NCBI GenBank assembly: GCA_944373095.1
Contig: CALWAK010000007.1
Location: forward strand, 1 to 35,105
DNA length: 35,105 nucleotides
Direction: 5' to 3'
Source: an uncultured Bacilli bacterium
Lineage (GTDB): Bacteria; Bacillota_I; Bacilli_A; RF39; UBA660
The notes below the pieces were generated by a model. The model had not been told where the DNA came from, made no database searches, and saw only the letters and a list, made by a program, of their open reading frames with translations. The position numbers and the translations under genes were made by a program. Below, piece by piece: positions 1-35,105 of this stretch; within the stretch, counting starts at the first letter, position 1, and each line of letters opens with the position of its first letter.

Positions 1-1
1 T

Positions 2-1141
2 ACTTCTTATATTAGCAAATCAACTAAAGAAAGGTATGTTCCTTTAAGAGATATTTTAAATATTAAACCTTATCAAAAATTTACCAATGAAGCAGAATAT
101 CAATTAGTTAAATATGCTATGGATGAAAATATGAGTCAAGCTGCTAAACATGCATTAAAAAATACAATTATTTCTCGTAGTACAGTGTCTAAAAAAATTA
201 AAAATTTAGATGGCTCAATTATAGAAGATATTGCTAAATCTACAAATCAGCCTGATATCTTATATATTGAAATGGATGAAATCCATGCTAATCTTCAAAA
301 AGGTGGTAACAAAATTTGTCCAACTGCCATTGTACATGAAGGTTATGAAGAAGATTTTGTTAAAAGAAAAAAACTTAAAAATGTAAGATATTTTTCTTCT
401 TCAAAACTATCATATGAAGAATTATGGGAAGTTATATTTGATTATGTTAATAAAAAATATGATATTGATAAATTTAAGAAGATATTTATTTCAGGTGATG
501 GAGCTAAAGGAATTAAAAATTACGATAATTGTTTTCCTAATGCTAAATTTGTTTTAGATCCGTTTCACTATTTTAGAAAACATTTAAATTATATATTTAA
601 GCAAGAAATTAATTTAAAAAATATAGCAGATGAATATATTAGAAATGATTTAATTGATGAATTTATAACTTTGGTTAATTATCAAATAGAAAAATATCCA
701 GAGCAAAAAAAGGATATAAAAAAACATATGATATGCATTTTAAATAATATCGATGGTATTAAAAATCAGAAAGATAGTGACTATAAATGTCCTTGCTCAA
801 TGGAAGGACATATTAGTCAAGCGTTTGCTAGATACATAACTTCTTCTCCATATGGCTTTTCAGAAAAAGGATTAGAAAATAAATTAAAACTACTTGTATA
901 TAAAGCAAATAATCATACTTTAACAATTGAAGATTACTTTAACTTAAAATTTGGGACATATGATTATGAAGATATAAATATTAAAATTAAAGAGTTAGGA
1001 AATATTAAATATGATCAAAAATTATCATCAAACTATTCATTAGATTATTCAATTAATGTTTCATTACCGAGATTTGATGATAATTCACAAAATAACAAAC
1101 TTAAAGAACTAATTTCTGATAGAGAAATTAAATATATTTAA
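2..1141 (+). CDS. ISLre2-family (UPF0236) transposase, 5' end cut by the window
   Basis: The frame is open from base 2 to the TAA at 1139-1141, giving 379 visible residues. An internal ATG at 119 is not the real start, because the upstream residues also fit the family. ISLre2 transposases are usually longer, so the N-terminus lies outside the window. Numbering from the ATG at 119, the family hallmarks are YIEMDEIHANLQ (acidic residue D53), an HEGYEED segment, FISGDGAKGIKN (D127), a cysteine-rich CPCSMEGHIS (E229) and SSPYGFS. D53, D127 and E229 are the likely DDE catalytic set, which cuts and joins DNA during transposition. No frameshift or internal stop is visible, so the C-terminal three quarters are intact. 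It is followed by a hairpin terminator and a probable IS end. Confident on family, less so on exact catalytic residues. Confidence 0.85.
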   Translation, partial: TSYISKSTKERYVPLRDILNIKPYQKFTNEAEYQLVKYAMDENMSQAAKHALKNTIISRSTVSKKIKNLDGSIIEDIAKSTNQPDILYIEMDEIHANLQKGGNKICPTAIVHEGYEEDFVKRKKLKNVRYFSSSKLSYEELWEVIFDYVNKKYDIDKFKKIFISGDGAKGIKNYDNCFPNAKFVLDPFHYFRKHLNYIFKQEINLKNIADEYIRNDLIDEFITLVNYQIEKYPEQKKDIKKHMICILNNIDGIKNQKDSDYKCPCSMEGHISQAFARYITSSPYGFSEKGLENKLKLLVYKANNHTLTIEDYFNLKFGTYDYEDINIKIKELGNIKYDQKLSSNYSLDYSINVSLPRFDDNSQNNKLKELISDREIKYI

Positions 1142-1174
1142 AAAATTGATATTGACTATCTATTTCAAAAAAAG

Positions 1175-1206
1175 TAAGATTAACTTAATTATAAATCTTA
1201 TTTTTT
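1175..1206 (+). terminator. Terminator after the transposase
   Basis: Seven-base arms TAAGATT (1175-1181) and AATCTTA (1194-1200) are followed by six T (1201-1206), 33 bases past the transposase stop. Confidence 0.6.
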
Positions 1207-1207
1207 A

Positions 1208-1236
1208 GGAGAAAATCTCCACACATTTTCTACACT
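1208..1236. repeat. Probable right end of the IS element
   Basis: A small inverted repeat, GGAGA-AAA-TCTCC (1208-1220), runs into ACACATTTTCTACAC. The reverse strand reads GTGTAGAAAATGTGTGG, which resembles terminal inverted repeats of ISLre2-type elements as I recall them. The partner left end and the target duplication lie outside the window, so the boundary is inferred. Confidence 0.35.
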
Positions 1237-1264
1237 AACAAATTAAAGGATAATCTATCCAAAT

Positions 1265-1290
1265 AAAAAAAGGACAAATATTATTCATCC
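1265..1290 (-). terminator. Terminator of the ABC transporter operon
   Basis: On the minus strand an eight-pair stem (two G-U pairs; arms within 1272-1290) is followed by seven T (1265-1271). The stem overlaps the stop codon of the last permease gene. Confidence 0.7.
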
Positions 1291-2051
1291 TTAATCAAAT
1301 TAATCGGAGATATTTTAACTACTTTATAAGTTACTCTAATAAATGATAAAATAATAAAGATACTAATTATTAACCATAGTAAAATATAATTATTAAAATC
1401 TAAAATATATAAATTATTAACGCTAAGAATTACTTTTAAACTATTTAAACTAAATATAAAATATATTATTCTTGTTAATAAAATACTTATTAAAAACATT
1501 AAAAAATAATATATATATAATAAACCTAATGTAATTAAAATAATTTTCTTATTTTTAAAACCCAATAATTTAAATAAAGATATATCTTTTTCTAAATTAT
1601 ATAAAATATTAAGAGAAAAGAATAAAATTATAAATAATATAATAGATATAGATAATATAATTAACCATTTTGTTACATTTTTTATAGCATTATATTTACT
1701 ATCTAAACTAAAATCATAAATACTTAACTTAGTAAAATTTTTTTGATACTCATCTAAATATTGTTTTAGATTTTCTCTTTCTTTAAATTTTATATAACAA
1801 GTATTACTCTCTTCATCAACATCGTACTCTGCAATATAATTTTCATATTTAGTAATACTATCAAGATAATTCCAATTACTTTTGGGAACAAAAGTTAGTG
1901 TTTTATATATATCTAAATCTTCTTCCATATTTTTTTGAATATCAATACATTTAGAAAAATTAACAAGAAGAAGAATTAGAGTAAATAATACTACGAGTAT
2001 TAACCCATACTTTCTTATACTCTTTTGATAAAATATTTTTAAATATAACAT
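1281..2051 (-). CDS. ABC transporter permease, FtsX/MacB-like, small
   Basis: A 256-residue membrane protein with the 1+3 topology of FtsX-type permeases: TM1 about 15-32, an outside domain about 33-125, then TM helices near 128-150, 168-200 and 221-240. DISLFKLLGFKNKKI (156-170) is the usual cytoplasmic coupling helix between TM2 and TM3 in this family. The outside domain is short, about 90 residues. The gene begins one base after the larger permease gene stops and is last in the operon, so the two permeases very likely form a heterodimer driven by the ATPase. Such type VII ABC systems export peptides or lipoproteins or act as mechanotransmitters; the substrate cannot be read from sequence. 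Confidence 0.8.
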   Translation of the reverse strand: MLYLKIFYQKSIRKYGLILVVLFTLILLLVNFSKCIDIQKNMEEDLDIYKTLTFVPKSNWNYLDSITKYENYIAEYDVDEESNTCYIKFKERENLKQYLDEYQKNFTKLSIYDFSLDSKYNAIKNVTKWLIILSISIILFIILFFSLNILYNLEKDISLFKLLGFKNKKIILITLGLLYIYYFLMFLISILLTRIIYFIFSLNSLKVILSVNNLYILDFNNYILLWLIISIFIILSFIRVTYKVVKISPINLIKDE

Positions 2052-2052
2052 A

Positions 2053-3285
2053 CTAACTCCATTTTTCTATATTCTTTTTCGACATAAATCTAAAAAATAT
2101 TATAATTATTGCTAAAGTTACAAATATTAAATAAAGATTAACACCCATATAGCTTAATTTAATCTCTAAAGCACTTAAATTAGGATTATTATAAAAAATA
2201 TTACTAACGATTAGTCTAATAATTGGTAATATAATGCTAGCAGTTATAAAGGAAATAAATGTTAATAAAGAATATTGTACTATAAAGATTAAAGTTATTA
2301 ATTTTTTCTTATAACCAATAAATTTATATAATTTTATTTGATTTACATTTTCACGATATGTATTTTTAATAAACTGATAAACAATGAATACTGACCCAAT
2401 AAAAATGGATATAGAAAGATATGTAACTACTTTTTCAATAACTACTACTGGAGTTAAATCTAATTTATAGTAAAGAGAAGTTTCATAGCCATTTTTTTGT
2501 AACTCATCTAAAACAATGGGTAGATTTTCATATTTATCCACTAAAACTAAAATATCTAAATCTTTAAGCTTATCTTCTTCCATTTCGGCATTTTCATAAA
2601 CAGGACGAGAAGTTTTGATAATTTCATCAAAAGTTTCTTCGGCTACATAACAAGCATTAGAGCCAGTTAAACTTTTTTCCCAATCAAAAGTTCCTACAAC
2701 TTTTAATGGAACATTATAAGTATTTAAATCTATTGTCTCGCCATTAAAAAAAGATTTATATTGAGTATATTTAATAAATATATCTTTTCCTACTTTTGTT
2801 TTCATATCTATCATTTCTGATTTATCATTAACATGCGATAAAAGGCCAGGGTAAAAACTTGACGCACAAACAGCTTCTCCAGCCTCCTCGATATCTCGAC
2901 CTGAATCTAACACATATTCTATTCCTTGATAATTCCCATACAATTCAACTATACCATTTATGTCATTTTCAACATTCGAAATTTTCGTAGTTGTAAATAT
3001 ATCAATATTACTAGAAAATATTTTAGAAATATGGGGAATGTTTAAAGATTCAATTTCTTTTATTACATCTTCTCTTTTCGCATCACCAATATCAACCATT
3101 GCAACTTTATAGTGAAAATCTGTATTAGTATATCTGTCTGCAAAAGAAGAAATTGTTTTCGAACCAGAGAATAGAAGCCCAAGTAAAAGAAAAAAGAAGA
3201 ATAAAATTAAACCATAAATAAAAGCTTTAAATTTAGAAGTTTTAATATTAAGATAAGATAAAGATAATATATCCGTTATTTTCAT
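2053..3285 (-). CDS. ABC transporter permease, FtsX/MacB-like, large
   Basis: A 410-residue partner permease. TM1 is about residues 20-42, followed by a large outside domain (about 45-285) and three C-terminal TM helices. INQIKLYKFIGYKKKLITL between TM2 and TM3 is the coupling helix contacting the ATPase. The outside domain is about 240 residues and has no cysteine-rich or catalytic motif that I recognise. The start ATG overlaps the ATPase stop by four bases (ATGA), indicating translational coupling. Together with the smaller permease it forms an asymmetric pair; homodimeric MacB-type systems have one permease gene. Bacteriocin-resistance and peptide-export systems in Gram-positives often use two unequal permeases, but the role here is inferred only. 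Confidence 0.85.
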   Translation of the reverse strand: MKITDILSLSYLNIKTSKFKAFIYGLILFFFFLLLGLLFSGSKTISSFADRYTNTDFHYKVAMVDIGDAKREDVIKEIESLNIPHISKIFSSNIDIFTTTKISNVENDINGIVELYGNYQGIEYVLDSGRDIEEAGEAVCASSFYPGLLSHVNDKSEMIDMKTKVGKDIFIKYTQYKSFFNGETIDLNTYNVPLKVVGTFDWEKSLTGSNACYVAEETFDEIIKTSRPVYENAEMEEDKLKDLDILVLVDKYENLPIVLDELQKNGYETSLYYKLDLTPVVVIEKVVTYLSISIFIGSVFIVYQFIKNTYRENVNQIKLYKFIGYKKKLITLIFIVQYSLLTFISFITASIILPIIRLIVSNIFYNNPNLSALEIKLSYMGVNLYLIFVTLAIIIIFFRFMSKKNIEKWS

Positions 3286-3953
3286 CTTCTTACCTCTTTT
3301 AATATTCCATCATTCATTTCATATAAATAATCACAATAATCTATAACTACAGGATTATGACTAACTACTATAACAATTTTATTTTCCTTACTAATATCTT
3401 TTAATGTTTTAAAAATTTCTATTTCATTAGCCGTATCTAAATTACCAGTTGGTTCATCAGCAATTATTATTTTAGGATTATTTATTAAGGCTCTAGCAAT
3501 GGCAACACGTTGTTGTTCACCACCAGATAATTCTTTTGGTTTATGATTAAGGCGATCACTTAAACCTAATTTTTTTAACATAGAAGTAGCAATATTTTTT
3601 CTTTCTTCTTTTTTTACTCCTTTATTAATATATAATGGTAACATAACATTTTCTAAAGCAGTTAAAGAATTGTTTAAATAAAAACTTTGAAAAACAAAGC
3701 CAATTTGTTTAGCAATTATATCTGATTTTGCATCTGCACTTAAACTTGATATATTTTTTTCATTTAAATAATAATTACCAGATGAAGCTTCATCTAATAA
3801 ACCAAGAATATTTACTAAAGTACTCTTTCCTGATCCGCTTCTGCCCATTATGGCATAAAAATTATTAGGCTTAAATTCGATATTAACATCTTTCAATACT
3901 ATTATTTTGTTACTATTTAAATTATATTCTTTATAAATATGTTCTAATTTCAC
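3282..3953 (-). CDS. ABC transporter ATP-binding protein, LolD/MacB type
   Basis: A 223-residue nucleotide-binding subunit with all motifs intact: Walker [10 protein letters not shown] (37-45), Q-loop near GFVFQSFYL (85-93), signature LSGGEQQR (142-149), Walker [13 protein letters not shown] (162-173) and the H-loop in VVSHNP. The ENVMLPLY and DEPTGNLD segments are typical of the MacB/LolD branch, which pairs with FtsX-type permeases; both follow directly. The start is GTG at 3953, chosen because a strong Shine-Dalgarno AGGTGG (3960-3965) lies six bases upstream and no better ATG exists. It is first in a three-gene operon with its own promoter. Confidence 0.93.
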
Positions 3954-3980
3954 TTCTTACCACCTATCTTTAATAATTTT

Positions 3981-3987
3981 ATTATAC
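3981..3987 (-). promoter_or_regulatory. Promoter of the ABC transporter operon
   Basis: TATAAT (3981-3986 on the minus strand) with G just upstream (TTTGTATAAT). The T-tract of the preceding gene's terminator abuts it and takes the place of a normal spacer. The SD AGGTGG of the ATPase gene lies about 15 bases downstream. Confidence 0.6.
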
Positions 3988-4014
3988 AAAAAAAGAGTAT
4001 TTAATTAAATACCC
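3988..4014 (-). terminator. Terminator of the nusB-xseAB-hydrolase operon
   Basis: On the minus strand GGGTATTT-AATT-AAATACTC forms an eight-pair stem (one G-U), followed by seven T (3988-3994). It starts seven bases past the hydrolase stop codon and is fused to the next promoter. Confidence 0.85.
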
Positions 4015-4021
4015 AATTATT

Positions 4022-5035
4022 TTAACTTTCTGTACTATTATCGCCATAAACTTTTTCATAACAAACATTTTTTCTATTTTTATAAAATGTTTTTTGCAAA
4101 TTATAAATTTCCTTATTAATATTTCTTATTACTTCTTCAAAGTTATCATATCCATGTAATGTTAAAATACTAATTAAGTAAGGATTTTCTGCATAAACAA
4201 TACCATTAGCGTGATAATAATTTTCAAATTCACCATACTTTTGAGAAGCTTCAATTCCTTCTTCAGGAAAATTTAAATAATTCTGATCACTATTTACAAA
4301 ATACGATTTTAACTCTTCACCTAATTCACCTGTATTATTAATTAAATTATTTAGTGCTTCTAAATAAATTAAAGAATCATAGGTATTAATTGAGCCAAAA
4401 ATATCGCCACCAACCAAAGTTGTTGTTGCTCCTAGGCTTTGACCAAATTCTTTTAAAGTCTCTTCACCAATATAATCTACTAGCATACTATGAGCAGTAT
4501 TATCACTTACTGTTATAGCGTATTCAACTAATTTTCTTAAAGATACTTTATCTCCTATGCTGTAATTTTGCATTTTTAAGGATGAACCCATTTTATTCTC
4601 AGCTAAGTAAGTAACTTCTGTATTTAAATCAATATTTCCATTATAAGCATTTAAATATATATATATTGCATCAAGCATTTTTATGGTGCTGGCAGCATAA
4701 TATACCTTATCCAAATTATAATTATATACATATCCAGTATTAATATCTTTAAAAGCCACACTAACATTATAATTTTGTAAATAAGTAGTTAGTTTTTCTT
4801 CCATTTCTTTTAATTCATTATTAGTTTCTAATTCACTATAAGAACTATACAAACAATCATTATACTTAGATTCTAATAATTCTTTATTTTCTTCTTCACT
4901 AGCCTCTACCTCGGTATCAGCATTTTCTTTTAACTGGGTATCCCCACTAATAATATTATTATTTGTTTTATATACTGTAAAAAATAATAAAATTATTATT
5001 AAAAATATTAAATTTTTTTTACATTTATTACTCAT
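4022..5035 (-). CDS. Membrane-anchored class A beta-lactamase-like serine hydrolase
   Basis: A 337-residue protein with one N-terminal TM helix (about 8-21), an acidic low-complexity linker (about 33-60) and a serine beta-lactamase/D,D-peptidase fold outside the membrane. Motifs: S116-T-I-K119 (SxxK nucleophile and base), S177-D-N179 (SDN), and K266-Y-G268 where KTG would be, followed by YHANGIVYAENPYLISILT, which matches the last strands of this family. No E166-type glutamate of true class A beta-lactamases could be assigned with confidence. It is last in an operon behind xseB (13-base gap) with only a weak ribosome site, so expression may rely on read-through translation. A role in peptidoglycan processing is as likely as antibiotic hydrolysis. 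Confidence 0.75.
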   Translation of the reverse strand: MSNKCKKNLIFLIIILLFFTVYKTNNNIISGDTQLKENADTEVEASEEENKELLESKYNDCLYSSYSELETNNELKEMEEKLTTYLQNYNVSVAFKDINTGYVYNYNLDKVYYAASTIKMLDAIYIYLNAYNGNIDLNTEVTYLAENKMGSSLKMQNYSIGDKVSLRKLVEYAITVSDNTAHSMLVDYIGEETLKEFGQSLGATTTLVGGDIFGSINTYDSLIYLEALNNLINNTGELGEELKSYFVNSDQNYLNFPEEGIEASQKYGEFENYYHANGIVYAENPYLISILTLHGYDNFEEVIRNINKEIYNLQKTFYKNRKNVCYEKVYGDNSTES

Positions 5036-5048
5036 GTTTGTTATCTCA

Positions 5049-5279
5049 CTATTTTTCTTCGTCTATAGTAAAATCCTCTAATGTTCCTGATTCAGTCAAT
5101 ATTTTATTAACTTTTTCTTCAGCACTTTTTAACTTTTCTCCACAAATTTTAGCTAATTTCATGGCATCTGCATAACAATTTATTGCATTATCTAAATCTT
5201 CATTACCATTTTCTAGTTTTTTAACTAATTGTTCTAATTCAGTTAAATTTTCTTCAAAACTTTTTTCACTCTTTGCCAT
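5049..5279 (-). CDS. xseB: Exodeoxyribonuclease VII small subunit
   Basis: A 76-residue protein, the normal size for XseB, with the family pattern SFEENLTELEQLVKKLENGNEDLDNAINCYADAMKLAKIC. XseB is a helical hairpin, several copies of which bind the long C-terminal helices of XseA to make the single-strand-specific exonuclease VII. The start codon overlaps the end of xseA by 14 bases, so translation is coupled. Confidence 0.93.
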   Translation of the reverse strand: MAKSEKSFEENLTELEQLVKKLENGNEDLDNAINCYADAMKLAKICGEKLKSAEEKVNKILTESGTLEDFTIDEEK

Positions 5280-6546
5280 TTTTTACTTTCCTTTCTACAA
5301 CTTTAGCTTTTATACTACCATTTTTTAAACTAATATCTATTAAATCGTTTTCATTAACTAAATTAATATCATTAATTACTTTATCATTAAATTTAACAAT
5401 ACTATACCCACTATCTAATAATTTCATTGGATTTAAAACTTCAATAGTCTTTAATAAGATATTAAAATTATTTTTCTTCTTTTCTAATAAAACATTTGGA
5501 TTTCTTAAAATATTATTAGAAACAATCTTTTCATATACTAGTTTACTATTATTTATTTTATTTATAATATATTTATTTAAAGTATCTATTAAATTATCAA
5601 GTTTTTGTTCTTTTATAGCGTATAAATTTAATGGATTTTTTAAAACAAAAGAACTTGTAACATTATTTAATCGTAATTCATTCTTTTTTAAAATATTAGA
5701 GATACCTTCATTACAACGTATTTTATATTGTTCAAGTAAATTATTTAAATCTACTAAATTAGGTACAGCCATCTCTGCAGCTCCCGTTGGAGTTGGTGCT
5801 CTTAAATCTGCTACATAATCCGCAATCGTAAAATCTATTTCGTGACCAACAGCAGAGATTACAGGTATTTTAGATTCATAGATAGCTCTAGCTACAATTT
5901 CTTCATTAAATGCCCATAAATCTTCGATTGAACCTCCTCCACGACCACATATGATTACATCTAAATCATATTCTTGAGCTCTATTTAATTGTTTTACAAT
6001 TGATTCTTTAGCACCCACTCCTTGGACTAATGCTGGAAATAAAATCGTTTCACAAATTGGGTATCTTCTTTTTATAGTACTTAAAATATCTCTTATAGCA
6101 GCTCCTGTTGGGGCAGTAATAATACCTATTTTTTTAGGATATTTAGGAATAGGTCTTTTATGTTCCTTAGCAAATAAGCCTTCACTATCTAATTTTTTCT
6201 TTAACTTTTCATATTCCAAATACAAGTTACCAATACCATCAAGTTGCATTTCATCAACATATATTTGATAACTACCAGTTGCTTCATATACTGTAACTCT
6301 TCCACTTACTAGAACTTTCATTCCATCTTCTGGTTCAAAATTAATATTTTTTGCACTAGAAGCAAACATAACTGCTGCAAGCCTTGATGCTTCATCTTTT
6401 AAAGTAAAATATAAATGTCCCCTAGTATGATGTTTAAAATTTGATATTTCTCCCTTTAAATAAACTCTACCAAGGTGATTATCCATATCAAATTTAGCTT
6501 TAATATATCTATTTATATCACTTATAGTAACGTATTTAATATCCAT
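5266..6546 (-). CDS. xseA: Exodeoxyribonuclease VII large subunit
   Basis: A 426-residue XseA. The N-terminal OB-fold (about 1-105) includes GEISNFKHHTRGHLYFTLKD, the DNA-binding signature. The catalytic domain carries GIITAPTGAAIRDI (141-154), GRGGGSIEDLWAFN (201-214) and VGHEIDFTIADYVADLRAPTPTGAAE (233-258), all conserved in the family. The C-terminal region is lysine- and asparagine-rich coiled coil, where XseB binds. Exonuclease VII degrades single-stranded DNA from both ends and serves in mismatch repair and damage processing. It lies three bases after nusB and overlaps xseB, so nusB-xseA-xseB is one transcript. Confidence 0.96.
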   Translation of the reverse strand: MDIKYVTISDINRYIKAKFDMDNHLGRVYLKGEISNFKHHTRGHLYFTLKDEASRLAAVMFASSAKNINFEPEDGMKVLVSGRVTVYEATGSYQIYVDEMQLDGIGNLYLEYEKLKKKLDSEGLFAKEHKRPIPKYPKKIGIITAPTGAAIRDILSTIKRRYPICETILFPALVQGVGAKESIVKQLNRAQEYDLDVIICGRGGGSIEDLWAFNEEIVARAIYESKIPVISAVGHEIDFTIADYVADLRAPTPTGAAEMAVPNLVDLNNLLEQYKIRCNEGISNILKKNELRLNNVTSSFVLKNPLNLYAIKEQKLDNLIDTLNKYIINKINNSKLVYEKIVSNNILRNPNVLLEKKKNNFNILLKTIEVLNPMKLLDSGYSIVKFNDKVINDINLVNENDLIDISLKNGSIKAKVVERKVKNGKE

Positions 6547-6549
6547 AAC

Positions 6550-6942
6550 TTACTCTTTTATTAATTTATCTAAAACAGCATTTATCATTTTTTTAACTTC
6601 TTCAGATGAATATTTTTTAGCAAGTTCAATAGCTTCATTAATAGCAACTATATGTGGTGTATCAGTATATTTTAATTCATAAATAGCCATTTTTAATATT
6701 GCAGCTCCTATTTTATCCATGTCTGCTATATTCCAATTAATTAAATATTTATTAGCTAACTCAATTATATCCTGTTCATAAGTAATCACACCATAAACAA
6801 TATCTCTAACAAATTCATTATCAATATCCAAATTTTCTTTTATAACTTCTTCTACATTAAAATCAATTTTTTGACTTTTACATATATCAATTTGATATAA
6901 GATAGTCATTATTTTTTCTCTCAATTCACTTCTCGTTTTCAT
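6550..6942 (-). CDS. nusB: Transcription antitermination factor NusB
   Basis: A 130-residue protein of NusB length. It shows the all-helical pattern with RSELREKIMTILYQIDI at the start and the conserved end segment DKIGAAILKMAIYELKYTDTPHIVAINEAIELAKKYSSEEVKKMINAVLDKL. NusB works with NusE/S10 on boxA of ribosomal RNA leaders to prevent early termination. SD GAGGG lies just upstream of the ATG. First gene of the nusB-xseA-xseB-hydrolase operon, with its own promoter between it and mutS. Confidence 0.95.
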   Translation of the reverse strand: MKTRSELREKIMTILYQIDICKSQKIDFNVEEVIKENLDIDNEFVRDIVYGVITYEQDIIELANKYLINWNIADMDKIGAAILKMAIYELKYTDTPHIVAINEAIELAKKYSSEEVKKMINAVLDKLIKE

Positions 6943-6960
6943 TTCATTCCCTCGCTAATA

Positions 6961-6969
6961 ATTATAACA
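6961..6969 (-). promoter_or_regulatory. Promoter of the nusB operon (extended -10)
   Basis: TGT-TATAAT on the minus strand (TATAAT at 6961-6966). It is fused to the T-tract of the mutS terminator. The predicted transcript begins only some 10-12 bases before the nusB ATG. Confidence 0.65.
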
Positions 6970-6996
6970 AAAAATAGTGCCTTAATCACTATTTTT
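6969..6996 (-). terminator. mutS terminator, with the stop codon in its loop
   Basis: On the minus strand a perfect ten-pair stem AAAAATAGTG / CACTATTTTT encloses the loop ATTAAGG, in which the mutS stop TAA lies, followed by the T-tract. The hairpin therefore includes the last mutS codons. Confidence 0.85.
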
Positions 6997-9570
6997 ATTA
7001 CTTTTTATCATTTCTTTCATTTTATTTATTTCTATTAAAGCATCTATAGGTCTTAAATTATTTACTTCTAAATTATTTAAATAATTAATAAGTTTATTAT
7101 TTTCCTCTTTAATAACATTTTCCTTTTCTTGTTTTTCCTCTTTTTCAATAGCATCAAAATCAAAACAAACTTGTTTAGATGGATTATTTATCGTATCATT
7201 TTTTTCATAAATATTTAGTATTTCCATAGCTCTTTTTAATAATTCTTCAGGCATATTAGCTAGTCTTGCTACGTGAATACCATAACTTTTATCAATCGGA
7301 CCATTAACTACTTTATGTAAAAATGTTACATTTCCATTTTCTTCATGAGCATCAACATGAACATTTTTAATACTTGAAAAATCCATACTAAGACTTGTTA
7401 ATTCATGATAATGAGTTGAAAATAAAGTTTTACATTTAATATGTTTATTAATATATTCAAGTATTGCTTGAGCTAAACTCATACCATCATAAGTTGCAGT
7501 ACCTCTTCCTAACTCATCAAATAAAATTAATGACTTATCAGTAGCATTTAAAATTGCATTACATGCTTCACGCATCTCGACCATAAAAGTTGATTCACCT
7601 GATACTAAATCATCAGAAGCTCCAATTCTTGTAAAGATTTTATCAACAATAGGTAATGTAGCACTAGTAGCTGGAACAAAAGAACCCATTTGAGCCATAA
7701 TTACAATTATAGCTAGTTGACGCATATAAGTAGATTTACCACTCATATTAGGTCCAGTAATAAGTAAAGTACTAATATCTTTATTCATTATACAATCATT
7801 TGCTACATAACCACCATTACTAACTGCTTCTACAACTGGATGTCTTCCCTTAATAATTCTAATTTCGTTTTTAGTTGATAATACCGGTCTTACTAAGTTA
7901 TACTCTTCAGCACAAACAGCTAAAGATATTAAAGCATCTAATTCACTAATAACTTCACTAGCTCTTTTTAAACTAAAAATATATTTTTTAACTTCTTCTT
8001 TTATTTCAATAAATAATTTATATTCTAAATCAATAATCTTTTCTTCAGCATTTAATATAAGTGCTTCTTTTTCCTTTAGTTCAGGTGATATAAAACGTTC
8101 ACAATTTGTTAGTGTTTGTCTTCTTTCCCACCCAAAATTTTCTTGAACTAATTTAGATTGCCCCTTAGAAACTTCAATATAATATCCAAATACTTTATTA
8201 AAACCAACTTTTAAATTTTTAATACCAGTTTCTTCTTTAATCTTTTCTTCAAAAGAAGCAATAAAATCTTTTCCACCACTACGAATACTCTTTAACTCAT
8301 CCAACTCTTTATTATAGCCCTCTTTAATTAAATATCCTTCTTTTAAAGTAACAGGTGGTTGTTCATAAATAGCCTTTTCTAGTAAATCATATACTTCATG
8401 ATTATCATCTAATTCATAATCAAAACCTAATATTTTAATTCTACTTTTAATATCAGGAAATAACTTTACACTACCTTTTAATTGTAATAAATCTCTAGCA
8501 TTTAAATTACCTGAATTAATTTTTCCACATAATCTTTCTATATCATAAACTTCGTATAAAAAACTTCTTAATTCATCTTTAATAATAAACTCAGTATTAA
8601 TTTTTTCTATTTTATCATATCTACTATTTAAAACACTAATATCTTTTAATGGATTACTTAACCAACTTTTTAATTTTCTTGAACCCATTGATGTTTTACA
8701 TTTATCTAATAACCATATTAACGAATAAGTTCTATCTTTTAATCTTAAAGTTTCAAAAAGTTCTAAATTTCTAATTGTATGAACATCCATGCTTAAATAT
8801 TTATTTTTATCTACTATTTTAACATTTTCAACATGAGTTAAATCTTTCATATTAGTAACTGTTAAATAATATAATAAATGTTTAATCCCTAATATATACC
8901 TTTTATCTTCAATATCTTTATATAAGTATTCATATTCATTATCTAAATAAGATGCATTATAACTTATTTCTATATTATAATTATTTTTTAAAACATTAAT
9001 TAATGATGAACTACTATTATCAACTAAAACAACTTCTTTTAATCCTAAATTTAATATTTCATTTAATAAAATTTGTTCATTACGAATTACTTCTAAAGAA
9101 AATAACTCTCCAGTTGATATATCAGCATAAGTTAAAATATAAGAATTACCATAATCTAAAATACTACCAATAAAATTATTATCATTAGGTTTTAACATTT
9201 CATAATCAGTTAAAGTACCCTTAGTAATTACTTGAACAACTCCTCTTTTTACCATATTTTTAGTAGTTTTAGGATTTTCTAATTGCTCACATATTGCAAC
9301 TTTATAACCTTTTTCAATTAATTTTTCAATATATGGTCGTACAGAATGAAAAGGAACTCCACACATCGGAATTCTTTCTTCTAAACCAGCATTTTTGCCA
9401 GTTAAAGTTAATTCTAAAACTCTTGATGCAGTCTCTCCGTCTTCAAAAAACAATTCATAAAAATCACCTATTCGATAAAATAATAATTCATTTTCATGAT
9501 TTTTTTTGATATCTAAATATTGTTGCATCATTGGACTTAATTTATTATAATCTACTTCATTTCTTTTCAT
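6982..9570 (-). CDS. mutS: DNA mismatch repair protein MutS
   Basis: An 862-residue MutS with all domains. The mismatch-recognition F-x-E motif is present in GDFYELF (F37, E39). Walker A GPNMSGKS is at 606-613, Walker B LILFDELGRGT at 681-691 and STHYHELT at 718-725. The C-terminal tail (about 795-862) is charged and probably the dimerisation and beta-clamp region. MutS finds mismatches after replication. No mutL is beside it here. The start is taken as the ATG at 9570, not the in-frame GTG at 9579, because that GTG is part of the ribosome site GTGAT (9575-9579). It is transcribed alone, with its own promoter and terminator. Confidence 0.96.
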   Translation of the reverse strand: MKRNEVDYNKLSPMMQQYLDIKKNHENELLFYRIGDFYELFFEDGETASRVLELTLTGKNAGLEERIPMCGVPFHSVRPYIEKLIEKGYKVAICEQLENPKTTKNMVKRGVVQVITKGTLTDYEMLKPNDNNFIGSILDYGNSYILTYADISTGELFSLEVIRNEQILLNEILNLGLKEVVLVDNSSSSLINVLKNNYNIEISYNASYLDNEYEYLYKDIEDKRYILGIKHLLYYLTVTNMKDLTHVENVKIVDKNKYLSMDVHTIRNLELFETLRLKDRTYSLIWLLDKCKTSMGSRKLKSWLSNPLKDISVLNSRYDKIEKINTEFIIKDELRSFLYEVYDIERLCGKINSGNLNARDLLQLKGSVKLFPDIKSRIKILGFDYELDDNHEVYDLLEKAIYEQPPVTLKEGYLIKEGYNKELDELKSIRSGGKDFIASFEEKIKEETGIKNLKVGFNKVFGYYIEVSKGQSKLVQENFGWERRQTLTNCERFISPELKEKEALILNAEEKIIDLEYKLFIEIKEEVKKYIFSLKRASEVISELDALISLAVCAEEYNLVRPVLSTKNEIRIIKGRHPVVEAVSNGGYVANDCIMNKDISTLLITGPNMSGKSTYMRQLAIIVIMAQMGSFVPATSATLPIVDKIFTRIGASDDLVSGESTFMVEMREACNAILNATDKSLILFDELGRGTATYDGMSLAQAILEYINKHIKCKTLFSTHYHELTSLSMDFSSIKNVHVDAHEENGNVTFLHKVVNGPIDKSYGIHVARLANMPEELLKRAMEILNIYEKNDTINNPSKQVCFDFDAIEKEEKQEKENVIKEENNKLINYLNNLEVNNLRPIDALIEINKMKEMIKSNKNSD

Positions 9571-9586
9571 ACAAATCACAAAAATG

Positions 9587-9603
9587 ATTATAACATAAAA
9601 AAA
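9587..9603 (-). promoter_or_regulatory. mutS promoter, T-tract plus extended -10
   Basis: The minus strand reads TTTTTTTATGTTATAAT, with TG-T-TATAAT as extended -10 (TATAAT at 9587-9592). Only 16 bases separate the -10 box from the ATG, so the leader is very short. The same arrangement occurs at 26404-26420. Confidence 0.65.
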
Positions 9604-9645
9604 TAAATAATTAACAATTAAATGTAAATATATATTTATTTAAGA

Positions 9646-9674
9646 TTTACTTATTGTTAATCATATATTATATT
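9646..9674 (+). promoter_or_regulatory. Promoter of the small sorted surface protein
   Basis: TTTACT (9646-9651), 17 bases, TATATT (9669-9674). SD AAGGAG follows at 9681-9686. The -35 box is weak, so confidence is moderate. Confidence 0.4.
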
Positions 9675-9693
9675 AATAATAAGGAGATATAGT

Positions 9694-10128
9694 ATGAAGA
9701 AAATTTTATATGTTGTTTTAGCCATTGTATTTATCTTACCTGTATTTGTTAAAGCTGATAGTTTAGTTGATAAAATCAATATCGAGGGAATTGGAGATTT
9801 AGACTTAACTAAAAAAACATGGAATCTAAATCTTTCATCTACTTTAGATTATACAGTTATTACTGTTAAAGCAAGCGATGGTATTACAGTTGAAGGTGGT
9901 GGAAAATTAGACATTGTAGAAGGAAATAATACATTTGTTATTACTGCTACTGATGGTAAAATAACTGAAGAATACACTATTAACATAAACGTTACAAGGC
10001 CAAGTGAAAATAATACTGAAAATCCAGAAACTGGCGCTTTCATACCAACAAGTATAATCATTCTTGCAGGTGTATCTTTAATAGGTGTTATCTTACTAAA
10101 TAATAAAAAGAAGTTTTATAGCATCTAA
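9694..10128 (+). CDS. Small secreted protein with cadherin-like beta-sandwich and NPETG sorting signal
   Basis: A 144-residue protein with three visible parts. Residues 1-21 are a signal peptide ending VKA before DS. Residues about 28-101 match the cadherin-like beta-sandwich repeat (PF12733 type) in form: VITVKASDG, VEGGGKLDIVEGNNTFVITATDG, EEYTININV. The C-terminus is a sortase signal: NPETG (110-114), a hydrophobic stretch (about 117-136) and the basic tail NNKKKFYSI. The motif is NPETG and not LPXTG, pointing to a non-class-A sortase; no sortase gene is in the window. Likely wall-attached, with an adhesive or structural role that cannot be specified. SD AAGGAG precedes the ATG. Confidence 0.75.
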   Translation: MKKILYVVLAIVFILPVFVKADSLVDKINIEGIGDLDLTKKTWNLNLSSTLDYTVITVKASDGITVEGGGKLDIVEGNNTFVITATDGKITEEYTININVTRPSENNTENPETGAFIPTSIIILAGVSLIGVILLNNKKKFYSI

Positions 10129-10155
10129 AAAAATCGATTTTAAATCGATTTTTTT
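10127..10155. terminator. Bidirectional terminator between convergent genes
   Basis: Perfect eleven-base arms AAAAAAATCGA (10127-10137) and TCGATTTTTTT (10145-10155) with a seven-base loop. A and T runs on the outer sides let it work for both the sorted protein gene (+) and the repeat protein gene (-). It overlaps both stop codons. Confidence 0.85.
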
Positions 10156-11395
10156 ATTTTAGAGTTAAAGTCATTTTAGTACCAGGAGTTAATTTATCAA
10201 GATCAATGTTAGAAAATCCAATAGCAATTTTTTGTAAATCAGTGATATTTAATGGATTTTCTAATAGGCTATAATAATTTAATAAATCTTGATAACTTTG
10301 ATTAGTAATTAATCCACTAGTAACTAAATTATATATTTTATCTGTACTAATTATTTTATAGTTTTCAGAAAACTCATTTGTTCCTTTAACTATTCCATCA
10401 CTAGTAATTAATATCGATGGATTTTTTTCACTATATATTATTACTTTTTTCGTACCTTCATTATCATAATAAATACCATAATTTAAATCAGATAAATAAC
10501 TTCCTGTATTTTTACTACTAGTAGTAACATTATTATTATCATTGTTAGATGTAGCATTACTTAATAAATAATTATTTAATGGAATGTAAGTTTTTGATAG
10601 TATTTGATTATTTATATTATCTTTTATACTTTCTAAATCAGTTTCTCTTAATCCTCCTAGTTTATTAACTGTTTTTAAATCATCACTACTTATATTTTCA
10701 ATTAATTTAGTTGTTAATATAAGAGTAGCATATTGTGAATCAGTTTCACTAGTACTTGCTTTGTATAATTTTTTATATTGACTATAAATAGATGTACTTT
10801 CTCTTGAAAAAACATCACATACCCACGTATTTAAGGAATTGTTGTAATATATACCAATAAAATAATTATTAATATCATAAACTTTGGGTATATTACTTTC
10901 ATCTTCATCTCTATCATTTAAAAGCTGATATTTTGATTCAATATCTTCCATAAATTCATTAATACAATCAATAGTAAGTTCATTATCATATTTTTTAATT
11001 CTATCTAAATCACTTTCAGACAAGCAACTAAAAAAAGCTTCTACTTCTTCAATTTTTATAGTATTTGAATTAAATAATCCATTAATATCTTCATAGTAAA
11101 CTTCAAGTTCTCCTGAATCATTTAATACATTACTATCTTTTTTTAATAAAACCGCAAGTTTTTCTTCTCCATAATAATCAGTATAAACTCCTACATATAA
11201 GTCAGATATCTTGTATTTAGGTTTACTATTAATATTAACTTTACCAGCTGTAAAAGCAATTGCACCGGTTAATAATAATGCTTGCATACTAATTTTTTTA
11301 TTTTTAATAAAATTTCTTACTTTTTTTAAATTTTCCCCTAATTTTTCCTTATCTAATTCATTTAATTTTAATAAACTAAATTTTGGATAATTCAT
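10154..11395 (-). CDS. Unrecognised membrane-anchored protein with three internal repeats
   Basis: A 413-residue protein of no family I recognise. Residues 1-34 are charged and cytoplasmic, 35-51 form one TM helix, and the rest should lie outside. The outer part holds three diverged copies of one module. Their starts read YKISDLYVGVYTDYYGEEKLAVLL (61-84), YDINNYFIGIYYNNSLNTWVCDVF (173-196) and YLSDLNYGIYYDNEGTKKVIIYS (300-322). Each is followed by a helical part containing a DLxxI- or DL-rich segment. A low-complexity Asn/Ser/Thr linker (about 280-297) separates copies 2 and 3. SD GGAG is partly inside an inverted repeat. It has no operon partner. Confidence 0.7.
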   Translation of the reverse strand: MNYPKFSLLKLNELDKEKLGENLKKVRNFIKNKKISMQALLLTGAIAFTAGKVNINSKPKYKISDLYVGVYTDYYGEEKLAVLLKKDSNVLNDSGELEVYYEDINGLFNSNTIKIEEVEAFFSCLSESDLDRIKKYDNELTIDCINEFMEDIESKYQLLNDRDEDESNIPKVYDINNYFIGIYYNNSLNTWVCDVFSRESTSIYSQYKKLYKASTSETDSQYATLILTTKLIENISSDDLKTVNKLGGLRETDLESIKDNINNQILSKTYIPLNNYLLSNATSNNDNNNVTTSSKNTGSYLSDLNYGIYYDNEGTKKVIIYSEKNPSILITSDGIVKGTNEFSENYKIISTDKIYNLVTSGLITNQSYQDLLNYYSLLENPLNITDLQKIAIGFSNIDLDKLTPGTKMTLTLK

Positions 11396-11410
11396 ATATT
11401 TTTAATCTCC

Positions 11411-11438
11411 TTACATATATTCTTATTAATATATGTAA
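11411..11438. promoter_or_regulatory. Perfect inverted repeat upstream of the repeat protein gene
   Basis: TTACATATAT (11411-11420) and ATATATGTAA (11429-11438) are perfect ten-base arms, eight bases apart. On the minus strand the downstream arm ends in TGTAA and runs into the SD (AAGGAG). It could be an operator or an mRNA hairpin that covers the ribosome site. Confidence 0.5.
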
Positions 11439-11517
11439 ACGTATGGTAACATAAACAAAAAAAATTTGCAACTTAAGACTTTGCCATATTTTATAATATT
11501 ATGTTATTTAAAAGCAC

Positions 11518-11546
11518 TTGAAAAAGGCTTAATTATTTGATAAAAT
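11518..11546 (+). promoter_or_regulatory. rpsT promoter
   Basis: TTGAAA (11518-11523), 17 bases, TAAAAT (11541-11546), with TG before the -10 (TGATAAAAT). SD GGAGG-like sequence at 11561-11569 precedes the ATG. Confidence 0.85.
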
Positions 11547-11574
11547 CATAAGCGTATCTAAGGAAGGAGTAATT

Positions 11575-11838
11575 ATGGCTAATATAAAAAGTTCTAAAAA
11601 AGCAATTAAACAAATAGCTAAAACAACTCTTAATAACCACGAATTAAAAGCGAGAGTTAAAAATTCAATTAAAAATGCAGAAAAAGCTATTGCTGCTAAT
11701 GATAAAGAAAATGCTACTAAACTTGTAAATATTGTACAAAAAAATGTTGATAAAGCTGTAGCAAAGGGTTTAATCAAAAAGAATAATGCTGCTAGACATA
11801 AATCAAGATTAAATAGTAAGCTTAAAGAAATGAACTAA
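11575..11838 (+). CDS. rpsT: Small ribosomal subunit protein bS20
   Basis: An 87-residue S20 with the usual start MANIKSSKKAIKQ and the conserved stretch NAARHKSRLNSKL near the end; residues between are lysine/alanine-rich helices. S20 binds 16S rRNA early in 30S assembly. The gene is monocistronic: strong promoter and SD GGAAGGAG upstream, hairpin terminator on its stop codon. S20 genes are often autoregulated through their leader, but nothing diagnostic is visible here. Confidence 0.96.
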   Translation: MANIKSSKKAIKQIAKTTLNNHELKARVKNSIKNAEKAIAANDKENATKLVNIVQKNVDKAVAKGLIKKNNAARHKSRLNSKLKEMN

Positions 11839-11862
11839 GACTAGTCTAGTTTATTTTTTTTT
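11833..11862 (+). terminator. rpsT terminator overlapping the stop codon
   Basis: AACTA-A-GAC / GTC-TAGTT hairpin with a one-base bulge (11833-11851), then nine T (11854-11862). The stem begins in the last sense codon. Confidence 0.7.
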
Positions 11863-11870
11863 GCTATAAT
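11862..11870 (+). promoter_or_regulatory. Promoter of the transglutaminase-like gene (extended -10)
   Basis: TGC-TATAAT (11862-11870) directly follows the T-tract of the rpsT terminator. Transcription would begin near 11877, right at the SD AGGTGA (11876-11881), leaving a leader of roughly ten bases. Confidence 0.65.
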
Positions 11871-11886
11871 TATTTAGGTGAACTTA

Positions 11887-12807
11887 ATGAAACTTAAAGA
11901 TATTATAATAAGTATTATCTTGATTACTATAATAGTATTTGAAGTTACTAATTTAAATATTATTACTAATTATTGTAAAAAACTAATTAATAGTAGACCT
12001 GATGTAATAATAGTACCTAAAAACGAATATTATAAAAGTTATGATTTTATGTATATAAAAAATACAGAGAATTTTGTCCCATATAGCTATAACGACTTAT
12101 TAAATATTTTTTATAGTGTAATAAATAATGGTTGGGAAGAATTTACTTTTTATTGTCCAACTGAGTACTATGAATGTATTAATGATGTAAAAGACATATC
12201 AACTCAAGATGTCTTATTAACAGAAATAAATAACTATGTAAATCCTTTTAATTCTTTTAGTACAATTCAAACTGTTTATGATGAAAATGGAGAGATAACA
12301 ATTAGTTTAGATAGAACTTATACAGAAGAAGAAAAAAATATGATTAATGCTAAGTTAGATAATGTTATAAAAGAAAATATCAATGATTCTATGACAGTAG
12401 AAGAAAAACTAAAAGTATTACATGATTTTATTATAAATCATACTAAATATGATATAGAAAAAAATAATACAGGTAGTAGCAAATATCATAGCAACACAGC
12501 CTATGGAGCGTTAATTGAAGGGTATGCTACTTGTAATGGTTATGCAGATTTATATGCACTTATTTTAGATAGATTAAATATAAAAAATTATCGAATTGCT
12601 AGTAATACTCATATTTGGAATGCAGTAAATATTAATGATGAATGGTTACATGTTGACTTAACTTGGGATGATCCTATTAGTGATGATGGAAAAGATTATC
12701 TATATCATACCTATTTTCTAGTAGATAATGAAGCTTTAAAGAAAGAAGATGGGGATTTAGTTGACCATTTATTTGATTCATCTATATACCTTGAATTTAA
12801 AAATTAA
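11887..12807 (+). CDS. Exported transglutaminase-like cysteine protease/transferase
   Basis: A 306-residue protein from the ATG at 11887. The in-frame GTG at 11878 was rejected because it is part of the SD AGGTGA. One N-terminal TM or uncleaved signal helix (about 5-22) places the rest outside. The transglutaminase-like triad is visible: C216 in EGYATCNGYADLY, H242 in NTHIWNAV and D257 in HVDLTWDDP. The preceding LHDFIINHTKYD is the typical first part of this core. The N-terminal half (about 35-165) is an unrecognised domain, with STIQTVYDENGEITISLDRTYTEEEK as the linker strand. Such proteins cleave or cross-link wall or surface proteins; the target is unknown. Confidence 0.82.
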   Translation: MKLKDIIISIILITIIVFEVTNLNIITNYCKKLINSRPDVIIVPKNEYYKSYDFMYIKNTENFVPYSYNDLLNIFYSVINNGWEEFTFYCPTEYYECINDVKDISTQDVLLTEINNYVNPFNSFSTIQTVYDENGEITISLDRTYTEEEKNMINAKLDNVIKENINDSMTVEEKLKVLHDFIINHTKYDIEKNNTGSSKYHSNTAYGALIEGYATCNGYADLYALILDRLNIKNYRIASNTHIWNAVNINDEWLHVDLTWDDPISDDGKDYLYHTYFLVDNEALKKEDGDLVDHLFDSSIYLEFKN

Positions 12808-12812
12808 AAAAA

Positions 12813-12834
12813 GTTACAACATTTAAATTGTAAC
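12813..12834 (-). terminator. Terminator of the ackA-nrnA transcript
   Basis: GTTACAA (12813-12819) and TTGTAAC (12828-12834) form a seven-pair stem. On the minus strand it is followed by seven T (12806-12812). Confidence 0.7.
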
Positions 12835-12839
12835 CTTTA

Positions 12840-12862
12840 AACTAACGTTAAGTTAGTTTTTA
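12840..12862 (+). terminator. Terminator of the transglutaminase-like gene
   Basis: AACTAAC (12840-12846) and GTTAGTT (12852-12858) with a GTTAA loop, followed by a T-rich tract. It sits beside the opposite-strand terminator and overlaps the stop codon of the convergent nrnA-like gene. Confidence 0.75.
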
Positions 12863-13806
12863 TTTTTACATACATCGTCTAAATCATTAATTAATTTATC
12901 AATATCTTCTTTATCAGAAGTCCTAATTCCACTTGCAAATTGGTGACCACCACCATTATATTTAGCAGCTACTTTATTTATAATTGGTCCCCTACTTCTA
13001 ATATTAATTTTATAAACATTATTTTTTTCATCTTCTGTTATAAAAACCCATACTTTAATTCCTTTTATAAAATTAAAGTTATTAACCATATTACTAGCTG
13101 TTGAAGTATCAACATTAAATTTTTTTACATCCTCAGCAGTAATTTTCATATAACCTAAACCATTTTCAGTAACTACCATATTCATAGCAATAAAGCCTTG
13201 AAATCTTATTTCATCTAATGGTCTTTCGTATAATTTATTATACGATTTAGAAAAATCAAGATTAGTATTTTTAATAAGTTTATTTACAATATCAAAAGTT
13301 TTTGAAGATGTATAAGGTAATAAAAATCTATCACTATCAGAAACAATTCCTAAAAATAGATTTTCAGCAACTTCTTTTGTCATAACTAATCTAGTGTTTA
13401 GTATAACTTCTGCTGCTAACTGAGCTGCTGAACAACTATTAGTATCAACCATTTCAATTTTACCCATAGCATCTTCATAAGGGTGATGATCAATTTTTAT
13501 TACTTCTTTATACAAACTAAAAGTTACGCCATCTATACGAGATATATTTGGAACATCAACTACTATTAAAAGAGGATTAACTAATTCATCTTCTTTAATT
13601 TTATCTAATTTCCCAAAAGTATTAAAACGACTGACACTAGCTCCAACTGCATAAACTTTTTTCTTTGGAAATGTTGCTTTTATTGAATCACGTAATGCAA
13701 TTTCAGTAGTAACAGCATCAGGATCAGGCCCCAAATGACGAGCAATAACAATTGTATCATACTCTTTTATCTTTTTATAAATTTTTCTAATCACTGATTT
13801 TTGCAT
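12853..13806 (-). CDS. DHH/DHHA1 phosphoesterase, NrnA/MgpA-like
   Basis: A 317-residue two-domain DHH phosphoesterase. Motifs in order: HLGPDPDA (24-31), where most NrnA proteins read H-x-x-PDGDA; VVDVPN with D84; IDHHPYED (D106-H107-H108); and the DHHA1 signature SRGPIINKVAAKYNGGGHQFASG near the C-terminus. These metal-binding residues suggest an active enzyme that removes nucleotides from nano-RNA and/or 3'-phosphate from pAp. A c-di-AMP or pApA phosphodiesterase of the same family is possible. It follows ackA by 15 bases on the same transcript, with SD AAGG before the ATG. Confidence 0.85.
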   Translation of the reverse strand: MQKSVIRKIYKKIKEYDTIVIARHLGPDPDAVTTEIALRDSIKATFPKKKVYAVGASVSRFNTFGKLDKIKEDELVNPLLIVVDVPNISRIDGVTFSLYKEVIKIDHHPYEDAMGKIEMVDTNSCSAAQLAAEVILNTRLVMTKEVAENLFLGIVSDSDRFLLPYTSSKTFDIVNKLIKNTNLDFSKSYNKLYERPLDEIRFQGFIAMNMVVTENGLGYMKITAEDVKKFNVDTSTASNMVNNFNFIKGIKVWVFITEDEKNNVYKINIRSRGPIINKVAAKYNGGGHQFASGIRTSDKEDIDKLINDLDDVCKNKN

Positions 13807-13821
13807 CTATCTAACCTTTTT

Positions 13822-15012
13822 CTATTTATTTATAATTAAATTATAAGTATCTCTAGCAATCATTAACTCTTCATCTGTTGGAATTACATAAACTAAAACG
13901 CTTGAATCACTTGAAGATATTAATCCCTCTTTACCAAAACGCATTTCTTCATTTAGCGCTCTATTAATTTTAATTCCTAATGCTGCTAATCTATCAATAA
14001 TCATACGTCTTACGTGTGGAGAATTCTCACCAACTCCAGCAGTAAAGCAAAGACAATCACAACCACCTAGTTCAACATAGTATTTTGCAATATAATCAAC
14101 TACTGAATCTACAAACAAATGATGAGCCATTATAGCGCGATGATCACGTTCACTAATTTTTGCTTCGATATCTCTAAAATCACTTGAAATACCACTTAAT
14201 CCATACATTCCACTTTTCTTATTTAAGATATTATCAATTTCATCTAAAGACATTCCAGTTTGTTTCATCATATAAGGAATAATTGAATAATCTATGTCAC
14301 CAGAACGAGACCCCATTACTATTCCAGCATTTGGAGTAAATCCCATTGATGTATCAATACATTTACCATCACGAACAGCAGAAATTGACCCACCACTTCC
14401 TAAATGGCATACAATAATATTGCAATATTTGCGTCCTAAAATTTCCGCAGCGCGACTTGAAACATATTTGTGACTCATTCCGTGAAAGCCATATTTTCTA
14501 ATACCATATTTTGTATACCACTCATAAGGTACTGCGTATAAATAATTATCTTCATCCATAGTTTGATGAAATGCAGTATCAAAACATCCTACTTGTACTG
14601 CTTTTGGAATAGCTTTTTTAAAAGTTTCTACACCTAATAAATTAGCAGGATTATGAAGTGGTGCTAGTGGTATTAACTCTTTAACACTCTTTATTACATC
14701 TTTATCAATTATAACTGATTTATTATATCTATCCCCACCATGAACTAAACGATGTCCTACTCCTTTTATCTCATCTAAATTATCTATTACTTTATAATTT
14801 ATTAATTCTTGAATAAGTATATCAACACATACAGCATGATTTTTTAAATCTGCTTCCTTTTTTATTTTTTCTCCATTAATTTTAACTGTATATATTCCAT
14901 TATCAATTCCAATTCTTTCAAAAACCCCAGAAATTAATACTTTTTCTTCAGGCATTTCGTATAGTTGAAATTTTAAAGAACTACTTCCAGCATTTACTGA
15001 TAATATTTTCAT
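13822..15012 (-). CDS. ackA: Acetate kinase
   Basis: A 396-residue acetate kinase: N-terminal MKILSVNAGSSSLKF, then GVGHRLVHGGD, NPANLLGVETF, FDTAFHQTM, RKYGFHGMSHKYVS, HLGSGGSISAVRDGKCIDTSMGFTP and FTAGVGENSPHVR, all family signatures. It makes ATP and acetate from acetyl phosphate; no pta is adjacent. The start is the ATG at 15012, not the in-frame GTG at 15021, because SD GAGGTG (partly formed by that GTG) is then correctly spaced. It has its own promoter, fused to the obg terminator, and leads a two-gene transcript with the nrnA-like gene. Confidence 0.97.
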   Translation of the reverse strand: MKILSVNAGSSSLKFQLYEMPEEKVLISGVFERIGIDNGIYTVKINGEKIKKEADLKNHAVCVDILIQELINYKVIDNLDEIKGVGHRLVHGGDRYNKSVIIDKDVIKSVKELIPLAPLHNPANLLGVETFKKAIPKAVQVGCFDTAFHQTMDEDNYLYAVPYEWYTKYGIRKYGFHGMSHKYVSSRAAEILGRKYCNIIVCHLGSGGSISAVRDGKCIDTSMGFTPNAGIVMGSRSGDIDYSIIPYMMKQTGMSLDEIDNILNKKSGMYGLSGISSDFRDIEAKISERDHRAIMAHHLFVDSVVDYIAKYYVELGGCDCLCFTAGVGENSPHVRRMIIDRLAALGIKINRALNEEMRFGKEGLISSSDSSVLVYVIPTDEELMIARDTYNLIINK

Positions 15013-15031
15013 CCTTTTCACCTCTAAATGT

Positions 15032-15038
15032 ATTATAC
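15032..15038 (-). promoter_or_regulatory. ackA promoter
   Basis: TATAAT on the minus strand (15032-15037) with G directly upstream (TTTGTATAAT), immediately after the eight-T tract of the obg terminator. Confidence 0.6.
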
Positions 15039-15071
15039 AAAAAAAAGAATAGAATATCTATCCTTTATTCT
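15039..15071 (-). terminator. obg terminator
   Basis: On the minus strand AGAATA / TATTCT (15066-15071 with 15046-15051) encloses a second short stem, GGAT-AGAT-ATTC, followed by eight T (15039-15046). It overlaps the obg stop codon. Confidence 0.7.
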
Positions 15072-16333
15072 TTAAATTGAAAGATATAATCTTCAATTTG
15101 AATATCATCACCCTTTTTAGCGCCTAGACGAATTAGTTCATCTTCAACACCCATTCCATGTAGTTTACGTGAAAATCTAGCAACTGATTCATCTTCAGTG
15201 AATTTAGTCATATAAAATAATTTAGATATTTCTTTACCCTTTACTATCCATGTATCGCCATCTTTAATAATTGTAAATGGTTTTTTCTCTTCATATTTAT
15301 AAGTAACATCTTCTTCATAAAAAGTATCTTCTTCTACTTCTTTTATACTATCTAAAATATTGGCTATTTCAATCATAGCATCTTCAACACCATCATTCAT
15401 AACAGCACTTATTTCCATAACTGAAACATTAGGATACTCTTTTTTAAATCTAATGATATTTTCTTCAAATCCTGGTAAATCTTTTTTATTAGCGATGACT
15501 ATTTGTTTTTTATTTTCTAATCCTTTACCATAATTAACTAATTCTTTTCTAATTATTTTATAATCATCAATTGGATCTCGCCCCTCAAATGATCCCATAT
15601 CTATAACATGTGCTAATACTTTAGTACGCATTGCATGTTTTAAGAACTTTAAGCCTAATCCTAAACCAGTTGAAGCTCCTTCAATTAAACCAGGTAAATC
15701 TGCCATTACAAACGAACGACCATCTTTTAATTTAACTACTCCTAAATTAGGATTTAATGTCGTAAAATGATATGCCGCAATTTTAGGTTTTGAAGAACTT
15801 ATAACCGATAAAAGAGTAGACTTTCCAACAGAAGGTAAGCCAATTAAGCCTACATCAGCTAATACTTTTAATTCACATTTAATTTCTTTTTCTTCTCCTG
15901 GTTCACCATATTCACTAGTCTTTGGAGCAGGATTATCATGAGTAGCAAAAGCTCTATTACCACGGCCTCCACGGCCTCCTTTACAAGCTAAAAATTGTTC
16001 TTTATCATGGATTAAATCAGCTAATATTTTTCCAGTTTCTTTATCAATTATTGTAGTTCCTTCTGGAACTTTTATAATAACATCTTTAGCATCAGCTCCA
16101 GTTTTATTAGACCCTTTACCATTTTCTCCTTTATCACCTTTTATTATTTTATTATATCTTAAATCTACTAGGGTGCTTAGACCTTTATCAACTTCAAAAA
16201 CAATATTTGCCCCATGACCACCATTAGCACCATCCGGTCCTAAATTTGGCATACATTTTTCACGATGAAAAGAAGTACATCCATCGCCACCTTTACCAGC
16301 AATCAATTTAACTGTTATTTCATCTACAAACAT
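15065..16333 (-). CDS. obgE: GTPase Obg (ribosome assembly / stress GTPase)
   Basis: A 422-residue Obg. The glycine-rich Obg fold is at 1-158 (VKLIAGKGGDGCTSFHREK; CKGGRGGRGNRAF). The G domain has G1 GLPSVGKS (165-172), G3 DLPG (212-215), G4 NKKD (282-285) and G5 SAV (309-311). The C-terminal OCT domain (about 345-422) is the extra domain typical of Bacilli. Obg acts in late 50S assembly and the stringent response. SD GAGGTGA is close to the ATG at 16333. The gene has its own extended -10 promoter just past polC, but there is no clear terminator after polC, so read-through from the replication cluster is possible. Confidence 0.97.
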   Translation of the reverse strand: MFVDEITVKLIAGKGGDGCTSFHREKCMPNLGPDGANGGHGANIVFEVDKGLSTLVDLRYNKIIKGDKGENGKGSNKTGADAKDVIIKVPEGTTIIDKETGKILADLIHDKEQFLACKGGRGGRGNRAFATHDNPAPKTSEYGEPGEEKEIKCELKVLADVGLIGLPSVGKSTLLSVISSSKPKIAAYHFTTLNPNLGVVKLKDGRSFVMADLPGLIEGASTGLGLGLKFLKHAMRTKVLAHVIDMGSFEGRDPIDDYKIIRKELVNYGKGLENKKQIVIANKKDLPGFEENIIRFKKEYPNVSVMEISAVMNDGVEDAMIEIANILDSIKEVEEDTFYEEDVTYKYEEKKPFTIIKDGDTWIVKGKEISKLFYMTKFTEDESVARFSRKLHGMGVEDELIRLGAKKGDDIQIEDYIFQFKE

Positions 16334-16350
16334 AGTTTCACCTCACCATA

Positions 16351-16359
16351 ATTTTATCA
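16351..16359 (-). promoter_or_regulatory. obg promoter (extended -10)
   Basis: TGATAAAAT on the minus strand, -10 TAAAAT at 16351-16356, about 17 bases before the ATG. The -35 region is poor. Confidence 0.55.
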
Positions 16360-16373
16360 TATCTAATTAAACT

Positions 16374-19300
16374 TTAAAATAAACTTAATTGAGAAGTTTC
16401 TGGCATATTATCTAAAACCTTTAAAGTTTTTAATTTTTCAATTAATGTTGCACTTAATTTGCCACGCATTTGTAAATCTTCAATACTTATAAATGGCTGA
16501 TTTTTACGCTCCTCAATAATTTTACTAGCAACAGAGTCCCCTAGGCCATCTAAAGTTTTAAAAGGACAAATTAAAGTTCTTCTATCACTATCTAAAACAA
16601 AATTTATACCATCTGATTTTTCTATGTCAATATTACCAAACTTAAATCCTCTAGCAGTAGCTTCTAAAGCTAATTTTAAAGTTTCTAAAACACTACTTTC
16701 TTTATTACTTGCATCATATCCCTTAGACTGTATTTCAAACATTTTCTTTTTAATTGCATCATAACCAGCAACCATAGTTTCTAAATCAAAATCAGTAAAT
16801 CTTGTTGAAAAATAAGTTGTATAATAAACTTCTGGCATATGAACTTTAAACCAAGCTATTCTAAATGCACTAGTTACATAAGCAGCAGCATGAGCTTTAG
16901 GGAACATATATTTTATTTTTCCACAAGAATCAATAAACCAATCCTCTATTCCAGCATCTTTCATTGTTTTTTTATGTTCTTCCCAAGTAGCAGGCTCTTT
17001 TGAAGCTTTTCCTTTACGAACAAATTCCATTATTTTAAATGCTTTTATTGGTTCTAGGCCATGATACATTAAATAAACCATAATATCATCACGACACCCA
17101 ATAACTTCTTTAAATGGCACAATATTATTTTTTATTAATTCTTGAGCATTTCCCAACCAGACATCTGTTCCGTGTGATAAACCAGATATTTTAACTAATT
17201 CACCAAATGTAGTTGGCTTAGTATCATGTAACATACTTATTGTAAAAGGAGTACCAAATTCAGGAATACCTAGTGTTCCAGTTGGACAATTAATTTGTTC
17301 ACTTGAAACGCCAAGTGGTTTTGGACTTAAAAATATTCCCATTGTTTCTTTGTCATCTAAAGGTACTTTTGTAACATCTATCCCTGTCATATCTTGAATC
17401 ATTCTAAGTTGTGTAGGATCAGTATGACCTAAAATATCTAATTTTAATACATCATCTTCGATAGCGTGATATTCAAAATGGGTTGTACGCCAAGCAGCTG
17501 AGATATTCTCTGCTGGATATTGATATGGGGTAAAATCGAATACATCCATATACTCTGGAATAACAACAATTCCACCAGGATGTTGTCCAGTTGTTCTTTT
17601 TACACCTGTACACCCAACTGCTAAACGTTCTATTTCACTATTACGTAAAACTATATTATTATCTTCACACCATTTTTTTACATAACCAAAAGCAGTTTTT
17701 TCAGCTACTGTTCCAACAGTACCTGCACGATAAACATTATTTTCACCAAATAATACTTTAGTATATTCATGAGTTGCTGCTTGATTTAAATCAGAAAAAT
17801 TTAAATCTATATCTGGTACTTTATCGCCGTTAAATCCTAAGAAAGTTGCAAAAGGCATATCTTGTCCATCTTTAGCCATCAAAGTGTTACATTTAGGACA
17901 TTTTTTATCTGGTAAATCATATCCACTTGAATAAGTAGCACCAAGTGAATTACCATTCTCATCTTCAAAGATACTATACTTACAATTGGGACAACGATAG
18001 TGAGCTGATAATGGATTGACTTCAGTAATTCCCATCATTGTAGCAACAAAACTAGAACCTACACTACCACGAGAACCTACTAAAAAACCATCGTCATTAC
18101 TTTTTTTCACTAATTTTTGAGCAATCAAGTAAATTACATCATAATGAGCACCAATAATACCTTTTAATTCTGAGTCAACCCTATCTTGGACAATTTGAGG
18201 CAATGGATCTCCATATAATTCTTTTGCTCTATTTCTTACCATTTCATCAGTTATTTTATCACTATCTTTAATAGTTGGCGCAAAAGGTCTTCCACCAGTA
18301 TCAATAATAACTTCTATATGACTTACCATATCACATATTTTATTAGGATTAGTAACAACTATTTCATACGCCAAATCTTCTCCTAAAAAACTAAACGCAT
18401 CTAGCATTTCTTGGGTAGTCATAAATTGCATATCAGGAACTTTTATTCCCTCTCTATTTAAAGGATGTAATCTCCCATTATTTTTTTGACGTACGATTAT
18501 TTCACGATAAATTCTATCTTCACTACGCAAATTATGAACATCCCCAGTTGCTACAACTAATTTACCTGTTGCTTTAGCAACTCTCACTATTTTCTTTATA
18601 TGATTTTCTAATTCTAGTTCGCTTCGAAAACCACTAGATTCCATTTGTAATAAATGAGACATAGCACTTATCGGCTGAACCTCAATATAATCATAGAATT
18701 GCATCATATTAGATAGTTCTTCATCATCTTTAGTTCTAGCTGCCTCAAATATTTCCCCATTTATACAACCACTACCAAATAATAAATCTTCTCGTATTTC
18801 GGTTAAACATTTTCGAGGAACTTTAGGTTGATCATTTCTAAATAAATATTTTGTATTAGCATAACTAATTATCTTAAACATATTTTTTAGACCAACTCTT
18901 GTTTTAGGTATTATACACATATGAAATGGTACTGAAAACTTAACTAATTCATCAGTATCAATTGATTCATAAATATCTTTTGTTGTTTCAATATTTCGAT
19001 CATATAATGTTTTACACATAATATAAAAGCAATGAGCAGTACCTTCGGCATCATAATCTCCCCTATGATGTTCATCTTCATTCCATGGAACATTTAATTT
19101 TTTAACTAACGTTGATAATTTGTGATTAAACCAATCTGGATAAAGCATTCTTGCTAACCCCATTGTGTCTATAACAGTTGTTTTAAATTCACCTAGATTA
19201 TATTTGCGACATGCTTCACTTACAAAACCAATATCAAACTTGGCATTGTGTGCAACCATAGGACAGTCTCCTACCCAGTTTAAGAAACGTTTAGTAACAT

Positions 19301-20693
19301 TCTCTTCGTTATCTTTATCTTTTAACATTTCATCTGTTATATTAGTTAATTCAACAATCTTTTTAGGTAAAGGTCTATTAGGATTTATAAGTTCATCAAA
19401 ACGATCAATTATTTCCCCTTTTTTTATTTTAACGGCACCAATTTCAATCATTTGATCAACGCCATAATAAAAACCAGTAGTTTCGGTATCAAAAACAACA
19501 AAAGTATCTTCTAATAATTCATAATTATTTTCATTAACATTAAAAACAACATTTACATCATCATTAACTACGTTTAACTCAGTACCATATAAACCTTTAA
19601 ATTTATCTTTTTCTTCTTTTCCTTTATTAAATTTATTTATTGCTTTAAAAGCTTCTGGAAATGATTGACAACCATTGTGATCTGTAATAGCAACTCCACG
19701 ATGACCTAATTTTATTGCAAAATTAACTAAATCTGTAGCACTTATTACACCATCCATTGTAGACATCATAGTATGAGCATGTAACTCTACTCTCTTTACT
19801 TCGGCATCATCTTTAACTAAAGTATCTTTAGAAGAGATATTTTCCATGTTGCGAACACTTAATACTATTTCTTTAGCAAAATTATCATATTCCACATTAC
19901 CATGAATCCGATACCATTTTTTCTCTTTTAAATTACATAACACTTCTTTAAAATCATCATGATCTCTTTTAAATATTTTAGCAATAATACTATTAGTTTT
20001 ATCACTTACTTTAATAGTTATAATATTAATATTTTCCTTTTCTAATGTAACTATTTCACCAAAAATATAAGCTTCTATAATAATATTTTTAGTTTCTCCT
20101 AAAATATCATCTATCTTAGTTACATCACCATCAATATGTTTACCTATAAATACAGGATTAACTTCTTTTTCTACTATTTCATCTTTATGAGAATTATTCA
20201 TCTCTTCTTGAATCTTTTTATTCTCCTCAACATTTATTTTGGTTGTAATATTAATATCTTTAACTCCCAAATTAGACATTTCATTTACAAATGACTTTAC
20301 ATTATCTAAAATAAGTTCTTCTTCAATTTGGGTATTAACTTCTAATATAATTACTCCTTCATCAAATATTACATTATTGTTTTCTAGATTACTTAATGAG
20401 GGCTTTTTTGATATAAATTTATTTAAAACGTATTTAAATACATTAATAATTTCATCTTGACTTAACTTGTCATTATTTAAGTAAACTTTACATTTTGTTT
20501 TTCCATTTATACCCTTTTTAGAATTATTTAAAATTTCATCTAACATAGAAGGTTCGATATATTTTAAGCAATCTAAATATACATCTATTTCGTCATTATT
20601 TTTATCTACAATTACTTTATTAATTTTTAGATTCACATATTTATCAGTATTTTCTATCCCAATACACTTTAAAAATCTTATTAAATTATCCAT
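16374..20693 (-). CDS. polC: DNA polymerase III PolC-type alpha subunit, with proofreading exonuclease
   Basis: A 1439-residue PolC, the usual length in Bacillota. Order: N-terminal domain (1-190), OB fold (about 205-285), PHP domain with intact HAH (305-307) and TDHN (337-340), and an inserted DEDDh exonuclease with FDTETTG (D402, E404), AHNAKFD (D487) and H543/D548. The polymerase core follows, with the zinc-finger segments CPNCKYS and CPKCNTL and the catalytic PDIDLNFSD. PolC is the main leading-strand replicase and carries its own 3'-5' proofreading. It starts three bases after dnaE stops and is last in the ruvA-HAD-ruvB-dnaE-polC run. PolC directly behind DnaE is a compact arrangement. 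Confidence 0.98.
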   Translation of the reverse strand: MDNLIRFLKCIGIENTDKYVNLKINKVIVDKNNDEIDVYLDCLKYIEPSMLDEILNNSKKGINGKTKCKVYLNNDKLSQDEIINVFKYVLNKFISKKPSLSNLENNNVIFDEGVIILEVNTQIEEELILDNVKSFVNEMSNLGVKDINITTKINVEENKKIQEEMNNSHKDEIVEKEVNPVFIGKHIDGDVTKIDDILGETKNIIIEAYIFGEIVTLEKENINIITIKVSDKTNSIIAKIFKRDHDDFKEVLCNLKEKKWYRIHGNVEYDNFAKEIVLSVRNMENISSKDTLVKDDAEVKRVELHAHTMMSTMDGVISATDLVNFAIKLGHRGVAITDHNGCQSFPEAFKAINKFNKGKEEKDKFKGLYGTELNVVNDDVNVVFNVNENNYELLEDTFVVFDTETTGFYYGVDQMIEIGAVKIKKGEIIDRFDELINPNRPLPKKIVELTNITDEMLKDKDNEENVTKRFLNWVGDCPMVAHNAKFDIGFVSEACRKYNLGEFKTTVIDTMGLARMLYPDWFNHKLSTLVKKLNVPWNEDEHHRGDYDAEGTAHCFYIMCKTLYDRNIETTKDIYESIDTDELVKFSVPFHMCIIPKTRVGLKNMFKIISYANTKYLFRNDQPKVPRKCLTEIREDLLFGSGCINGEIFEAARTKDDEELSNMMQFYDYIEVQPISAMSHLLQMESSGFRSELELENHIKKIVRVAKATGKLVVATGDVHNLRSEDRIYREIIVRQKNNGRLHPLNREGIKVPDMQFMTTQEMLDAFSFLGEDLAYEIVVTNPNKICDMVSHIEVIIDTGGRPFAPTIKDSDKITDEMVRNRAKELYGDPLPQIVQDRVDSELKGIIGAHYDVIYLIAQKLVKKSNDDGFLVGSRGSVGSSFVATMMGITEVNPLSAHYRCPNCKYSIFEDENGNSLGATYSSGYDLPDKKCPKCNTLMAKDGQDMPFATFLGFNGDKVPDIDLNFSDLNQAATHEYTKVLFGENNVYRAGTVGTVAEKTAFGYVKKWCEDNNIVLRNSEIERLAVGCTGVKRTTGQHPGGIVVIPEYMDVFDFTPYQYPAENISAAWRTTHFEYHAIEDDVLKLDILGHTDPTQLRMIQDMTGIDVTKVPLDDKETMGIFLSPKPLGVSSEQINCPTGTLGIPEFGTPFTISMLHDTKPTTFGELVKISGLSHGTDVWLGNAQELIKNNIVPFKEVIGCRDDIMVYLMYHGLEPIKAFKIMEFVRKGKASKEPATWEEHKKTMKDAGIEDWFIDSCGKIKYMFPKAHAAAYVTSAFRIAWFKVHMPEVYYTTYFSTRFTDFDLETMVAGYDAIKKKMFEIQSKGYDASNKESSVLETLKLALEATARGFKFGNIDIEKSDGINFVLDSDRRTLICPFKTLDGLGDSVASKIIEERKNQPFISIEDLQMRGKLSATLIEKLKTLKVLDNMPETSQLSLF

Positions 20694-20696
20694 TTA

Positions 20697-23567
20697 CTAC
20701 ACCCCACTTATACTACTTATATTTATTTGATATTTATCAACTCTTCTTGCAACTACCCCATATATTAATACTAAACTATCCTTTTTTAAAGTATTAATTA
20801 AGTAGAAATATTTAGGAAATAAAACAAATTCAATCTCGCCAGTTTCGTCACTACCTTTAACGAAAGCCATTTCATCCCCAGTTTTAGTTTTAATTTTACT
20901 TATTTTATTTATTAATACTACACACTTAACATATTTATTAAAATATTCTTTTATATTATTTATTTTAACAATATCTTTAGCATTATATTTACTTGCTGGA
21001 TGATTACTTATGTAAAATCCAAAACTATCTAGTTCATCTTGCATTAATTTAGTATCACTATATTCTTCCATTTTATTAACTACAGGTTTTTCAATTAAAC
21101 TAACGTCTAAGTCATGAGCAATCTCAGCATATCTAATTGCACTATCAATCATATTTATTAAAGTTTGATGATTTAGTAAAAAAGAATTAAAAACATTAGC
21201 ATTAATTAAACTAATTAATATTTTTTTATTAATACCTAAATTATATGTTCTTTCAACAAAATCAAAAAAATCTTCAAACTTTTTTTCATTTCTAACTTTA
21301 ATAATTGTATTAACACTTTCAATTCCTACATTTTTAATAACCGATAATGGTAAAAGTAAAGAATTATTTTTAAATTTATAAAGTTTATCACTTAAGTTAA
21401 TATCTGGACTTAAAACAACTATATTAAGTTTTTTTGCCTCACTTAAATATTCTTTAGTTTTTTCTTCACTATTTATATTTAAATTTAATATACCACAAAT
21501 AAATTCTTTTTTATAATATGTTTTTAAGTAAGCCATTTGATAACCAATTAATGCATAAGAAACAGAATGAGCTTTATTAAATCCATAATTAGCAAATTTT
21601 TCTATTAAATCATAAACATTAGTCGCTTGTTCCTTTGAATAACCATTTTTCATAGATAGCCCAATAAATCGTTCTTTTTCATTTTTAATAATATCTATTT
21701 TCTTTTTACTCATAGCGCGTCTAATATTATCTGCTTCACTAAACGTGAATTTTGCCATTAATACTAGTATTTGCATTATTTGTTCTTGATAAACAATAAT
21801 TCCATAAGTATCCTTTAAAATAGGTTCTAAACTAGAATCTATGTAAGTAATTTTTTCTTCATTATGCTTTCTTCTTATAAAAGTATCAATATTATTCATT
21901 GGTCCCGGTCTAAAAAGTGCTACTGATGCAACTAAATCACTAAATTTATTAGGTTTTAATTTTTTTATAAGATTTTTCATTCCATTAGATTCAAATTGAA
22001 ATATACCACTAATATCACCATTTAAAAATAAATCAAATACTTTACTATCATCTAATCTTATATTATTTAATTTAATCTTATTTGGAATTAAATCTAGAAT
22101 ATTATGAATAATAGATAAGTTAGATAATGATAAAAAATCCATTTTTAGTAAACCTAATTCTTCAAGATAGTTCATAGTAACTCCAGTTATCAAAGTATCT
22201 TTATTATCTATAACGGGAATTATATCATCAAGTTGGGTACTTGATATAACAACTCCAGCAGCATGGATAGAAGTATGCCTTTTTAAATTTTCTAAATGCA
22301 TACTTATTTTATAAACATTACTTAAATCAGAATTATATTTTAATAAACTTAATATTTTATTATTATTTAAATTTTCTTTTAAACTTAATTTAGAATCTAT
22401 AAGTTTTGTTAATTTATCTATTTCACTACTTTCAACGCTTAATACTTTAGCAACATCTTTTAAAACTTGGCGAGAAGCAAGTGTTCCATAAGTTAAAATT
22501 GGTGCTACTTTATCATACCCATATTTATTTCTAACATAATTAACAATATCATTTCTTTTAGAATCTTCAAAATCAATATCTATATCTGGCATTGTAATAC
22601 GACTAGGATTTAAAAAACGTTCAAATAGTAAATTATATTTAACAGGATCTATTTCTGTAATACCTAAGCAATAGCTTACTAATGAACCAGCAGCAGATCC
22701 TCTTCCTGGACCAACTAGACAGTTATTTTTTTTAGCATATAATACATAATCATATACTATCAAAAAATAATCAATAAACCCCATATTTTCAATAACTTTT
22801 AATTCATAATTTAATCTGTCTTGATAAGTTTTAGTTATAAGACCATTTAATCTTTTATATAATCCTTTATTACATAATTGGAATAAAAAAGTTTTACTAT
22901 CTACATCTTTGTTATAAATTGGTATATATCTTTTGTTTTTTTCTATTTCTATATTAATATCTTCTACAAATTTGTTAATTAAATCAATATCATCTTCGGT
23001 TAAATCATTTTGATAATAATAATAAGTTTTATCAATTAACTCTTTATTATTAATTTTATATAATATTTCTAAATAATTAATATCATTTTTGGCAAAAGAA
23101 ACCATTTCATTAATATAAACTATATTATTAGTAATTAATAAAGCGTTTCTTTTTTGATAATCATTTTTATAACTAATAAAGATATTAGAACTAATATCTT
23201 TGATAAAACTATCATAATAATTAAAGGGAATAACTATTTTTAAATCTTTATTATAAGTTTTTATATCTTCTTTAGATAATGTATTATTGCTAATTTTAGT
23301 ATTTATTTTTAATAAATTTTTATATCCATTATAATTTTTAGCATATAAATATATTATATTATTATCTATAAATACTTTTAAACCTATAACAGGTTTAATA
23401 TTATTTTTAATACATAAATCATAAAATTCTAAAGAACTTGATAAATTATCATCTAAAATACCTATGCAATTTAATTTATTTTGTAATGCAAAAGAAATTA
23501 AATCAGGTATTTTAATTAAACTAGATAATAAAGTATAATCCGTTTTCACCCCAAGTGGTATATACAT
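20697..23567 (-). CDS. dnaE: DNA polymerase III alpha subunit DnaE
   Basis: A 956-residue C-family polymerase. Core motifs are GPGRGSAAGSLVSYCLGIT, MPDIDIDFEDSKR (catalytic aspartates), FRPGPMNNIDTFIRRKH, YGIIVYQEQIMQI and NYGFNKAHSVSYALIGYQMAYLK. An OB fold sits near the end (VKCVVLINKISKIKTKTGDE). The PHP domain has lost its metal ligands: YIPLGVKTDYTLL stands where an HxHxxYS pattern is expected, and ILDDN where TDHN is expected. It is also shorter than typical DnaE proteins of about 1100 residues. Probably the error-prone primer-extending polymerase working with PolC. Start taken as ATG 23567, after SD GGGGGT; an upstream in-frame ATG at 23582 overlaps that SD. Confidence 0.95.
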   Translation of the reverse strand: MYIPLGVKTDYTLLSSLIKIPDLISFALQNKLNCIGILDDNLSSSLEFYDLCIKNNIKPVIGLKVFIDNNIIYLYAKNYNGYKNLLKINTKISNNTLSKEDIKTYNKDLKIVIPFNYYDSFIKDISSNIFISYKNDYQKRNALLITNNIVYINEMVSFAKNDINYLEILYKINNKELIDKTYYYYQNDLTEDDIDLINKFVEDINIEIEKNKRYIPIYNKDVDSKTFLFQLCNKGLYKRLNGLITKTYQDRLNYELKVIENMGFIDYFLIVYDYVLYAKKNNCLVGPGRGSAAGSLVSYCLGITEIDPVKYNLLFERFLNPSRITMPDIDIDFEDSKRNDIVNYVRNKYGYDKVAPILTYGTLASRQVLKDVAKVLSVESSEIDKLTKLIDSKLSLKENLNNNKILSLLKYNSDLSNVYKISMHLENLKRHTSIHAAGVVISSTQLDDIIPVIDNKDTLITGVTMNYLEELGLLKMDFLSLSNLSIIHNILDLIPNKIKLNNIRLDDSKVFDLFLNGDISGIFQFESNGMKNLIKKLKPNKFSDLVASVALFRPGPMNNIDTFIRRKHNEEKITYIDSSLEPILKDTYGIIVYQEQIMQILVLMAKFTFSEADNIRRAMSKKKIDIIKNEKERFIGLSMKNGYSKEQATNVYDLIEKFANYGFNKAHSVSYALIGYQMAYLKTYYKKEFICGILNLNINSEEKTKEYLSEAKKLNIVVLSPDINLSDKLYKFKNNSLLLPLSVIKNVGIESVNTIIKVRNEKKFEDFFDFVERTYNLGINKKILISLINANVFNSFLLNHQTLINMIDSAIRYAEIAHDLDVSLIEKPVVNKMEEYSDTKLMQDELDSFGFYISNHPASKYNAKDIVKINNIKEYFNKYVKCVVLINKISKIKTKTGDEMAFVKGSDETGEIEFVLFPKYFYLINTLKKDSLVLIYGVVARRVDKYQINISSISGV

Positions 23568-23589
23568 AATATTTACCCCCATTTGCTAA

Positions 23590-24585
23590 TTATTTGTTTT
23601 TCTTTGGTATTTTTAAATGTTCATAAGCTAAATCAGTAGCAACTCTTCCTCGTTGTGTACGTTTAATAAAACCTTCTTGTAATAAAAAAGGTTCTACAAC
23701 ATCTTCTATCGTGCTCACTTCTTCTCCTATTGAAGTAGCTATAGTAGCAGCTCCTACTGGACCACCATTAAATTTTTTAATTAAAGCTTCAAGATATTCA
23801 ATATCAACACTATCAAGTCCATAATCATCTACTTTTAATCTAGCTAAAGAATTCATAGTTAAATCATAATCGATTTTTTTATCACCAAATACTAGGGCAA
23901 AATCTCTAACTCTTTTAAAAAGTCTATTTGCTATACGAGGCGTTTTCCTACTTCTTGTTGCCAAATTAGTAGCAGCATCTAAGTCAATTGGCATATTTAA
24001 AACTCTACTTGTACGCATTATAATTGATGTTAATTCTTCGGTTGTATAGTAGTTTAATTTTTCAACAATACCAAATCTATCACGTAGTGGACTAGATATG
24101 TCACCGGCCTTTGTTGTTGCACCAACTAAAGTAAATGGGGGTAAATCGATTCTAATATTACGAGTATTTCCTTCTGTTCCTACTACTATATCAAGAACAT
24201 AATCTTCCATAGCAGGATATAAAATTTCTTCAATAAATCTTGGCATACGATGTATCTCATCAATAAATAAAACATCACCCTCTTCTAGCGAAGATAATAT
24301 AGCGGCTAAATCTCCAGATTTTTCAATTGATGGACCTGAGGCAGTTTTAATGTGCACACCTAATTCATTAGCAATTATGTACGCTAAAGTGGTTTTTCCT
24401 AATCCTGGAGGACCATACAATAATACATGATCTAATGCTTCATTCCTTAACTTTGATGCTTTAATAAAAACTCTCAAATTTTCTTTTATCTCTTTTTGAC
24501 CAACATATTCATCTAATGTTTCCGGACGTATATTTTTATCAAACTCTTCTTCTTTATATGATTGATCAAATAAATTATCATTCAC
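23590..24585 (-). CDS. ruvB: Holliday junction branch-migration ATPase RuvB
   Basis: A 331-residue RuvB with Walker A GPPGLGKT (58-65), Walker B FIDEIHR (107-113), sensor segment [20 protein letters not shown] and the winged-helix end [41 protein letters not shown]. It drives branch migration with RuvA. The start is GTG at 24585: SD AGGAGG lies seven bases upstream and is itself made of the last arginine codons (AGG AGG) of the overlapping HAD gene. The two genes overlap by eight bases. Confidence 0.97.
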
Positions 24586-25153
24586 AAAATCTCCTCCTTA
24601 TCTCTTTATATATTTCTTTCCAAGAACTCATTTTCTTTCCTTTATAGTCTTTATTATATTTTGTAGCAAACATTATTGTTTCAATACCTCTTTTATTTAC
24701 ATCTTCAATTTGATTTAAAGAATTATCTATAAATAAATTAATATCTTCATCTACACATACTTTTCCTTTTAGCCCTGAATTAGTAATTAGCTTATTAAAC
24801 TTAAATCCATTATCTACTAAATACTTATAAGTTTTATTATAAACATCCTTACTATCATTTTCTTGTCTATAAGTAATAAAACAAATATAATAACCTTCAT
24901 CATATAATTTATTAATATATTTAACAGCATCCTTTTTTACTGGAACATCTAAATATAAATTATTATTTTGATAGTATTTAATAAATTCTTTATATATATC
25001 ATCATCCCAATAAAACATTTCTTTAAAAGAATAAGTATTTTTATTTCTAAAACCTTTATTTTTTAAATATTTCTTATCATATTTATATGCAGCCTTAATA
25101 ATATAATCATTAGTATTTATAATTGTATCATCTATATCTATTCCTATTTTCAT
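24578..25153 (-). CDS. HAD-family 5'(3')-nucleotidase-like protein between ruvA and ruvB
   Basis: A 191-residue HAD-superfamily protein. It begins [11 protein letters not shown], giving the catalytic motif D6-x-D8-x-T10. ICFITYRQ fits motif II, a lysine near NSGLKGK fits motif III, and [12 protein letters not shown] fits motif IV. The layout resembles the NT5C-type 5'-deoxyribonucleotidase family (PF06941 kind), which removes phosphate from dNMPs. Its start overlaps the ruvA stop by four bases (ATGA) and its end overlaps ruvB by eight, so it is translationally coupled within ruvAB. Substrate and any link to recombination are inferred only. Confidence 0.75.
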
Positions 25154-25707
25154 TTACTTAATAATAACCTCAATGCTTCCTTAATTTGATTTTCTAAATT
25201 TTTACTTGCATCGACTTTAGGTAGTATTTTTTTAATATCAGCCTTCTTATACCCTAAAGATTCTAAAACTTTAACAAGTTCATCTAAATCTGAAACAGCA
25301 AATAAATCTTGATGATCAGCAAGTTTACCCTTTAAATCTAATATTATTTGACGAGCAACCTTATCGCCAACTTTAGGAAACTTAGTTAAATAAATTAAAT
25401 TTTCTTTTTCTATTGCTTCTACAACATCTAATAAATTACCAGTAGACACCATAGGAAGTGCCATTTTAGGACCTAATCCTTTAACATTTATAAGTTTTAG
25501 AAATAAAGTTTTTTCTTCCTTATTTTTAAATCCAAATAATGTATATTCATCTTCCCTAATATAATTATATAAATATATAGTATACTCTTCATTTTCTTTA
25601 TACATATAAGGATTACCAACATTTACTTGATAACCTATATTATTTGCTTCAATAACAACATAACTACTAGTTACTTCTGTTATTATACCTTTAATATAAC
25701 TAAACAT
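25150..25707 (-). CDS. ruvA: Holliday junction DNA-binding protein RuvA
   Basis: A 185-residue RuvA: N-terminal OB fold starting MFSYIKGIITEVTSSYVVIEANNIGYQVNV, tandem helix-hairpin-helix segments (LINVKGLGPKMALPMVS; LTKFPKVGDKVARQIILDLKGKL) and a C-terminal RuvB-binding domain (about 135-185; LESLGYKKADIKKILPKV). It recognises four-way junctions and loads RuvB. SD GGGTGAT lies just upstream of the ATG. First gene of the ruvA-HAD-ruvB-dnaE-polC run, with a probable promoter at 25729-25737. Confidence 0.95.
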   Translation of the reverse strand: MFSYIKGIITEVTSSYVVIEANNIGYQVNVGNPYMYKENEEYTIYLYNYIREDEYTLFGFKNKEEKTLFLKLINVKGLGPKMALPMVSTGNLLDVVEAIEKENLIYLTKFPKVGDKVARQIILDLKGKLADHQDLFAVSDLDELVKVLESLGYKKADIKKILPKVDASKNLENQIKEALRLLLSK

Positions 25708-25728
25708 TTAATCACCCATTTCCTCTTA

Positions 25729-25737
25729 ATTTTATCA
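25729..25737 (-). promoter_or_regulatory. Promoter of the ruvA-polC cluster (extended -10)
   Basis: TGATAAAAT on the minus strand (-10 TAAAAT at 25729-25734), 21 bases before the ruvA ATG. The -35 region is weak (TTTTAA). Confidence 0.5.
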
Positions 25738-25802
25738 AATATTCTAAACTTTTAAAACACTTTATTAAGTTTAATTATACTCTTTATTTTTCTAAAAAAA
25801 AA

Positions 25803-25811
25803 TGGTAAAAT
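25803..25811 (+). promoter_or_regulatory. def promoter (extended -10)
   Basis: TGG-TAAAAT (-10 at 25806-25811) preceded by an A-rich run; SD AAGGGGAG follows. No good -35 box is visible. Confidence 0.5.
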
Positions 25812-25836
25812 ATATGCGTTTTAAGGGGAGATTTTT

Positions 25837-26394
25837 ATGGAACTTATATTACCTAATATTAAAATATTAGATGAAAAAAATAAATTATTACATCAAAAAA
25901 GTAAAGATGTTATATTTCCATTAAGTGATAAAGATAAAAAAAATATTGAAGATATGCTTTTATATTTAAAAATGTCTCAAATAGATGAATATAATGAAAA
26001 ATATAACTTAAGAGCTGGTATGGGATTAGCATATCCTCAAATAGGTATTTTAAAAAGAATATTTGTTATAGTTGAAGAATTAGAAGATCATACTTTCAAG
26101 AATTATGTTGTAATAAATCCAAAAATAAAATCCCAAAGTGAAGAATTAATTTATGTTGGCGAAGGTGAAGGTTGTTTATCAGTTAATAGAGAAGTTGAAG
26201 GAATCGTTCCACGAAATGCTAGAATTACTGTTGAAGCATACGATATTGAAGGCAACCCATACACCATAAGAGTAAGAGAGGATATTGCAGTAGCTTTTCA
26301 ACATGAGATCGATCACTTAAATGGTATTTTATTCGTTGATAAAATAAATAAACAAAATCCTTACAAAAATCAAGAAAATATGCGTGAGATATAA
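25837..26394 (+). CDS. def: Peptide deformylase
   Basis: A 185-residue peptide deformylase of the long Gram-positive type. Motif 1 reads GMGLAYPQIG (61-70), with Tyr where GxGLAAPQ is usual. Motif 2 EGCLSV supplies metal ligand C113, and motif 3 QHEIDHLNG supplies H156, E157 and H160. It removes the formyl group from new proteins. The gene is monocistronic: promoter and SD AAGGGGAG upstream, and a hairpin terminator whose loop contains the TAA stop. Confidence 0.95.
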   Translation: MELILPNIKILDEKNKLLHQKSKDVIFPLSDKDKKNIEDMLLYLKMSQIDEYNEKYNLRAGMGLAYPQIGILKRIFVIVEELEDHTFKNYVVINPKIKSQSEELIYVGEGEGCLSVNREVEGIVPRNARITVEAYDIEGNPYTIRVREDIAVAFQHEIDHLNGILFVDKINKQNPYKNQENMREI

Positions 26395-26410
26395 TATTTC
26401 ACGTTTTTTT
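26383..26410 (+). terminator. def terminator with the stop codon in its loop
   Basis: CGTGAGAT (26383-26390) pairs with ATTTCACG (26396-26403), eight pairs with one G-U; seven T follow (26404-26410). The def TAA (26392-26394) lies in the five-base loop. Confidence 0.85.
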
Positions 26411-26411
26411 A

Positions 26412-26420
26412 TGTTAAAAT
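26412..26420 (+). promoter_or_regulatory. Promoter of the HEPN-like ORF (extended -10)
   Basis: TGT-TAAAAT (-10 at 26415-26420), directly after the def terminator T-tract. The run TTTTTTTATGTTAAAAT (26404-26420) differs by one base from the mutS promoter module. Confidence 0.65.
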
Positions 26421-26437
26421 ACTAACCTGTGATTTGT

Positions 26438-26944
26438 ATGAAAAAATATTTTCCAATAAGCATTGATTATTTAAGAGATATTATTGTATTTAATAATTAT
26501 CCAATAGTAAGTAACATATGTTATACATTTCAATATATAACTTATTTAGATAAACTTATTAAAGAAGAAAAAACAACTACTGTTATAAAATCCTTATTAA
26601 TAAAAGACTATATAATAAATTCTATAGCCCTTATTGAAGCAATAATTTATTTATTAATACTAGATAATAAAATAGAAATGTCTAATTATAACTTTAATAA
26701 TATGTTAAAAATAATAAATAAATATAATATTATTTTAATAGATATTAATAATTTAAATAATCTTAGAAAATTAAGAAATAAAGTCCATATATATAGTATA
26801 AAAGAAGCTAAAAATACTGATTATAATCTTTTTAATATAAAAGAATTTAATTTAATGAAAAATATTTTAAAAGAAATTATATTAAATAAAAAAGTAACTA
26901 ACAATAAAAAAAATACTTACATAAAAAAGTATTTCAATTCTTGA
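26438..26944 (+). CDS. Unknown small protein, HEPN-like features
   Basis: A 168-residue, helical, lysine- and isoleucine-rich protein that I cannot place in a family with confidence. A helix SIALIEAIIYLLI (about 62-74) followed by LRKLRNKVHIY (109-119; R113 and H117) resembles the two key helices of HEPN-type domains, where an Arg and a His lie close together in RNases and toxin-like proteins. The spacing is R-x3-H or, from R110, R-x6-H, so activity is uncertain. The ATG at 26438 is preferred over GTG 26429, which forms the ribosome site GTGAT. Its last residues are encoded inside the terminator of the convergent gene nth, which it overlaps by 11 bases. Confidence 0.6.
   Translation: MKKYFPISIDYLRDIIVFNNYPIVSNICYTFQYITYLDKLIKEEKTTTVIKSLLIKDYIINSIALIEAIIYLLILDNKIEMSNYNFNNMLKIINKYNIILIDINNLNNLRKLRNKVHIYSIKEAKNTDYNLFNIKEFNLMKNILKEIILNKKVTNNKKNTYIKKYFNS
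26906..26934 (-). terminator. Terminator of the cca-dnaD-nth operon
   Basis: AAATACTT (26911-26918) and AAGTATTT (26927-26934) form a perfect eight-pair stem. On the minus strand a run of T follows. It lies inside the 3' coding end of the convergent HEPN-like ORF. Confidence 0.75.
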
Positions 26945-27557
26945 TATATTTACAATATTTTTTTAATAAACAATTTTTACAATTTGGATTTTTCGATGTA
27001 CAAATATATCTTCCAAATAAAACTAACTGATGATGCGTTCTTCCCCAAACTTTCTTAGGTAAAAACCTCATTAATTTTTTCTCAATGGTCAATACTGAAT
27101 CTAATTTATTAGCTAGTCCTAACCTGTTACTTACTCTTTTTACATGAGTATCTACTGCAATTGCAGGAACATTATATATGTTAGATAACACCAAATTGCA
27201 TGTTTTTCTACCTACTCCTGGAAGAGATTCAAGATATTCTCTATTATTTGGCACTTTCCCATTAAAATCACTACACAACCTATTAGCAATCTCTTTAATA
27301 AAGATACTTTTCTTTCTAAAAGTTCCAACTGGTTTTATAATATTTTCAATATCTTTTAAATCAGCCTCTTTTAAAGAAAAAATATCATACTTTTTAAATA
27401 ATATCTTAGTTACTTGATTAACAGTTTTATCTTTGCATTGAGCTGAAAGAACCGTTGCTATTAAAAGTTCATAATCTTTATTATATTCTAATTCACATTT
27501 AGGATTAGGTATCATTTTATTTAAATTATCAATTAATTCATTACTCTTCATCATCAT
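26934..27557 (-). CDS. nth: Endonuclease III
   Basis: A 207-residue endonuclease III. The helix-hairpin-helix LPGVGRKTCN carries the catalytic lysine K118, and AVDTHVKRVSNRLG carries catalytic D136. The 4Fe-4S cluster ligands are C186, C193, C196 and C202 (C-x6-C-x2-C-x5-C). It removes oxidised pyrimidines and nicks the strand. Three in-frame ATG codons (27557, 27554, 27551) make the exact start uncertain. It overlaps the end of the dnaD-like gene by 17 bases, so it is the third gene of the cca-dnaD-nth operon. The nth-dnaD pairing is also common in other Bacillota. Confidence 0.97.
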   Translation of the reverse strand: MMMKSNELIDNLNKMIPNPKCELEYNKDYELLIATVLSAQCKDKTVNQVTKILFKKYDIFSLKEADLKDIENIIKPVGTFRKKSIFIKEIANRLCSDFNGKVPNNREYLESLPGVGRKTCNLVLSNIYNVPAIAVDTHVKRVSNRLGLANKLDSVLTIEKKLMRFLPKKVWGRTHHQLVLFGRYICTSKNPNCKNCLLKKYCKYIKN

Positions 27558-28188
27558 TCAACCAATCATAATCAAATATTTCTTCATCAGAAATACTTTT
27601 AGGTTTATTTTTTAAATCTTTATTTACATCATCCATCGAAGTAAAACCCTTTTTTTGCCACTCATATAAAATACGATCTATATATCTAAAACTTTTTACA
27701 CCATTAAATATTGCTTCCTTTAAAGCACCTACTATTAAATTTTCACTTATACCTGTATTTAACCAACCATTTATTAATTCATACTCAGTTGGCGATAAAT
27801 TACCTGCAAATTCTTGCTGAAATATATTATAAATATTATCCTTTTCTCTGCTTTTTTCAACTTCACTTAAATTACCAATGGCAAGTTTGTATAAATTATC
27901 TAATGATATATTCTCACTAATAATCCCATATTTATCTTTTATAGTATTTATTTTTATTAAATTTTTATTTAATAAATTGTTAAAAGAAGTCATAACATCT
28001 TCTTCACTTAAATTTAATTCATGACTTATTTTATTAGTATCTAAATTTATAGGACTAATATTAAATAAATATAACAATACTAGAAAATCTTTTAAAGGCA
28101 TATCTTTATCTATAATTTTTATTATATTAGAATCCATAATTAATTTTTTAGATTGTATTATATTTAATAATTTATCCATACTACTCAT
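27541..28188 (-). CDS. dnaD: DnaD-like replication initiation protein
   Basis: A 215-residue DnaD-family protein. The N-terminal winged-helix part (about 20-100; LDTNKISHELNLSEEDVMTSFNNLLNKNLI) resembles DDBH1. The C-terminal DDBH2/DnaB_2 domain (about 118-190; IYNIFQQEFAGNLSPTEYELINGWL) ends in YIDRILYEWQKKGF, the YxxxIxxxW motif needed for single-strand DNA binding. The tail is acidic. DnaD helps DnaA open the origin and load the helicase. Its start lies inside the end of cca, and nth begins inside its own end, so all three are coupled. An alternative ATG three codons in (28179) is possible. Confidence 0.88.
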   Translation of the reverse strand: MSSMDKLLNIIQSKKLIMDSNIIKIIDKDMPLKDFLVLLYLFNISPINLDTNKISHELNLSEEDVMTSFNNLLNKNLIKINTIKDKYGIISENISLDNLYKLAIGNLSEVEKSREKDNIYNIFQQEFAGNLSPTEYELINGWLNTGISENLIVGALKEAIFNGVKSFRYIDRILYEWQKKGFTSMDDVNKDLKNKPKSISDEEIFDYDWLNDDEE

Positions 28189-29266
28189 TTTCCTTTTTAC
28201 TTAATAAATATTCTTTAATAGAATCATAATCATTTTTTATTTCATCATTAAGAATTACTTTAATTAAATCTTTATAAATATTTTTTAATACTTTTGAAGG
28301 TTTAATATTTAATATATTCATTATATCATTGCTACTAACAGCAATATCTTGTTGATCGTATATAGGAAGATTATTATATTTTTTTATAATATCTACTATA
28401 TTTAATTTTAAAATACTACCTGCCACTTGAGAATAATATAATCCATAATTAAATAAAACTGTATTATCTATTTTACCATAATTAACAATTTTTTTAATAT
28501 TATTTATATTAATTATTTCATTTTTATTAAAAGGATAATTTTTAGGAACGTTTAATTGAGCATACATGCCACATAAATCTTGACAATCTACTAAATCAGT
28601 ATAACTTATATTTAATACTTTTAAAATTCCTAAAATATTTAAATATTTAATTCCCTTTATAGCATTTTCACTAATTAATATTTTATCTAATTCTCTTTTA
28701 ATAATCTCTAGTGGTAATAATTTTAATAAATTTTTGTTCTTTTTTATACTTTTTAAAGTATTATTTTCTAAACTGAAATCTAATATTATTTTAAATCTTA
28801 AAGCTCTTAATATACGAGTTGGATCTTCAATAAATTTATTATCAGGATTACTAATACACTTTATCTTTTTATTTTGAATATCTTTTATACTACCTAGCAA
28901 ATCTATTACATTACCATCTTTATTCATAAGTAAAGTATTAATAGTAAAATCTCTTCGCTTAATATCTTCTAATAAATTGTCTATATATTCTACTTTGCTA
29001 GGTTTATTATTTTTATAATTATATTCTTTTCTATATGTTGTAATATCAAAATTATATTTACCATCATTAAATTTTAAAGAGCCATATTTATTAGATATTT
29101 TTGTATTAAATAAAGAAACTACAATTTTGGGTAAAGCATTAGTACATATATCAACATCATAAGATACTCTTCCTAAAATTTTATCTCTTACATACCCACC
29201 AACTATATAGGCTTCAAAGCCATTACTTTCAAGTTTATTTAATACTTTTATAATTTTATTATTCAT
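28181..29266 (-). CDS. cca: CCA tRNA nucleotidyltransferase
   Basis: A 361-residue class II nucleotidyltransferase. GGYVRD (23-28) and DVDICT (37-42) give the catalytic DxD; then RRDFTINTLLMN and EDPTRILRALRF, the CCA/poly(A) polymerase signatures. It adds or repairs the 3' CCA of tRNAs. The C-terminal helical half is diverged. It has no HD domain, like the bacillar form. A poly(A) polymerase of the same family cannot be excluded, but a single copy in a low-GC genome favours CCA addition. It leads the cca-dnaD-nth operon and is divergent from the bL28-like gene. Confidence 0.92.
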   Translation of the reverse strand: MNNKIIKVLNKLESNGFEAYIVGGYVRDKILGRVSYDVDICTNALPKIVVSLFNTKISNKYGSLKFNDGKYNFDITTYRKEYNYKNNKPSKVEYIDNLLEDIKRRDFTINTLLMNKDGNVIDLLGSIKDIQNKKIKCISNPDNKFIEDPTRILRALRFKIILDFSLENNTLKSIKKNKNLLKLLPLEIIKRELDKILISENAIKGIKYLNILGILKVLNISYTDLVDCQDLCGMYAQLNVPKNYPFNKNEIININNIKKIVNYGKIDNTVLFNYGLYYSQVAGSILKLNIVDIIKKYNNLPIYDQQDIAVSSNDIMNILNIKPSKVLKNIYKDLIKVILNDEIKNDYDSIKEYLLSKKENE

Positions 29267-29282
29267 AGTCCACTCATTAACA

Positions 29283-29311
29283 ATTCTAACAAATATTAAA
29301 GATATTGTCCA
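29283..29311 (-). promoter_or_regulatory. cca-dnaD-nth promoter
   Basis: On the minus strand TGGACA (29306-29311), 17 bases, TAGAAT (29283-29288), with TG in the extended -10 position (TGTTAGAAT). Its -35 is ten bases from that of the divergent rpmB promoter. Confidence 0.7.
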
Positions 29312-29321
29312 TGCATTTTTA

Positions 29322-29350
29322 TTGACAATTATATGTCTCTATGTTAATAT
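29322..29350 (+). promoter_or_regulatory. Promoter of the bL28-like gene
   Basis: Consensus TTGACA (29322-29327), 17 bases, TAATAT (29345-29350), with an extended TG (TGTTAATAT). This is the best-matching promoter in the window, fitting a ribosomal protein. Confidence 0.9.
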
Positions 29351-29382
29351 TTATTAGACAAACAAAGCAAGGGAGGTACATT

Positions 29383-29562
29383 ATGGCAACTAAAAAAACT
29401 GCAAAAAAACCTTTATCAGTAAATAGAAGAAGTCATGCACTAAATAAGACAAATCATTTTCAAAAGCCAAATTTAATTAAAACTACAATTGATGGTAAAA
29501 GTGTTATAACTTCTGCAAGAGAAGCTAAAGCAGCAAAGAAAGCTTCAAAGAAGGCTGCTTAA
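29383..29562 (+). CDS. rpmB: Large ribosomal subunit protein bL28-like
   Basis: A 59-residue basic protein. The ATG at 29383 is preferred to an upstream ATG at 29341 because SD GGGAGG (29371-29376) lies just before it and the upstream ATG lies in the -10 region. The middle fits bL28: PLSVNRRSHALNKT, then FQKPNLIKTTIDGKSVITSAREAK, matching the family pattern S-x-N-x-RSHA-x-N, PNLxK, DGK and SAR. The usual N-terminal CxxTGK part is missing and replaced by the lysine-rich start MATKKTAKK, and the C-terminus is an Ala/Lys tail. It has a very strong promoter and its own terminator. Divergent bL28 is the best reading. Confidence 0.75.
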   Translation: MATKKTAKKPLSVNRRSHALNKTNHFQKPNLIKTTIDGKSVITSAREAKAAKKASKKAA

Positions 29563-29586
29563 TAAATAATTAATTGTTTTAATATA

Positions 29587-29616
29587 AAAACTCGGATTAA
29601 CCGAGTTTTATTTTTT
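29587..29616. terminator. Bidirectional terminator
   Basis: AAAACTCGG (29587-29595) and CCGAGTTTT (29601-29609), a perfect nine-pair stem with loop ATTAA, T-rich on the plus side and A-rich before it. It serves the bL28-like gene and the convergent gene whose stop it overlaps. Confidence 0.9.
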
Positions 29617-30039
29617 ATATTTTTCTTCACGCATCTTAACAAGTCTTAAACCAAAGTCCGGACTTAATAATGCACTATCTTCTCTATCAAAAAGATGTGC
29701 ATAATGTGCTCTATTTATATAACTAGTATCAATAAGACATAAAACTATATTATCTATATCTTCATTATTCTCATGTAAAAATCTAATAATTACATCCTTT
29801 AAAGTCATACCATCTCTCGAATCATAAAACTGAGTTTTATCATCCATAAATGAAGCATTGATAAATTTATCTTGACTACAACCGCCAATTTTTCTTACAA
29901 TACATAAAGCATCCATAGCTTTACAATAATAGGTCTTATTTCCTGTATAAATAACAATACTATCATTTGATTCCTGCTTTTCTTTTATAAAAATAACCCT
30001 TTTTACCGGAACCTTGTAATCATAATCAAAACTTTGCAT
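29608..30039 (-). CDS. Unknown 143-residue protein
   Basis: I do not recognise a family. The ATG at 30039 is chosen because SD GGGGGA lies upstream and the promoter lies between it and the further in-frame ATG at 30111. The protein is soluble, with no signal or TM segment. The first part, VKRVIFIKEKQESNDSIVIYTGNKTYYCKAMDALCIVRKIGG, looks like beta-strands with two cysteines (39, 46). The second holds HENNEDIDNIVLCLIDTSYINRAHYAHLFDREDS, a mixed alpha-beta stretch with His112, His115 and Asp118. It is monocistronic, with a good promoter and an inverted repeat upstream that may be a regulator site. Confidence 0.7.
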   Translation of the reverse strand: MQSFDYDYKVPVKRVIFIKEKQESNDSIVIYTGNKTYYCKAMDALCIVRKIGGCSQDKFINASFMDDKTQFYDSRDGMTLKDVIIRFLHENNEDIDNIVLCLIDTSYINRAHYAHLFDREDSALLSPDFGLRLVKMREEKYKK

Positions 30040-30064
30040 AATATATTCCCCCTTGTTGCAAAGT

Positions 30065-30093
30065 ATTTTAGCATACTTTTTTTTAAAATTCAA
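30065..30093 (-). promoter_or_regulatory. Promoter of the 143-residue unknown gene
   Basis: On the minus strand TTGAAT (30088-30093), 17 bases, TAAAAT (30065-30070), with extended TGC before the -10. Confidence 0.8.
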
Positions 30094-30116
30094 TACAAAA
30101 ATAGTATTCATCCTTA

Positions 30117-30134
30117 TTGCCTATTATTAGGCAA
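30117..30134. repeat. Perfect inverted repeat upstream of the 143-residue gene
   Basis: TTGCCTA (30117-30123) and TAGGCAA (30128-30134) with loop TTAT. It sits 24 bases upstream of the -35 box, in the position of an activator site. It has no adjacent T-tract, so it is not an obvious terminator. Confidence 0.5.
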
Positions 30135-30286
30135 AATGCGTTATTTAGTCTAATAAACCATAATTTGACAAAAAAATAATTTTTATAATAAAATTTTTTA
30201 AACTTGTAAAGTTTTTTATTATGAAACAAAATCTAGTATTTTAAATTACCTATATTTTATAGTATTAAAAATATACTAATTAAATT
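30135..30286. other. AT-rich intergenic stretch, no gene seen
   Basis: Part of the 270-base gap between two minus-strand genes. It holds a TTGACA (30165-30170) with TATAAT-like sequence too close (13 bases) and a small AAACTT-GTA-AAGTTT hairpin followed by T (about 30200-30218). No ORF longer than a few codons follows, and I see no RNA gene here. Confidence 0.4.
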
Positions 30287-30311
30287 AAAAAAAGATATTA
30301 TAATAATCTTT
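30287..30311 (-). terminator. Terminator of the MATE-kinase fusion gene
   Basis: AAAGAT (30306-30311 on the minus strand) pairs with ATCTTT (30291-30296), with a small inner stem, then seven T. It overlaps the stop codon. Confidence 0.65.
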
Positions 30312-32280
30312 ACTTACTAAGATTAATCACAATATCTTTAATTATTTCTGCCGTCTTTTTAACGCCTAATTTATCTACATTAAACGAATAATCGTAATTA
30401 TCTAATTGTTTCCATTCTTCATTAGTATAATATTTATAATGTTTTTCTCTTTGCTTATTAATTTTTTCTATTTCTTTTAAAGCATTTTTCTTGTCTAATC
30501 CATAATATTTAATAGCTCTTTTTTCTTTGTCTTTATCACTACTATATAAGAATATACGTACTACATTTTTATTATTTTTTAATACATAATTAGCACATCT
30601 TCCTACTATTACACAAGGAGTATTTTTAGATAATTTTTTAATAGTTTGAGACTCTGCTACAAATAATTCATTATCATTATTATAATAAATATTTCCTCTT
30701 TTAGTAATTTTTTGCTCGTTTTCATTAATGTAATCTTCAGTTAATCCAGTATTGCTTGCAGTAATAGTAATTATTTCTTTATCATAAAAATTTGCATTTA
30801 ATAAATTAGCTAATATTTTTCCAACATATCTACCACCAGAACCATACTCTCTATTAATAGTTATAATTAATTTACTAGATGATTCTTTAGGAGCAATATC
30901 ATTAAATACAATACTATTTTCCTCTTCTTCTTTATTTTTTATCTTAACATATTCAGAATTAAAGATAAATATAACAATAATAAAGCAAATAAAATCCGCT
31001 AATGGACCTGCATATATTGCACCGTATAATCCAAAATATCTACTAAAGATTAACGCTAATGGTATAAATAAAATTATTTGTCTGATAAAAGATACTGCAG
31101 TAGACTTCTTTACATTCCCAAAAGATTGTATAACTACACTTGAAGTCATTTCTAAAGCATTTACCATACTAACTAATAAAAATATTCTACAAAAGTCTGT
31201 TGCAAATTTTATATATAAAGCATTATCTGAACTACCAAAAATACTTACTATTTGTTTTGGAAAAACTAAGAAAATTACATTAAATATAAACCCTATTGTA
31301 AAATTAATAATTAAAACTTTTTTTAATGTTTCCCTAACTCTTCCATATTTACCAGCACCATAATTATAGCCAATTATTGGTTGTGCTCCTATTGCAACAC
31401 CTAAAACAGATGATATATAAAGTCCAGTAACTTTAGAAATAACACCATAAACAGATAAAGGTATATCTGCTCCATATTCACTTAAAGCTCCATATTTGGT
31501 CATAATATTATTCATAAAAATAAATAATACTAAAATAGTCATTTGAGTAATAAAACTAGAAACACCATAACTTAAAGTCTTAATAATTGTTTTTCTTGGT
31601 AAGAAATCCTTTTTATCTAATTTAAAACTCTTTATTTTAGGTATATATATAATTGCAATAATAAACGAAATAACTTGTCCAATTACAGTTGCTAAAGCAC
31701 CACCTTCAACTCCCATATTAAACAACATAATAAAAATATAATCTAATATAATGTTTAATATTGCTCCTATTACTAAACAAAACATTGAATACTTTGGTGA
31801 ACCATCAGCTCTAATTATAGATGATAACGCAGAATAAATAATCATAAATGGTGCACCAATAACAATTATTTTTCCATAGGCCATTGCATATGGCATAACA
31901 CTTTCAGTACAACCAAAAAATTTAATTAATGTTGGCAAAAAAACATAACTTAAAATTCCAAATAACAATGAAACAAAAATTATAGTTGTAATAGTACCAC
32001 CAACAGATTTTTTAGCCTCATCCTTCTTGCCTTCACCTAATTTTAAACTAAGTTCTGCCGCACATCCATTGCCTAAAATAGACGCTATTGCATTACACAT
32101 TATAACAAGAGGAAATATTATATTAGTAGCAGCATTTCCTAAATATCCCACACCTTGTCCTATAAAAATCTGATCAACTATATTATATACAGAATTTATA
32201 AGCATACTAATTATACAAGGTATTGAAAAAGCTATAATTAGTTTACTTATTTTTTCTGTACCTAAATCTAATTTTTTCAT
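30310..32280 (-). CDS. MATE-family transporter fused to a cytidylate-kinase-like domain
   Basis: A 656-residue two-part protein. Residues 1-445 are a complete MATE multidrug/cation antiporter (about 12 TM helices) in two halves, each starting with family motifs (ISMLINSVYNIVDQIFIGQGVG; VTGLYISSVLGVAIGAQPIIGYNYGAG). After a charged linker (446-468), residues 470-655 match the cytidylate-kinase-like family (PF13189 kind): LIITINREYGSGGRYVGKILA with P-loop-like GSGGRYVGK (480-488), FYDKEII, and VIVGRCANYVL (557-567). There is no frameshift between the parts and one stop. The start is the ATG at 32280 with SD AAAGGTG; the longer GTG frame from 32322 would begin inside the promoter. The soluble domain would face the cytoplasm. 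Substrate and kinase activity are unknown. Confidence 0.88.
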   Translation of the reverse strand: MKKLDLGTEKISKLIIAFSIPCIISMLINSVYNIVDQIFIGQGVGYLGNAATNIIFPLVIMCNAIASILGNGCAAELSLKLGEGKKDEAKKSVGGTITTIIFVSLLFGILSYVFLPTLIKFFGCTESVMPYAMAYGKIIVIGAPFMIIYSALSSIIRADGSPKYSMFCLVIGAILNIILDYIFIMLFNMGVEGGALATVIGQVISFIIAIIYIPKIKSFKLDKKDFLPRKTIIKTLSYGVSSFITQMTILVLFIFMNNIMTKYGALSEYGADIPLSVYGVISKVTGLYISSVLGVAIGAQPIIGYNYGAGKYGRVRETLKKVLIINFTIGFIFNVIFLVFPKQIVSIFGSSDNALYIKFATDFCRIFLLVSMVNALEMTSSVVIQSFGNVKKSTAVSFIRQIILFIPLALIFSRYFGLYGAIYAGPLADFICFIIVIFIFNSEYVKIKNKEEEENSIVFNDIAPKESSSKLIITINREYGSGGRYVGKILANLLNANFYDKEIITITASNTGLTEDYINENEQKITKRGNIYYNNDNELFVAESQTIKKLSKNTPCVIVGRCANYVLKNNKNVVRIFLYSSDKDKEKRAIKYYGLDKKNALKEIEKINKQREKHYKYYTNEEWKQLDNYDYSFNVDKLGVKKTAEIIKDIVINLSK

Positions 32281-32312
32281 AAACACACACCTTTCTTTCA
32301 ACTGCAAAAGTA

Positions 32313-32341
32313 ATTCTAGCACAAAATTTTGTTATGTGTAA
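32313..32341 (-). promoter_or_regulatory. Promoter of the MATE-kinase gene with a palindrome in the spacer
   Basis: On the minus strand TTACAC (32336-32341), 17 bases, TAGAAT (32313-32318), with extended TGC. The perfect palindrome ACAAAATTTTGT (32321-32332) fills most of the spacer, a place where a bound repressor would block RNA polymerase. Confidence 0.7.
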
Positions 32342-32342
32342 G

Positions 32343-32377
32343 AAAAAATTAAAAAACTAGTAATTTTTTTACTAGTT
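32343..32377 (-). terminator. Terminator of the 475-residue surface protein gene
   Basis: On the minus strand AACTAGTAA (32369-32377) pairs with TTACTAGTT (32355-32363) in a perfect nine-pair stem with a five-A loop, followed by T-rich sequence. It overlaps the stop codon. Confidence 0.85.
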
Positions 32378-33803
32378 AATTGATTATAAATATTGGTTCT
32401 GACATTTTAGCTATAAATTTTCCAGTTATTTCTAAATAATCATCTAATGATAAATCATCTAGATTAACACTATCACTGACATCAAAAGTACTTTCAATTT
32501 TATAATCTTCAATTTTTGTTTCTAATTTTATATCTCCATTAATACTTTTATTATTAGCACTAATAAAAGTAAAATCTAACTCATAATTATTTTCATTTAT
32601 CTTATTAAATTCAATTTTACCATTATATCTATCTACTATTGTATTTATATCATAATCAAAACTTACATTATCATTTGTTATAGTATATTCCTTTAATTCA
32701 AGCAAGTTTACATCAGAATAGTATACTTTTAAATTTCTAGAATTTCTATCTATTATAATTTTTAATGGTTCATTATCATATAAAATAGTATAGATATTAT
32801 TCCCATTTAATAAATAACTACTAAATATTTCATTATTATCTAAAGATATTTTAAATCCAACTATTTCTTCTAATAAACCTTTAGTATAAATATTAATCTT
32901 AAATTCATTTTCAATATTTCGTAATATATTAATTACCTCATTATATTTATCTTCAGTAATATTAAATACTTCTAATATTTTTGATATTAAGTTTTTATCT
33001 TTTTCTATATCATCTATTATATTATTAATAATTTTCCTTACCTCTTCCTTAGAATAGTATATTTCTGTATTTTTTACATTAACAGTTTCATTATCAATAG
33101 TAATATCTCCTTTTTTCTTATTAACAACATTAAAAGTTAAATTTTCTAATATAATATTTTTTATATTAATTAGTACTTCTTTACTAGTATTATAGTCTAA
33201 ATTAAGGAATGAATTCAAATCTAAATTTATGTTTATAGGATAATAATATAAATCAGTAGACTTTAAATAAAGATTATTATCCATGAACTTGTATAATATA
33301 CTTAAAATATTATTATTATCTACACTTTTAATATTAATCGTTCCATCTATTTTCTTTTTATCACCATTATAATTAGTATTAATTATATATTTATAATCTT
33401 CATATTTATTAAAAATGCTATTTGACGTAGTAAAGGTAAGTTCAGTACTTGAACTATAACTATTATCAAAATTTATATCATCTAAATTATCTAAAATTCT
33501 TACTAAATTATTAGAAAAACTATTTACCAATGTATTAATAATAGTTCTATTAGAAACAATAATTAATTTATATAAAATAATAAAGCAAATTAACACTGCT
33601 ACTATAACAATAAATGGTTCAATCATATTATATTTTTTAGTTTTTACATAAAGATTTTTATCGTATTCATCATTTGTTTCTATGATATCTTCTTTATTTG
33701 TTTCTTTTAACTCTTCTAAAAACGCTTCGTCAACCTTTTTTATTTTTAAATCATTTTCTTTATAATTATTACTAGATTCAACCTTTTTTTTCTTTTTTGT
33801 CAC
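32376..33803 (-). CDS. Unrecognised membrane-anchored surface protein
   Basis: A 475-residue protein of no family I recognise. Residues 1-60 are cytoplasmic and charged, starting with a run of lysines (4-8). One TM helix lies at about 61-83, and the remainder should be outside. The outer part is Asn-, Asp- and Ile-rich with many short beta-strand patterns (NNLYLKSTDLYYYPININLDLNS; DGTINIKS; INGDIKLETKIEDYKIESTF) and a helical middle (about 250-300). It looks like a beta-rich, lipoprotein-like fold that binds something at the surface. There is no cleavable signal and no sorting motif. The start is GTG at 33803 with SD AAGGAG nine bases upstream. It is divergent from the carboxypeptidase gene. 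Confidence 0.7.
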   Translation of the reverse strand: MTKKKKKVESSNNYKENDLKIKKVDEAFLEELKETNKEDIIETNDEYDKNLYVKTKKYNMIEPFIVIVAVLICFIILYKLIIVSNRTIINTLVNSFSNNLVRILDNLDDINFDNSYSSSTELTFTTSNSIFNKYEDYKYIINTNYNGDKKKIDGTINIKSVDNNNILSILYKFMDNNLYLKSTDLYYYPININLDLNSFLNLDYNTSKEVLINIKNIILENLTFNVVNKKKGDITIDNETVNVKNTEIYYSKEEVRKIINNIIDDIEKDKNLISKILEVFNITEDKYNEVINILRNIENEFKINIYTKGLLEEIVGFKISLDNNEIFSSYLLNGNNIYTILYDNEPLKIIIDRNSRNLKVYYSDVNLLELKEYTITNDNVSFDYDINTIVDRYNGKIEFNKINENNYELDFTFISANNKSINGDIKLETKIEDYKIESTFDVSDSVNLDDLSLDDYLEITGKFIAKMSEPIFIIN

Positions 33804-33824
33804 CTATTCTCACTCCTTATTTAT

Positions 33825-33833
33825 ATTTTATCA
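33825..33833 (-). promoter_or_regulatory. Promoter of the 475-residue surface protein gene
   Basis: TGATAAAAT on the minus strand (-10 TAAAAT at 33825-33830); SD AAGGAG (33813-33818) follows closely. No clear -35. Confidence 0.5.
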
Positions 33834-33906
33834 TATTAATATAATTAAAAAAATATTAAAAGTTATAAAATAAAATAAATATCATATTAATTAATTAGAG
33901 GTTATT

Positions 33907-35064
33907 ATGAAAAAAATTATATTAATATCTATTTTATTTATTTTATTTATGCCAAGTATTAGTGCCATTGAACTTGCTACATCTTCTAAAGAAGCTATTA
34001 TAATGGAAACGACAACAGGTAAAATAATATTTGAAAAAAATTCTCATGAAAAAACTGCGCCTGCTTCTATGACTAAAATAATGACTCTTCTCCTAACCTT
34101 TGAAGCAATTGATAGTGGAAAAATATCTTTAGACGATATGGTAAATATTTCTCAAAGAGCTGCTGATATGGGTGGATCACAAATGTTTTTAGAAGCAAAC
34201 TCTACGGTAAAATTAGAAGAAATTATTAAAGGTGTTGCCATTGCATCTGCAAACGATGGAGCAGTTGCTCTAGCAGAATACGTAGGAGGTTCTGTAGAAA
34301 ATTTTGTTCAAATGATGAATGATAAAGCACAAGAACTAGGCTTAGAAAATACTCATTTTGTAAATCCTCATGGTCTTGATGCAGAAAATCATTATTCGTC
34401 TGCATATGATATGGCAATAATGGCTCTTAATTTAATTAAACACGAAAAAATTTTACAATATACTAGCACTTACGAAGATTATTTTAATAAACCAGATGGA
34501 ACAAGGACCTGGCTAGTTAATACAAATAAATTAGTAAGATTCTATAATGGGGTAGATGGACTTAAAACCGGATACACCGAAAATGCTGGCTACTGTCTTA
34601 CTGCTACCGCTAAAAAAAATAATGTACGATATATAACTGTCGTAATGGGGGCTGCTACTTTAGATGATAGAAGTAAGGAAACTACCGAAATGCTAAATTA
34701 TGCCTTTAACTCTTTCAAATTAAATACAATTATTGATGAAAACACCTCATTAGGAAAAGTTAAAATAGAAAAAGGTAAAACTGATTATGCAGATGTAGTA
34801 GTTAAAAGTACCATAGCTGAATTAATAGAAATAAATGCTAATATTGAAAATTATTCGTATAATTTAAAACTTAATCGAGTTGTTGCTCCAATTTCTAAAG
34901 GGGATGTTATAGGCAGTGTAGAAATAATGGATAATGAAGGATTAATTATTAAAGAAGTGGATTTAACCGTTGCAAATTCAGTAGAAAAAGCTAATTTTAT
35001 TGAAACTTTATTTAAAAACATAAAAACAGTAATTGCAGGTAGAGAATTAAAAATAACTGCTTAA
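33907..35064 (+). CDS. dacF: D-alanyl-D-alanine carboxypeptidase (PBP5/DacF-like)
   Basis: A 385-residue low-molecular-weight penicillin-binding protein. Signal peptide 1-20 ends SISA before IELA. Catalytic motifs are S54-M-T-K57 (nucleophile and base), S114-A-N116 and K220-T-G222 (GVDGLKTGYTENAG). NPHGLDAENHYSSAYDMA is typical of the family. The PBP5 C-terminal beta domain covers about 275-355, and the end (about 357-382) is an amphipathic helix that attaches to the membrane. It trims the terminal D-Ala from peptidoglycan stem peptides, so this organism makes a cell wall. The symbol dacF/dacA is a family-level choice. SD AGAGG precedes the ATG, and a strong terminator covers the stop. Confidence 0.94.
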   Translation: MKKIILISILFILFMPSISAIELATSSKEAIIMETTTGKIIFEKNSHEKTAPASMTKIMTLLLTFEAIDSGKISLDDMVNISQRAADMGGSQMFLEANSTVKLEEIIKGVAIASANDGAVALAEYVGGSVENFVQMMNDKAQELGLENTHFVNPHGLDAENHYSSAYDMAIMALNLIKHEKILQYTSTYEDYFNKPDGTRTWLVNTNKLVRFYNGVDGLKTGYTENAGYCLTATAKKNNVRYITVVMGAATLDDRSKETTEMLNYAFNSFKLNTIIDENTSLGKVKIEKGKTDYADVVVKSTIAELIEINANIENYSYNLKLNRVVAPISKGDVIGSVEIMDNEGLIIKEVDLTVANSVEKANFIETLFKNIKTVIAGRELKITA

Positions 35065-35088
35065 GTGTAAATTGTTTACACTTTTTTT
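35064..35088 (+). terminator. Terminator of the carboxypeptidase gene
   Basis: AGTGTAAA (35064-35071) and TTTACACT (35075-35082) form a perfect eight-pair stem with a three-base loop, followed by a T-tract. Confidence 0.9.
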
Positions 35089-35096
35089 ATGTATTA

Positions 35097-35105
35097 TGTT
35101 ATAAT
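35097..35105 (+). promoter_or_regulatory. Extended -10 promoter of a gene beyond the window
   Basis: TGT-TATAAT occupies the last nine bases of the window, shortly after the carboxypeptidase terminator. The same pattern stands before mutS and the HEPN-like ORF, so a plus-strand gene probably starts just beyond the edge. Confidence 0.6.

Follow-up and report, generated by a model that had tools for sequence, protein, structure and literature searches.

The gene at positions 30310-32280 on the reverse strand encodes a 656-residue protein in which a MATE transporter is joined to a cytidylate-kinase-like domain (Cytidylate_kin2, PF13189). The best explanation of this arrangement, to which we assign a probability of about 50%, is a MATE exporter that carries a cytoplasmic ligand-binding regulatory module, a reading built on sequence comparison and on analogy with other transporters. 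The PF13189 domain is probably an on-board sensor or accessory enzyme of the transporter and not a CMP kinase, because it is repeatedly fused to, or found adjoining, unrelated transporters. A preliminary description of the same DNA had suggested that a cytoplasmic domain of this kind might regulate transport or modify the substrate, and this suggestion is supported by the analysis below.

The window, which is the whole stretch of 35,105 nucleotides that was analyzed, is one entire contig of a 1.08-Mb MAG that is ~90% complete. All features of the fusion gene lie on the reverse strand. It starts with ATG at 32280, 9 nt downstream of a ribosome-binding site read from the sequence as GAAAGG (32290-32295), and stops at 30310-30312; a GTG 42 nt farther upstream is a weaker alternative start. 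The gene is supported by its open frame, by Pfam matches, and by retention of the fusion in relatives. The MATE transporter domain spans aa 5-445 (30946-32268; MatE and TIGR00797 matches, phmmer, Foldseek) and the Cytidylate_kin2 domain aa 471-656 (30313-30870; Pfam, domain model, Foldseek), and the linker between them, aa 446-470 (30871-30945), was delimited by low model confidence and unconstrained sequence. Both halves had been described as lying in one frame; they do form a single open reading frame with Pfam matches to MatE and PF13189, and the domain boundaries given at that time were correct to within a few residues. Structure prediction for the full protein, which had been recommended as a check, gave an AlphaFold2 model with a mean pLDDT of 85, a MATE fold, and a flexible linker of ~30 aa, with pLDDT below 50 at residues 456-461. 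The position of the two domains relative to each other in this model is uncertain (pTM 0.69). Elsewhere in the window, genes for two DNA polymerase III alpha subunits, polC (1439 aa) and dnaE (961 aa), formed an unusual tandem with a 3-bp gap (16374-23582, reverse strand), and a UPF0236-family protein, which we take to be an ISLre2-type transposase, was truncated by the contig end (2-1141, forward strand).

Analysis of the transporter half showed two MatE repeats (PF01554; E 1.2e-42, 145.7 bits) above the curated Pfam cutoff and a match to the NCBIfam model TIGR00797 (matE) of 188 bits against a cutoff of 147.4. Among the best solved relatives, phmmer placed DinF-BH first (4lz6/5c6o, E about 3e-63) and PfMATE next, and in Foldseek the model matched both with a TM of ~0.88 of target. 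The acidic cation-coupling residues of the N-lobe that characterize MATE proteins were present. Asp36 (codon at 32173-32175) and Asp180 (codon at 31741-31743), identified from alignment A1 and pairwise alignments, were invariant in 35 of 35 fused proteins in A1; pairwise, Asp36 aligned with Asp40 of DinF-BH and Asp41 of PfMATE, and Asp180 with Asp184 of PfMATE. The DinF-BH Asp40 position reads Asn in the 5c6n chain. Given the fold match and the conserved coupling aspartates, the transporter half is very likely a working cation-coupled MATE, as judged from sequence and model. DinF-BH itself (BH2163 of Bacillus halodurans, PDB 4lz6/5c6n), a DinF-type MATE, is ~30% identical and shares the coupling aspartate, but it lacks the C-terminal soluble domain that the fusion protein has.

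Matches of the MATE half to the PRK09575, FepA, and MepA profiles were all below their cutoffs, so no substrate can be named for the pump. Assignment of a substrate from neighboring genes was also rejected, because nothing was conserved in the neighborhood of the fused gene across its relatives. This lack of conserved neighbors indicates that the fused domains are a self-contained unit. Single loci offered hints only: one fused gene (L007) adjoined a MarR gene, another (L003) a rubrerythrin gene, and a third had a RelA/SpoT-domain gene (L008:4237-4887) lying 113 bp upstream.

The C-terminal half matched the complete PF13189 profile (aa 472-637, profile positions 1-176 of 176) with an E-value of 5e-43 and 147.8 bits against a gathering score of 28, and it carried the family motif ITIxRxxGSxGR as ITINREYGSGGR at 473-484. 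Structure prediction from alignment A2 was run without seven rows of plasmid-record origin. Modeled alone, the domain had a pLDDT of 92.6, and Foldseek returned 3hdt and 3fdi first, followed at E-values of 1e-5 to 1e-7 by shikimate and cytidylate kinases, which places the domain in the NMP-kinase fold. The proteins 3hdt, from Clostridium symbiosum, and 3fdi, from Eubacterium ventriosum, belong to the same PF13189 family and fold at 27-37% identity, but they are stand-alone soluble proteins, whereas the domain studied here is joined to a MATE.

Canonical cytidylate kinase (Cmk, PF02224) has the NMP-kinase fold in common with the PF13189 domain and is a distant profile match, but the features that define it are missing. 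The PF02224 profile in Pfam had no match in the fusion protein, and the NCBIfam model for archaeal-type CMP kinase, TIGR02173, scored 26.8 bits, far below its cutoff of 102.1. When the family was aligned by hhalign to four true cytidylate kinases, IITINREYGSGGRYVGK was aligned with IAIDGPAGAGKGTIAK, which puts R477 at the first glycine of the P-loop, G483 at the Walker A lysine, and Y485 at the threonine. The motif R477-E-Y-G-S-G-G-R484 (30829-30852) stands where the Walker A P-loop would be, according to this alignment and to residue counts over 102 aligned PF13189 domains. There was no Walker A GxxxxGK[ST] in the family: the lysine column was glycine in 102 of the 102 domains and the first glycine was arginine in 101. 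The aspartate of the CMP-binding GRD was also absent, the window protein reading GRC, with cysteine in 79 of the 102. With three defining features failing and the fold present, the PF13189 half is not a canonical cytidylate kinase. The GSGGRYVGK that the preliminary description called P-loop-like does occur (aa 480-488) without being a Walker A motif; the lysine column is G483, and the column of K488 is lysine in just 39 of the 102 domains. Its assignment of residues 470-655 to the cytidylate-kinase-like group holds for PF13189 and fails for the true cytidylate kinases, and the catalytic residues whose conservation was to be checked, the Walker A lysine and Ser/Thr and the GRD aspartate, are absent from the kinase-like half.

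Other pocket positions were strongly conserved. Eight conserved pocket residues are non-canonical (R477, S481, G483, R561, R611, Y615, W623, and Y629). Besides the two P-loop columns above, counts over the 102 domains were 100 for G480, 96 for S481, 91 for R561, and 95 each for R611, W623, and Y629, and a conserved lid-like motif, D/N608-K-x-R611-xx-Y/H614-Y615, was also seen in the family. Such strong conservation about a phosphate loop that has been rebuilt suggests that the family keeps a common ligand, and it does not suggest ordinary kinase chemistry.

Full-length matches of 59-81% identity showed the same fusion in independent MAGs. The nearest relatives of the protein were from uncultured Bacilli/Tenericutes MAGs; of 146 genomes sampled from its order, about 37 carried both halves, some in fragments, and the fusion extended to Clostridia and to further families of Bacilli. 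The spacing between the MATE and PF13189 parts was 23-36 aa in all fused relatives. Relative to the fused protein at L003, dN/dS was ~0.11 for the MATE, ~0.18 for the PF13189 part, and ~1.1 for the linker. Thus, both halves are under purifying selection and the linker is not, which indicates that both domains are maintained and that the linker is merely a spacer. The possibility that a sequencing or assembly error merged two genes, which the preliminary description had raised against its own finding, might be considered because the contig comes from one MAG and the two families mostly occur apart. However, fusions with a similar linker recur in dozens of independent genomes from two classes, with selection acting across both halves, and the artefact reading was ruled out by these relatives; its probability is negligible.

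How often the fusion arose was estimated from quickly built phylogenetic trees in which the outliers had long branches. On the PF13189 tree all 25 MATE-fused domains used formed two clusters, a pattern that a single origin could explain. The MATE tree was sharper, and its starred branches require several changes. Its main clade contained the window protein and also two unfused proteins (L253 and L254), which are read as losses of the domain on the basis of their placement; that these closely related MATEs do without PF13189 indicates that the domain is dispensable. A second fusion (L134 and L255) was sister to adjacent MATE/PF13189 gene pairs of Lachnospira and Roseburia, and a third (L244) lay elsewhere on the MATE tree. 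The best reading of these quick trees suggests at least three separate MATE-PF13189 fusions. Adjacent pairs turned fusions are classical Rosetta-stone evidence of joint function, and here they argue that the two parts function together.

The association of PF13189 with transporters was surveyed across some 100 Bacilli and Clostridia loci and in named genomes. A stand-alone PF13189 gene followed a MATE gene by 13 bp in Lachnospira eligens and Roseburia, an SLC13-type permease in Ruminococcus albus, and an amino-acid ABC transporter operon in Treponema; in Fusobacterium a single small gene separated it from an RND pump. At least eight genomes had PF13189 fused to DUF6198 (L141; split in L133). 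Three other transporter partners occurred in one genome apiece: NCS1 (L138), a CPA2 exchanger (L140, where PF13189 comes after the exchanger core), and MFS (L245). A search of family relatives confirmed the DUF6198 fusion but did not find the NCS1 and CPA2 fusions again. Genes adjoining PF13189 encoded MATE, BacA/UppP, VCA0040-like, VTT, CitMHS, and RND proteins, ABC exporters, and P-type ATPases, and MarR or TetR genes adjoined several of the associated transporters. The pairing of two families that normally belong to separate proteins had at first seemed odd; it appears less so now that PF13189 proves to be recurrently fused to or adjoining several transporter families. By hydropathy, at least six TM helices were predicted for 21 of 86 same-strand PF13189 neighbors; among other operonic genes the count was 33 of 386 (p 1e-4). 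This set of neighbors includes loci chosen for long frames. In an unselected set, 17 of 76 PF13189 genes had a close neighbor with at least five TM helices; given the 59 without one, transporter control would be just one role of several.

Several further contexts were observed in the survey. BacA/UppP, which handles undecaprenyl phosphate, was beside PF13189 in L155 (Pfam) and beside stand-alone PF13189 genes in L160, L166, L169, and L176 (by inspection of the sequences). Stand-alone PF13189 genes were also beside VCA0040-like (L117) and VTT/DedA (L120 and L191) genes, with a similar case in L121. Proteins that handle undecaprenyl phosphate are therefore a possible sub-theme of the neighbors. 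One fusion partner, a biotin carboxylase (L246:3531-5591), was unrelated to transport. A divergent branch of ~320-360 aa (L144-L151) had an additional C-terminal part and was directly followed by a ~180-aa gene, in L146 a phosphoribosyltransferase.

In the mechanism proposed, the gene would encode a MATE exporter coupled to Na+ or H+, with PF13189 on its C-terminal tail, predicted to be cytoplasmic on the basis of a MATE core of ~12 helices with both ends inside. Within the NMP-kinase fold, the phosphate loop appears to have been rebuilt as RxxGSxG without a lysine. A ligand that contains phosphate, perhaps a nucleotide or another phosphorylated metabolite, would bind this loop and the conserved arginines, most likely without canonical phosphoryl transfer. 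A resulting change in shape, or altered contact with the transporter, could then tune transport through the flexible linker, the direction of regulation being one that we infer.

The main rival reading makes PF13189 an atypical but active kinase of small molecules, whose target would be either the compound being transported or a metabolite delivered by the pump, so that catalysis and transport would be linked. The shared fold with NMP and shikimate kinases, the conservation under selection of the lid-like motif (608-615) and of the pocket arginines, and the fact that some partners carry small molecules are all consistent with this, and catalysis might be possible without the P-loop lysine if R477 or R484 substituted for it. 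Yet the Walker A lysine and Ser/Thr are absent family-wide, and the cargo of the partners is chemically unrelated (multidrug, cations, lipid carriers, and citrate), so that no single substrate fits; this diversity argues against a single kinase modifying each cargo, and we consider such an enzyme unlikely. Less likely again is a scaffold, or a stability or assembly domain, whose role is independent of any ligand. Promiscuous partners and a flexible linker would suit it, but a scaffold would not need pocket residues that are among the most conserved in the family (R477 in 101, G483 in 102, and R611 in 95 of 102). It is improbable that PF13189 here stands in for CMP kinase in an organism without cmk and was joined to the pump by chance. 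The ~90% complete genome of the window did lack a PF02224 cytidylate kinase, and its sole PF13189 copy is the one in the fusion, but the lysine and the GRD aspartate that a CMP kinase would call for are not conserved in PF13189. Furthermore, among the 146 genomes of the order, 22 had cmk, 37 the fusion, 9 both, and 96 neither, and the observed co-occurrence of 9 compares with 5.6 expected (p 0.11). The presence of the fusion does not follow the absence of cmk in these genomes, and there is no complementary pattern. The replacement idea was rejected, as most genomes of the order are without cmk whether or not they have the fusion. The 22 strong full-length PF02224 matches came from a set of genomes most of which are >90% complete.

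Beyond the regulatory module proposed for this one MATE exporter, a wider reading can be offered tentatively, in which PF13189 would be a general lysine-less, P-loop-derived sensor of bacterial transporters, analogous to RCK and CBS domains and responsive to a cytoplasmic ligand. The many independent pairings with MATE, MFS, NCS1, CPA2, DUF6198, and undecaprenyl-phosphate recycling proteins lend themselves to this reading, which we hold with less assurance than the narrower one. Within the literature collection that was searched, there was no paper on the function of PF13189, on that of 3hdt or 3fdi, or on a MATE/cytidylate-kinase fusion. The fusion architecture may well be catalogued already in domain databases; the PF13189 fusions to DUF6198, MFS, NCS1, and CPA2 and the adjacency to varied transporters are new here. 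If the sensor reading is true, a shared regulatory domain would provide a handle on the gating of efflux by metabolic state in anaerobic gut bacteria, and a function would be available for a large family labelled cytidylate kinase-like despite its missing kinase lysine, a label unfit for metabolic annotation. A ~190-residue domain with solved relatives makes the idea directly testable.

Cytoplasmic domains that regulate transporters include RCK/TrkA domains on CPA2 and Trk systems, CBS domains on OpuA and CLC proteins, and universal-stress domains on antiporters; to our knowledge, no on-board regulatory domain dedicated to multidrug-type MATE exporters is well known. The folds of these established domains are unrelated to that of PF13189, for which regulation is putative, but the working principle proposed would be alike, a secondary transporter whose tail bears a ligand-binding soluble domain.
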